A DNA stretch of 64,000 bases from Polytrichum commune (taxonomy: Eukaryota; Streptophyta; Polytrichopsida; Polytrichales; Polytrichaceae): positions 34,874,440 through 34,938,439 of the forward strand of contig OX485807.1 of assembly GCA_950295325.1 (NCBI GenBank). Reading direction: 5' to 3'. Shown here in pieces: positions 1 through 64,000 of the stretch (positions within the stretch are counted from its first letter, which is position 1; each line of letters starts with the position of its first letter). Both the position numbers and the translations under genes were made by a program. The notes under the pieces were generated by a model that had not been told where the DNA came from, ran no database searches, and worked only from the letters and a program-made list of their open reading frames with translations.

Positions 1-2140
1 TACTTTTCCAATGGTATATCACATGTCCCAAGAAATTTAAAATTGATGTCACAACACAAAAAAAGAAAAAATCAATAGTCGTTTAACGACTGCAATTTAG
101 GATGGTCAAAAGAACCGCAACTGATTTGGGCTACATTATTTTTGGGCATAGTTTTCTACTAGTGGGTGGTGTGTTTTTGTTGGAAGTCCTGGAAGGGTAG
201 TTTTTGTTTTGGGGGTTAAGGAGGGGTAGGAAAAGGTTATTATGGAGGAGTGTGTTTTTGTAGTGGGAAGGTGGTGTCTATTGAGTCGATGTGTATCATA
301 AAGTGCTTTTTGAGGTTGAAGAAAGTTATGGTTGATTGTGATTTGATGCATGCTTGGGAGTTGAGGAGCAGTAGGTTTTTGGCTCCTCCATATTCAAGGA
401 TTATGAATTTTACGAGTCCTTGGTATATTTGGCCTAGTGGACCATGGTCATTTAATGTTTGTGTTAGTTGTTCGCTTAGTGCTATGGTGTATTGGATAGG
501 AGGGAGAGGCTTCGATTCCAAATGCTTCTCTAGGGAGTTGGGTGAATATGTTAGTGGTACTCATAGAGAGGTTGCATATTGATTTTGTGAGTTTTATAAC
601 AAGTTTATATGATTTACAAATGTTATGGATTGAGAAGGGAACTGTGTAGAATGTGTATTCTATACTTGACATGATGATTGTATTATATATATATATATAT
701 ACATATATATTTGTTGGAGAGAGGTTGGTGAGAAAAGTAGGGCAACGCTTTGATTTTTGAATAGCCCAATTGAGGGATGTGATTTATTTTATGCCTAGCT
801 ATGTGTATGGTTCATTTATTGAGAGGATTGGGAGTAATTTATTTTTGTAGTTAATGTTATGAGCCTTAATGTATGTTTGCAAATTAATTTTGTTTAAGCA
901 TCATGTTATTGTGCATTTATTTATTCCTAGGTCCAAAATACAAAGACAAACAACAAGAGACAACGACAATGAAGAGCAAGGCATGCATCAAAGGGTTCAT
1001 GATGCATCCCTTAGTGTCCTCGTCAAATCCGAGGCAATCATTCCTCCCCACTTTGCACTACCAATGACGAGATCAAGAGCATAATCCATATATGAATCAA
1101 AGGTCAAATTTCATGCTAACAAGTTACAACAACAACATCTTCATCTCACATAGTACTTGGGTATTGAAAATATTGTTGTTGAGCACTCATCCATCTAGGT
1201 GATTAAGGGCATTGCAAAATGAAACTTAGGAGCATTGTGGTAATTCAAGGCCCATGCAATAATATGGTGACTAAGCCAAGAAAGTTTGCAATGAAAATGG
1301 CAAGGAAGGACATGAAGGCATTCGCTACCAAGGCGATGAACAAAGGTGAGGTGACGCTATTTGGCAAGTTAGCTCTTGTTTCATCACCCATGATGTTGAT
1401 TGGTGGTGCCGGCAACCCACAAACTTCACATTCCACACATAGCTAGGTAGTGGTGACATTGCATTGATGGCATGGTGTGAGCTACAATTCACTTGTATGG
1501 GTGGCTAGGTTGGCTAATTATGCAGTGGAGAAGGGGTATTTTCAAGCAAGACATTTCATGGGGCATGTTTACATTTCATTATTGGTCTATTATTCGCCCT
1601 AAAAAAAGGTTGGTGGGGAATACTTGGTGTTGGTGCAAACTCTCTTCAACACAATGAAGTCGTTGAACCTGGTGAGGCGAAGAGTGCTTGGGTTGCTTCC
1701 GGATATCTATGATGGGGTAGGTGTGGTTGTTTTCCAGCTCATACTTTGGTTGTGGTGGAGTGTGTGGTTTAGGATTAGTATTAGCAATATATTTGTATGT
1801 TTGGGGCCGCAACTCATTTATAATGAAGAATTTTGCCATTGTTGAGAAAATCTTTGCGCCCTCCTCGATAGTCTTGGAGTTGTACCAATGTGGAGTTGTT
1901 AGTATTGAGGATCCATGTGCTTTGGGGGTGTATAGTGTCTCGTGACATTGGTTTTGATGGTATCCTCATTTTCCGTTCCTTCTCACTATGTTGGTCTTTG
2001 CTAGGGCCTGGATTTGTTGGCTTTGTATGTAGGACAAAGACTATGCATCGACTTTTATGTTTCAAGAGCAAATTTTCTAACCACTTTGCGTTCACACTTG
2101 GACGTTACTCGATCCTGCTATGTTTGGTCCAATTTATTTA
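1..2140. other. no gene recognised
   Basis: The + strand is T/G-rich at 130-600, which leaves chance open frames on both strands. Apart from the AT microsatellite nothing is identifiable. A short TRSRA-like motif near 1063-1083 recalls the end of some Ty3-type polyproteins but is too short to call. Confidence 0.6.
680..712. repeat. AT dinucleotide microsatellite
   Basis: ATATATATATATATATAT with one interruption (ACAT). Confidence 0.9.
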
Positions 2141-2144
2141 GTGT

Positions 2145-2243
2145 GGACGTTAACTATAGTTATATAATTTAGTTAACTATGGTTGCTTCATAAAATGTAT
2201 CGAAAGAAATCTAGTTAACTATAGTTCTTTTGGCAGTTGTTAA
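2145..2243. mobile_element. end fragment of the same hAT-like MITE family
   Basis: Three copies of the GTTAACTATAGTT-type motif are followed by TTTTGGCAGTTGT, matching the complemented left end of the 37636-38147 element up to about 15 bases from its tip. The outer tip and the other end are not present. Confidence 0.55.
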
Positions 2244-2245
2244 TT

Positions 2246-4640
2246 ATTTATGTTAAAAGTTTCGGGTGAAAAATGAGTAGCTTCAGTCCTTGACCCACAT
2301 TTGAGAAGAAGGTGCAAAAAGTCCAAGAAAGGTTTGGTTGCATGTATAATAAGTAGCCATGGATTCGCATGAGCAAAATGGACAATTAGAGTTGTAGTCT
2401 TTCATAATAAAGGACACAGTCTCACTGTTCTACCGTTTTCTTGTTGCCCCAACTGATATGCTTATGTCTTGTGCAGTAGTTGGCCTTCGTGGGTTAGATT
2501 TGATGCTATGGGGCTTTAACATGTTGTTGTTTCGATCTTCAAAGCTCACTATTGTTGCTAGCTAGGCTACATGTTCATTGGTAGCATGATTCTCCAAAAA
2601 ACGAAAGCGCAATAGTAAATTATTGTGAGAGACTCGTAACTTTTAATTTTTTTTTAAAAAGGCACTCCACACCTTTAAGTCAGAGGGTGTAGCAAAAACA
2701 AAAACAAAAAAACCTATGGCCTAGACACGTTGTGCCCTATCCAAAGGCCGAAGGGTTTGTGCTCAAACTACAATCCAAGATCTTTAAGGCTTCGTGGCAG
2801 AATAACCATGGTTGTGTCATCATTACAACACTCTCCTTATGTCTACTATATTAAATCATATTCCTAACATATGTCTACAAAGAAATCCTTCAAAATCAGA
2901 GGAGTTTCAAAAGGTAGATTAAACAATTATTGCGAGCACGAATTTTCAAGAACATCCAAAATAAGCACCATTGCCGCTCATGCAAAGTGTGCATTGGAGT
3001 GTCAACCATTAATGAAATTGTATGGGAAATGGTCCAATACAACAAATTAAATTAAATTAAATTAAAAATATATATACAATAATGTTCATTATTTATAGAC
3101 TATTTGTATAGTAGGTATATATTCATAAAAATCAAATGTCTACGTTGCACTAGCCAGCTGGCAGTTATCTTTATATGAAGATTTGCAACGTGTTTAATCA
3201 GGTGGCCACCTGGACAAATGCGTCAGTGCACCACGTGTTCAATGTGTGTCGGTGGACATGGGTGTGGCCCAAAATGTATGATGCGCTGGAGGCCCCATTG
3301 ATAGACACGTCAGCAATATAAAATCTGTAATCATTATCACTGTGCCAGGGTGGAAATTAGATAAGTCAACGTACTACTGCAATGAGTGTCCGAGCTCCTA
3401 TATATTATATTTTTGTATATTAAACTGACAATGGCCAGTGATAAGGAGGATGAATACAACCACTTTACACTTAACCTTGAGGGCCCTCCTGCTGAGATAG
3501 ACAAATTATGTGATTCGTCAAAATGTTGGAGATGGTTCAAATTCGCTTTACACCACATCACGAGGGCATGACTGAGCAAATAAATTTGAATGAATGAAAA
3601 TCAACATGGCACCAAGTGGATAATGTTTCATTATCTACCGGATATTATGTTAGGCCCATAAAAAACAAATGGGTTTAATGTAAACTTAGGGACCATGACA
3701 ATCATTTAAATTGCCATTGGTTATGAGGTCCTATGTTTATGTGGTGGGTCCCATTTTGCCTACGGCTTTGGATTGTCCATAAAATATGGTGCAGGTCTAT
3801 CAACATATTTCACTTTCACTTTACACTAAGCTTGAGGAGTCGTCAATTGCAAAATTAGATTTATGTTTTCCACGGTATGGCATTTGGATGGGTTTCAAGA
3901 GCCCTTAGATTTTTAATGGTCACGGCTCTTGGTTTGCATGTAAAGTGGTCCTTAAGCCAACAAGGTCTCATAATTCCCGAGTCTAAAAGTGAACTTTGCA
4001 ACCGCTTGATGTCAACCCACGGTCAGCACTATTGCACATTGCAGGCGCATTACTGCCAATGAGGGCTCTCTATTCCAACACAAAAGAATTATTCTCCCCT
4101 CAAATTTGCCACGTGTCATGCTCACATTCGCTGAGACCACCTATATCCCACATGGAAACTACATTCTAGACATATAAAGATGAAATAGAGAGTCCTCTAT
4201 GGTAACATCATCTAAATCTATTGTATGATCTAAGTATGTATAATACTCCTTTGGTAAGATGAATTCACAAAATTTCAAACTCAATTTAATGATTTTAAAA
4301 ACCAATTTAGCAGTAGGTTCTACCAAATCACAAACCAAGTTCACTATATAGACAATCAAATTAACTTGAACATTCAACCAATTTCACTACATGTTCTGAA
4401 CAACTTCATGACTTGGTACCCATATTCACAACTTCACAAAATCGAGTTCATGAATTGTATAAGTTTATTTCACAAATAATGGTACATCATATATAAGATT
4501 CTCCTAGTCGCTCCCCACAACTAGCTCTAGATATCAAATTTCTATCAACCTCTCTTATCCTTGTACCATGTCCATAGTGATTGTTTGTACATCATTGATA
4601 ATGTGACCTAGTACTATTCAATGATTATAGAGATCATTAT
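2246..4640. other. no gene recognised
   Basis: Only an AAATT-type short repeat (about 3044-3066) and the 3.9 kb MITE fragment are identifiable. Open frames are short and lack recognisable domains. Confidence 0.55.
3890..3955. mobile_element. right-end fragment of the Tourist-like MITE
   Basis: TTTAATGGTCACGGCTCTTGGTTTGCATGTAAAGTGGTCC (quoted in part: ATGGTCACGGCTCTTGG) matches the terminal 45 bases of the 55.6 kb copy. No partner end was found nearby. Confidence 0.5.
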
Positions 4641-4641
4641 G

Positions 4642-5135
4642 TCAGACATGGCTTTTGATGTGTCCAAATAGACATGTTGCAACATTGAGAATTGGACTAT
4701 ATGATGGCAAACGGAAGTAGATGTGTCCAACATCTTCAAAAGCTTGTTGAATTTCACAAGATCTATGAAACAAGACATTGTCCATGGGGATGAACATTTG
4801 TCTATGAAGGCTAGGAATGACCTTGGTTTGAATGATTTCTAAGAACTTGTATGTATTGTAGGCACCAAGTGTGACATTGTGCACAATGACTCCTTCACGA
4901 CCAACTGCAACCACCAAAGATAAATTCCGACCCCTTTGAGTTGGATGCATTTGTTGCGATCTTTGTCCTCCACAAGCCTTTCAAAAGCTTTGGCCATGCT
5001 CCCGATAGTTTTGTAAGGATAAGCATAACGTTCATTTGTGTCAACATAAGATAGACCTTGATTAAAAATAGAATGTATGATTTGCGAGCAAAGTACGCCA
5101 TCTATGTGGTTATATCTACGCACATGACTAGGCAT
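4642..5135 (-). mobile_element. Tc1/mariner-type DNA transposon relic
   Basis: This codes the DDE half of an IS630/Tc1/mariner-like transposase. A strand-rich core runs through RGRNLSLVVAVGREG, then the second catalytic aspartate in FIPMDNVLFH, then the LPSYSPILN block that normally leads into the catalytic glutamate. Thirty-four residues after the aspartate the glutamate position reads Thr, so the copy is inactive. The N-terminal part (4950-5135) is readable only in other frames and has lost a clear helix-turn-helix. Terminal inverted repeats were not found. It looks much older than the Tc1 copy near 59.3 kb and belongs to a different branch. Confidence 0.7.
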
Positions 5136-5139
5136 ATCA

Positions 5140-7150
5140 ATTGAACTAAACCAATTTAGTTCTTTAATAAAGTTGTAAGCGAATTGAGACTACCATCAAT
5201 TTCTAAAAGTGTAGAAACTACGCATGCACAATCAATTTCTCAATGACAACTTGGGCCATATGTATCAGACACAATTCTTGTTGTAATGATTATCAAATAC
5301 AAACTATAGTAGAAAACCACATAAACCCTAAACCCTCCCGTGGTGAATGGCTTCGGCCATCCAAGATTATTTAAGGTGAATAATACTCCTACAACCACTG
5401 CTTTTAGGAAACACACATACACAACAGTTCAAACATCTTTCCTTTATGCCAAATTCTTGTCTTTGCTTGATAACATTGTCATGTCCCAATCTAATGACAA
5501 AGAGTCAACTACCGCTAGCCATATCTACTCATTTCAAAGGGAGACTCCCACATAGACCAAAATACATACGCCAACAAGAATTTGTGGCGACCAAGTTCTC
5601 AACAGTTGATCTAAATGTTGTGCGTCCACAACATAACATTTACAGGAACATTTCAAGCATTTGGGTTGTCTTTATTCCTAACACTAAACAACATCTATCT
5701 ATCTATCTATTATCGCCTCCCCAAAACATGTCGAACCTTCTTGAAGGAATTCAGCTACCACCGACTAAATGTTGCAAAATAAGAAGGCAAAGACTGTGAA
5801 ACGAGGAGGCGAGAAGTTGAGAATACGAGAACCACTTGGTTTGGAAGATTCATGAAGTTGTTAAAGGTAAAGCTTCGTTATCATAATTGAGGTGTGCCAC
5901 ATGTCAATTTGATTTAGGTGAATCGTGAACTAATCTAGAAGGTTCATGAAATTAGTTGGACACTCTAGTACCATGGGTTGGAAGATTCTTGCAGTAGCTT
6001 GGAACCTTCATGAAATTGACTTTGCACTTCCGCGAAGTCGTCTTAGCAAGGGAGTGTTTACAAGATGGAAATTATCATATGATGTGAGCCATATTGGTTC
6101 AAAAGTTAAAATATTGGACTTATAAGTTGGTCCGTCTAAATGCCCTAGACTTTTAAGTAATTTAAACTACAAGTAGTATGTTTAGGATGGATCCAGAAGG
6201 GCCCCACATACCCCAAATGACTACAATGTTTATGGTATTCAGAGGACAACCTCATAGTGTGGTCCAATATTTACCATAAATGGTATATAAGACATCATTA
6301 TGTACTAAATAACGTGGAACTTCATACTCGGGGGAATTGTTTTTGCATCAATCTCTCCACATATATTGATAAATTGGATTTCAATTTGTTGGATGCCTCT
6401 CATATGCAAATAATTTAGTTTTCATTCATTAGAACATTATTGTAACCTATAACACAAATATTTGATGTTATAAATTGTGGGTTGGAATATAGTGTGCATC
6501 CACAATAAACTCCATGATGTTTTTAGTGTTGATTTCCTAGTTTATAGTGTGGCCCACAATATTTACCATAAACAATGTAGTTTGTGCACTAAGTCTAAGA
6601 ATTATTACCTTATGTTTATTAACATGCATGAATTTGCACTTGAATAACATCATGATTTAGATCCCAAAGTTAACTGACATTTAAGTATATTTAGACAAAA
6701 TACTTATCTGAACATAATACGGGATATGCAGTTGTGGGGACAAAACATCAAACGACAACAACAAAAGCAACAACATAACAACCACGACTTTGAATATTTG
6801 TATTCCATGTTTGCCAACCATCACATTTGTGTAGGTTTGTTATCTAGTCTACGTCATATTGACAGTAGGAGTTGTCCAAAATTCATTTATAAATCCAAAT
6901 ATACTTAAGCCTAGTTAGTTGGTAGACCAAGGAATCGTGGCGTCTATGTAAACTCATCCATCATGAGGTGCAAACTATGTATTTCTATATGAAATGACTA
7001 TGGAAATGGCATCTAAGACTCCAAAATATACTTGGCATGATGGGAGGGAATTTAACCTTGGGGGTCAATCCTTGAGTTACTAGGATGCCTTAAGGTAGAT
7101 GGGTCCTACAAGGTTACCTTTTTTTCCTGACTTGGCCATTTCTCTAAGTA
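5140..7150. other. no gene recognised
   Basis: Contains an ATCT tetranucleotide run (5694-5712). The open frames at 5340-5800 lack recognisable motifs. Nothing else is seen. Confidence 0.55.
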
Positions 7151-7440
7151 TATGAAACACATGATTAACACAAGATGATTAGCAAATCCAAATCGAGGTT
7201 GTAACCATTTTTTTCTTGCAGTTTTTGGATCTTGCATGAATATTATATTCATCACTATACATTAAGTGGTCATACAAGTGTCCCCAATTATATTGACCAT
7301 TGAGCCTAGAATGGTTAGGTATCAAAATATGAGCACATAGTCCAATCTCTTTTAAACACATTTTTTTTGTTATCCATTCACGGAGCCACACCTGCATACC
7401 ACTCAAATATAAGTGTATGATTAGAAGAAGTAGTTAAATT
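7151..7440 (+). repeat. dispersed repeat R330, near full length
   Basis: This is one of at least ten copies in the window. Markers in order: TTAGCAAATCCAAATCGAGG, GTTTTTGGA then ATGAATATTAT, TATTGACCATTGAGCCTAGA, GAGCACATAGTCCAATCTCT, and ACCACTCAAATATA. It has no coding capacity and no poly(A); the ends are unresolved. It could be a non-autonomous element or a decayed LTR piece. Confidence 0.72.
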
Positions 7441-7490
7441 AAGCACATATGCCTTTATTGTGCTTGAAACTCATGTATTAGCGTAACATT

Positions 7491-7630
7491 ATTAAGTAGT
7501 GTGTGTTTGTTCATGCGGCCTTGATAATATAACCATGGGATGCCTCAACCTAGTGTAGATTAAGACTTAGGTTGGGGCACCCCATGGTTATGTTCTCAGG
7601 GCCCACGTGAACAAAAACACATTGCTTAAT
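7491..7630. repeat. long near-perfect hairpin (foldback)
   Basis: Arms 7491-7552 and 7568-7630 pair over about 62 bases with a few mismatches and one 2-3 base gap, around a 15-base loop. Key paired segments: TGTGTTTGTTCATG with CACGTGAACAAAAACACA, and AACCATGGGATGCCTCAACC with GGTTGGGGCACCCCATGGTT. No coding. It could be a foldback MITE or a small-RNA hairpin. Confidence 0.8.
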
Positions 7631-7971
7631 CATGCCATGAGCCTCACATATTAATGACAATATTATTTTCTCCAAGTTGTTGAAATCCAATCTAAAATTT
7701 GTTCTTGACAACTTTGTTATATTTTTGTTAGTCAACTTCATATATTACCTCCACAAACCATGTTTCAAGGTGCATATGTGATTTTAAGTCAACTCCAATT
7801 CGTTGTGGGTTGAATGAAGCTCCATGCCACCAAATATGGCCTTGTGGCCATGATAAACCCATCTCTTTCTCCTAGGTTACATGCAATGGCTAATTTAGAG
7901 TAATTGATTCCATGTATAATATCATAGACACCAAATTTGCCTATTGAAGTTCAATTGGAACAAATCAACCC

Positions 7972-8262
7972 TCAACCTTGTAGGAAGCTTGCTTTCACCA
8001 AAGCCCCTCCATCCATGAGGGATGAGTTCACATAGACACCACAAGCTCCACCTTCACATTTTATGCGCCAAGGTTTGTAAAAGTAAAAGGGTAATCCAAC
8101 CGCCATAAGTTGTGGAAACCAACAGGGCCCAACCTTGTTCTTTGCGGCGAACGTGTAGATACTTTGACAACATAAAACCATGGCACCTAAGACCCCACCT
8201 TCGTGACTTGTCCTTGGTGTGCATGTTGTAGGAGGAGCATAGATTGCAACAAATGTGGAACA
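7972..8262 (+). repeat. dispersed repeat R3, direct copy
   Basis: About 290 bases matching the complement of 13845-14100. Shared markers include TATGCGCCAAGGTTTGTAAA, GGGCCCAACCTTGTTCT and ATAAAACCATGGCACCTAAG. A short inverted pair (AAATGTGGAAC and GTTCCACATTT) lies at its right edge. Non-coding. Confidence 0.65.
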
Positions 8263-8843
8263 AACCCATGTTTTATGTTCCACTCATGTTCCACATTTAT
8301 GTCCGATGGAACATGTTCCATTCATACATGTCCAAGATCAAAACAAACATACACGTTAACAAATCACATCCATACCCATCCATACGAGGGCTTGTTCCAG
8401 GTGGCAATTTTATTTTGTTTTGAATGTGGATCTTGAAGTTTGAAATCAATTCTTAACGCTCAAATGAAAGCGCCATCTTGATCCCACCAAAAATCCTACA
8501 TCGCTCACAATGTACTGCACCAACGAGTGCTAAGATCAAAGATATAATCTTCATTTAGTGTTTTCTAAAATATTTAAGTAATGAGCATGTTTCATACTCT
8601 CAACGTTGTATAGATCATCCACAATGTAAGCAATATTGCATGTATTTCCTTGTAGTGAGTATGCCTTCGTTGAATTTGTCAACGACTCTAGCAACCTTGC
8701 TCTCAATTGACGCCATCGTACTCTCAGATATACTCTCAAAACACTCAAACTTTCTTGGCTTACAATCAAAATATACGTTTGCACCTCGATGTAGTTGAAA
8801 CATGCCCACACGCTCTCAAATGGGCCTCTTGGTTTCTCAAATG

Positions 8844-9110
8844 TTAGATCTCTTACACCTCAAATATATCAAGTTGAATCTTTTACACCTCAAGAGAAGT
8901 CTTAAGACACTCAAATTACACAAACAATATCTCTTTCACCTTAAATGTGCCTAACACTCTCAAATACCTTAAGTTAGATCTTCTACACCTCAAGAGAGGT
9001 CTTAAGACACTAAAATCACTCAATTAAGATCTTGTTCACCTCAAATGTCTCTTCCACTCTCAAATACCTCAAGTCAAATCTTCTACACCTAAAGACACTC
9101 AAACAACATT
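8844..9110. repeat. tandem repeat, 100-base period
   Basis: The unit starts near TTGAATCTTTTACACCTCAA at 8874 and recurs at 8974 and 9074, exactly 100 bases apart, with about 2.3 copies. It contains CTCAAGAGAAGTCTTAAGAC and CACTCTCAAATACCT. A partial start of the unit lies at 8844. The surrounding 9.1-9.4 kb is rich in loosely related CTCAAA words. Confidence 0.72.
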
Positions 9111-9876
9111 TCCTTAAATTTAAAACACCTTGAATGATTTCAAACAAGCCTTACTACACTCAAGCCTCACAAATAAACCTTAAATACCTTAAAATATTAA
9201 AGTCAAATGTTTTGGAAGTTTGAATACCTCAAAACCTCTCAATAAACTTCTCAACACTCAAGCCTCTCAAATCATGTGCTATTGAAGTCTAAACACCTTT
9301 AAAATTTTCAAATAACCCCTTAAATGCTCAAAACACTCAAATCAAATGCTCTTGCATCATACATACATTCAAGCAAAAAATAAACGATAAAAAAACACTT
9401 ACAACAACCAAGTGCGCCCTTGGACACCTCCAACCCTCCAAAGTGCCAACCCCTCAAGATCTAGTCCATTATAACCTCAAAGCAATAAAATATCTAGGCA
9501 CTTCACTTGCATGATGGGTCCATAACCTATTGGAAATCACTAGGTCTAGAGATGAGATTGCACAAGCATATACACATACATAAAAGCATATGAATAATGC
9601 TTGGAGTGAAATGATCTCATGCTCTCCTTGCTTTGCCTTTTATTTTTTTATTTTTTTGTTTTGTTTTTGCTTTGGTTCAAACAAACAATATGGAATGATT
9701 TTTTATGCTTCTTCATACTAGCGTTGTAGCCTTATTATAACCTTATTAATTATTTTGCCTCTTCCAGTTCATTTCTATCGACTACGAGAAATCTAATGCT
9801 CTAGTTTCTACATATTGCATAAAGTGTTTATGGTATAAGTGTGCATGCATATGAAACATGAAAAAAAAATGGTAGG

Positions 9877-10600
9877 CTATTGATGATTCTTAGTAGCAAC
9901 ATCAATGAGAGTTGATAGTTGAGTGGCATCAGTGGGACATACAAGTATATGCAACCTTTGAAATCTATCTATGTTGTCATCAATGGTAGAATCACTACCA
10001 ACCTGCAAAACACTGCCAAATGTTGTGTTGACAACTTTGTCAATGACATTGTTCACAAGAGCCTTGTCTCCAACATGAATCGGTGGGGACTTCATCTTCT
10101 TCCCATGATATTTAATTTGCATAAGAGACAAGTTGTCAGGAGGAGCAACATGTTTTTTTTTAGTCCTTTACCTGTAACTTGCAACGTTGCTAAACATTGC
10201 CTTGCATTTCTTTTTGCTATGTTTTGTGATGGAACAACGAGAGACCTCCAAACCCACTATAATCTTGAGCAGGCACACCATGTCAATAACATGGTTTGTT
10301 CCAATGGTCCGGTTTGCTAAATTGGGGGTGAATCTCCAAAAGGTTACATCATCTGTTGTACCCGCTTGCCAATAACGACAATATCCTTAGCTAGGTTCTT
10401 TCAAACCCTATTGAAGTCATGAACGGTTGATAGATTATGATAGACTAGAAGATCCATTTTGTTTCCATGTTGGTCAACTAGACCCAATGGGCAGTTGTTC
10501 ACCCTATGGGCATAACAATGAATCTTATGGCTCCAATTGTCACCACAAAATTTACAGTAAAATCCGTTTGTTTCTTTACCTATTTCTCACAATTGTATGG
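9877..10600 (-). pseudogene. unidentified decayed coding stretch with possible zinc finger
   Basis: On the - strand FYCKFCGDNWSHKIHCYAH (about 10510-10566) gives a Cys-x2-Cys then His/Cys spacing reminiscent of BED-type or CCHC fingers. It is followed by hydrophobic protein-like sequence and ends with an 84-codon open stretch at 10131-9877 containing HVGDKALVNNVIDKVVN. Frames change in between. A transposase origin such as hAT is possible, but the finger alone does not prove it. Confidence 0.33.
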
Positions 10601-10699
10601 TGGACAACTCCATCTTCATTGCAAAGGACATTCTATGACATTATGACTTGCTTCACAAAACCTTCAATCTCCATTGACATTCAATATGTGATCTAGCAC

Positions 10700-11616
10700 C
10701 ATCTCCAAGGCGGTGCTCCATTGCAATAGGTGATTTCATATTGTGTAGCACGAAATGGGCTTACATGGCTAGCATAAGAACTCTCTTTGACAACTCCAAA
10801 CCTACATGGGATGTATGATATCTACACTTAAGCAATTGTGCTACAATGGTAGGGCTCCATGGAGTGTTTGGAAGCACTATCTAGGCCTTCATTGCATGCC
10901 AATTGTGTCCAACAAGCTCATGTTCATCAATGAAAGAATTCCAAAAAAATGGTGATTTTTTGTGCATGATGATTGGAGATGTGAGGTAATAATGGAGAAA
11001 TGAAAATTGTATTGGTGGCCCATTCGTGAGGGCTACGATGGTAAAAGGAACAACCCCCTTAATGTGCAATTTAAGGTGGTTTATATTCATGTAATCCTAT
11101 TTGGACACCTGAAGAAATAATTTGCAATAGTAATGAGAGCTACCAATTATTATTGAAAGTCATGTCTTTGATTCTACATGGCCTTAATATGAAGTTGGTT
11201 CTCACAATATCTAAAAACATATTTCATTACAAGGATGAAAAGAAAACAATAGAGTGTCACCAACAAAACACACCTTGAAACAAGACAAACCTCATGAAGA
11301 AAAAGGTGAGTGACAAAGTCCGAAGCCCAAACCCTAAATTACCACAAAAATAAGAAACAATGATTGGCACAAAAAATGCCATGTGAAGGACAAAGTTTTG
11401 TGAATATGCAAGAAGCAATATCGGGACTTTGAATGGTTGGCAAGGCACAACCCAAAACACGAAAGGATGATGATAGAATTGAATCATTGAAAACATTGAA
11501 GAATTGAAAGCATCGAAATGCAAGTAGTGACTTGATGCAAGTAAGAGGCATACCAAGTTGTAAAAGTAGAGAACAAAACACTAGAGAAAGGCATGTATAC
11601 ATATCCTAAGGGAGGC
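10700..11616. other. no gene recognised
   Basis: AT-rich sequence with only short hydrophobic chance frames on the - strand; ends at the LINE poly(A). Confidence 0.5.
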
Positions 11617-13480
11617 AATTTTTTTTTTAAAAGAAATTGGGTACAAATTGAGAAATTCAATTACAAAGGTAACCCAAAAATACAACCAACCCGGGCGAGC
11701 CGACGCAACCCGAATGGAAATCAAGAAATAATGCTCATCTGCGGCCTATCCCTCCAAGTGACAACTAAGTTACTCCGAGCCATGATAAGGTTTTGGACTC
11801 CCCACGTAGAGTCGAATTCGTCAAGGACGTCTTGGTAGGCCACATCCAGGGCCTCTTCCAAATCCTTGAGTGTCCGTTTCCACTCAATCCTACCATAATT
11901 TTGCAGGGCGTCCCAAATGACTTGAAGTGTTTTCTCAACATGCCACTGCAAATCGTTGAAGACCATATCATTCCGTTGGCACCATATATTCCATGAAAGA
12001 CCACTCCTAAAAAAAAACCAGATGCGACTGAATTGTTTAAGTGTTTTGCACAAAGGTTGATAAAAAAGACATTGCATCATAGAGAAGGACTTCCGAGGGC
12101 TGAGATTCATCTTATTGGCAAAGAGTTGCCAAATGATGTTGGCCGCGTATTGCCACCCATGTTGAGCTAGTGGACAACTGTAAAACTTGTGTTCGATTGA
12201 TTCCACCGACTGGGGACCACATTGAGGACAACTTTTGTCAATCTCTATTGAGATTTTACCATGCCATTCGTTAACCGCAACCACCTTATGGATGACCGAC
12301 CAAAGGAAAATTGCCTCTTTTTGTGCCTTAGCTTTATTCCATATGATATTCCATTTGGGAGAGATTTCATTCCGCCATCTGTGTGGAATTGGCTTCTTGA
12401 GGGCAGTATGCTTAGTAGTCCACTTCCTCCCCTCTTTGGTTGAGTAAGCAAGGAAGGGGGTAACCTTTGGCCACCACCAACGAGCAAAGTCAAAGAAGAG
12501 TTGATCCAATTTCCCGTAGAACAAGTTGAAGGTAGTTTTGTCGTTCCCTCTTGTGAGGCTAGCCACCCTAATGCTCGTCATCCATCCCTCGAAAGCCATA
12601 GGTGGAATTGCATTCTTGGTGTTTGGTTTAATTTCAATAAAGGTAAAGTATTGTGAGCCAATGGTAGATTTGGGGAATGTATTCACGAACTCATCGCTAA
12701 ACTGCACTGGGCTAGGCCTATGCTCCTTGAGGTAACCTGCACAAATAACCCAATCCGGTAAAACATCCTCCGTACTCCTATAAAGGCCAACCCATTCTTG
12801 TGAGGTGAACTGGGCATTTTGTTGGTTGATCATCATGTCTCGGAAAGGTCCATAGGATCCAGTTAAATTGAATAAAAAATCTCGGTGGATTTCTTCCAAG
12901 GAAAACTTAACTCTAGCATCCTCCCAGTTTAGAAAATCATATTTCCATGGGTCCCATATATCCCTAAAATACTTTAATTTGCTCTTGTACAAGGTGTAGG
13001 CCGTGCTCATGATAGTGTCAAAATCTAAACCTTGGTATTCCGTCCTCTACCAAAGGTTGAGTTGCATAATGTCTTTTAAAATCGTTGGGGAGAGGTATGC
13101 AACCATTTTTGCCATCACCTTCCATGATTGGGTAATATGGTGCCAAGTTAAGGTCCCCTCCTTTGTAGAAAATTGTGGGGAAGAACAACCATAGGGAGGA
13201 TGGACCCCAACAACCATGGGAGGAAGGTTGTAACCGCTTGATGCGGTATCGCAAAATGCTTTGAAGGTTTGATTTGCCCCGATGTAAGGCTTGAATAACC
13301 CATTTGCTCTTGAGGTTGGGACTACCTTTGGAGTTGAGAAACATGCCTTAGTCTTAAGGGGCTTACTCTTTGAATGGCGTAGTGGAAGGAACGAGGGCCT
13401 CCAAATGATACTACAAGGATGGAGTACCACACATCGTCGTGGCGCCTCTAGGGGCAATGATCGTGTATAAGTGTCGAAAT
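11617..13480 (-). mobile_element. LINE, 5'-truncated 3' half (plant L1-type)
   Basis: On the - strand a reading frame runs from 13457 to 11721, interrupted only by one in-frame TAG at about 13044. The last 429 residues are continuous. It is the C-terminal part of LINE ORF2. Visible parts are a linker region with GTLTWHHITQSWKVM, the zinc-binding reverse transcriptase module (SPKWNIIWNKAKAQKEAIFL, then CPQCGPQSVESIEHKFYSCP at about 12170-12240), and the IWCQRNDMVFN block. The 3' untranslated part ends in a run of ten A (T-rich at 11619-11630 on the + strand). The endonuclease and RT palm are absent, consistent with 5' truncation on integration. I found no clear target duplication. Confidence 0.85.
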
Positions 13481-13844
13481 AACCTCAAACCCTAATGAAA
13501 GTTTTCTTGCACTTGCATCTAAGCACTCCAAAAAGCATGCTAGCGCCTCAAAACCATGATATACTCAAACCCATTTGAGACCTCCATGTACACCCTAACA
13601 ACATCAACAAGACGTCTAAATAGATTGCACAATGAATGCATGGATATGATGATGATGATGGGTATCAAATGATTATTATCCCCCTTTATAGGAGTTGGAG
13701 GTTGGCGTATTACATGACGTCATGATATTGGTATTCATGGCAAGCCAATGTCCCGTTTATGATATTCCAATTAATTGCATGTTCCGCAATGCACATCATG
13801 TACTAGTGTTACATAACATGTCACATGTTGGCTCTTCATGTAAT

Positions 13845-14100
13845 CGGCACATGGGGGACGGGTTGCAAAGGCTAGGTGTCAGGTGCCAAGATTTGATGTT
13901 GTCAGAGTGTCTACATGTTCTCCGTGGAGAACAAGGCTTGGCCCCACCAGTTGCCATAGATGGCGGCAACTGGTTTACAACTTGCCTTTTACAAACCTTG
14001 GCGCATATAATGGGAGGGCAAACTCCAAGCCCATGGAATATGGCTTATGAATCAACATGTTTGTTATGAATGAAGAGGCTCTAGTAAAAACAAGTCCCCA
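13845..14100 (-). repeat. dispersed repeat R3, inverted copy
   Basis: Complement of the 8 kb copy. Markers on the + strand: GTGCCAAGATTTGATGTTGT, GAACAAGGCTTGGCCCCACC, TTTACAAACCTTGGCGCATA. The copies have diverged, but the order is preserved. Confidence 0.65.
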
Positions 14101-14134
14101 TAAGGATGACACCCAGTTCATCCCAACTAGACTC

Positions 14135-14632
14135 CACTATACTAATTCGGGGTCTCTATTTCTATTCAAAGAGGCAATAAAGAAGAAGAAGAAGAAGAAG
14201 AAGAGCCATTTCATTCCAACTCGAGACCACTAGACTAATGTGGAGTCTGAGTCTATTTATAAAAAGAAAAATCTAAAGATAGTCCTTTTACAAGTTGTAA
14301 TATAATTCACAACATTTTCACCTTCACAATGGATGAGTGTACGTAGACACCACAAATCCTTGGCCGGGGATTCGTGGCACTCAAGTAAAATAATCCGTGC
14401 GGATGAAAAAAAACAGAAATCATCTAAATGGCTATTTTTGGGCAATTTGATTCCGGAAATAGAGTCAAAGGCCCCGAATTAGTCTAGTGATGTCACATTC
14501 GAATGAATCGGCCCTCAACCCCATAGGGGGGCTTTTTTTATTGGAGCCACTTCATCCACGATATCTTGGATGGATGATTTTACTTGAGTGCCACGAATCC
14601 CCAGCCCAAATCCTTAGCCACATCCAACTACG
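14135..14632. repeat. nested inverted repeats, MITE-like
   Basis: Two overlapping inverted pairs. One joins 14135-14163 (ACTAATTCGGGGTCTCTATT) to 14454-14489 (AATAGAGTCAAAGGCCCCGA). The other joins 14355-14396 to 14572-14613 over about 42 bases, centred on GGGGATTCGTGGCACTCAAG. A direct duplicate of the first left arm (CTAGACTAATGTGGAGTCTG) sits at 14223-14250 after a GAA microsatellite (14177-14201). The arrangement looks like one element inserted in another, but I could not fix the boundaries. Confidence 0.6.
14177..14201. repeat. GAA trinucleotide microsatellite
   Basis: About eight uninterrupted AGA/GAA units. Confidence 0.9.
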
Positions 14633-15263
14633 TATATTCTCCTATACGTATAGAATATATATATTTAATTGTTTTGATACAATTACATATATTTTATGTA
14701 TTATACAAATACATGTATTCTATTCTACATATAGAATATATGTATTTCATTGAATTGGCGCAAATTGCACCACATACTACATTAGACATGCATGAAGCAA
14801 TCTATATACTATACATGGACCGCATCATCATCCTTTTAAGTCCAGTAAATCATGCAGTGCGGTGGGGAATGGGTATTGGAGTTAGTTGTCGCTAGGGAGT
14901 GGCCCTGATTTGCTCCGTAACGCTCTCCCACATACAATCCAATTTTGGGCTAAATTTATACCTCGAGATTCTAGTGGCGTCAAACTTTTGGACAATTATG
15001 AGCAACTTGGTGAAGGCGACCACTGCATTAATTGAATCCCTCTCTTGACCCTCCAACAACCATTGGTCGGTCGGCTCTTTCCTCATTTTTAGATCTAGAC
15101 CGTAGTAGAAGTCAAATGACCATTTATACTATTGAATGAAATGAAATGCATTTTATAATACATGAAGGCAAAAGGCTAATGGGACTAGAAATACATCAAG
15201 GTGGTGTCAAATAGATGGAGTAATGGAGTGAATGGGAAAATACATCATAATGACTCCTAACTA

Positions 15264-15635
15264 CACTAAATATGATATTTAGTGTCGCCAATATTTAATT
15301 GTCGTGTTCCATACTAACTGTAAACCGCGGTGTAGTGTCACCGACACTAAACGTTAACCCAACGTTATTTATCATTCCTCGTAATTTGCTGGGGGGATTA
15401 TAGATCTACATTGGTGCAATTGTTGTCATATACTAGGTGATTATGCAACCAAATTTCAATCATCCATAACAATATTCAGTGACAAGTTGTTGATAAGAGA
15501 AGGTAGGGTTTTGGCCAATGGATGAACTCATTCATCATCCATGACAATGTTTGTTCACTCATTCATAAGAAGTGTCTTCCAAAAGTTATCAAAGTGACAT
15601 AGAATACCATATGACACTAAATATCATATTTAGTG
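15264..15635. mobile_element. palindrome-ended MITE, copy A
   Basis: This 372-base non-coding element is flanked by TA on both sides. Each end is CACTAAATATGATATTTAGTG-like, so each terminus is a 21-base palindrome with an odd central base as well as half of the inverted-repeat pair. The interior matches copies at 32.2 and 60.1 kb, including AGAGAAGGTAGGGTTTTGGC. The TA target and lack of coding suggest Tc1/mariner (Stowaway-like) mobilisation. Confidence 0.88.
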
Positions 15636-15769
15636 TACTTACACCAAGTTAGGTTTTGGGAGGGAGAACAACATGAAAGAATGAAGCGGAAAATTGAATA
15701 CAATGAAATACTCAACAAGCGGGTGACCAAGGATGTTAAAAGGAAGTGACATGGGTAGAGCATGTGAAG

Positions 15770-16030
15770 TCACATGGTCTACCGGAATTTGCGTCGAGTC
15801 TATTTCTTGGAGGTGGGTTGATGCAAATTATGGCAGACCATGATACGTTATTTATAATTTTGTCATGTAGGAATCCAGATAGACTTTTCATCCATGACAG
15901 TTTCTTTGGGCATGTAGGCCTTCACCTTCTAATGTGAAGTGGAACTTGGACGGTCTTGGCCTTTTCAACCAATGAGAGAATCTTCAAATGCAATGGTATA
16001 GGCCTTTGGTCTTGTGTCTGAAGGCCCAAT
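15770..16030. mobile_element. partial Tourist-like MITE
   Basis: It aligns to the right part of the 35.2 kb element: the internal hairpin near 15780-15835, GAACTTGGACGGTCT, CCAATGAGAG, and a right end GTCTGAAGGCCC. The left end was not found. Confidence 0.62.
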
Positions 16031-16059
16031 CAATGTCATTCATAGGAATCACAAATTAC

Positions 16060-17900
16060 TTGACAAATGACTTTACTATGGAGGAGTTAATGATTGCAAA
16101 GGTGGAGGAGACGCACTAAAGCTCAAGCTAATCTAGGTAGATTGGATATGGAGAAGGCTAGAGTGGACTTTGTGAGTGAGAAGATGATATCCTAAAAGGT
16201 AAAGAACTTGGAGAAGGCTAGAGATTTAGGGGTTATATATGCTGTTACCTTTAAGTGCAAGATTGCAAAGCTTTGCACATATGCTTTCATTTTACAAATT
16301 ATTTGTATTCCTTTAGGTGTGATGTTCTCTCCTGCCATGTGTGCACGGGGAGGTCAGTTCATTGTCTAGTTCACACCACGTGCGGACAAAGTTTGCTACC
16401 CCTATATTACATACCATATATAATTTCAAAATTTATGATATTTTTTCTACATATACATAACCATTGATAGTATCTTTTGTATATTTTTTTGAAATTATTA
16501 GTCACCTTTGTTTTTTTAGTAATTGTTTTAGTTCAATTATGTGTCATTCTAGTTAGAAATGGTATGTTTTATGAAAAAAACAAATCATCAAATTTAGTTA
16601 CCACTTTTAACTATATCATAGGTACTGTGTATATGTACTCATGAAAAAAATTTAATAAAATTTTGACCCATTTTGGTGGTGCAACTTACGAAAAGAAGAT
16701 TTTTTTTGGTCGCACGTGGTGTTCAACTTGACAATGGAGTGATCTACCCGTGCATGTGTGCTAGTTTTTGGCTTTGTTGGTTGTCTCATTTAGTTTGATT
16801 AGTTGTATTTTGTGTGAAGTGCTATCCGTGATCCTATTATTTTGTTTCCATTATTGTGGTCCATGATCACATTGCAACATTCATGCTAATTATTTAGGTA
16901 TAGGTGGTTACATAACATGAACGAGCACTCTTGCTACATGATCACGCATAAGGGATGTAATAAAGAACCAATTGCAAGACTTTATTCCTTGTAGAGACAT
17001 AGATTCACATAATACAAGACTCAAGCACTTCATAAAACAACATGATTGTCATTTTCATGTCCCATACACACAAACAAAAGGTTATACCTAGCATAAGCTT
17101 TGTAGCATCATACCCAAACCCTACACTTGGTCCAGAGGTTGAACTGACTTCAACCTACTCAAGCCCAACCCATGAACTAACTTTTCCCGATCACATGTCC
17201 CCATCCCAACCTTCGTCATCCTCATTATTGTTATGCTCGAGAACAATGTAAGTGAATCCCAAACATCTCCTATGCAAGTAGTTTGTGAGGTAGCACGTTG
17301 TCGTAATTAAAGGATCATACTCGTGTCTTGTGGAGTCAAAGTGCTTTGTAAGCCTTCTCCATTTTTGTTTAAGGCCTATTATGCCCCACTCTACCCTTAC
17401 CCTAAAACTTGCATGCATTTTATTAAATACATTAATAGCTTCCTTGTCAACATTCTCAGGGGCCTCATGGCGTCCTATTCTACGAACTATGCACTAATCC
17501 ACGCCTTGGTATATAGAGTCCCCTAACACATGCTCAAAATAGTCATACGTGTGCGCAAAATATGTTCTCTAATTACTATTCAACTCAAAAGACCACAAAC
17601 AAATCACATCATGGTGGGACCCTATATATCCAGGGTGTACATAAATAAGCAAACCATGATGATCAACAACGATAGCAACAAATGCTTGACCAAAACCCTT
17701 AAGAGCCAGTGGATAACTCTATTTGAAACAAGTTTATTTCAATGTGAACTCACTGTACACCCGAGGACTTCAAAAAGAGAGTGTATGGTAGGCTCTCTTG
17801 GGTGCACCTGGTGGAACCAAAGAAGACCTTACTGCGTAAAACCTCTAAACAAAAGTGACCCTTAAATGTTGTGAATTCGAATAACCAACATGGGTTAAGT
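16060..17900. other. no gene recognised
   Basis: AT-rich with several poly(T) runs; no repeat family member or domain was identified. Confidence 0.5.
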
Positions 17901-17924
17901 TATTCGAATTTCAGATGCTGCATT

Positions 17925-17998
17925 TTATTTTTATTTTTTGAGACAGAAGGCCAACACAACCAGCGCCAAACCATTGAGAACCAAGAAAGAAAAAGTTC
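17925..17998 (-). mobile_element. very short LINE tail insertion
   Basis: Only the last 74 bases of the LINE subfamily are present: poly(T), GAGACAGAAGGCCAACAC, then about 45 more bases. It is flanked by a near-perfect 13-base duplication, CAGATGCTGCATT (17912-17924) and CAGATGCTTCATT (17999-18011). This is a severely 5'-truncated insertion. Confidence 0.82.
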
Positions 17999-18349
17999 CA
18001 GATGCTTCATTGAGGAGGGAAATGGTGAGGAAATTTAGGCGTTAACAAACCGGCTGTGAGCTAAATTTAAGCTAAGTGGTGGAGGGAGTTGTGTGTTTGT
18101 GACACGAAAGGTGCAAGCCTAACTTAGTGGGGTCGGGGTACCTACTTCTTTTATAAGCTGATTGAGTTTGGTTGGGTAATTTTAACTCTATTCCAGTGGT
18201 CACCAAGACCGAAATTCGAGTGATGAGTCTGGGATTTGAAACAATCAAAGTAGAATAATATTTAAAAATACGTGGGTGTGGAAGGAGGCTCCGAAGAGCA
18301 TCTCAATAAACTTAAAAACCCAAGGCAACCACTACACCTTGCGTAATTA

Positions 18350-18529
18350 GTGTGGGTTATCATTTGGAGTTACTCATTGCTATAACATTTTACTGAGAGT
18401 ATCATTTTTACCTAATTAAGATAATTAGTTAGTATGCGCACTGAAGAATATGACATGATTTAGGTGGTAAACAATGATAATGTTGGTAAAAAGTTATAGC
18501 AACACATAACTCCAAACGGTAACCCACAC
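18350..18529. mobile_element. 180-base Stowaway-like MITE
   Basis: Flanked by TA, with long inverted repeats of about 45 bases: GTGTGGGTTATCATTTGGAG on the left and GTGTGGGTTACCGTTTGGAG complemented on the right, continuing through ATTGCTATAAC / GTTGCTATAAC. Almost half of each arm can pair. No coding sequence. Confidence 0.85.
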
Positions 18530-20229
18530 TAGCTAGACGAAAAGTGTAGTTACAAATGAACCTGCTAAGTTGAGAAATCATCGGTCGAAGTTCAAGGCTT
18601 TAGGAAAATTACTGATGATTTTAGAAGAGTCTGCAGAATATACCTCGAATTAAAACCAAAAGATCACAACATGCGATCGGTTGGACTTGGACATGTTAGG
18701 ATCTTGATTGATTATGCCCAAAAATCTCCCTAGACACTGGTTCGTGGAGAGAGAGGGGATTATCATATACGAGTGTACCTCTCATTCATCCAACATACAC
18801 CTCGATATAGTATGCAACCTAGAGGTGACCCCGAATTAGTGTTAAAGACTTTGAATTAGTGTACTTGAGGTAATTTGAGATGAATCGATAATAAACCTAT
18901 GCAAGGTCAAGATTTTACGGAGGATGGATGAGAGGTATGCATGTATGTGATGATTTCCTCTCTCGTGAGTTCATGTGGTCCTGCTTGAAATAGTAAGATG
19001 TTTGCAAAACTTCATCTCAACATCTACATATCATTATTCAAATATTTCAATGTGTTATGTGGGGCCCATTCTTAGTGGGAATGAATCCCAAATAGTGGTC
19101 AAATTCAAATTGAATGTGGAAGATACTCGGGTTGCCAAGGTCTACTACAAGTACATGGCATGCCATTTGAATAATGCTATGTAACATTGAGAATTGCAAC
19201 AAAGGTATACCGGTAAGTCATGTGCAACTGGGTTGCCCCACAATAATATATTGACATCCCCCCAATTTAAAATAATATATTATCATAGTAACAAAATACA
19301 TAAATTATATTTTTTGGTTTTTTGGGTAAAGAGCGGAATTCTTTCCATGTCTCAGGAAGAAATTTGATTACCTCCACCTCAAGGATTTTCTCAAATACAA
19401 ATGTGAATTGTACTTGAAGCAACCACTAACCCCATCACAATGCAAGATCATCGTAATTACCACAATGCAAACCTTAACCTTGCAATTGACAATGGATAGT
19501 GGTCAACTATCCCTATTTCTAGCGATAATAGACTATGCCACTTTTGCTCTTCCAACGCAATTGAAAATGAGGCACACTTTGTGTTGGACTTTCCATTCTA
19601 TAACCCCATTAGAGATAAATTTCCATCAATATTTGAGAGTGTAGTATTAGGGAGTCATAGGTTTTCTTCCGATCGTATCATCAAGTTTACATTTGTCTCT
19701 ATCTCACGGAGGCTACCGCTCTTTGGTACTCTACGGAATTAACTGATTTGAAATCATCGTGGTGTACTTCCAGTCCCATCATATTTTTGGCTTTGTGGAC
19801 TCTAAAACCAATTTCATTTCATACATATTACTAAACAAAGTTATGAGCTTTTGTGATTTGATTTTGACCCGAAGTAATTTGTGAAGTTAAGAGACAACCT
19901 AATTGCACATATCAATGTAGGTGAGGGGGGCTTAACTTATGTAGTCACTTTCATAACCCCTTGCATGCTCTTGAGGTCATATAAACTTATAAAAACTATA
20001 TTAAGTTACAAAAACTCAAATTATGGGCAAAAGATTGATTCGATATGGAAACATTTTCCATTCTATTTTTTTTGAAAAAAAAGAATGAACATTTTAGGAA
20101 AATGTTTTACGTGGGATATGTAAATGGATATGCAAATGGATGTAACTCAACTCTAGCCGTCACGTCATGTTTACACATGATGCCCATCAAATGATATTGT
20201 TATAACAATTTTATTTACCCCATTATTTG
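18530..20229. other. no gene recognised
   Basis: Part of 18540-18700 resembles 25500-25680 (GAACCTGCTAAGTTGAGAAA, GAAATCATCGGTCGAAG, TCAAGGCTTTAG against the second copy), an unnamed dispersed repeat. Otherwise nothing is identifiable. Confidence 0.5.
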
Positions 20230-20510
20230 TTTTACAACATCACTACAACATCAATTGCTTGTGGTAACAATCGACGTGTAAGTTGATTGTTATCATAGGC
20301 AATCGACTCCATATAAGTGGTTGACCTCTTTCAATCAAGTATAGAGTTGATCTCAAGTCGATTTTTCACATTAGTAGTTGACTTATGTAAGCAATTGGCT
20401 TTGTAGTCAATTGCTCTCATCGTCAGTTGGTTGTTTTGTTGACCACCACATTAACAATGAATTAGGGAGTCGATTGCTCATTTGAGGAATCAACTACATA
20501 TGTGGATGAG
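20230..20510. repeat. cluster of short CAATCGAC / GTCGATT words
   Basis: Across 280 bases variants of CAATCGAC, GTTGATTG, AGTCGATT and GTCAATTG occur more than a dozen times on both strands at irregular spacing. It is not a tandem array. It may be a decayed satellite or a binding-site cluster; no function can be assigned. Confidence 0.45.
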
Positions 20511-20559
20511 CATATGGGTTTAGGGAACATGAAATAGAAGAGGGGAGAAGAACCAACAA

Positions 20560-21760
20560 TTGTTTGTATTAAAAAAAAGGGAATTGTTGTATCATAACAA
20601 GGTTACATAAAGATACCAAAATTTTACAACCAAGTTCATGTTAATGATATATGCCTACTAAGTCTATGGAAATTCCCTTATGAAGCTGGAAAAAATCTTA
20701 ATATTGTCCTTCATGTTGGATCTCCAACAATCTAGGGCCTCATTGCACCTCACATGGTTCATTTGTGGCCAACGTCTTGCAAATCCAAGTCAACGTGGCT
20801 CCCCAAGGATTCTTCACACTAAAGGTCTAGGGTCATCGTCCAAATTTTATGACTCTACTTAGCATAGAGTGTTGGGTCATAATCGTGGTTGCAAAGTTGC
20901 CATGTAAGTTTGCCAACCTTAAAATTCTTAGCCTCCTTGGTGTAATGTTTGACTGGATCTCGATGTCTCTTATTATGGACCCTAAACAATTTGGGTACCA
21001 CCCAAAACTTCTCATTCTTCAAATTCCTTTGTTGTTTTTCTTTTCACATGTCACAGTGATTCAACATTCTCAATTGTGTGCAATGTGCACCTCCAATTGC
21101 ACACTCCAACCTCCAGGTTTCCATCCATCTCCCAATGGATATAATGTTGTCTATGGAAAGATAGTTGTATTGCACATTTTCATTGTGCAATTCCGAGATG
21201 ATCCAAAGCAAAGCCCAAACGAAGTTTATTCTCTTGGTCCAAAACTTTTGAACATGGTCCCATTGTTGGTATTTGGTTGGACCCATTACTGTGATGGTGA
21301 CCCATTAATGTGATGTTCGCACTTGGTCGATGCATTCTATTTCAGGTATACATTTCTTGAGAGTTCTCATGTCCACCATAGTGTGTAGCCTGTGTTGGTC
21401 TTATTGTTGAAAAAACTTGATGAAGCCAAGATGCAAGTTCTTTCAAACAAGTGTCTCGATACTAGTGTGGATCTTAGCTTTCTGCAAATCATTGATCTTT
21501 GAAGTTTTTTGTGCCCACGTAATATTTGGAAATAGATGTTTGTCATTCTCAATCTTCACCTTAATAATCTCCCCTACCCTTGTGAGGCCAAACCACCCAC
21601 CCTTATGCGTCCTAGTCTGGGTGAGGGAATGGGGATCACATTCATGTTTGAATAACTCCCTCTTCCCAACGTCGTAAAAATCCATCACATCTTCCATCAA
21701 CTTTGGCACACCGATTTATTCCATGGCGAGGATACAAGCGTTGAAGAACGCTATTCTCTA
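20560..21760 (-). mobile_element. probable LINE-derived coding relic
   Basis: On the - strand, protein-like stretches follow each other in shifting frames: a Thr/Gly/Trp-rich part at 21443-21709, a Trp-rich stretch KFWTKRINFVWALLW at about 21220, and a terminal block resembling the end of LINE ORF2 near 20670-20760. The order and Trp-rich character fit the zinc-binding RT end of a plant LINE, but no cysteine cluster is clearly kept and no tail or target duplication was found. Confidence 0.4.
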
Positions 21761-21982
21761 ATGTCACCCCCGTACTACATCCCATCGTAAAACCCACACA
21801 TCTAATGAATATTTAATGCCACCACCTAGCATGACGTGGTTTTCCTACTTACTTATTAACTACTCACTTAGGCCAACCCCACTTGCTACTCCTAACTAAC
21901 TAGCCTATATTGTGTCGCTAGGTGGATGCCACTACCATCCCAACCTTACTTCGACCGTGCAACTAGTGTGTAACCCGGCTTG

Positions 21983-22340
21983 CCTCGCACCTTAGTCTCA
22001 GCCGACCCTCTCTCCTGCTGCCGAAATTAGGCTTAATCCAGCTGCCTCTCTCTCCTGCTGCCAAAATCAGGTTCCTCGCACCTTAGTCTCAGTTGACCCT
22101 CTCTCCTGCTGCCGAAATCAGGCTTAGTCCAGCTGCCTCTCTAATGCTGCTGCTGAAATCAGGCTCCTCGCACCTTAGTCTCAGCTGACCCTCTCTCCTG
22201 CTGCCGAAATTAGGCTTAGTCTAGCTGCCTCTCTCTCCTGCTACCGAAATTAGGCTTAGTCCAACTGCCTCTCGCTCCTGCTGCCGAAATCAGGTTCCTC
22301 GCACCTTAATCCAACTGCCTCTCTAATGCTAGTCTGAGAG
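21983..22340. repeat. minisatellite, about 91-base period
   Basis: CCTCGCACCTTAGTCTCAGC recurs at 21983, 22074 and 22166, with a variant at 22297. Inside each unit a 40-45 base subunit, CTCTCCTGCTGCCGAAAT then CAGGCTTAGTCCAGCTGC, is itself repeated, so expansion occurred at two levels. A GAGA tract follows at 22335-22385. Confidence 0.82.
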
Positions 22341-22385
22341 AGAGAGGGAGAGAAGAGAGGGAGAGAGAGAGGGTGTGAGGGAGAG
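22335..22385. repeat. GA-rich simple repeat
   Basis: Purine-only GAGAGAGAGGGAGAG tract directly after the minisatellite; opposite strand is CT-rich like the minisatellite itself. Confidence 0.85.
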
Positions 22386-22599
22386 GGACACCCAAAGCAA
22401 CACACCCCTTAAACCTTCCCCAACTAAAAATAGATCAAGCCTGTCCACTAAACCCTCAACCCCTAAAGCAACACGGGAAGGCCTCAATTCAAACAATTAA
22501 ACCCCAAGGCCCTTCCCCTTTCTTAACACACACACTCTCAACTTAATTCAACCAACCCACTAATGCCACTAATCCTTTAATTAACCACACTAAATAAGC

Positions 22600-23640
22600 C
22601 TAAGGCCTAAAACATAAATCCACACCAAGCCTCACTCTTTTTAATCCTTTTTGTTGTTTCAATAACGATGTCAAATGCAACTTTGAGTAAATCCTAAGCA
22701 TAAAACAAATATGAGCAACCATTTTGGGCTCATAACCCTCAAATTTTTTCTTGCTTTCCAAGTCGACCACCTTCGCCGTATTGGAAATCCTCATTAACTA
22801 GCGTGAGCATGATACCCTTAACCAATTCTCCAACTTATGTTCCTTCTGAGGAATTACAATGTTGACCATCTTGGAGTACCCTTTGACTCGAGGTTTCCAC
22901 CACACAAGCGTAGCCCACATTTTCGCCACTTAAAGGGATACCACCTCACCTAGTTCGGGGGGGAGGGAAAATACTATCAACCAATTGCTTGAGGTTTAAA
23001 ACTCTACTTTGGCCTTATTCTTTACCCAAAAATCAAAATATGTGAGATTTCGATCCTCTATAAAGTTGGGTCCATCCACTACGTATCGAATGGCTTCCTA
23101 AATAGATTTCTACATTTCATTGGCCACTTGTTCTTTTGGCATTTGCCAAATAAAGTTCCATTTGATGTTGTACTCATCACTGCGCACATATTGATCTATG
23201 ATGGCATTGTGGACTCTTTTTTTGTTATAGCTTCCAAAAATTTCACCCTTGCCTTCCCTCTCTTAGTGGATAACCCCAAGGCCTTAAAAGTTCCTCCTTG
23301 CCAACACGAGTTGGAATGGAAAATGGAATGGATGGGCATGGACAATGAAATGGATTGGCACGCTACATTTTGAATGGGGAGGGGGAGGGGGGAGGTTATG
23401 TTTGGTTCCAACCCCATTGCATTAGCCGACCCCACATTTAAATGCCTTTGCCTTTTACTAGGATGCTTAAACACCTTATTGGAACCCTCTGGGTTGTCAT
23501 CTCCCATCATCCAACTCCATTCCAACATCGTGTTTAATAACACAATATACTTGTGCTCACAAACATGTGCTAACAAATAAGGTTTGATTGGTGGACCCAA
23601 CAAACAATCGTGTTCAGACAAAAGAATGGGTGCCAATGAT
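22600..23640 (-). pseudogene. decayed coding stretch, possibly LINE ORF1
   Basis: From 23636 down to 22600 the - strand shows protein-like segments in changing frames, for example STKRGKARVKFLEAITKK (near 23220), WNFIWQMPKEQVANEM (near 23150) and KMVNIVIPQKEHKLENWL (near 22830). It lies upstream, in the same orientation, of the LINE-like relic at 20.5-21.8 kb, with a minisatellite between. That order would fit ORF1 followed by the end of ORF2, but no signature domain was recognised. Confidence 0.3.
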
Positions 23641-24880
23641 TTGGTGAGTGGTCACAAAATACAGCTGAGCATTTTGAACTAAGGACGGGTTTGCATTATG
23701 GTCTAAGTCCATTAAACTTGGGGTTCAAAATACTCCTTAAATGAACTCAAAGATTGGACCCACGGTTGAAGATTGGTTTCTCATCGGGAAGAATATTTCT
23801 TGAATGGTGATTGTCGGGATTTGGTTGGACAATAATATCATGTTAACGCTACTTCATTTTTCCAGACCTTGAGTCTTGCCCCTAGTTCAAAGTGCTAGGG
23901 TCCAATTTTTTGCCTGTGACCAACAGGATCGCTCACCCTAAGTTTCATGTTTAGATAGGAGGACATGCTGACACAAGGGGCATGTATATACTGGTGACCA
24001 TAACCATTGACCACCACTATCTAGATTCTCTTGTTGGTTGAGAAATGAGTGGTTTCACATAAATTCACCAAATTTAAGATTGACCATGTCAGAATGTGGA
24101 TGAGAAAGTGGCATGGAATCAAACATGTCCATAATGGATAATATATGATGGCTGCGTAAATTTTGTGGCAAGACAACCTAGATAAATTGTCCCAATATAA
24201 AATGAAAGTGATTTTCATGAAATTAAACTTGGCATTGACCAAATTTTTTTTTGTAATCATAATGTAATTATTTCAAAGAAGCAAACGTTACAATGACAAC
24301 CACTTCTACTATCCATTTATAATGAAAATGGTTAAAGCTTAATTCTTGAAGTTTAAAATGAACACTACAACAACTACATCGAATTTTGTTTCTAGACACA
24401 TATAGGACCCACAAACCTTGCTCGTTTTTTGTTTTTTATTTCTATTTCTATTTTTTATCCGGCAAGTGCCATTCTTTAACCACTCTCTTATTATTTTGGC
24501 ATGTTTTGTCACCTCTAATGCATGGGTGAATGCTTGAACAAAATTACAAGCTTGCATGGTGACATGAATTTGAAGATCCAATCGCACATGACTATCTTGT
24601 AAGAAGAAATACAAGGTCATCTTGAAAGAGGTCAAAACAAGCAAACGAGTTAATGAACATGCTTGCCTACTTTAGGTTTTCATCCAAACACTAAGTCTTG
24701 GTCTAAGTATGCTTGTACAATGTGTCCCGTGACCAAAACGTTTACAACAGTGATGTAGATTTCTTTTAGTCATGACTTTGGACCACCAGACCATGACCGC
24801 GGGAAACCCGAAATCAAATTTTCTCACGGCCCTTGGTCACATGTGTAAAACAACCCTAATAAAGCATGCTTCTCAAGCTC
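23640..24880. other. no gene recognised
   Basis: AT-rich; no coding, repeat-family or structural signal found. Confidence 0.5.
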
Positions 24881-24884
24881 TCTA

Positions 24885-24995
24885 CACTAAATATGATATT
24901 TAGTGTCACTTTCTATTTGTGGTTACATAGTGCTATATATTTTTGACTATCGATGTGTTTTTTTACCAAGTAAAATTGTTAATGTTCATGGGGCC
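24885..24995. mobile_element. left part of the 216-base MITE family
   Basis: It begins TA then the intact 21-base terminal palindrome, followed by about 80 bases matching the left half of the 25285-25500 element (GGTTACATAGTGCTATAT, TTTTACCAAGTA). Its right end is missing. The two lie about 300 bases apart in the same orientation. Confidence 0.72.
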
Positions 24996-25284
24996 CACTA
25001 AAGTTGAAGAGGTCCTTCTAGTACCTACCTAGTAACTACGGTACCTATTATTTGTTGAGAAGGTACTATGAACAAGAAACACGACGTACACTCCACTTTT
25101 TGGTACTAACGTAGGTGTGGGCCACATTATTTCTGCACTCCTACACATGCCAAGGCGAGTACACATATCATAATGGACACTTTGTTTTGTTCTTCTTCCA
25201 CATTTGTTGGCTTTCCAAACACAAAAAAATACCACATGATATGTAAACATATGAGTAAACAATGAAGGGGAGAAGTGACCGCTA

Positions 25285-25500
25285 CACCAATATGATATTT
25301 AGTGTGACTTACTATTTGGGTTTACACGTGCTATATCTTTTTTACTATTGGAACAACTTTTTGCCAAGTACAGCTGCCAATGTTATGTAATGTCCAAACT
25401 ACCAATTTAACATTTGTTGGTAAAATATGAGATGTACAATAAATAGATATAGCATTGCGTAATTTCAAATATTAAGTCACACTAAATATCATATTTAGTG
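25285..25500. mobile_element. 216-base MITE sharing the palindromic ends
   Basis: TA-flanked, with the same terminal palindrome (CACcAATATGATATTTAGTG on the left, an intact version on the right), but with a different and shorter interior. The inverted repeats extend inward past the palindrome (ACTTACTATTTGGGTTTACA against the complemented right side). The interior motif TATAGCATTGCGTAA recurs in the 30.7 kb MITE. Confidence 0.82.
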
Positions 25501-25504
25501 TAGT

Positions 25505-27939
25505 TACAGATGAACCAGTTGAGTTTGAGAAATAACCGGTCGAAGATCAAGACTTTAGAAAAAATATCCATCGTTTTAGATGAATCTAAGAATATGCCTC
25601 CGATTCATAAAGAAAACCCGAAAGACGTCCATATGTAACCAATTGGACTTGGAAACACTAGGATCTTGACTGATGATGCCCAAAATCCTCCCTCGAGATT
25701 GGGAGTGAACAACATTTCAATTTGCATGTGTATGGACTTTGGATGAATCTCCTACATGGTTTTGAAGAGCTTGTCCGCAAGTTCCATATTGGGTAGGTAG
25801 GGGCAACTCTTAGTGAAAAGTCCGTAGAAGGTGTTGCGTTTTTTTCACTTTACTTAATTTGAGCCGATGGACTTCAATCACGATTCTTATGAAGGCTCAC
25901 GTTTGTAGAACAAAGGGGGGCACCCGAGTGACCCTAAAACCCACAAATATTTAGTGTTTATTATATGTCACAGTCCACAATAGTTGCACTCACCTTGCTG
26001 CAAAGCTCGGTCCTTCAATAGCCTTACTTTTCACATGGAGGGTTAATGTTGTAAATAGAATAACATCATTACTAGATGTAGGTGGTGGCCGGGGATTCTC
26101 AGCGTTTACATAAGCTCATTTGGTAACAAATTTCAGATGGGTTCATTGAGTGGGTGGAATGAAACTTGTTTTAGAGGGTTTGTTGCAAGTTGATGAGTAG
26201 GCCCTCCTTGTACCCTCTTTATTCATTTCAAAAGAAAAGAGAAAAGAATGTGCGACTAATGCAAAGGTTATCGTCGTTGTTGATAGAGCTTGTGCTTTGG
26301 TGTATTCATATTAGAGGTCTCGCATATTCACAACACTTTAGGTTACATTGTGTTTTGGATGGCTCCGAGGATGCATGCTCTTGTGTAGTTGCAAGGTCAA
26401 GAGTGAACTTGCTCATCGTTCAAGTATTTTGAGGCGTCCGTGACAATTGCGGTGGCTGGAATTGATATCAACATTGCACTCCTTGTGAAATTGAGGAATT
26501 TCATCCAAGAATGTATGGCAATGTTGTGCTCCATGGAGTGGGGTGGTGCATCACAACATCTCCAATGTCGCGCACCTCTCCACGAGGAGTGCCTGAAACA
26601 CCATTGGCACAAGGGGGACCCTGGAGTGACACCCTGGACATGTAGCGCCATTGGTGAGAGGACCCAAGTGATCCTAGTGTGGGTGAGGGCCTGAGTGTTC
26701 TCAACGCCTCCTACTCACGAAGACTAGGGGTCACAAGGGTAAGGCCATGAACATTGGGTAGTTTATGACGTCCATATTCTAGAATGCTCAAGAACACCTC
26801 AATCAGAGGTGTAAGTTAGGAGATATGACAATTTGAAGGGGGTATTGCCTAGGGATAACGCCCTAGGACAACGCCTTGGGTAGCAGTGACTTGGGAGTGG
26901 CACCCGAGATTGCCAAGGTTTAAACAACCATAACTTCCTCAATACTTGCTTGAATGGGGCAAGTGATGAGTCTATCGGCATCTACGCAAAGAGGACCACT
27001 GCAACGATAGAAGTAGAGACCACACAAGGAAGTTACGAAGGTTTGAATCTGCTAATGGCTTCAAGCCCCAACGGCTAAGGAAAAATGTCTACTTGGCCCC
27101 AACCTTTAGGAAAGTGACAACAAATTTCTTGACGGTGGGGTAGGGGCCCTGCCCAAAGTCCTAGAGGCTTATATGGGCGAGGCGGTGTGGCCGACCAAAC
27201 CCACCCGAAGCCGAACGGCATGGCCTTCATGGGTGTTGGCCCAACGTGGGGGGATAGTTGCCTAATATGGTTTGGGTTGTTACAGTGTTGCTCCGGCAAC
27301 GCAATGATGAACTAAAGATTGGAATTCCATGGATGGAAATCTACGTGTAACCATTGGCTACCGACTTAGGGGAGAGTCCCGAATGCATGGTAGGAGGGTT
27401 TGTCACTCACCTATGAGCTTGGAGGTCCAAGGTATTGGGAACTTACCGTTTGCATGGGTGAAATGCGAAGGGTTAGTGCTCGTCACCCTTGCTCAATTTA
27501 AGAAATGGTCAAGATAGTTAAGGGGCGCTACCAAGGGTTGCGACATCCAAGGAGCATGTTGAGTTTGGGCATCACAATGTCTCTGCGGATGACTTGAATG
27601 AGGGGAAATCGGAGTATGCAAGATTCGGAAAGATCGGTTTGACAATCCTATGAATCTCTCTCATTGTAACATTCTTGCAACTTAGGGCTCGTCAATGGGC
27701 TTGTTTTCAAATGAAGAAGCACTTGGGTGTTACTCTCCTAACACTTTATTTCACAAGTGCAAGAGTATTAGAGTAACCAATTCTACTTGAATTTGACATA
27801 AGTTATTCCCATGAGATCCGCGGGTATCAATGTAAGGAAGGCCGCTTCAATATGGAAAATCGTGATGAATCCCCATGATATAGAGATGGAAGACATATCG
27901 AATGTCCTCTTTGACACCGTTTTAGGGTGTGTCAAACAT
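25505..27939. other. GC-richer region without recognised gene
   Basis: From about 26.4 to 27.6 kb the base composition rises towards half G+C, unlike its neighbours, yet no frame is long or domain-bearing. The 26.9-27.1 kb part has the non-coding look of a long terminal repeat, but paired ends could not be found, so no element is called. Confidence 0.4.
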
Positions 27940-28350
27940 GAGGTACTTCAAGTCACAACAAATTGCACATGATTATACCGATGAGGAGAGGGAAGTCAAT
28001 CGCGTTCTTCGTCATATGTATGGCATCATGTCGGATGTGGATACGAGGGATTCGGAAGAAAGGTGGTTAGAAGAGGATGTGCTTGAGGACATTGTGGATG
28101 GCTAGCGCATTGCAGCGAGTGATGGCACAACTAATGACATTCATGTTGGTCGCATTGCAGGATGATTCTTTGTGCGAGGAGGTGTGGATTCCTATGGCCA
28201 CTAGTATGCCTATCGTCCCCACAACCGCAATGCAGATGACAACTCTCATTTTGCTGTTGAGGCCATCAACTCTAGTGCTCCCAATTGCAAAATTCCATCG
28301 TATACACATGCTGGGGGGGTTCACTGGCGAAAATCGTAGAACAACGTGCG
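27940..28350 (+). pseudogene. unidentified decayed coding stretch
   Basis: One + frame reads as a protein-like, acidic sequence over about 130 codons, with words such as YTDEEREVNRVLRHMYGIMS near 27975-28035 and AVEAINSSAPNCKIPSY near 28255-28305. It is broken. Composition and amino-acid balance look genuine, but I do not recognise the family; a transposon protein is the likeliest source. Confidence 0.4.
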
Positions 28351-28786
28351 ATAAAAAATAGGGTTCAATATATTCATTGTAGATAAATTTTGTAAAAAAT
28401 GTACATGTAAAATAGGGGATTTTAAAATAGTGAAACATGTTTCCATGTAAAATACCATCACATATAATATTGTCAGACTTTTTACATGTAGAATACCATC
28501 ACCTTATAATCTTTTATGCAAGGTAAATAACCCCCCCCCCAATAAATAGGTCCCGAACGCACGTGTATGCAAAACATAAGAGGGAGTGAACCCCCCGAGT
28601 ATACATGGAGAAGGGCTCAAAGATTTCACAAAAGAAGGGGCTTTCTTATCTTGTCCCTATAACTTATTTATTTTATGAATAAAGTTTTTGCTTCACCACC
28701 AAAGTTTGTGAAGTCCCTTGCGTGGGTGGGTGGAACCAGAAGTGCTCATGGTCGACATTATTAAGACTTGAGGCACATTAGTTATG

Positions 28787-29337
28787 TTTTTTTTTTGAGA
28801 CAGAAGGCCAAACGTGCCAACGCCAAATTAAAAGGAACCAAGAAAGAAAACGCGCCCACTTCAAGGGGAGGCGGAACCCCTTGGTTGCGAAACACTGCCA
28901 CGTAAAAGTAACCCAAAACCCCCCTAACCCAAGGACAACCCCCTAGGCTCACCCAACCAAGGACCACCCCCTCACCACTTGCCAGGGACCACCCCCTTGC
29001 CACTTACCAAGGACAACCCCCAGACCACCAAGAGACCCTACCTACCCACCACGAGGCCTGCCTACGTTGTTGTTTCCAGTTCCACTGAATATGAAGATTG
29101 TTCCTCCTACAAAGGACATTCCTAGCCCCCCACGTTTTATCAAAGCCTTGGAGCATAGCCATGGCGGAGAAGCTACTAATCTTGATTTGCTTAATCACCC
29201 GTTTCCATGCCGCCTTAGCATACATGACGAGTTCATCCCAAATGTGATGTTTGACCTTAGACTCATGCCATTGTTCTTGATTGAAGACCTTGTTGTTCCG
29301 CTCAATCCAAATGCTCCATAGTGTAATGGAGGCACAG
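28787..29337 (-). mobile_element. LINE 3' fragment with target duplication
   Basis: This 551-base 5'-truncated copy codes the end of ORF2, with SITLWSIWIERNNKVFN (29285-29335) and the terminal DKTWGARNVLCRRNN block. It then has a 3' untranslated region ending in GGCCTTCTGTCTC plus poly(A), seen as poly(T) at 28787-28796. An 8-base target duplication TAGTTATG lies at 28779-28786 and 29338-29345. It is a different subfamily from the 11.6-13.5 kb LINE but shares the tail of three other fragments in the window. Confidence 0.82.
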
Positions 29338-29345
29338 TAGTTATG

Positions 29346-30726
29346 CATAGCTAAACACATAGATATAAAGTCAACAACCTAATAGTTCAAATTTTAGTCA
29401 TGACATAAATAAGAGCTACTATACAAGAGGCCGTCTTACACCAAGTGATATTCTTGGAACTACATAAATACACACCGTTTCACAAAGATGAAAGGTCGTT
29501 GCCTTAGACTTGAGGATGAGAACACACAAACGTTGTGAAACATGAGCCGCATGTGGTATACAACTACAACACAATGGATGGGTATTTAAGAATGACTTAT
29601 AAGTAATAGTCGCGGATAGATCACTCTAAGGCATTTTTGTGCACCACGTGCGGCTGGGGTTTTTTTGTTTTTGTTTTGGGGCTATTTACCTTCAAGGGTT
29701 GAATTAAAGCCTCCCTTTAATTACTTAAATTTCAAAAATGGCCCATTTGTTTGCACCCTTTCATTACTTATATTGTCCAAGTCACTGCAATTTTTTGTAC
29801 TCTATATTTCTTCTAAGGAATAAAAGCTAATCTAATTCCTGACGCAATTGACGAGTGTTGAGGGAAAGCATGGAAACAAAGAAGGGTGCAAACATTAATA
29901 CCATTGCAAACAGAGTTGTGAAGAAAACACATAGGAGACCATAGCAAACATACTAAACATACCTTCTAGGATCCTTATCTTCAGCCCCTATATCAATTTT
30001 ACAAAAAAATAATGGCCCACGTTTTATGTTCATCTAACTTACTTATAATGGGATTGTCTACATTTAATGGCCCCTTCATTATTTGGAATCCCTTTATAAT
30101 TTTTATTTCAAATGATTTTAATCCTCTCTATATTATGCTGCACGTCGTTTTTAAAATGCACTAAGTGATCTACCCGTGGTAATGGTACCCATGCATATCA
30201 CCCGGTTGTGAGGTTGGGTCCCATTTCTTCATACGATAAACACGTGTTTCATAACGATTTTTTGTGACTCGTATTTTATTTAGACCAAGTACATAATGAG
30301 AGTTGCTTACACAATCATGCGTTGGTGAGGTACTTGAAAGAACACTTTCTATTGATGCATCAACATTACTTGTCAACCATGCGTGTTGCCTTGGTTGGAA
30401 CTTGGAAGTAAGCACAACCACGTGACACATAATATGGCGTTCTAAGATTGGAGAAGAGGATGACTTCCCCACAACATAATTCTTGGCCTCTTTTATCCTC
30501 AATCTAAACCACTAATCTCCATGATCAAAGAACCTAGATGGAAGGTGCCCAAATGATTATGGTTATGTCCTATAATCCCACTCGGGTTCCATGTCCTCAT
30601 TACCCCCCTCCCCCTCCCCCACCCACACACATGTGCAACAAAATGAAAAGATTGTCAATGCAAAGACATGCACCATGGAATGAGGGGAGTGAAAAACATG
30701 AGTTGCTATAGTGTTTTTCCTAATTA
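29346..30726. other. no gene recognised
   Basis: Contains a C-rich run (30605-30623). Nothing else was identified. Confidence 0.5.
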
Positions 30727-30910
30727 GTGTGTGTTACTAGTCAGAGTTATGCAATGCAATAATGTCTTGTTCATGAGTTAATTTTTTTTATCAATGAAAG
30801 TTCAATAGGTTGTTTGGACATTAGAGAACACACATGATTTTGCTTCGTAAAATTTTACATTCTCGCTAAATAGTTATAGCATTGCGTAACTTCGAATAAT
30901 AGCATGTGTA
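30727..30910. mobile_element. diverged Stowaway-like MITE
   Basis: It has imperfect inverted ends: GTTATGCAATGCAATAATG near the left and GTTACGCAATGCTATAAC complemented near the right, with TA at the left boundary. The core motif links it to the 25.3 kb and 18.4 kb elements. Confidence 0.6.
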
Positions 30911-32206
30911 ATTGGGATAATCACTATAATCGAGCTTCCATTGTTGAATAATCTCACATGGTGAAAGGTTGGAAGAAAGTTATAAGGTCCACCATCAAGG
31001 AAGTAATGGAATGAGCATTGTAGATATTCTACTTTGGGTACGTTCTATCCCATTCCACATGTGCATATAAATTAGTGCACGGTACATGTACATTCCACAC
31101 TGCCTACACTCAGCATGTCAATGACCAACCATTTTGGAGCTTTGGAAAGGTGTTTGCATCAATGTCCATGTGCCCTCGTTGTTTTAAAATTCCAAAATAT
31201 ACAGTAGTTGGATACTCTAAACCTCAAGAATGGAATGATCATAAGAGAAGGAATTAAAGGAAGAGAACCTCAACATTGAAGACATTTGGATTACATCATT
31301 AGGCTTCTTTTAAAAGAAAGAAAACAAACATACATTCCAAATGAGTAAATCTATGCGAAGAGAGTGCAATAGGGTGCAAGGATGGTAAAGTGGACCAAAA
31401 AAATGTTATGGTATACCAAAACCATAATGGTTTTGGTCAAACTTCTAAAAGTAGCAACAAATTGTTGTATAAATTGGGACTTTTTTTTATGGTACCCTCT
31501 ATTGTTGTGTTAAATATTCAAATATAGACTATCAAGATGATATCTTTAAAATTATCATTAAAATTAATGCTCAAAATAAAATGGCTAAATTTGGTTTCGA
31601 AGTAAAGTTTCATGAGCTCGAATATTTTGAAGTTGAAATTTGATGTTTTACATATTTCTTGAATTCATTAGAAAATTGAGGGCATCATCATTTCTTTCTA
31701 GAAAAATCATCAATTACATGTAATCACATTTTATTCTAAAAAACATCTAGACATTTACTTGTTCAATATCACCTACTTGCACAACACTTGCACTATCTTC
31801 TAAAATATGTAAAATTTTATGTTATTTGTTATGAATATTATTTTATTAACATAAATTTCTTGGCTTTGTATATCAATATGTTATTTAAATATTAAATATT
31901 TTGTTTTACAAAATTTCAAGTTAGTATTAGTTTTGAATCACTTTCACTTGAAACAATGCATGGATCAAGAGCTCTCCACTTTACTATGCTTTGCACCAAA
32001 TAATATGTTTTGCATAAAATTCAAATAAAATATAATATTTACACAAATTATCTCAAAATGACATAAATTTTCACATGTTATGTGGCATATGACTTGTGAC
32101 ATTCATTTTTCTTGCATACTCAAAAACCTACATATGTGGGAAATTTAATATTTGTGTGCTCTTTATGTGTAATGCATGTGATGCCTCTTGTGTGGAAGGA
32201 CTATTG
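30911..32206. other. no gene recognised
   Basis: Very AT-rich, especially 31.5-32.1 kb, with no coding or repeat signal. Confidence 0.5.
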
Positions 32207-32570
32207 CACTAAATATGATATTTGCTGTCACCAACTCACTTGTCTTGCTCAATACTAGTTGTAAACCGTGATGTAGTGTCACTAATTGTTAACCCAACAT
32301 TATTTGTCATTCCTTGTAAATTTTTGGGGCATATTAGATTTACAGTGTTGCAATAACTGTCACTTACCAAGTGATTTTTCATCCAAATTTCAGTCAACCA
32401 TGACAATCTTTCATCAAAAGTTGCTGACAAGAGAAGGTAGGGTTTTGGCCGATGGACGAACTCATCCATCATCCATGACAATATTTGTAACCTTATTCAT
32501 AAGAAGTGCCATCCAAGAAGTTACCATTGTGACATTAAGTACCTTATGAGACTAAATATCATATTTAGTG
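32207..32570. mobile_element. palindrome-ended MITE, copy C
   Basis: This 364-base copy is in the same orientation as copy A. The left terminal palindrome has one change (ATATTTGCTG for ATATTTAGTG) and the right end is intact, followed by TA. The interior is readily alignable to copy A along its whole length. Confidence 0.88.
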
Positions 32571-35216
32571 TAGTATCTAGGATTCTATTTTTGACCTAAA
32601 CCTAATCCAAAATATTGTAGTTGCTCACTACATTCTCATGAATAACATACAAAGTATTGTTGTTGAGGGACTTCTTGACCTTGTCTATGTTGAAACTCAT
32701 GATTTAGTGTGGGCATAGACTTAATGTAACACCGTAATATAGTGGCCTAGGGGGTGGACTCTTGACACCACATATGAACTAATATGAGTGTAAGAGAGGG
32801 TATTATTTGAGGCATTAACACACATAATATACATAAAGGAGAGGTACTATTTTTTCCTCTTTCTAGTGTGTACATTTAAAATAGCTATTTTTTTTGAAGT
32901 AAACGTAGGTGTACAATAGGGGGCCTTTATATTTAGAGCTAAAACTGACAATAGGTGTGATAGTTTCATCCAATTCATGTTTTCATCCATTGTTGTCATA
33001 TGGTCAAAGTCCTCAATTACTACTTTGTATGTTCTTGTTAGGTTCTGTTGTATTTGGGTTCTAAGTTTTTATAACCTAGAGGCTCTTGGAGCGCTCATGG
33101 GCTTCCTTATGTTATGCTCTCTGGTTTGTGGCTAAGTTATTGTGCTCTTGTCTTTGCTTCTTTGATACAGGCGTTGAGTTACATGTTCTGGATGAAAATG
33201 TTTTTTTTTCAAAGGAAAGCGAACGTGGGTTTGATTTGTAGCCAAGAGCCTACTTAATTCACGATTATATTTTGTATATGTAGTGGAGGCATTTATCGCA
33301 TTAAAGCACAATATTAATACACGAGTTCATATCCTAGCATGCCGTTAGTATGTATACACTTGTTTCAGTCTATAAACTTCTCATATATAGGGGGCTTATT
33401 TTATAATGACTCACACATGTCATTTAGGTTGCCAATGAAAAGTCTACACCCCGGGTAGAGTGGCCTCCAAAATTGTCCTTCTTAGGTTGATGCACGAGCA
33501 ACCTTAGTGAATTGAGGCCTTCCACTTTGCTCATAAACCGATCGCTCATCGAAGAGCAAGAAGGATATGGGAACTTGTCACAATGATTCATATGTGTAGA
33601 GTCAATATCATCCATAATTCCAAAATTATGTCCGTGGCCTAATCCGTTATGATTGATAACCAACTCAAGTAGATGGATGATTCGTTGCTTCTGTAGTTTG
33701 TCATCCACTCTCCTCTTGTTGATTATCTAGTTCATAGAAACATTTAAAAATTACATGGTGATCAAAAAATCAAAGGAGATTCAATGCCATAGTTTTTTTT
33801 TCTTTGGTTATTCATATGGCAACATGAAATTCATTGGCCACATTTTGAAGCTAGGAATATCACAACTCTTAAGCTTCCTCCACAACGAAGGTAGTGCCAA
33901 GCCGATTCCAAGAGGTTGACTATGCTCCAATCAAACGAGGAAGTTATGATGTCTTCCTTTAAACAACTTAAAGAAATCGTGTGTTTTATATTATCAAGCA
34001 CACAATAAAAGGGCCAAAGTAGGGCCACTCCCTTGAAGGCTAGTAACAATCGCAAGGTGCTTTCCTTGCAAGATTTTGCCAAATGTCACTATCGGGATTG
34101 TATCCACATGAGTTTTATCCAAAGCAACTTCAACTTCCCGACCGTTTATTTTGGAGGTCATGCATTTTGGGCCATGTGTCCTTTGACGTTCCGTGTAAGT
34201 TACGTGCACAACCTAATCATTAGTTCAAGCTATGCACCTTGAAAGTGGCACACACACACAATCAACCTTGAGAAGGACTTATAAGGAAGCCCCATCTTCG
34301 AAGTATTAACTTACCCGTGGACATTCCATACGGATGATGATGATGATACCTCACGATGATGATACCTCACCTATAACATAACTTTCGTTTCATAGTCTCT
34401 AGACTAATTGCATGTACACACATGTGAGACATGCATATCCAACCTATGACCACACTACAAAGGTCCCACATCCATGCCACCTTTGAGTTTGTGTTTGTGT
34501 TTGTGTGTGTGTTTTCTTTGGATTGAACAATGGGATTTTCATCGGCAAAGGAATGATATGATAACCACAACCATCATCTTTGATCATGAGCTTTGTTTGA
34601 AAGTAGATGCTTGGGAGAGGATCATGTGCACCTTTTTAAGGATATTTCTACCACATTGGTTTTGCAGTGATTTAGTGCATCCCTCTTCAATTAACAACAA
34701 CCCATCCCAATTGGCAAGATTTACATATAATTGCAATGTGGATCCAATAATGAGATCTCATCTTTCAATTCTTGAAGGTTCGTGGGGTCCATCATGGGTC
34801 TCAAGATGTTGTACAAAGGTGTTTGATCTTTTATTATTATTATTATATTTGTCTTAAAATGTCAAAAGAAAATCATAAAAAATCAACACATTTATATTAT
34901 GCTTTCCAATGGGAGCATGTATATTTATAAAAGAAAAGTTTGTGAGATTTTGACAAAAGACCTAGATTAAAAAAGAAGAATATATATATCTTTGAGGATG
35001 TTCACTTCCTATGTAAAGCAAGTTGTATTAACCCATTATTGCCACCGAGAGCCCCACATGCTTTCTTATAAAGAGAAGTCAACTTTGGAGCCACGTCATG
35101 TCTTCATCTGCCCAATTGGAATGGAGATTCTTTAATGTCTCAAGACTGGATAGGTGCAGATCTTGATCAATTTTGTTTTATTTGACAAGGGAACAATGCT
35201 TCAAAGTTTTTTTTGA
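32571..35216. other. no gene recognised; weak coding-like traces
   Basis: The - strand at 33424-34210 has three overlapping moderately long frames with some protein-like character but no recognisable motif. GT-rich and GAT microsatellites are at 34484-34512 and 34332-34345. Confidence 0.45.
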
Positions 35217-35818
35217 AGCTCACTTCACATATGAGCCACGAGCAGTTACCTTGTAATGGTGACGGCCCTTGACTCTCATCCAAAGGCCATATCATTGGTG
35301 TTGGGAAAGCCATTTTATGTAGTCACGGGCCCTCAAGCATAGTGTGAAGTGAGAATGGACCATGTTGCGGGACCATTACATATTTTGTTGGCGGAAAAGA
35401 GGGGAGGATTTGGTTTAATATAATATGTCTCAAACTTTATCAATTTAAGAGAATTACTTGGTGATGTTTGTGTGTCATGGAATATGTCCTAGAATCTATT
35501 CATCAACATGCCCCGAAATATGTTTTGAAATTTGTCGTGTTGGAAAAAATATTAAAAAAAGTAATGGTCTCACGGAATTTTTGTCAGGCCCAACTCTTGG
35601 AGGTGGGCTTGACGCAAATTCCGGTAGACTATGCACCCTTATCCACAACTTGCCATGTAGGACTCCATGTAGACTTTTCATCCACAAACTTTTCTTTGGG
35701 CCTTTACGCCTTGACCTCCTAGTGTGAAGTGAACTTGGACGGTCTCCGCCTTTTCGACCAATGAGAGCTCTTACATTGCCATGGTCAGGGGCCTTCAACC
35801 TTGTGTGTGAAGTGGCCC
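35217..35818. mobile_element. Tourist-like MITE, 602-base copy
   Basis: The right end complemented reads GGGCCACTTCACACACAAGG and the left end reads AGCTCACTTCACATATGAGC. The right flank is TAA and the left TGA, fitting a 3-base T-W-A target of the PIF/Harbinger (Tourist) group. The interior contains a strong hairpin (35570-35630: CACGGAATTTTTGTC against GACGCAAATTCCGG) around TCTTGGAGGTGGGC. No protein is encoded. Confidence 0.75.
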
Positions 35819-36109
35819 TAAGACTTGAAAAATGAAACATGTTTTCTTGCCCATGGGTGTTGCTCATTGCAAGGATCAACTATATTTAGTAGTCTTGGCA
35901 ATGTCCCAAACCAAAATTGATATTCAAGCTCATTATGACAGACACTCATTATCTGGTAAATGGACTTTGTCCAACTCTAGAATAGGCATATGAACTCTAA
36001 GATCAAAATTCAGATTCTCATATATGTGTAGTATTTAAAGATGTTTTTGGTCTTTAGTGAGGCCTCGTCCATCATGTTAGCCAAATTTAGAATAAATGAG
36101 ATTTTGACT

Positions 36110-38470
36110 AGCTACCCCAACTTGAGAAACTTAATTTTACTCTATGTCCTCTTTGGATCAAAGGAGTATGTCATTTGCTTTGAAGCACAATGACACCTAA
36201 ATGCTCTATTTCCTAAGGGATTTTTTGCACGAGCTAATTGTTTCATCTTCAATAACTTCAAGACAATGGGGATGCTAGGCTTTTTGTTTGATGATTTAGT
36301 GACACATTGCAACATCACATTCTTTGTGCTCTCAATGGGGTCGGTTTCATGCAAGTACTTGATCTTATACTTTCCATCTTCTTCTATGTTTTCCGTTATC
36401 ATGGGTCATTTGTACAATTCTTGGCTACATGGTTAATAGTTGATAGTTGTGGTTGAATACTCTTTGTGAACCCGTCTTAGCCCACTCACGCTTCACAATG
36501 TCCTGCAAGTTGTTGATATGCATCCAAACACTAAAAAATCAATGAAGAAGGTGATTTATAAATTCGCAAGTCCAAGGTCAACCTTTACAACTCTGCCATT
36601 GTTAAGTTGTGATCTAATCACATTGATAATCCACTTATTGAATTTTCTTTTGAAAGTATGCTTTAATGGCCTTTGTAATATCACATCAGTTGGTTGCAAT
36701 TTAGACGTACAACTTGCAAGGATGTAAAGTAGGCAAATCCACGGATAATCCTTCACCATCTCATGAAATTGTGCACCTAGTTGGATGCTCAAACAATTTA
36801 CTAATCATATCAACTTACGATCTAACAATAGATCCATAGATTTGCACTGTGATTCATAATATGGCAACAAGATCTTCTCTATGAATGCTTAGATTTTTCT
36901 TGGGTGGACCAATGGTTGCATGAATTTGCGAAGGAAAAACTTGTTTGTATCCATTTCTCTCGCCCAACACTTGCAGGTAGAAGTGATTGCACTATTGTTC
37001 CGGTGCTCATTACTTGAAAAGGTAGGGGCATTATGTTGGCAGTTGTCAGTACAACCACTATGACTTGTCTCGTATCATCCATTCCTAAAATATCTACATG
37101 TTTTGCACCCCTAGTCTCCCATGTTCTTTCACCACCGGTTGGAACAATATGTAGACCAATTTGATATGTATTTACAATCAATTTGGTTGGAATGGAATAG
37201 AGTTTAACCAAATATGCTACATACATTGCCATGCATATTCTTTGATGCTCCCAATTGGATAGTAACTTTGAAGCTAATGTAGTGAATTTTCATTACAACC
37301 AGGTGAGATTTGTTTGTAGGAACAAATGCGTCAATCGTAAGGTTACTCAAGATCTTATTGGCTACCCTACATCCGCAAGAAGTTGAGGTTCTCTATGTCC
37401 AATTATATCTTGAATTATAGGTTGCACTAATGGAGCATTCAAAGGTTGTCCTTCTGCATGAATTCATTTGAGGACCTCACATATCTCATCCTGCAGTTAT
37501 GGATGCTTCTCTATAATTGTCAAGTGGTTATTCTCTAACAAAGATGTTGTTCCCTTAATAATGGCTTGTCAAAAGTTCTCTTTATGAACTCCTTGTGGTG
37601 TAAACCACTCAGCCAATGACCCACAAGAAAGCTTGCAGGCCTTGGACAACTGCCAAAATAACTATAGTTGATTAGATTTTTTTTCAATACATTTTAGGGA
37701 ACAACTACAATTAACCAAAAAAATTTCAAACCGATTTGAGGAACAACTATAGTTACTAGAAAAAATTAAGACCAGATTCAAGAACAACTATAGTTAACTA
37801 TCGTTAAAATCGCGTCTTGATTTGTTTCAATTGAGGTCTTTAATATGCTTGGGTCACTGAGGATCATTAAGAAGGGCATGTATATGATCACTCACAATGT
37901 TGGGCTCTAAAACAACCTCCACGTACACCACCAACACAAATAACAAGCTACTACCACTACAACACTACAACATAATTCCGTTAACAACTTGCGCTCAATT
38001 TTAGTTAACTATATTTTCTGGGAGACTGAATTTAGAAAAACTATAGTTAACTACATTTTTTGGCAAGTCAAATCGCGAACAACTATAATTACGAAAGTCA
38101 ACTAGTTAACTAATAGTTGAATGAGTTGGTTAGTTGTGCAAGGTTTGAAAGCTTGTCACATAGGCTATAAATCTATCTAGGGGTCTTATGGTATGCTCTC
38201 AAGAGTTGAGAGCAATTGGAAGGCTTCGATGTCGTGTGGCTGAAACATAGATCGGTGGCCACAAATTTGCATCAAACCAATTTGTATATGTGCCCCTCTT
38301 GAGTTTCTTCTTTTTAACATTCGAATTGTCGTGGACATCTTCCTCTTTGATATCAATGACAATAAAACAACCTTCATGTGGATATCTTTGGCGTTAGCCG
38401 CAACTCTTTGTAGATCGTGATCAACAATTGTCACCCGCTCAAATATTGTTGTCAAGACCATCTATTTTGG
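36110..38470 (-). mobile_element. pogo-like (DDE_1) DNA transposon relic
   Basis: A decayed transposase gene reads from about 38460 down to 36140. Recognisable blocks in order: a Trp-rich N-terminal segment near 38200-38300 (NWFDANLWPPIY), then CGSLAEWFTPQG (37600-37650), a long helical region (37380-37560), the IVPTGGERTW...GAKHVDILG core (37050-37150), CTSKLQPTDV..QRPLKH (36650-36730) and KREWAKTG (36480). This order matches the DDE_1 domain of pogo/Tigger-type elements. The first catalytic position appears lost (Tyr where N-x-D-Q-T-G is expected). Several frame changes and stops separate the blocks. A 512-base hAT-like element interrupts it at 37636-38147. Outer inverted repeats were not identified. 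Confidence 0.8.
37636..38147. mobile_element. hAT-like MITE nested in the pogo relic
   Basis: This 512-base non-coding element is flanked by a perfect 8-base target duplication, AAAGCTTG, at 37628-37635 and 38148-38155. Its ends are imperfect inverted repeats: CAGGCCTTGGACAACTGCC on the left and CAAACCTTGCACAACTAACC on the right, complemented. Clusters of the palindromic motif AACTATAGTTAACTA lie near both ends, like the subterminal transposase-binding arrays of hAT elements. The insertion splits the pogo reading frame beside the KLS codons, which are duplicated as part of the target site. Confidence 0.87.
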
Positions 38471-39039
38471 AGCCATCCATTGTCCCCGCCACAGCTCAAT
38501 CACACTTAGAATCTTACACATTTTGAAGATACACAATTACCTATTTTGAAGAGACCTCCCCATAATTTGTTTGTGTCTTAATCCGCTGACTTTGTGACTG
38601 ACCAAGCCTCAAGTGCTTGAATCCACCTAACTTTTCATGGTGGATTTAAGCTCATTCTAAATAAACCCACCGTCTCAATCCCATTCTAGGATCCTCAGAC
38701 ATATTACGATGCTTCTAAATTACAACCTAGCCCTGTGATCAAACATTAGGCTAACATGCTTACAGTCATGCCGAAACCTAGCTATGGGCGTTACTCTTTT
38801 CTTTTCTTACAACCTAGCAACAAAGATGAACTCCACCAAAGCAAGTGATCCAAGAGTTTGAAGCCCATGTTTTACATTACAATTAGGGTTTAGTAATAGA
38901 ATCGTGAACCACAGATTTACCATATATAGGTTCTACGATGCCTTCAAAGCAGGAAAAGTGCAACTTGCACACTTTGCATCCTGGTTAATTTACAACATCC
39001 TCGATTCTGTAATAGCAACCTAAAGGACATTACAAGTTA

Positions 39040-40690
39040 AGTTAAAACACGCGCCCTTCCGACTCGTGAACGAAGTCATCATGTGAGGACTTTTGGCGTT
39101 TAGGAGCCAGTGACATGAGGTATGGAGTGATCGAATCCATAGTCCTTGAGAATCTGGTGGGCCTGGGGTACCATGTCCTGTGGGACTCGGATCCTTTTGC
39201 ATCGGGAAAGGTTTTCGAAATAAAGCTCAAAATGGTTTCAGCTGTGTGAGTGAGTGAGAGAGAGAGGGCCTACATTTGTTGACTACATCTGCAATAATTG
39301 GTTGGATTTGTTGCTCTCCCAGCTCGAAATTTGGATGGATACAAAATGACAAATTCTGCAAGTGTGGAAATGCGTCACTTGATTGAGAAAATGCTGAGTG
39401 CGTGGATTTAAGCTGCATGATACTCATAAACACTTTTAGTTTTCGACATCCTCAGCACAAAGTATCACACACTTTAGCTTCAACAGTCAAAATCGTTGTT
39501 TCTGGGGGTTTTGTTGCCCACCGTCTACCATGAGGTTGCGGTAAAAACCTGCCCCCCTGTATTTATTCATCCTAATTCAATCTCACTAGACTAATCTGGA
39601 GTGTCTAATCTCAACTTAGGTGGTAATTTGGATAATAATAGCAATCTTGGGCTCTACATAGCAATTGACATATTCACCCTCAGCCTTGGTAGGTGTTACA
39701 CAAAATATCACACCTAGATTTGGATGTGAGGTATATGGGTCTTATGTGGTCACTCTTCTTAGGGCCATGCCACACGTCCCGATTGTAAGGTATGCGGGTG
39801 TTATTCAGTTACTTTTCTTAATCTGCCATCTATTTTTGATTGGTGTGTGGTTAGGTGAGAATCAAAAAGCACAAACACCATAAAGACACATGTTTTTGAA
39901 GAGATCGGACTGTATCTTCAAGTTTTATTAACTTCTCCACAATCAGTAATGAATATACTTGGGAGGACATGTGCATTTAGTTAGGGAATCGACAAACATG
40001 CACTTTCAATAACCATAACTAAATAAGGGGAGGTCCAATTTTCAATCCGGTTTTAGTTGATGTTTAATCGTAAATGTGCTAAACACGTTCCAAGATGTAA
40101 ATCTGATCAATAGAAGATGGAGAACAAGAAAAAACGAGCCACTTCACACCTGCATACCTTTGACGTGTGTTTACAACTACGTACTTACCTGGTGTTTGAG
40201 ATGGCCAGAAACTAAGCCAAGTTTTCATGTGTGTAGAGTTTTCCTTGGGTTGCTCTGTGCTCCTAAGTCCAAGCACAAACTGAAGCACTAGTTTTGAGCT
40301 CCAGGTTCTCATCAGTGTATGGTCCTTAAGCAAATTATGGCGATCTGGGGGGCTCATCAATTAAACATTCTTCGAATTTTGATGAGTACTCGCAATTAAT
40401 GTGTGGTGAACGTGATTGGGGGCAATTTTCAGTGTCTATGGGGTGTGTGCTTCAATAATGCTCCTTGCTTGTTGAATCAGTCTTTCCCTGAATGCTGGAA
40501 GTCATTTTGTATTGAATGTTCAGAGAACTAGAAATAAATGCACATGTAATCATAGATTCAACTGAAATGTGTGCGAATTCGATGTCATGGTCTTTGTAAC
40601 TTGACCTTTTCTCTCCACAAAGTTCTAAAAATTTCAGGAAAGCTGATGTTATTTGTGTTCCTCGAGAGGCCCACTTTGGATTGCACACCA
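39040..40690 (-). other. possible exons of an unrecognised gene
   Basis: This part of the - strand is richer in G+C than the surroundings and free of the window's repeat families. An open stretch ends in a perfect donor CAG|GTAAGT (exon edge at 40189). A pyrimidine-rich acceptor (CTCACTCACACAG, exon edge at 39241) opens a stretch with an uninterrupted frame to a stop near 39045, ending KRQKSSHDDFVHESEGRVF; a second frame ends HQILKDYGFDHSIPHVTGS. Which frame is real is undecided, and no domain was recognised. Confidence 0.22.
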
Positions 40691-40699
40691 GTTCTGGGA

Positions 40700-41349
40700 A
40701 AGACTGTCATGGCTAGTTGAGTAGAGGATCCTTGAACGAGTTCTGGTTTGATGATTGGGCCATTTCTGAAGAATACTTTTGAGTAAGGTGAATTTTTGTC
40801 ACTGAGACCCTACATACTCTAATGTAACGTATGTATTTATGTAAATTTCACTCTGTATAGAACCAACATTCGAAATAACCAGTACTCTGATATCCACAGC
40901 CTCCAGTCCAAGAAGTGTTGAGGCCTTTACATTTTTTCAACGGGGATTGTTAAACTGACCACACACTGGTCAAAACGCCCATAGTCAATATGTAAAGTGT
41001 CGACTAGGCTTTGACGTGTCATCCAAGTTGGCCATGTTTATCAATCCTAACAAAGAGCCGATACCTCGCTCCTCTTCATGTGAGTGGCGAAAAATCAAAT
41101 TTTGATAGGTCAACGCAACGTAACATGTGTTTGTGGTTGTTTTAACAAACTACGTGGTTGATTTAACAATCCCCTTTTTTAACATGTGCCCCTCATGTCT
41201 CTAGCCAAACACAAGCAAGATGACATCAAGGAAGGGACACATAAGTACAAATAACAAATCATAACCGCCTACACATGGAATTGTTAGAGTGCGAGGAGAC
41301 ACTTATAGTAGGCAACCCTTTTTCGGTTTTTCTTTTCTTAATCAAACGC
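40700..41349. other. no gene recognised
   Basis: Nothing beyond short frames. Confidence 0.5.
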
Positions 41350-41628
41350 CTACATTGAATTGGTATGTGGGTAGGTGTGCTCCAAGAATGGATACCAAAC
41401 CCACATGTGTTTATAAGAGCTTTGCATGTTCAAAACACGATAACCAATTCTAGCTTCAATAATCAACATAATTGGGGTCCTATATGACCACCTAATGAAC
41501 ATGAAGATCTTCAATTTGTTCAGAAAAAAATCCAAAGAACATATTCATATGAGCTCCAAGAATTATGACGAAAGTGGCTACAACCTTGATTTGGATTTCC
41601 TAACCATCTCGTACTAAAAGCCTGTTTC
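41350..41628 (-). repeat. dispersed repeat R330, inverted copy
   Basis: On the complementary strand it carries AAATCCAAATCAAGGTTGTA, CATATGAATATG, TTCATTAGGTGGTCATATAG, ATTATTGAAGCTAGAATTGG and the CACATGTG...GGAGCACACCTACCCA end. It aligns with the 7.2 and 56.3 kb copies over nearly their full length. Confidence 0.7.
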
Positions 41629-41629
41629 A

Positions 41630-43079
41630 TATCCTAGAAGAAGTGGGCTAATCGGAAGAAAAAAAATTACCATTTAAGACCCATCTACCTTATTCCAGAA
41701 ACCTACTAGTCCATACATCTATCTACTAGTCAAGCTTTGTTGCGAGGTAGTTCTGCAAGCAGCCTCTCAGAATTATTGCTTGCAATGTAATGTGGCTGCG
41801 ACATGGAGAAGATGAAAAATGCAAGAAGGTAATTATCTTCTTTACATCACAGACTTAATAGCCATTTCTCGTCAAGGTGAGCTAGAGCATTTTGAACAAC
41901 CACACCTCTTCAAAGCTGAATTTGAAACTACAAGAGACCAGTCGCAAATCACTCCAAAACAACAGAAACTTCAGGTGCTTCAGGTGCTTCAGGTGCTTCT
42001 GATCTAACAAGGCAGAAACATCAACAAATCAATCTAAACTCCCACTCGAGATCATGTCTCATTGCTTGTCTGGAAGATGTGGCCACCAAGGATTTTGCGA
42101 GTTCTCATTGCATCGGATTGTTGAATAAGCCACATTGTTCACTTGGGGCGGCATTATTTCATCCGAGCATCGCTCAAAACATAATCGAGTTTTTGTAGTG
42201 TTGACCATCTCAGATCTTGTTGATGTGTCATGACCTCATTGGACACAAGCACAATATATATAGACTGTAGCGAGCGAGCCTCATGACATGATTAGCGTTG
42301 TGCTTGATATTGTACATGTGTCATCCTAATATGGGTTTTTATTAGGACTCTTCGTTTACAATAACTAGAAAACATTGCTTAGAACATATTACTTGAGATC
42401 AATTTTGCAATTTCAGATCCCAACATGCTCTTCGGGTGGTCAACAAAGTGCAATATGGAGATGAGCATGTGTAACACTAGTAAAGTTTTTTCTTTCGCTT
42501 TCAAACCTATTGCAGCTATGTAATTGTGATGTGCGGCATGGCCCTCAATTGGACATTATTTGAGTGGTTTATGGTAAAAGATTGGAGTTAAGAGGGGACA
42601 CCAAAAAGACTTGTGTTACAATGAGATTGAACAATGTGCTCTAAATAGAATAATCATTGTGGGTTAAAAGATAAATACGCTTAGGAGGGCCTATGTGATA
42701 TTTTATATAGGTAGTGAATCTTCACTTTGACTTCTCATAATGAGTGATATCTCAACTCCGATTCTGAAACTTGACATGACAGTCTTCATGGAGACAACTT
42801 GCCCAAAAATCAAGTGCATGAACAAGTGAACCACTCATTTTTATTAGGTTAAGTCCAAAGGGACTCATGCCCATGCCATGCCAAAACAGCTAAATAAATG
42901 AGGTTGTTCACCTAATTTATAGCATCATTAAGCCTCGACAAATTGCAACATGGGGAAAGACATGATGTGTTATCCATGTCACTCACTTTGACTGTTCTCA
43001 ACTCTCAATGCAACACTGGTCACTTGGGCTTCAACACAAGTGAAATGATCAAATCTGTTATCCATTGTGGGCAAATATA
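41630..43079. other. no gene recognised
   Basis: A short run of three CTTCAGGTG units is at 41970-41999. An inverted R330 fragment is at 42555-42650. Otherwise nothing is identifiable. Confidence 0.5.
42555..42650 (-). repeat. dispersed repeat R330, inverted fragment
   Basis: ACACCAAAAAGACTTGTGTT, GAGATTGAACAATGTGCTC is the complement of the middle-right part of the family. Matching inverted fragments occur at 39843-39915, 49545-49640 and 62380-62500. Confidence 0.5.
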
Positions 43080-44170
43080 AATTCCAATTGAGCACACATA
43101 TTTGATCACTTGATTTTACTCCATGACAACCAAGCTTGTCCATCTCCAGGAATACACATAAATGATGACCTCAAGAATTTAGATGACTTGGGGCTTCGTG
43201 ACCATCGATTAAGGGTTAAATCAAGCTCCCTTGTTCAAATTATTTGTCTGTTCAAACAGAAAAGAATTCGAATCCACTGGCAAGAGAGAGACACCTTTCA
43301 TGCCAATACTTGACAAACTCACTGCTAAGTCCTGGTTCTTCACAAACTTCAAGTGGAAGCATGACAATGGAATCAAAGAAAAGTTATTGTTCCAGCCAAT
43401 GGTTGCATTTAATTGAAAGGCTGATGTTTTCCCAATCTCAACAACAGTCAATAACTTACATCGAACAAAAGTTCAAGGAAACAATGACTTTCCTATGAAA
43501 CATGGGAATCTCTAGAACTCTGTTATGAAGCGATCAGTTGTAAAAGGGATTTTAGGAACATTTCCTATGCAACGTAAAATTTAGTGGGTGTTTTGAGAAT
43601 TCGGTCAGGCGAATAATGTCCTTTTGAACAAGGCTTTTTCAAGCACAAGCTTCACAGACTCCAACACCACCATGTCTTAAACCATCACTTTACAAGGAGA
43701 CTTGGGCCTATGGATAGTCATGAAGCTCGCTCAGTGTGCTCATAGGAAACAATTGATACGTACAAAAAATATTATATTGCCTAAAATCTTGACTAAGAAA
43801 GTGCTCATCAAGATTTTCTTTTCCCTCATTTCGTTTAGGTTAAGAGAGTTTGAACACATGCTTGAAAGATACAAAATAAATATGAAGTGAGAACTGGAAG
43901 TGGTTGACCTGAAGAAAGATGATATATGCAATTTGGTCTCCATTTCAGAAATAGAGAAATTGAATGTGGGATTCTCAAGTGCAGCTTTATCTTGGCCTTA
44001 TTCAATGGACCGTGTCCTATGTGACTTTTAAGGGCCATGTCAACATTCCTTTGGTTAATTTTGGGTTAAATAACATTGAAACGTTGGTTCAAAGTCACCT
44101 AGGGTATACATATTCCATTTAATGGATGTGTCCATAGAAATCCCACATTTTGTAGTTGGCGTGAGTGGCA
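43080..44170 (+). pseudogene. unidentified decayed coding stretch
   Basis: Protein-like segments follow each other on the + strand over about 1.1 kb, for example KRETPFMPILDKLTAKSWF (near 43280-43335), KHDNGIKEKLLFQPMVAF (near 43360-43412), FSLISFRLREFEHMLERYK (near 43820-43875) and SISEIEKLNVGFSSAALSW (near 43940-43995). The order suggests one ancient protein. I do not recognise the family and cannot say whether it was a host gene or an element. It is broken in several places. Confidence 0.35.
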
Positions 44171-44869
44171 GATGATCAGCGTACAAGAATGACCAAGACT
44201 GATATGAGCATCAGAGGACGCTCTCTCCGAATGAGCTAATCAAAATAGAACAGTGCATCAAAACAGAAGTCTTGCAAATTCTCTGAAGTTGTGTATTTAT
44301 TCCATACTCCACCAATTTACAGGTTCACCCAAATTCCTCAAAGCCAATCTATTAGTCTCTTAAATTCCTCTGATCACCTTAGAGCAAGCCCACCGGTTGT
44401 TGTATCCATATCCACAAATCCTCTTGCATCCATCCAATTTTTGCTTTGTGGGTCGATGTGGATGCACATGTTGCAATATCCTTATCTGCATTTGGGGAAA
44501 ACTTCACTGATTTCATATTGTCTTGCAAAAAGCCATGGTCGAGAACTCATCAATTCAAGTAGCAGCGCCCAATTCACCTCCAACAATCTTCCTCTTCTTC
44601 TCCCGAGCCTCGACTAGTCTCTACCTTCCAGTGCCAATGCTGCTCCAACAATCTTCTTCTTGTAAGTCTGTATGCAAGGTAGATGGGCCTTATTAGGTTA
44701 CTTTTGTTGTTTTGTAATTATAATACTTGGATTCATGAGGTTGAAGTTTATGTACATCTGTGCACATGTAGATGAAGAAGCTAGGATCAATCCTAGAAAG
44801 TCTTTGAACTCAAATTGAATTGTTGTGGACTCTCAAAGTCCATCGACAATGAACCATAAGAAGGCCACA

Positions 44870-45055
44870 TAGGTGCCCTCAAATTTTGTTGACTATATTG
44901 AGCCTAGAATGTTAACAAAGTTTGAGCACATAATCCAATCTCTTTTGAAGAAATGTCATTTTGGTGTTTGTTCTTAGATCTGCACCTAACCATCTTCCAC
45001 TCAAATGTGGGTGCCTGATTAAGATAAGTAACCGAAATAGGCCCGCTTACCTTAG
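44870..45055 (+). repeat. dispersed repeat R330, right half
   Basis: Begins at the TTGAGCCTAGAATG marker and runs through GAGCACATAATCCAATCTC to GTAACCGAAATAGGCCCGCT. The left half is missing here; a separate left-half fragment lies at 46968-47040 (GATGAGCAAATCCAAATCG). Confidence 0.65.
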
Positions 45056-45139
45056 TCGTGACGTTTCTGATTATGACATGGACTTGGCTCCCTGAAAGCC
45101 TGCAAGCTGTGATCTCAAGTTTATCGTAGTGTTTTCTTC

Positions 45140-45760
45140 ACACTACGAGAACATGATTGTTACCTCCTTATACCATTGATTCATCAATTGATATCATGTT
45201 TTCAAAACCTGAAGTTGCACCTCTAGTTTTTAATGTTGATGAAAACAATTTCTTTATCAATGTAGAGAATGCAGATGACATCAAACTATAGCACCCTAAT
45301 ACTGTGGTACCTTATCAATTTAGTAGGCACTTTGCTTGCCGAATCGATTTTAATTCATGGGAAATCCACTCTACAAAATTTGTTAACAAATAATTAATTG
45401 ACGCGTGACACCATCACTCGTGAAAATAATCATTTCGAGACATTTTGTGCCAAAACTAAAAGGCACAAATCCAGTAAATTGAGAACTATTCTCTGCCAAT
45501 GATGGGCAGCAGAAATAGTAAAGAAAACAGATGTAGTAGCTATTCGCAAAGAAGTATTAAATCTATGATTTGGAGTTGATGAACAACAATTCAAGAATAA
45601 ATTACAACTGAGGAGGGAAATAAATTCACAACCCGAGACAATCCATATAAGCCAGAATCGGATTTGGAAATAGCAAATGATGCTGGAGACAAGTTGCAAG
45701 TTCGCAAATTTTTTTGAACCACAAACCATTTGAATTGCTGGTGACCTATACTAGTAGGAA
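45140..45760 (+). pseudogene. unidentified decayed coding stretch
   Basis: Two + frames alternate in showing protein-like sequence, for example PEVAPLVFNVDENNFFINVE near 45210-45270 and RREINSQPETIHISQNRIWK near 45615-45675, with a Lys-rich part between. It is clearly degraded. No conserved domain was recognised. It ends close to the start of repeat R5. Confidence 0.33.
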
Positions 45761-45818
45761 AAGGGGTCCTTTTAAACACGCCCCATTTGAAATATGTCAC
45801 CCAGGAGTCTCTGTGTCT

Positions 45819-46035
45819 GGGGAGATTTTGGGCAAAATTGGTCGAGATCCAAGTGTTTCTGAATCCAGTCAGATACACGTTCATATCTTTGGGATTTTCT
45901 TTTTCAACACAAAGTATATCCGATAAAAGCCTCTAAAACGATCAACGAATTACCTGAAGTTTTGAACTTGAACTGGTTATATCTCAAACTCCACTAGCTC
46001 ATCTATAGCTAGCGGTTGGCTCTCCCTGTTTGTAA
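45819..46035 (+). repeat. dispersed repeat R5, single copy
   Basis: Matches 62852-63055 and 63420-63632: GGGCAAAATTGGTCGAGATC, a Phe/Thr-rich middle, GTTTTGAACTTGAACTGG, TATCTCAAACTCCACTAG. The family also appears to include the preceding block near 45790. Confidence 0.6.
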
Positions 46036-46359
46036 ACCTAGGACCTATCGAAAAGATCACATTTGGTGTCAATGTTCGTTAAATTGATCATTCTGACATA
46101 AAGGGTGATGGTTTTGACAGGTCCTATACGATAGTGTGTCAAATGGGTCCCAAATGGACCTTGTCGGAATGTCCCCTTTTCAATGCAAGAAGATAGAAGA
46201 AGCAAAGAGCTTGTGAATCAAAGTCAGTATATATTGTCATGTCATACAGGTGATGGCTTGAGCTTTGAACCGATTGACGTGAATAAGCTACCAATTTCCA
46301 ATGTGATGTGTAAGCTCTTATGATCCACATTGCCATGGAAGCTCTTTCAATCCCTACTA

Positions 46360-46386
46360 CCTAATAAAATAAAATAAAATAAAATC
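46360..46386. repeat. AAAAT pentanucleotide repeat
   Basis: About five AATAA/AAAAT units, following the CTACTACCT word. Confidence 0.88.
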
Positions 46387-46967
46387 ACAGAGAGTTACTA
46401 CACATCAATCACCAAAGCATTCATGTTTATTGGGTTGTTGATAACCTTTCTGTCAGTACACTAAATACTCCTATTATTGTGGGCCACACTAATTTTCAAA
46501 GCACGCTATATTTTTGTCAGAAATCTAATTTGGATGATTACTTTATTTTGTGCTACTTTTGTGCTATAAGTAATATTCAACGTGTTGCTTGAAAGTCTTC
46601 ATGAAGACTTAGAGGAAGACATGGAATCTTGCACCCACATTAATCCCACCTTGACCAGAAAATTAGTGCAGCTCATGTTAATTATTTCCACGCCAATTTA
46701 CCACCCACACCAGTAGCACTACTCAGTTTAGATACTTTGAAACATAGCAAATTTTGCGGCATTGGTGGTCTAGGGGTAGAATAGTAATATTGGGTACTCA
46801 TTGAGGCTTCTTTCAACGCTTTGTGAATTGTTTAAGGCTTCTGATGTGTTGCTGACATTTTAAGCTAGCCATGTCTTTCTTGGTGCTCAGCTTTCTGCCC
46901 TTCTGATAATGCCCAAGGAAAGCGGCACGGATACGGACACTTTTAGGTCTGCACCTACTTCTCATAG

Positions 46968-47050
46968 GATATGATACATGCAATGAGTGCAAGATGATGA
47001 GCAAATCCAAATCGTTGCCTGTAGCAGTTTCCCAGATGATTAGGTATCAA
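46968..47050 (+). repeat. dispersed repeat R330, left fragment
   Basis: Carries the starting segment GTGCAAGATGATGAGCAAAT followed by CCAAATCG and GTAGCAGTTTCCC, then diverges. Confidence 0.5.
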
Positions 47051-48224
47051 ATTTCACAAAATCCCTAAATCAAGACTTGCGCATCCCATGTCCCTCTCAA
47101 GGATTGTTATCACTTTGCGTTGCGTTTTGCATTGGGACAAGAATCTATGCTGCTTGTGCACTGTGTAACAGTTCAGTATACAAGACAGGAAGAGCAACAT
47201 ACATTGTTGTCATGGTGCTTCACGGTGGCCAACAATTTCACGTAGAAGCTTTCTTTGCAATTTATATTGGAAGCATGCAAATGCAGTGTACAACATTCGG
47301 CAACAACAACATTAAGAATTAACAGGTTGTGGTTGTTGTTAACAACTGGTACACTATTTTGTCCCAACATTAGAAACGTACATGAGTTTAGTGGTATACA
47401 AAATTATACAAGTCTTTCAATACCTCGTTGCATATAGTCCACCATCTAAATGATTATACAAGTTCTATCCCCATTCTACCTCACGTATGTGCGGATGAAT
47501 GGCTCTATAAACAATCCTCCTTTTGCCCAGATCATTTGAGGATGGGTTTACATTAGTGCCCAGGTTCATCAAGCTATGGGGTCCAAAACACTTCTTAATG
47601 AACTCAAGCTTGAAATTGATTTAAAACACACTGAGAGTTCTTAAACATAGATTGCTGTGATTGTATCATATATGCAAAAGTTTTTTGAAGAAAGCAAGAA
47701 AAGGGTTAGAATTGAACATTGAGCTTTTGAGCTCAAGGAAGTGAACTTTCTTCTCAATATCGAAATCACAATAATCGTTACATGTGTTGCCTTGGATTGT
47801 GTTAATTCTGAATCATACAATGAAGGTTGCACTCGTTTACAAATCTCTAAACAGCCCCTTTGTTTCAACCCATGCAAGTCCTATGCATAGCCTGAATGCA
47901 TAAGTACAAAAAACACAATCCAAGAAGCTCTTCTTGCGCTTGATGACATCACAAACTTCTAAGTGTGAAATTTTGATGTTCTATATATGATAACACCCTC
48001 GTGGTGTATCACATGATTATGTTACAAAACACTGATTATGCTTACATGAAATCTACTTGTGCAGTATTTTAAGATGACGCATAGTATACGAAAACTAAAT
48101 AAATATCAAATTAACATGAAACTAATTGGTAACATATGACTTTAGTTGCAATATCTGATTGCTTAATCATGATAATTTTGCCTACGAAAATTTTGTGGTG
48201 GGTGATGTTCCATCAATCACGGTC

Positions 48225-48872
48225 ATGAAGAACCTTCCACCTGCTGCTTCTCCTTCTGTTGAATCAGGCCGTTGTTCCCTCAGCACCTCACTTGTCATCG
48301 ACTCAAAGGTAGATCCAATCTACTGAATGAAATGTCAAATCCCAAGGCATATAAAGCCTACATCGAAATTGCAAGGTAAACTAAATAACATACTGTATGT
48401 AAGTTAGCGGTGTTCAGTGTCCATTTTGCAAAGGTCACTTGTTGAATGCACATGCACGACGAGGATGAAAATGTGACCATTATCAGCAAATTCAACTGGT
48501 CAGAGTGCGATTCTTTCCAAGCTGGGAATGTTGTAATGATTTCGAGTGCTGCCCAGTTCGACTTGTGGTGCGGATTCCACTCACAGCCAACCAAGGCGAT
48601 GTCGAGGTAGAAGATTAACTTGAAGACAAGATATATCTGGAATGAAGCCAAGGTATAATTTAACCTGTACCATTTGTAAATTGTGCAAAAGGGCAAGGCT
48701 TCAGGCCGAAGAATCCAAGAATCCAAAAATCCAAAAATCACAAATCAAACAAGATGAAATTCTCCAAAGTGAGCCTGATTCTCTAGTGCAAGAAAATGAA
48801 AATGACGGCACGGAGATCGATCTAGCTTGCATGGTAGACACATGTTTCCGCCATTCGCAACCCAGAACTTGA
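48225..48872 (+). other. possible exons of an unrecognised gene
   Basis: Three protein-like + strand segments follow each other. The first, at 48225-48308, begins MKNLPPAASPSVESGRCS and ends at an AAG|GTAGAT donor-like site. The second, 48446-48610, is acidic and begins MHMHDEDENVTIISKFNW. The third, 48640-48872, contains QIKQDEILQSEPDSLVQE. The acceptor before the second puts a stop in frame, so the simple join fails. The opposite strand is also open here, which weakens the case. Confidence 0.18.
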
Positions 48873-49154
48873 TCGTGAATCTCAAAATTCTTGCAAGCGC
48901 TCGCCATACTTGGTTAGAAATAAAACTACCAGCACCATTCATCGATAATACTTCATGTCACACAAATGTGCATTAGAGTTTGAATATATTCACTTAAGCG
49001 CTCAAACCACAAATTATCGATGGTTCACGGGGGTTGTGGGTCCTTGCTCGTGAAGATTTAGTTTCTGGACCTGCTGTGGACAATGCCAACTCCACAACCA
49101 GACAATCTTGGCTGTTGGGTCTGATCGGCATCGTCTCATATGGTTACAATAAAT

Positions 49155-49447
49155 TGCGAAATACGCCATGAGTGCCAGATTATTAGCAAATCCAAGTCAC
49201 AAATGTAAAACTGCTACTCCCAAATTTTGGAGTTCATATGAATATCTTGTTTATTATCAGAGCGAAGATTCTTGTGCTCATTAAGTGGTGATGTAGGTCT
49301 CCCCATGATGGTGATTATTGAGCCTAGAATGGTGAATATATTTTGAGCATGGATTGCAATCTTGTTTAAATTGTTTTGGTGTACACCCCACTCAAATAGA
49401 GGTGTTCATTTGAACTGAGTAACCAAAATAAGTCCGCTTAGCTAATC
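49155..49447 (+). repeat. dispersed repeat R330, near full length
   Basis: All markers are present: TTAGCAAATCCAAGT, GGAGTTCATATGAATAT, CTCATTAAGTGGTGATG, ATTATTGAGCCTAGAATGG, CACTCAAATAGAGGTG and the end GAGTAACCAAAATAAGTCCG. About 100 bases downstream (49545-49640) an inverted partial copy begins. Confidence 0.72.
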
Positions 49448-49639
49448 TTGAGTCAAAGACCTGCCAACTAAACCTCAATTAATTTTGCATATACCTTCTA
49501 CTTTATAAAAGGTGTGTGGACCCTATGTGATCTTTCTTTTCAAGTGGACAGGTTTATTTGAATGGTGTATGATAGGAATGAACACCAACAAGACATGTGT
49601 TACAATGAGATTAAAGTATGTGTGAACTCATAAACTAAC

Positions 49640-51593
49640 AATTTTTTCCAGTAAATCATGATTAATTCCAATAAGTATATTTTATGATTAATTAGGCTTG
49701 ATTAATTTGGTAAGCATACTTTTGATTTAATTGGGCTTAATAGGATTGATTAGAATTAATTAAACTTAGTTACATTCAATCACACTTAATTAGTTTAAAT
49801 GCATGTGAACACTTTGTGAAAGTAGAAGGTGTTAACTAGACTATAATATTTAACATCTTAAAAATAAATTACTAATTTTAGTTTCATTTTAGAATGACAA
49901 AGGCCCTTTCAATGATAAGTCACAAAAATTATAACCTCAGTGCTAATGAGGGTTTTGTAATATTTTTGACTTTCACGTTAATTACATATTTTTTGGCAGT
50001 TCCACTTTGAAAACAAAATTACGGTCAATTGCTTATTTACTTGATGGAAGTGAACATTTATTTATTTATTTATTTTGGATCTTGGATCTTGAAGGTGAAG
50101 TGCACTCAATATGCGATTTGTGGATAAGTGGCCTTCAAGAATGCAAAGGCAATGGTTTTTTTCAAGTCGGGCGGCGGGCAACAGTTTTCGGTCAGGGTTT
50201 TCTGGACGGGCGGTTGTCCCTGCCCGAATCTACCTCCCCCGAAAAGTTCGTGGGGGGAGTTTAACACCCCCTACTACTACTTGGCTTGGCCGCCACATGT
50301 CTTGTGTGGATTTCATTGCACACATATTCTCTCTTGCTTGCTCATTCCCCAAAAAATGAATGTGTTTTTTCTCTCCTTTTGATGTTTTAGAAATTGGACT
50401 TACAAAACTCTTTGAAACCTTGGCTTGACATTCGTAATTCATACAATGACAAGAGGTTACATGCATGGCTCTTGCATTTTGCTTATGTGAATCATGAAGG
50501 ATTCGATCACGGAGGACCTTCACATCAACAGATGATTGAATGCAATGCACCTCTTGCATGAGTAATGTTGTACTTCATGTGGATGATGGACTAAAGAAGT
50601 TGAAGTTATAATTTTTCAGGTTTATCTCTCACGCGGGTTTGAGTCCTAAGAAAGGTGAATTGTTCAAGTGTATATCATTCATTTGCTACTCATGTTGAAA
50701 CACTCCTTTGATGTGAAACGAGATAACACATTATGACTTTATTTACCCGCGTTTTGCCAAACTTCCCATGATTTTTTTCATTTTTTGTTTTTGTTTTTGT
50801 TTTTTCTCTTGTTGAAGTTGTAATCGCTTCAAAATTTTGAGACCTTAGTTTGCAGAAAAATTGGCTCATTTTTTCATCATAAATGATGAGAGACTTGATG
50901 TGAACGTATGGCTTTGGCATTTTGCTCTTTGTGACTCTTGAAGGATTTGGTAACCGTGATGTACGTGACTTAATTTAATGTGCCTCTTGGTTGAGCAATG
51001 TGGACAAAAGGACGTATATAGGATTTGAGTTGGTGCAATTTCAATTGTCAAGTCAACTCCTCATGCAAGAATAATTCTTAGGGAAGATGATTTAATTGTA
51101 TTCTTATCATTCATTTGTTACCCTTATGGACGTTTCTCTTCTATGATAGGGCATTAAATGTTTCTTTTAGTATTTTGCCAAATTCTATGCCATGTTGGTG
51201 CTCAAATTTTGAAACCTCGTAGATCAAGAAACAAGGAGAGATCCAAAGTATGACTTTTGCATTTTACTCTACTTGGTTCTAAAAGGACTCATAGGTGTTG
51301 TTTGTATTTTGGTGAAACAGGTTGCTCATATATGTGTGGAAACTCTTATAAGATCAACAACAAAATCTACATAAAGTTATTCCACAATTGCATGCCAAAG
51401 CCATAAGAAAAGAAAATCATGCAAAATAAGACAATTTCATCAAAGACTCTATGATGCACCCTGTAGAGTATTGCAACTTACACAACAAAAATTGCATGTG
51501 ATTTTAAAGTCTCGTAAAGAGTAGTCTCCAACATTTATGCCGCGGAACTAGGAATGCAAGTTCTATGTTGTTGTGTGCATTGGAAAGCTTGAA
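49640..51593. other. no gene recognised; upstream of MCEE
   Basis: 49640-49800 is dense in GATTAATT / AATTAAT words. The stretch to 51593 should hold the MCEE promoter, but no core promoter element stands out clearly. Confidence 0.45.
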
Positions 51594-51668
51594 ATGTCTC
51601 GGCTGTTGAATTTGAAATGGAGATATGCTTTACAATTACCAAGATGTGCATCCCTCCCTAGACCTCGG
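51594..51668 (+). other. possible first exon of MCEE (transit peptide)
   Basis: From the ATG at 51594 an open stretch begins MSRLLNLKWRYALQLPRC. It is rich in Arg and Leu, has no acidic residues in its first 25, and can form an amphipathic helix typical of a mitochondrial presequence. A possible phase-0 donor (CGG|GTACAA) follows 51668, with an alternative (GAG|GTTGAC) after 51722. Both join in phase to the acceptor before 52319. Placement upstream of a normally mitochondrial enzyme supports it, but no transcript evidence is available here. Confidence 0.4.
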
Positions 51669-54024
51669 GTACAACATGATTCAACATGTGTTCCTTCAAT
51701 TGTTATATGTTATGCACATGAGGTTGACATTTATGAAAATGTTTCAATGAATCCATGAAAAAATGTTGGTGTTTAGGGTTTTTTTAAGTGTGAACAAAGC
51801 TTGACACATTATAATGGTTTCGCTCATTGCATCTTGAGATGAAAGTATAATGTAGATTAATAGTTTTTTATGATTGGTTTGTTTGTGTCATATACATATT
51901 TCTTAGAATCCTCTATATTTAGGCCTTGACATGCAATAAGGACTAGTAGCTTCCAAAGTCTTTTGATTTTGCTCTAAATGAATTTAGATTTACATAACAC
52001 AATCGATAGGGGCAACCTATGGAGTTAAAACAAATCATTTTCCCTTATTAGACGTCCCAATCATACATCCGTTAGACCTCCTATATTTTATTGCATGTCA
52101 CAATTGACCACCTTCTGGTCAATTCCATCATACCCCAAAAGCAAAGGCCACCGGGTGCCTACCAAGTTATATGTTTTTTTCATTATGTTGTAGCCACTAT
52201 TTGCATGACATAGATTATGAAAAGAAAATAAGAAAAGTTAACATGTGATGAAAAGTTGTATTTTATTCCCAAATGCATATGAGGTGTGAATGCCACCAAT
52301 GGGCCACAGTCATTGCAGGTGATGTGCACGCACGTTGGAACTGGTAGTGGAGGCCGGAGTGGTGGGACAACAGTGCGCAATCCTCCCGAAGACATACCCT
52401 TTGCCGTTAAGGGTTTGAAGCACATAGCTATTGCAGTCCCAAATATATCTTTAGCATCTGAGCACTATCGCACCGCCTTTGGAGCACAAGTTAGTGATCC
52501 CGTGGTATGTTTCATGAATAAAATTGCCATTAAGTAGTAACACTTTTCTATCACATTGGCCTTGATAACTAAATGCCATAACTAATTATGGTGAAACCAG
52601 AATATAAGCATTTCGTTGATGCACTCTTAAATTGCTCTCAAAGAAAAATAATGTCCTTCATTTATGGCGTTTTAATATTGATCACCTCAAGAGAGCAGAT
52701 GCAGCAAATGGGGTGTTTAAGGCCATGGTTGGGATGGACATAAAAATGATTAAATATGCAAAGCATTGCAATAATCTCGGGATAAGAAATAATGGTCTAG
52801 TATGTTGTGATGTGTAAATTGATTCTAATTTTTTAGGTTTTTCATCTACATAGTTAATCATTACTTATGTCCATTTATTTGTCTTCTAAGCAACACAAAT
52901 TGAAGAATGAGATATAAAAGTGTATCGCATTGGATTCGTGGATGCAGGACCAACCTGATCGAGGTGTTACAGTGGTTTATGTGAAGTTGTCAAATGTGGC
53001 AATTGAGCTTATGCACCCTTTGGGAGTAAAAAATACAATTGCAAACTTTTTGGACAAGAATCCAAAAGGCGGGATCCATCACCTTTGTTTGGCTGTAAGT
53101 TTGAAACACCTTGTCATATTGCATGTAGAAATAAAATGATTCTTGCCACGTTTGTATTTCAAAACAAATAATGTAGTTTATACATTGTTATTGTTGACCA
53201 TATTTGACAAGTGAACTATATTTAGTCACAATAGTCTTTTCCCGAGTCCAATTTGTTTGGACAATATATGAAGAGCTCAATTTGAGCATAAGTTGTGAAC
53301 CAATTATGAGTTTGCCAGATTTTATAGATTTGTGGTAGGTCAACTTGTGTCATTTTGGGCTCTTTTGTATGAAGAGTCTTCATTTACAAATTTGGGTGGG
53401 TGACTCCAGTCATCTTACAAACCATGTGGCAAAAAAATCAGGGTTATGTTTTATTCCTTGGAGCTAAAAATCACAACAATCTTAGGTTTAAGAAGGGGTT
53501 GAAGAAATATGAAATGTGTAGATGTAATTAAGATATAAAGAGTGAAAAGAAGTATTATGAAAATTGGTAAATCTAAGTCAACATTGGATATTGGCTAGGA
53601 TTGGATGGATGAGTCATGAAATAGTTTAAATGTAGTGTTCTTGTTGTGATTGTGATATAGGGTCTCTAGTGTGATGTTGTCCATTTAACAATTTTGAAAA
53701 ATTTACTAAAAGATGTGAGGGTTTGATCTTATTGCTTGATTGGTCGTTTTCTTGGTTGTTGTATTCTTTTAGTTGTAATTGCATAAATAATCCAAATCTA
53801 TAAAGCCGCCTCAAACAATTTCCATGCAAAAAGGACATGAATACCTAGACAAATTGCAGGTGGATGATTTGCATTCCGCATCACGACATATGGAAGACCT
53901 TGGTATAGAGACTCTCGGTGGTGAGGGACCTCCAAGGTGGGGAGTGGAGAGCCAACTACCTACACTTCTTTTGCATCCTAAGGACAATATGGGGGTTTTA
54001 GTAGAACTCCAACAAGCAAACTAG
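51594..54024 (+). CDS. MCEE: methylmalonyl-CoA epimerase, spliced (VOC superfamily)
   Basis: The enzyme interconverts (S)- and (R)-methylmalonyl-CoA between propionyl-CoA carboxylase and B12-dependent methylmalonyl-CoA mutase, normally in mitochondria. The secure coding exons are (52286 or 52319)-52504, 52948-53094 and 53860-54024 (TAG stop); both introns between them are phase 0 with clean GT-AG ends (GTATGT...GCAG and GTAAGT...GCAG). From the ATG at 52286 the product is 176 residues, the same length as human MCEE. Family blocks appear in order: LKHIAIAVPN (about 44-53), GAQVSDPV (66-73), IELMHPLG, GGIHHLCLA (114-122) and LLLHPKDNMGVLVELQQ (158-174). Expected metal ligands are present: His46, the His117/118 pair and Glu171. 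An acceptor at 52316-52318 and a basic open stretch at 51594-51668 suggest an extra first exon coding a transit peptide. The family call is firm; the N-terminus is not. Confidence 0.93.
52319..52504 (+). other. MCEE: MCEE exon with first VOC half
   Basis: This exon runs from the likely acceptor (GCAG ending at 52318) to the donor GTATGT at 52505. It codes a Gly/Ser/Thr-rich linker followed by the first beta-alpha-beta unit of the epimerase, including the metal-ligand histidine in LKHIAIAV. The reading frame also runs open upstream to an ATG at 52286, so translation could start there if there is no upstream exon. The exon ends in codon phase 0. Confidence 0.85.
52948..53094 (+). other. MCEE: MCEE central exon
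   Basis: This 147-base exon codes 49 residues and is phase 0 at both ends. It carries the ELMHPLG strand and the GGIHH metal-binding turn. The acceptor is GGATGCAG and the donor is GTAAGT, a near-perfect consensus. The intron before it is 443 bases and the one after is 765 bases. No stop codon or frame change is seen. Confidence 0.93.
53860..54024 (+). other. MCEE: MCEE last exon
   Basis: This exon codes 54 residues and the TAG stop at 54022-54024. It holds the second VOC helix, the LLLHPKD strand and the catalytic or metal-binding glutamate in VLVELQQ. Compared with human MCEE, the loop before LLLHPKD reads GGEGPPRWG, a bulkier version of the usual KIGAHGKP-type turn. The acceptor is AAATTGCAG. 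Confidence 0.93.
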
Positions 54025-55561
54025 GTCTTTCAAAACATGCCTTGAGGATGGACATTCATATATTTAGAACCTCCACATATAAAATGTATGCTTGCACGCA
54101 CTAACATCTTGAATTCAATGTTGTTGGTTTTCAAAGATATGATTTTCCCGTGCATTGTGGTTGCCTTTCGTTTGTATGAGGTATAAGGGTGCTCACCAAC
54201 AAAAAGAAACCTATCAATCTTGAAATTATGGATGTGCAGAGTGTCCTTGTTGATGGCCATGTTGCGCCTTGTTGACAATTATTGCATGTTTGGATCCTTT
54301 GTTATATTTATGTCATTCTAAAATAATTAAATTTTGATCTTGAAGGACATGTCAAGAATCATCCAGTCGTGAACTAGATTGTAGTTGTGATTCAACTACT
54401 TTGCAAAAGTTTTGTCTATAACCCATATGTAAATCTTTGGAGGGCTCAACGGAAAGAGAGTTTCAAGCAAGGCCCAAAGAAAAAGAATGTTAGGGGTTGT
54501 TCATGATATGCACACATGCATAATGCCAAGTGCGTACCTTCAAACCCTAAGCACATCAATATCATAAAATCAACGTACATAATGCATGTCCAATATATGA
54601 ACACACTAGAAACATGAAGTGCCACAAGGTCTCTGCAACCATATCATATAATGCAAGAAAATTCACCTTTGTCATGCCAACCATGTACACACAATTGTCA
54701 TGTAGGGGCTCAACAATAGTTTGTGTTTTTGTCAATTCAATTTGATTCATGTTTTACGAGAATTTAGTATGTTAGGTGCTATAACATTCGGAATCCATGG
54801 GATTTTGTTTTGCTAAATTGGATCACATGTGAGACATATGGAATAGTTTTAAAGCTAGACTAATTACACTTTCAAGTATTCAAGCCCCCCGCCCCCCATC
54901 TATTCATGCATGTGTAGCATGTGGCCCTCCCCAACACCGGAATGGAAAACCCCTTGACAAAGTATGCAAATTGGGTCCATCGTCTTGGCTTTTAATGCTC
55001 ATGAATGGCCAAATATGGTTAAGCATTGTTACATAATGAGCATTTGGCATTTGTTCATTTGACATGCACATTGGCCAAGGGTTAAAGGGGAATGGAGCAA
55101 TATAATCGGCTACAAAGTGGGTTCTTCATTGGTTGGGGTTTACACTACGGCCAAGACTTCTTTTGGTGGAGAACTTCAAGCATACATGAAAAAATGTCAT
55201 GGATGCCAACATGGCAAAACTTTTGCTAGGGGAGTTCTCTAGAGCTCCAAGTTCCTTGGACAACCTCAAACCCTCGTACAAAAAACTTGGCCTCCTGAGA
55301 ACTCCAACTTGAGACATTTTCTGCAATTGTTTTTTCATCTTGTCCGCCATACCAACTATTGCTTTGAATAACCTTATCTTGGGCTAAAATTCTTGACCAA
55401 TTGGTGCGTTTCTTCACCATAGTCTAATCCGGCCCTCAATTACAAACCTTGCCATTTGCCACTCAAGTGTAGGTGTCCAGTTAAGATAAAAAATGACAAT
55501 GTAAAGCACAAATGCTTTGCAATGGCAATCCCCCATGTTATTTGTTAATGTCGCAACAATT
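54025..55561. other. no gene recognised; downstream of MCEE
   Basis: Presumed 3' untranslated region follows the MCEE stop. Further on, only a short R330 fragment (about 55436-55500) is recognisable. Confidence 0.45.
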
Positions 55562-55587
55562 TGTGTGTGTGTGTGTGTGTGTGTGTA
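55562..55587. repeat. GT dinucleotide microsatellite
   Basis: Thirteen uninterrupted TG units just upstream of the 55.6 kb Tourist-like MITE. Confidence 0.92.
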
Positions 55588-55648
55588 CTACCTTAGTCGA
55601 GAACTCACAAGCAAATGCCCTGACTGCAAGGGTTGGAACTTGGCCTAA

Positions 55649-56148
55649 TGACCACTTCACACATGAGACTAAAAGCCCGTGACCATTACACTTCAAGCAC
55701 TCTCATTGGTGGAAAAGGCGGAGCCAGTCCAAGTTCACTTCACACTACACTTGAGGGACCAACGGAGTATGTGAATGCAAGATGGATTGTAAAGTCTACA
55801 TGGATTCCTACACAACATCGAATGGATCATGCTTCATGGTCACTTGGATTATTTTCAAAAACCATCTCTTGGAGGTAGGCCTAACAAAGAACCGGGAGAC
55901 CATGGCACTCCAAACGCTCACAACCGTTGATTTAGTCTATTTTATCATGTGTGAAGATCCGCATGAATAGAAATTCATTGAAATAGCATTTGGTTGAGGG
56001 CCCGGTTACATGTGACTTCACATTGCACTCGAGGGTCCGTGACCACACTACATGATCTTGGAGGTGTCTTGGGACGACCTTGGGACACTTTCTTTTGGGC
56101 TCTCACAATTTCATGGTCACGGCTCTTGGCTCGTGTGTGAAGTGGCCC
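55649..56148. mobile_element. Tourist-like MITE, 500-base copy
   Basis: Flanked by TAA on both sides (55646-55648 and 56149-56151). Inverted ends are TGACCACTTCACACATGAG and GGGCCACTTCACACACGAG complemented, continuing through the shared AGCCGTGACCAT block. The interior carries the same GGAAAAGGCGGAG and CAAGTTCACTTCACACTA segments as the 35.2 kb copy, partly rearranged. Confidence 0.82.
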
Positions 56149-56264
56149 TAACGTGTCCCGATTATTGTGAAAGGACAAGAACCACATTGAGGAAGGTCAC
56201 ACAATCTTGAAGCTGGAATAATTAGTATGCACAATAAGGCTGGACGGTGTGGACATGGGTACGT

Positions 56265-56585
56265 ATACATGTACAAACCACACGATTAGTACGAGACTCT
56301 TAGCAAATCCAAATTGAAGCCATAGCCACTTTCCTTGTAGTTTTTGGAGCTATATGAATATATTATTCATTATTAAAAGTGAAGATTATGTTGCCCATTG
56401 AATGCTCACACAAGTCCTTCCAATTATGTTAACTATTGAGCCTAGAATGCTTAGTATATTCAGAGCACGTGGTTCAATCTCTATTGTACACACGTCTTTT
56501 TGGTGTTCATTCTTGGAATCACATCTAATCGCATACCACTCAAATATAGGAGTCTGATTGAGGTAAGCAACTGAATTAGACATGT
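56265..56585 (+). repeat. dispersed repeat R330, near full length
   Basis: Contains CTTAGCAAATCCAAATTGAA, GTTTTTGGAGCTATATGAAT, ACTATTGAGCCTAGAATGC, TCTTTTTGGTGTTCATTC and CATACCACTCAAATATAGG in the standard order. It is the most complete copy at the right side. Confidence 0.72.
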
Positions 56586-56674
56586 TTGACTTAATTGAAG
56601 GCCATGCTACACACGAGGGCTACCAATCTATAGTTATATTTATTTTTGTAAATAGTGTGAGTAAATGTATAGTT

Positions 56675-56740
56675 TTTTTTTTGAGATAGAAGGCCAACAG
56701 GCTAGCGCCAAAGCACAGGAGGCAGTTGACCACCGGGCCT
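56675..56740 (-). mobile_element. very short LINE tail insertion with perfect TSD
   Basis: This 66-base insertion has poly(T), then GAGATAGAAGGCCAACAG and 40 more bases of the same LINE 3' end. It is bounded by an exact 14-base duplication GTAAATGTATAGTT at 56661-56674 and 56741-56754. The perfect duplication suggests a fairly recent event. Confidence 0.88.
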
Positions 56741-57519
56741 GTAAATGTATAGTTGATTAACCCCATGCTATGTTTACAGTGTGACCCCATATTACACCAT
56801 AACGCAAGAAAGTAGTGTTTCATTTTTTTACAAATGGCATGTCCCCGTGATATACCTATCTCTTTCTCTTAGGTTCAAAGTATTTCAAATGAATATTGTA
56901 GCCTACAACGTGGACTTCTTAAGTTAAATTTTGTGGGTTGATAATAATAAGCATCCATGGTTTTTTTAACCTTTTATGTTTGTTTGGTGTGAAACTTAGC
57001 TCAATGGCGTGACCCACAATGTTTACCGTGCTCGATGTAGCGAGGGGTTTACTTTTATAGGTACAACATGGATCAAGACTCACAAAGTTTAAACATGTCT
57101 AACATCTCAAGCTATTTCTTGAAGGATATTTCATACACCTTTAGTTAACATGACATGCACATCTTATACCTTGCTATACTAATGCATTAATAACCAGCGT
57201 CGTAGACTACAGTCGGAGTTTGTGATAGCCTTGCCCTAGTGACATGATCACAACACACAACAAATAGCAATTAACCTATGAAAGTGGTATTATGCATGAA
57301 ATTCTTTCGCAAATATTGAGGGGTTTATGTTATTACATTTGTGACATATCTAAACAATAATTAGAAAGATATGCGATCCGATTGTGGACACTTTCAATTC
57401 AACATGCAATTTTGACGATTGGATTGGATCAATAATTGTCTTAGATACCAATATGCAATTGCAAATCACAAGGATTATCATTTCATATTTCATAGTTGGA
57501 GCCGAGATGCAAAAAAAAT

Positions 57520-57720
57520 ATAGTAAAACAAAGTGAAGATTATCTTTCTCTTCAAGTGAACACAAGGGCCATCCTAATTGTGTTAAATGTTGAACCTGTA
57601 ATGGTTTAACACGGTTTGGACACATAGTCCACTCTCATCGTAACACGTGTCTATTGATGCATGTTTTCAACCATGTACCACTCAAAGACTAGTGTCTTTA
57701 TAAAGGACTCGAACTGGCCA
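57520..57720 (+). repeat. dispersed repeat R330, diverged copy
   Basis: Retains GTGAAGATTATCTTTCTC, TTAAATGTTGAACCTGTAAT, GGACACATAGTCCACTCTC and TACCACTCAAAGACTAGTG in order, with many changes. It lies about 1 kb downstream of the 56.3 kb copy in the same orientation. Confidence 0.5.
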
Positions 57721-58015
57721 TACAAGACCCACATACCTTATGTAGCAAGGGGCAACAACTTTGATCCAGTTATTCATGCTGAAGGCAATTTCACATATCA
57801 TTGTAGAAGCATCCACCTGCTTAAACTTTTATGTGCTTTTTGCTTGGGGTGATTGAGGACATGATTGACAAAAAATATTATTTTCAAGCATCAAAAGTTC
57901 AATCCCTCGAAAGCATAAAGATTGAAGCCCACATCAAGCTCAGTGGGTTGCAAGTAACCAAAATACAATGGACCCACTGGATATTACCCATTGAAAATGC
58001 ACGACTTTTTTCTTC

Positions 58016-58900
58016 TTCTTTTTTTAAATTTAATGAGACGGAAGGCCAAAAAGTCAAGGTCTAATGCATTAAGAATGAAGAAAGATATGCCCACTTCGAG
58101 GGCAGGTGGAGCCCCTTAGATGCAGCACACCGCCATAGAAAAGAGTAACAAATGACCAAGTAACAAGGACCCCACCACGTACAACCAGTCGAGCCTCCAA
58201 GTCAAGGACCACCCACCCCACCGGCCAAGGACAAGCCACCAAGTAACCAACCAAAGTGCCTAACTAACCTAAATACGTTGATGTATCTTATTCCAAGTGA
58301 CTTTCGTTCTATGCAGTCTACAAAGGACATTCCTCACCCCCCCCCCCCACACCAAGTTTGATTGAAACTTTTAAGGAGGGCCTTGGCTGAGTAGGCACTA
58401 GTCTTGATCAATTTAACCACCCTAGCCCAAGCAATCTTGGCGTACATAATGAGTCATCCCAAATACAGTGTTCAACCTTGGATTCATGCCATTGTTCTTG
58501 GTCGAACACCCTATCGTTACGCTCAATCCAAATTGTCTGAACCGTAATGCCACGAAGGAGGTGCCAAATCTTGATTTTTCTTAACAAAGTCCTTCGGAAT
58601 CCTTTTCCCCAAAGGAAGCTTGTATTCTAGTTAAAACTACCATATTTGCACGTTCTAACTCCATAGTGCTCGTGCATGATGATAGTCGCCCACCCTTACG
58701 CTCTTCGGGCTTGGATATAGTCCCAAAACTTAAGCTTAATTGAGTCACTAGTATTAGGGAGACATAAAATACATTGCTTGGAAACGGAAGCATGCAGGCT
58801 CTCCATCCATTGACCACGACCACCTTGAGCCAAATGGACCACATACAGTGACTGCCAAAACAGAGTACAAACACAATATATATATTGAAATTCAACAACC
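58016..58900 (-). mobile_element. LINE 3' fragment, decayed
   Basis: This copy is in the same subfamily and orientation as the 28.8 kb fragment. It shares the GGCCTTC-type 3' end next to a T-rich run (58007-58027) and the antisense segments coding the Ile-Trp-x-x-Arg-Asn region (58370-58560). It extends further 5' into a zinc-binding RT module readable near 58700-58890 in mixed frames. Many frame changes show it is older than the 28.8 kb copy. Confidence 0.72.
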
Positions 58901-59049
58901 AATGTAAGGAAATTGGATGCACCAAAAATGAAACCATAAATTGCATAGGATTACCATTGCAATCAATCATACTTCCATGGGAATTGAGGCCTATTACACA
59001 CAAGTATGCATGTACAAACAAAAAGTAAAGTGAATTTCAATCCAAAACT

Positions 59050-59660
59050 CAGTTTTGTTCACACAAGCTGGAACAAAGTTAAAAATTTGTCCACCTACCC
59101 TTAGCAGCTATAATAGCTGCAATGCGCTTAGGCATGCTCCTATACAAGTTCTTACACTCATTGGGAGTAATTGAAGCCCAACAATCCTCAACACGCACCC
59201 ACAATTCTAACATTCCTTTGGGAGGTCTCTCATATTGGTTTAGTCAACGTTTTAAAGTTGCCCACAAGTGTTCGATTGGATTCAAGTCTGGAGATTGCGC
59301 CGGCCACTTCAAAACAGTAAATTCTTGCGAATTCAGCCAACGGCGCACACTCTTGGATGTATGTTTCAGGTCATTATCATGTCGAAAAATCAAATTGGCA
59401 GGATCCAAATTGTATGCATGCAGCGTATGAATCAACTCTCGCTCTAAAATTTCTCTATGTACATGTACTAATCCATTCTTCCCTCAATCCTACACATCAT
59501 ACCAGGGCCACTCGGAGTCATGCAACCCCACATCATCACTCCCCCACCTCCAAACTTGACAGTTTACCCACTTGTCTGTTGCATGGAACATATCAAAAAA
59601 ACCTATGAATGATTTTGTCTCTGCCCATCTTCGTGGTACTGTATAGTTAAGAAAGCGGAA
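59050..59660 (-). mobile_element. Tc1-type (DD34E) DNA transposon relic
   Basis: This is the C-terminal two thirds of a Tc1-family transposase, well preserved. In order on the - strand it shows VKFGGGGVMMWGCMTPSGPG (about 59500-59560), the aspartate block FRHDNDLKHTSK, WPAQSPDLNPIEHLW, and a C-terminal tail ending KGRWTNF and a stop near 59090. Exactly 34 residues separate the aspartate from the glutamate (DD34E). From 59435 down to 59090 the frame is broken only by one TGA just after LKR; more breaks lie upstream at 59436-59490. The N-terminal paired helix-turn-helix is missing or replaced beyond about 59650. The 3' flank at 59060-59100 resembles a Tc1 inverted-repeat end (TTTGTCCACCTACCC). 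Confidence 0.88.
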
Positions 59661-60066
59661 CCCCTCCCCCCCAAAAAAATGAAAATAAAAATAAAAAATG
59701 GTTTGGATCCCACAATAGGGTGGTACTTTTGCCATAGATCCCACACGACTACTTATAAACTTATGTGACCGGAAGCCGGACTGAATGTGAGGAAACTGAC
59801 CAAAACAAAGTGCAGCTGACAAGCCCAAATACAAACTTCACGAGGGTTTAACAGCTCGACCAAGTGTAAATATTGCCTCTCACCCTGACATTTACAGTAT
59901 TCCCTCTCCGCACTCCGAAATCTCAAAATTTGAAAACGCCAATAACCTGCCCCCACTTATGTTACTGTAACTTATTCCTTGCCGATTGGGAAATTACTAC
60001 ATGCACCTCTTGTGTGGAGTCGTGAAGATAAAATACCGCTCTTTGTTCCTTGCAAATAAGAAACCA

Positions 60067-60444
60067 CACTAAATTATGATACTTAGTGTCATATGGTGTT
60101 TTATGTCGCTATGGTAACTTTTCGGATGACACTTTCTTCTCATGAATCAAGTGAACAAATATTGTCATGGATGATGGATGAGTCCATCCATTGGCCAAAA
60201 CCCTACCTTCTCTTGCCAACAACTTCTGATGAACTATTGTCACGGATGGTTGAAATTCGGATGGAAAACCCACTTGGTAAGTGACAGTAATTGCAACACT
60301 GTAAATTTATAACCCCCCAACATTTCACAAGGATTGACAAATAATGTTGGGTTAGCGGTTTGTGTTGGTGACACTACACTGTGGTTTACAAATAGTATTG
60401 AGCAAGAAAAATAGAATTGGTGACACTAAATATCACATTTAGTG
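60067..60444. mobile_element. palindrome-ended MITE, copy D (inverted)
   Basis: This 378-base copy is in the opposite orientation to A and C. It has terminal palindromes at both ends with a few changes and TA after the right end. The core CCAAAACCCTACCTTCTCTT is the complement of the A/C core. Confidence 0.87.
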
Positions 60445-61544
60445 TAGTACACGCACCTCTTGACTTCAATTGGTAGGCTAGACTACCACAACGTTTATGG
60501 TATGTAGTGTAGCATGCATAATAATGTCACTTACCATGTTTTGAGATGTATGATAGGTTACACTTATGATCTACAACTTTCCCATTAGTATGGCCTCATG
60601 ACACTTCACAACATTGTTTGGTGATGTGGGCCCTCATAATATAATAGTGGGGTGTTGGGAGCTTAGCCTAAATACAAGTCTCATTCTGCAACTTTTTGAG
60701 CATCCAACTGTTATACTATGAGGGCCCACAAAATGAGAGTTGAATGTTGAGTAATGTTATGTTGGCATTCAAGTGAGCTTACTAATATCTTGGCATGAGT
60801 ATGTTCACTAATGTTATGAGATGTATGTCTATGTTGCATAATCGTCTACAAGTTGACTCAAGTGTACACAAATGATACTTGCCATTAGTATGCTCAATAC
60901 TATCTTCCCTTACATACTAAGACACAAAACTATCATCTCAAGTTTCCCAATGTGCTACACTAAATGCCATAACATAAATAAATTTTCACCTTTTTTTTAC
61001 ATATGTTGACATATAGTATTGTATTGAAAATCAGCAAACGTGATGCTTTGAGACCTCTAGGCATCTAGTTTAGGCCCTTCACAAACAATGTGCGTGACAC
61101 TAAATTCTATGATTGGTGTACCCAAGTTTTAGGTTTCACCCAGTGGTGGTTGATTATTAAGGGGTAAAATTTCATGACACTTAACTTAATGGATAGAACA
61201 ATGAAAATGCAAGGAACATTGTGTATCCTAGATGGTTCATATGATAAGTACATTTAATTTATAAACATTATGGGCATGCAATACTTTGAGTTGGGGCCCC
61301 CACCATTACTACTCGAGGTGAAAAATGTAGTTCATTATGTCATAGCTTGTATATTTATTTTCTTGAGATGTTTTAATCCTAAAATTAACATCAAAGGTAT
61401 GAACTAGGGTAGACGGACCCACCTAGAATGGATTGATTACAAATTTATTATGGTTAGGTTTTCACTAAACATCCTTTACCTTGGCAATAGTAGTGAGGGA
61501 CCATCTTTAAGAAGTAGTCGTTTAGCCATGGCCCACCGTTTATG
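60445..61544. other. no gene recognised
   Basis: AT-rich, with scattered TACACTAAAT words (for example 60955) that may be remnants of the palindrome-ended MITE family. Confidence 0.4.
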
Positions 61545-61713
61545 GTATTATTCAAAATTATGCCATTCTATAATATTCTATAATAGTTTTTTGTAATCAA
61601 TAAAAGTCGAATATAATGTTTTGAGCATCATAGAGCATAAACGGTTCAACTTGGTCAAAAGTTACATTCTAAGTAAAAAAACAATATGGCATTGTGTAAC
61701 ATTGAATAGTGAG
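61545..61713. mobile_element. probable old MITE related to the 30.7 kb copy
   Basis: Weak inverted ends (TATTATTCAAAATTATGCCA on the left, CTATTCAATGTTACACAATG complemented on the right) enclose AT-rich sequence of the right length. The target duplication is not clear. Confidence 0.4.
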
Positions 61714-62104
61714 TGACACTTTGTAGCATGAACAATGTAGTGGAATCCCACTGAAACATGTCAACAACAAACTTGCAAGGGGCATGTTTTTACTATCACC
61801 ATGTCCCATGTACTAGGTGATGTGGACCAAGATCCACTATCAAGAGTTTATATTAAGGATCACTTAATACTATGGTAAAAGGGTCAATGACCATGAAATT
61901 GTGGAGGCCCTTTGAAACTCATATGAAGATCGTACCAAGGAAGATTGAAAATCGATTTTGTGCAATCATGGACCTTCGAGTTCATTGTACATACATACAT
62001 GAATGGGTTCTCAACCCAATGTTATCTACGTACCATCCTATTTGTGTGGCCCTTTCTACATAACAAACTACAATAAATCAAGGGATATGAAATTTTGACA
62101 TGTC

Positions 62105-62350
62105 ACGGTCTCCTGATTTTGTGTTGGTCCCACCCATTTGAAATGGGCTTGACACAAAACCTAATAAACCGTGAATACTTATCCATTAGGTATCCATGTA
62201 GCCTTTCCATCCATTCAAACTTTCTTTGTCTTTTATGCTCTTGAGCTCTTGTGTAAAGAGATGTGAGACGGTCTTGGCATTGTCCGCCAATGATAGAATT
62301 GAAATGTCAACGGTGAGAGGCTCTAAAGCGCTAGTGCAAAGTCCCCCTTA
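62105..62350. mobile_element. diverged partial Tourist-like MITE
   Basis: It contains the internal hairpin GTGTTGGTCCCACCC...GGGCTTGACACAAAAC and the GAGACGGTCTTGGC / CCGCCAATGATAG segments. The right end near 62350 (GTGCAAAGTCCCCC) is degraded. A left end may lie near 61880, but I could not fix it. Confidence 0.5.
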
Positions 62351-62379
62351 AAAATGAATATGCCACTACATTTGAGTGT

Positions 62380-62500
62380 TTGTGTGCTCAGGTGTGCATC
62401 TAATAATAGACTCATAAAAGACACGTGTTTGGACTACGTGAAGAGATTGGACTACGCGCTCAACATTCATCAACCATTCTAGGGTCAATAGTCAACTTAA
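62380..62500 (-). repeat. dispersed repeat R330, inverted fragment
   Basis: Complement contains GTTGACTATTGACCCTAGAA and GTAGTCCAATCTCTTCACG, matching the family's central-right markers. Confidence 0.5.
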
Positions 62501-62744
62501 GTTTTTTTTTGAGAGGGGGGGAGGGGCTACATTATTTTTGATGGCTTTGACACTTGTCACTTTGAAAAAACATACCATGAACAAGGGAAATTGGAAAAAT
62601 AAAATAAACAATTAAATCCATAGTTTGTTGCTAAAACCCCATATCACATTCGCGGATCCAAGAAAGTCCAAACCCAAATTGAGAATATTTGGAAAACAAG
62701 AGAAGTAAACATTTGAGGCATTTATACTTTCGTAAATGTCGCGT

Positions 62745-64000
62745 ATTTCAAGCAATGGGTTATGGGATTTCGTTTCCCAACACCTACCATTGGGGGGTGT
62801 GGTTTGCAGTGGCAATCATGGGTAATCATTTGTGTGTCCGAGGCAGTGATGAGGGAGGTTTTTGGGCATAATTGGTTGAGATCCTAGTGTTTGCATGTTG
62901 ATATCCTCCGGTTTTCCTTCATTAAGTTTATGGTATATTCGATAGATTCCTCCAGAATGTTCGGTAATTTTCATGAAGTCTTGAACTTCAACTGGCTATT
63001 TCTCAAACTCAACTGGTTCATCTATAACTAACTGCCGCTTCTCCGCGATCATTGGTCCGAGGGCTCAAGTCTAGCACTAGGGGAAGGCCCGAGATGGCAC
63101 CCAATGCAACTACCAAGACTGCAATTAGATGCAGTAACGTGGAGGCCACACATGTTCGAAAATGCCGGTTTTGAAATAGAGTTTGGTAAACCAAGACAAA
63201 ACAATTTCCGCCGTGACGTGTGCTTAACTTCAAGGAGCTCGGTGTCGGTCCCCTTTTCTTTTTGGGTTAAAACCGTCCGTTTTCAAACTCCGATCGAAAT
63301 TGGAGGTTTTTAAGCCTTGCAAAACCACCGTCTTGGATCAAAGTTGAAAACGGATGTTTACACCCAATAAAAGAGGGACCGACGTTGAGACCAAGCTCCA
63401 CAAAGCTTAGCCCAGTGATCGGGTAGATTTTTGGTCATAATCGGTTGAAATCCTAGTGTTTGCAAGTCCAACCAGTTACATTTTGACATCCTCCGGGTTT
63501 TCCTTTCTTAAACTAGGGTATATTCTATAAATCTCTTTAAAACAATCGGTAATCCTCATGCGGTCTTGAACTTCAACCGGTTCATTTGTAACTAACTGCT
63601 GCTAGTTCTCCATGATCATTGGTTTAGGCGCATGTCAAGGCCGAAATGCTTTTACCTTGGATCACCAAACTCCGAATTGAAACCGGCATTTCTGAATGCA
63701 TGTCACCTCCGTAATGAGAAACCGGCACATATTTTACGCAATGGGGTTTAAGATTTCATTTCCGAGGGCTAACACACACTGAATGAGGGGGGGGGGGGGG
63801 TTGACAGGTTGTGCTTTGCAGTGGCAATCATGGGTAATCAATTGTGCGTCTGAGGGCTTTAAGAGCCTAGCACTAAAGAGAAGGGCGGAGATGATCAAGT
63901 GCCAACACTGCAATTTATAGAGGCAGGCAGGAAGTCATGGTGGTTTACAGGATTGGCAAGAGAGTCGAGAGGAGGTTCATGTGGAAATTGGCTATTCTGG
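62745..64000 (+). repeat. shuffled block of repeat R5 modules
   Basis: Modules recur in different order and spacing. Module A (GTTTGCAGTGGCAATCATGG) is at 62745-62845 and 63738-63846. Module B (TAATTGGTTGAGATCCTAGT) is at 62852-63055 and 63420-63632. Module C (CTAGCACTA then GATGG/GATGATC) is at 63056-63128 and 63855-63922. A hairpin lies between the B copies. The block runs off the right edge. A G-run of 13 is at 63786-63799. Confidence 0.65.
63234..63398. repeat. long hairpin inside the R5 block
   Basis: Arms 63234-63290 and 63341-63398 pair: GAGCTCGGTGTCGGTCCCC with GGGACCGACGTTGAGACCAA, and CCGTCCGTTTTCAAACTC with AAGTTGAAAACGGATG. The loop is about 50 bases. It could be an independent foldback insertion, or an inverted-repeat junction of the repeat. 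Confidence 0.68.

Follow-up and report, generated by a model that had tools for sequence, protein, structure and literature searches.

Plants are thought to break down propionyl-CoA without methylmalonyl-CoA. The accessible text of PMC8142540 describes the mechanism of methylmalonyl-CoA epimerase (MCE or MCEE) in terms of a Glu/Glu base pair together with a carboxylate ligated to the metal, and the accessible part of PMC8085122 counts MCEE among seven enzymes unique to B12-dependent organisms. Propionyl-CoA carboxylase (PCC), MCEE and methylmalonyl-CoA mutase (MCM) were not found in the Polytomella genome, and PCC activity likewise went undetected in plants, according to the available portion of PMC9637915. 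A survey of Brassica napus found GLYI and HPPD but not the MMCE subfamily, and its available text states that no MMCE has been reported in Arabidopsis (PMC5422514). Among streptophytes, METH is recorded in hornworts and CblB and CblJ in liverworts, while MCM is given as absent in the accessible part of PMC11439496; as far as its main text is accessible, the word "epimerase" does not occur there. Our searches of the open-licence literature yielded no record of MCEE from a moss or any other land plant.

The stretch of DNA analysed here (64 kb, hereafter the window) carries a gene of this family at positions 51594-54024. The gene is real: it lies on the plus strand of contig C5, has four exons and yields a spliced product of 190 aa. 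An earlier note had described an uninterrupted spliced VOC protein made from three exons. The open frame, the clean splice sites and the phase 0 junctions stand, and 52504/52948 and 53094/53860 are exactly the junctions it gave, but the exon count is four: read without splicing, 51594-52504 contains 17 stops, and therefore an additional intron (51669-52318) is needed. The features are listed below, with reference to an intact paralogue on contig C2 that is described further on.

51594 to 51668, plus strand: exon 1; open, 25 codons, phase-0 donor gtacaa; basic, acid-free N-terminus, a candidate mitochondrial presequence.
51669 to 52318, plus strand: intron 1; phase 0; its C2 counterpart, also phase 0, lies at most three codons away.
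52319 to 52504, plus strand: exon 2; acceptor ttgcag, donor gtatgt; linker THVGTGSGGRxGG, first VOC strand and candidate ligand H60.
52505 to 52947, plus strand: intron 2; phase 0; position common to the C2 copy.
52948 to 53094, plus strand: exon 3; acceptor atgcag, donor gtaagt; candidate metal ligands E107 and H132.
53095 to 53859, plus strand: intron 3; phase 0; position common to the C2 copy.
53860 to 54024, plus strand: exon 4; acceptor ttgcag; altered lid loop (about 160-170), HPKD motif, candidate ligand E185 and stop.

All three introns are thus phase 0 and GT-AG, the VOC domain is encoded by exons 2-4, and exon 2 is the best conserved when the C5 and C2 copies are compared. In 20,000 shuffles within exons, and again in 20,000 random samples of window segments matched in length, the spliced frame was never open. 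The epimerase is probably mitochondrial, as suggested by the composition of the exon 1 peptide, which is basic and contains neither D nor E. It is composition that backs the presequence; the amphipathicity of the presequences does not exceed that of shuffled peptides, the helical moment being equally high in 1733/2000 and 975/2000 shuffles.

The claim that this is the only conserved gene in 64 kb is borne out for the frames that were scanned against Pfam, namely nine of the 24 longest in the window: eight had no match, and the remaining one matched zf-RVT, a LINE remnant. No Rfam family at gathering score and, with ARAGORN, no tRNA were detected within the 64-kb window.

The genome searched comprises 407.8 Mb in 64 contigs, about seven of which are chromosome-scale. 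Contigs C1, C2, C3, C5 and C7 measure 77.9, 70.3, 59.2, 52.9 and 42.1 Mb, and C4 and C6 at least 51.1 and at least 28.4 Mb, respectively. A set of seven chromosomes would be in keeping with Polytrichales. The earlier note had reasoned from flowering plants, which are not known to use B12-dependent enzymes; this premise does not apply, since the plastid contig and PsaA indicate a moss. The plastid contig (C8; 146,561 bases) has ends that repeat about 20.3 kb. Frames for chlB, chlN, rpl21, rpoA and rbcL were recognised by reading their translations, and ARAGORN located trnP-GGG and trnR-CCG; cysA and cysT were not seen among the frames of at least 100 aa of this contig, which is partly masked. 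The best matches of PsaA are 8htu (1723.9 bits), 6l35 (1703.6 bits) and 9lut (1698.1 bits), with 7wfd at 1651.1 bits. We take 8htu and 6l35 to be photosystem I of Physcomitrium, and 7wfd is presumably that of Arabidopsis.

The assignment of the window protein to MCEE holds, with family score, tree, ligand residues and bacterial gene context in agreement. Against TIGR03081, the NCBIfam methylmalonyl-CoA epimerase equivalog (cut-off 114.95 bits), the window copy scores 118.3 bits and the C2 copy 114.8 bits, 0.15 bits under the cut-off. The next NCBIfam families reach at most 25 bits with the window protein, versus cut-offs of at least 120. As yardsticks, human MCEE and a Magnetococcales protein score 198.4 and 184.1 bits on TIGR03081; the moss copies are far lower, and the moss protein is therefore a divergent member of the family. 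Pfam detects Glyoxalase_4 (3.7e-19) and Glyoxalase (9e-12) in the window protein, with Glyoxalase_3 slightly under its cut-off. The best solved structures are those of human MCEE (3rmu, 7e-32; 6qh4, 2.4e-31), followed by P. shermanii MCE, and human MCEE is likewise the best solved structure for the C2 copy.

When the protein was searched against its own genome, 12 matches were obtained at four places: the window copy and loci on C2, C7 and C1. On C2, the gene on the minus strand between 9677636 and 9675164 is intact. It also has four exons, and each of its introns is GT-AG and in phase 0; the second and third occupy the positions of the window gene, and the first, which depends on an exon 1 assigned by reading the DNA, lies within three codons. 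This copy has a basic N-terminus of its own and a C-terminal extension of 14 residues. The other two loci, at about 3.094 Mb on C7 and about 5.726 Mb on C1, hold decayed copies with stops, a deletion or a frameshift; their DNA is 85-90% like that of C2 where it can be aligned, and exon 1 and the start of exon 2 were unmatched in the 8-kb stretches examined. Between the intact C5 and C2 copies, 101 of 163 aligned residues are identical. Mismatches at codon positions 1, 2 and 3 number 49, 25 and 100 of 163 codons (chi-square p 9e-17), and over exons 2-4 the NG86 estimates are dN 0.285 and dS 2.95, the latter being saturated. For these estimates, C2 exons 3 and 4 each ended in one surplus codon, which was aligned to a gap and did not count. 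Such codon-position differences indicate that both intact copies are under purifying selection, or have been for most of their history.

The active site was examined in an alignment with the best 80 of at least 570 confirmed prokaryotic relatives, retrieved with one motif pattern. All the metal ligands expected by the earlier note have their candidates in the window protein (H60, E107, H132 and E185). In the corresponding columns, the best 80 of at least 570 relatives show H in 80/80, E in 77 and Q in three, H in 77 and Q in three, and E in 80/80, respectively. We take the metal ligands of P. shermanii MCE to be H12/Q65/H91/E141, equate these four residues to them, and take Glu48 of the latter protein to be the second catalytic Glu. 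The lid loop is a different matter. Its consensus in the best 80 of at least 570 relatives is G-A-x-G (G at 164 in 79/80, A at 165 in 71/80, G at 167 in 60/80), and this glycine-rich loop, which is a family trend and not a formal criterion, is absent from both moss copies: before HPKD, the window copy has G-V-E-S plus one extra residue and the C2 copy has S-L-E-K. Position 173, F in 80/80 of the same best 80 of at least 570 relatives, is L in the window copy and F in C2. Given the changed lid loop and the F173 to L replacement, the substrate may be other than methylmalonyl-CoA; the altered loop is the main reason for doubting that compound.

The earlier note had also proposed a VOC tree as a check. 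A first tree (85 rows, 140 columns) combined the best 80 of at least 570 prokaryotic relatives with the human, P. shermanii and Mycobacterium proteins and the two moss copies. The latter are sisters (100/99) and fall, apart from the other MCEs, within a set of 36 rows that also holds human MCEE and 33 Pseudomonadota (100/99); these values come with an unsettled bootstrap and a long-branch warning. The terminal branch of the window copy measures 0.25 and that of C2 0.53. A second tree (40 rows) retained 33 of the 80 prokaryotic sequences and included two moss VOC proteins, which constitute its non-MCE comparison. There the set of human and alphaproteobacterial type was kept at 98/99, and a tree with the moss and human proteins in one clade outscored the free tree by 2 log units. 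The window protein is accordingly placed with human and alphaproteobacterial/Magnetococcales MCEs in both trees (100/99 and 98/99). Joining the moss MCEEs with the two remote moss VOC proteins was not rejected (AU p 0.22), the branches of these two being 4.9 and 8.0 long, and one of them, mossVOC_C3, was placed weakly among the MCEs instead of outside in the second tree. The family scores (TIGR03081 and glyox_I) speak against such a grouping.

Among the matches listed, the closest bacterial relatives show 40-47% identity. The nearest of those listed (locus L044) belongs to an operon in which an MCM gene (seen as its C-terminal domain), MeaB, PCC-beta and a gene for a biotin carboxylase subunit come before it; the best solved match of its PCC-beta is PCC-beta 3n6r (5.7e-240). 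When the flanks of the best 80 of at least 570 loci were scanned for motifs, an MCM motif was found at 26/80, a PCC-beta motif at 40/80 and one or more of four pathway motifs at 53/80. In 19/80 of these best 80 of at least 570, the frame with the MCM motif exceeds 600 codons; the single such frame checked by HMM, at locus L056, is a full-length MCM. Within the 33 loci of alphaproteobacterial type among the best 80 of at least 570, 16 carry the MCM motif and 20 the PCC-beta motif. About half of this branch thus appears to adjoin pathway genes, as would be expected of genuine methylmalonyl-CoA epimerases.

One suggestion of the earlier note was that the lineage kept the route from propionate to succinyl-CoA. 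The genome does not bear this out: MCM, the B12-binding domain, the METH activation domain and PCC-beta were unmatched, and MeaB matches stayed under the cut-off. The whole-genome HMM search with MCM PF01642 returned 0 candidates, and a full-length bacterial MCM used as query gave a best E of 1.92 in the genome. Likewise, B12-binding PF02310 and the METH activation domain Met_synt_B12 PF02965 each had 0 matches genome-wide. MeaB/MMAA PF03308 had 13 matches in the genome at E <=1; the best scores 20.6 bits, and none reaches the cut-off of 23.1 bits. Six matches to Carboxyl_trans PF01039 fall at three loci, namely homomeric ACCase (by reading), MCC-beta and plastid accD, with no PCC-beta among the three; one exon at the MCC-beta locus scores 236.8 bits with human MCCB versus 69.6 with human PCCB. 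On these nulls (MCM, PF02310, PF02965, PF03308 and PCC-beta), a retained B12-dependent route was rejected. For Cob_adeno_trans PF01923 (MMAB), two overlapping matches over the cut-off were seen on C2. They lie in a simple-repeat frame and were discarded as an artefact of the repeat; a short-exon gene could escape detection.

The reach of these nulls differs from gene to gene. Searches were made exon by exon, ignoring introns, so that genes with short exons may be missed. Indeed, the genome search with PF13669 missed the window gene itself because that gene is split by introns, and therefore little weight attaches to a null for a gene with short exons, MMAB in particular. The null for MCM is strong, since this protein is long and conserved and the same exon-wise method recovered METE (4.7e-109) as a positive control; MCC-beta and ACCase were also recovered.

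On balance, we lean towards a functional moss nuclear gene for a metal-dependent epimerase of the MCE family, probably mitochondrial, which would work outside B12 metabolism on methylmalonyl-CoA formed as a side product or on a near analogue. Chances are even, in our judgement, that it represents a selected, duplicated and structurally altered moss MCEE lineage, uncoupled from B12 after loss of the mutase and PCC and used in a B12-free mitochondrial metabolism of branched- or odd-chain acyl-CoA or in repair. A tentative alternative, possible rather than probable and close to the earlier note's other suggestion of a new substrate, is that the enzyme has been repurposed, keeping the fold and the metal site and using a changed lid loop to accept an adduct of glutathione/glyoxalase type or a different CoA ester. 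The loop at 164-167, which departs from G-A-x-G in both copies, the low TIGR03081 scores beside the human and Magnetococcales proteins and the unmatched pathway partners all fit this proposal, but an adduct of the glyoxalase type sits poorly with glyox_I scores of just 23.8 bits (window copy) and 20.6 bits (C2 copy), far below the cut-off of 120, and the enzyme has the MCE-like residues H/E/H/E and motifs HPKD and GVL.EL. The same missing partners and low family scores, together with two further copies that are already broken, would suit a relic of a lost B12 pathway, drifting and intact by chance. We consider this improbable because of the strong codon-position bias between the intact copies (p 9e-17); a frame of 190 codons left open, with 0/20,000 chance matches, and an end branch shorter in the window copy than in C2 (0.25 vs 0.53) also count against it.

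It is very unlikely that the B12-dependent propionate route is complete and that its other genes escaped the search or fall in assembly gaps. The case for this is built on searches that ignore introns, one of which missed the window gene, and on adenosyltransferase matches confined to a simple-repeat frame, where a true short-exon gene could escape; against it, the long and conserved MCM gave 0 HMM candidates and a best protein E of 1.92, the B12-binding domain gave 0 matches, and the multi-exon METE and MCC-beta were readily recovered. The accessible part of PMC11439496, moreover, reports no MCM in streptophytes. We give almost no credence to a contaminating or recently acquired bacterial gene. 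Bacterial relatives 40-47% identical do exist among the matches listed, but the gene has three GT-AG introns, lies inside a 52.9-Mb contig and has a diverged paralogue sharing its introns on another very large contig; contamination was rejected on these three grounds.

If the favoured reading is right, and the gene encodes a working MCE-family epimerase outside B12 metabolism, two His and two Glu would hold a divalent metal, which in turn would ligate the substrate. The metal would lower the pKa of the alpha proton, and a 1,1-proton transfer would invert the 2-methyl centre of the acyl-CoA. The presumed substrate would be methylmalonyl-CoA from side reactions or a near analogue, and the role would lie in B12-free branched-chain or propionate metabolism or in metabolite repair, not ahead of a mutase. 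Possible sources of methylmalonyl-CoA are the promiscuous carboxylation of propionyl-CoA and the activation of methylmalonate; for the latter in Arabidopsis, we found no report in the open-licence literature. If the gene is under selection without its partners, either this moss does contain methylmalonyl-CoA, or a 2-methylacyl-CoA related to it, as a genuine metabolite, or the family has taken a new substrate. Were this true, an MCEE match alone would be no marker of B12 use.

Compared with known systems, the moss proteins share with glyoxalase I and YaeR the domain of the VOC superfamily, but score 20.6-27.5 bits against cut-offs of 120-165. Propionibacterium shermanii MCE (1jc4) belongs to the VOC fold family and has three of the four ligand residues in common; identity is, however, only 32%, its second ligand is Q where the window protein has E, and the column of its Glu48 holds V in the window and human proteins alike and K in the C2 copy. 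The epimerase of L044, of the alphaproteobacterial/Magnetococcales type, belongs to the same clade, is 44% identical and has the same ligand residues. Its gene follows genes for MCM, MeaB, PCC-beta and biotin carboxylase, whereas the moss gene stands alone. Human MCEE (3rmu, 6qh4) differs in its setting, as searches of the moss genome gave no match to a mutase or PCC-beta, and in its loop, GAHGKP, which in the window protein is GVESQLP and one residue longer; the moss protein also has an added linker, THVGTGSGGR. In the aligned domain, the two proteins are nevertheless 47% identical and agree in the H/E/H/E residues and in both the HPKD and GVLVEL motifs.

Besides the intact second methylmalonyl-CoA epimerase (MCEE) gene on contig C2, two decayed MCEE copies are detected in the same genome:

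L014 (contig C7), about 3600-5400: decayed MCEE copy, 85-90% like the C2 gene
L015 (contig C1), minus strand: decayed MCEE copy, 85-90% like the C2 gene

In both copies, the match to the C2 gene starts at one common point within exon 2, and the sequences upstream of that point are similar to each other. Given these shared traits, a single truncated duplicate of greater age was probably the ancestor of both copies.

The window protein and the C2 protein share the following element, which is strongly conserved between them despite lying outside the VOC domain:

Window 52319-52367, and exon 2 of the C2 gene: glycine-rich linker THVGTGSGGRxGG, between the presequence and the VOC domain

A VOC protein in a single frame is also found on contig C3 (L128, 20.10 Mb). 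It matches many VOC models weakly, in every case far under the cut-off (best, 33.6 bits).

A cobalamin adenosyltransferase match on C2 (L011, 59.30 Mb) was rejected, as it was mimicked by a long simple repeat that is open in several frames, where it translates as SQLSTLN/K units. The plastid contig (C8, L023-L037) carries masked stretches and represents an unclosed circle, with about 20.3 kb repeated at the contig ends.

Two further loci were annotated:

Window 11724-13046, minus strand: zf-RVT domain in a frame of 441 codons, which is probably a LINE reverse transcriptase at its 3' end
C1, 74585733-74670970 (L016-L019): copies of METE, the B12-independent methionine synthase, as two pairs and a fifth copy

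Members of each METE pair have equal scores and opposite orientation, and lie about 65 and 84 kb apart. This arrangement resembles a large inverted duplication, or else a palindrome in the assembly.
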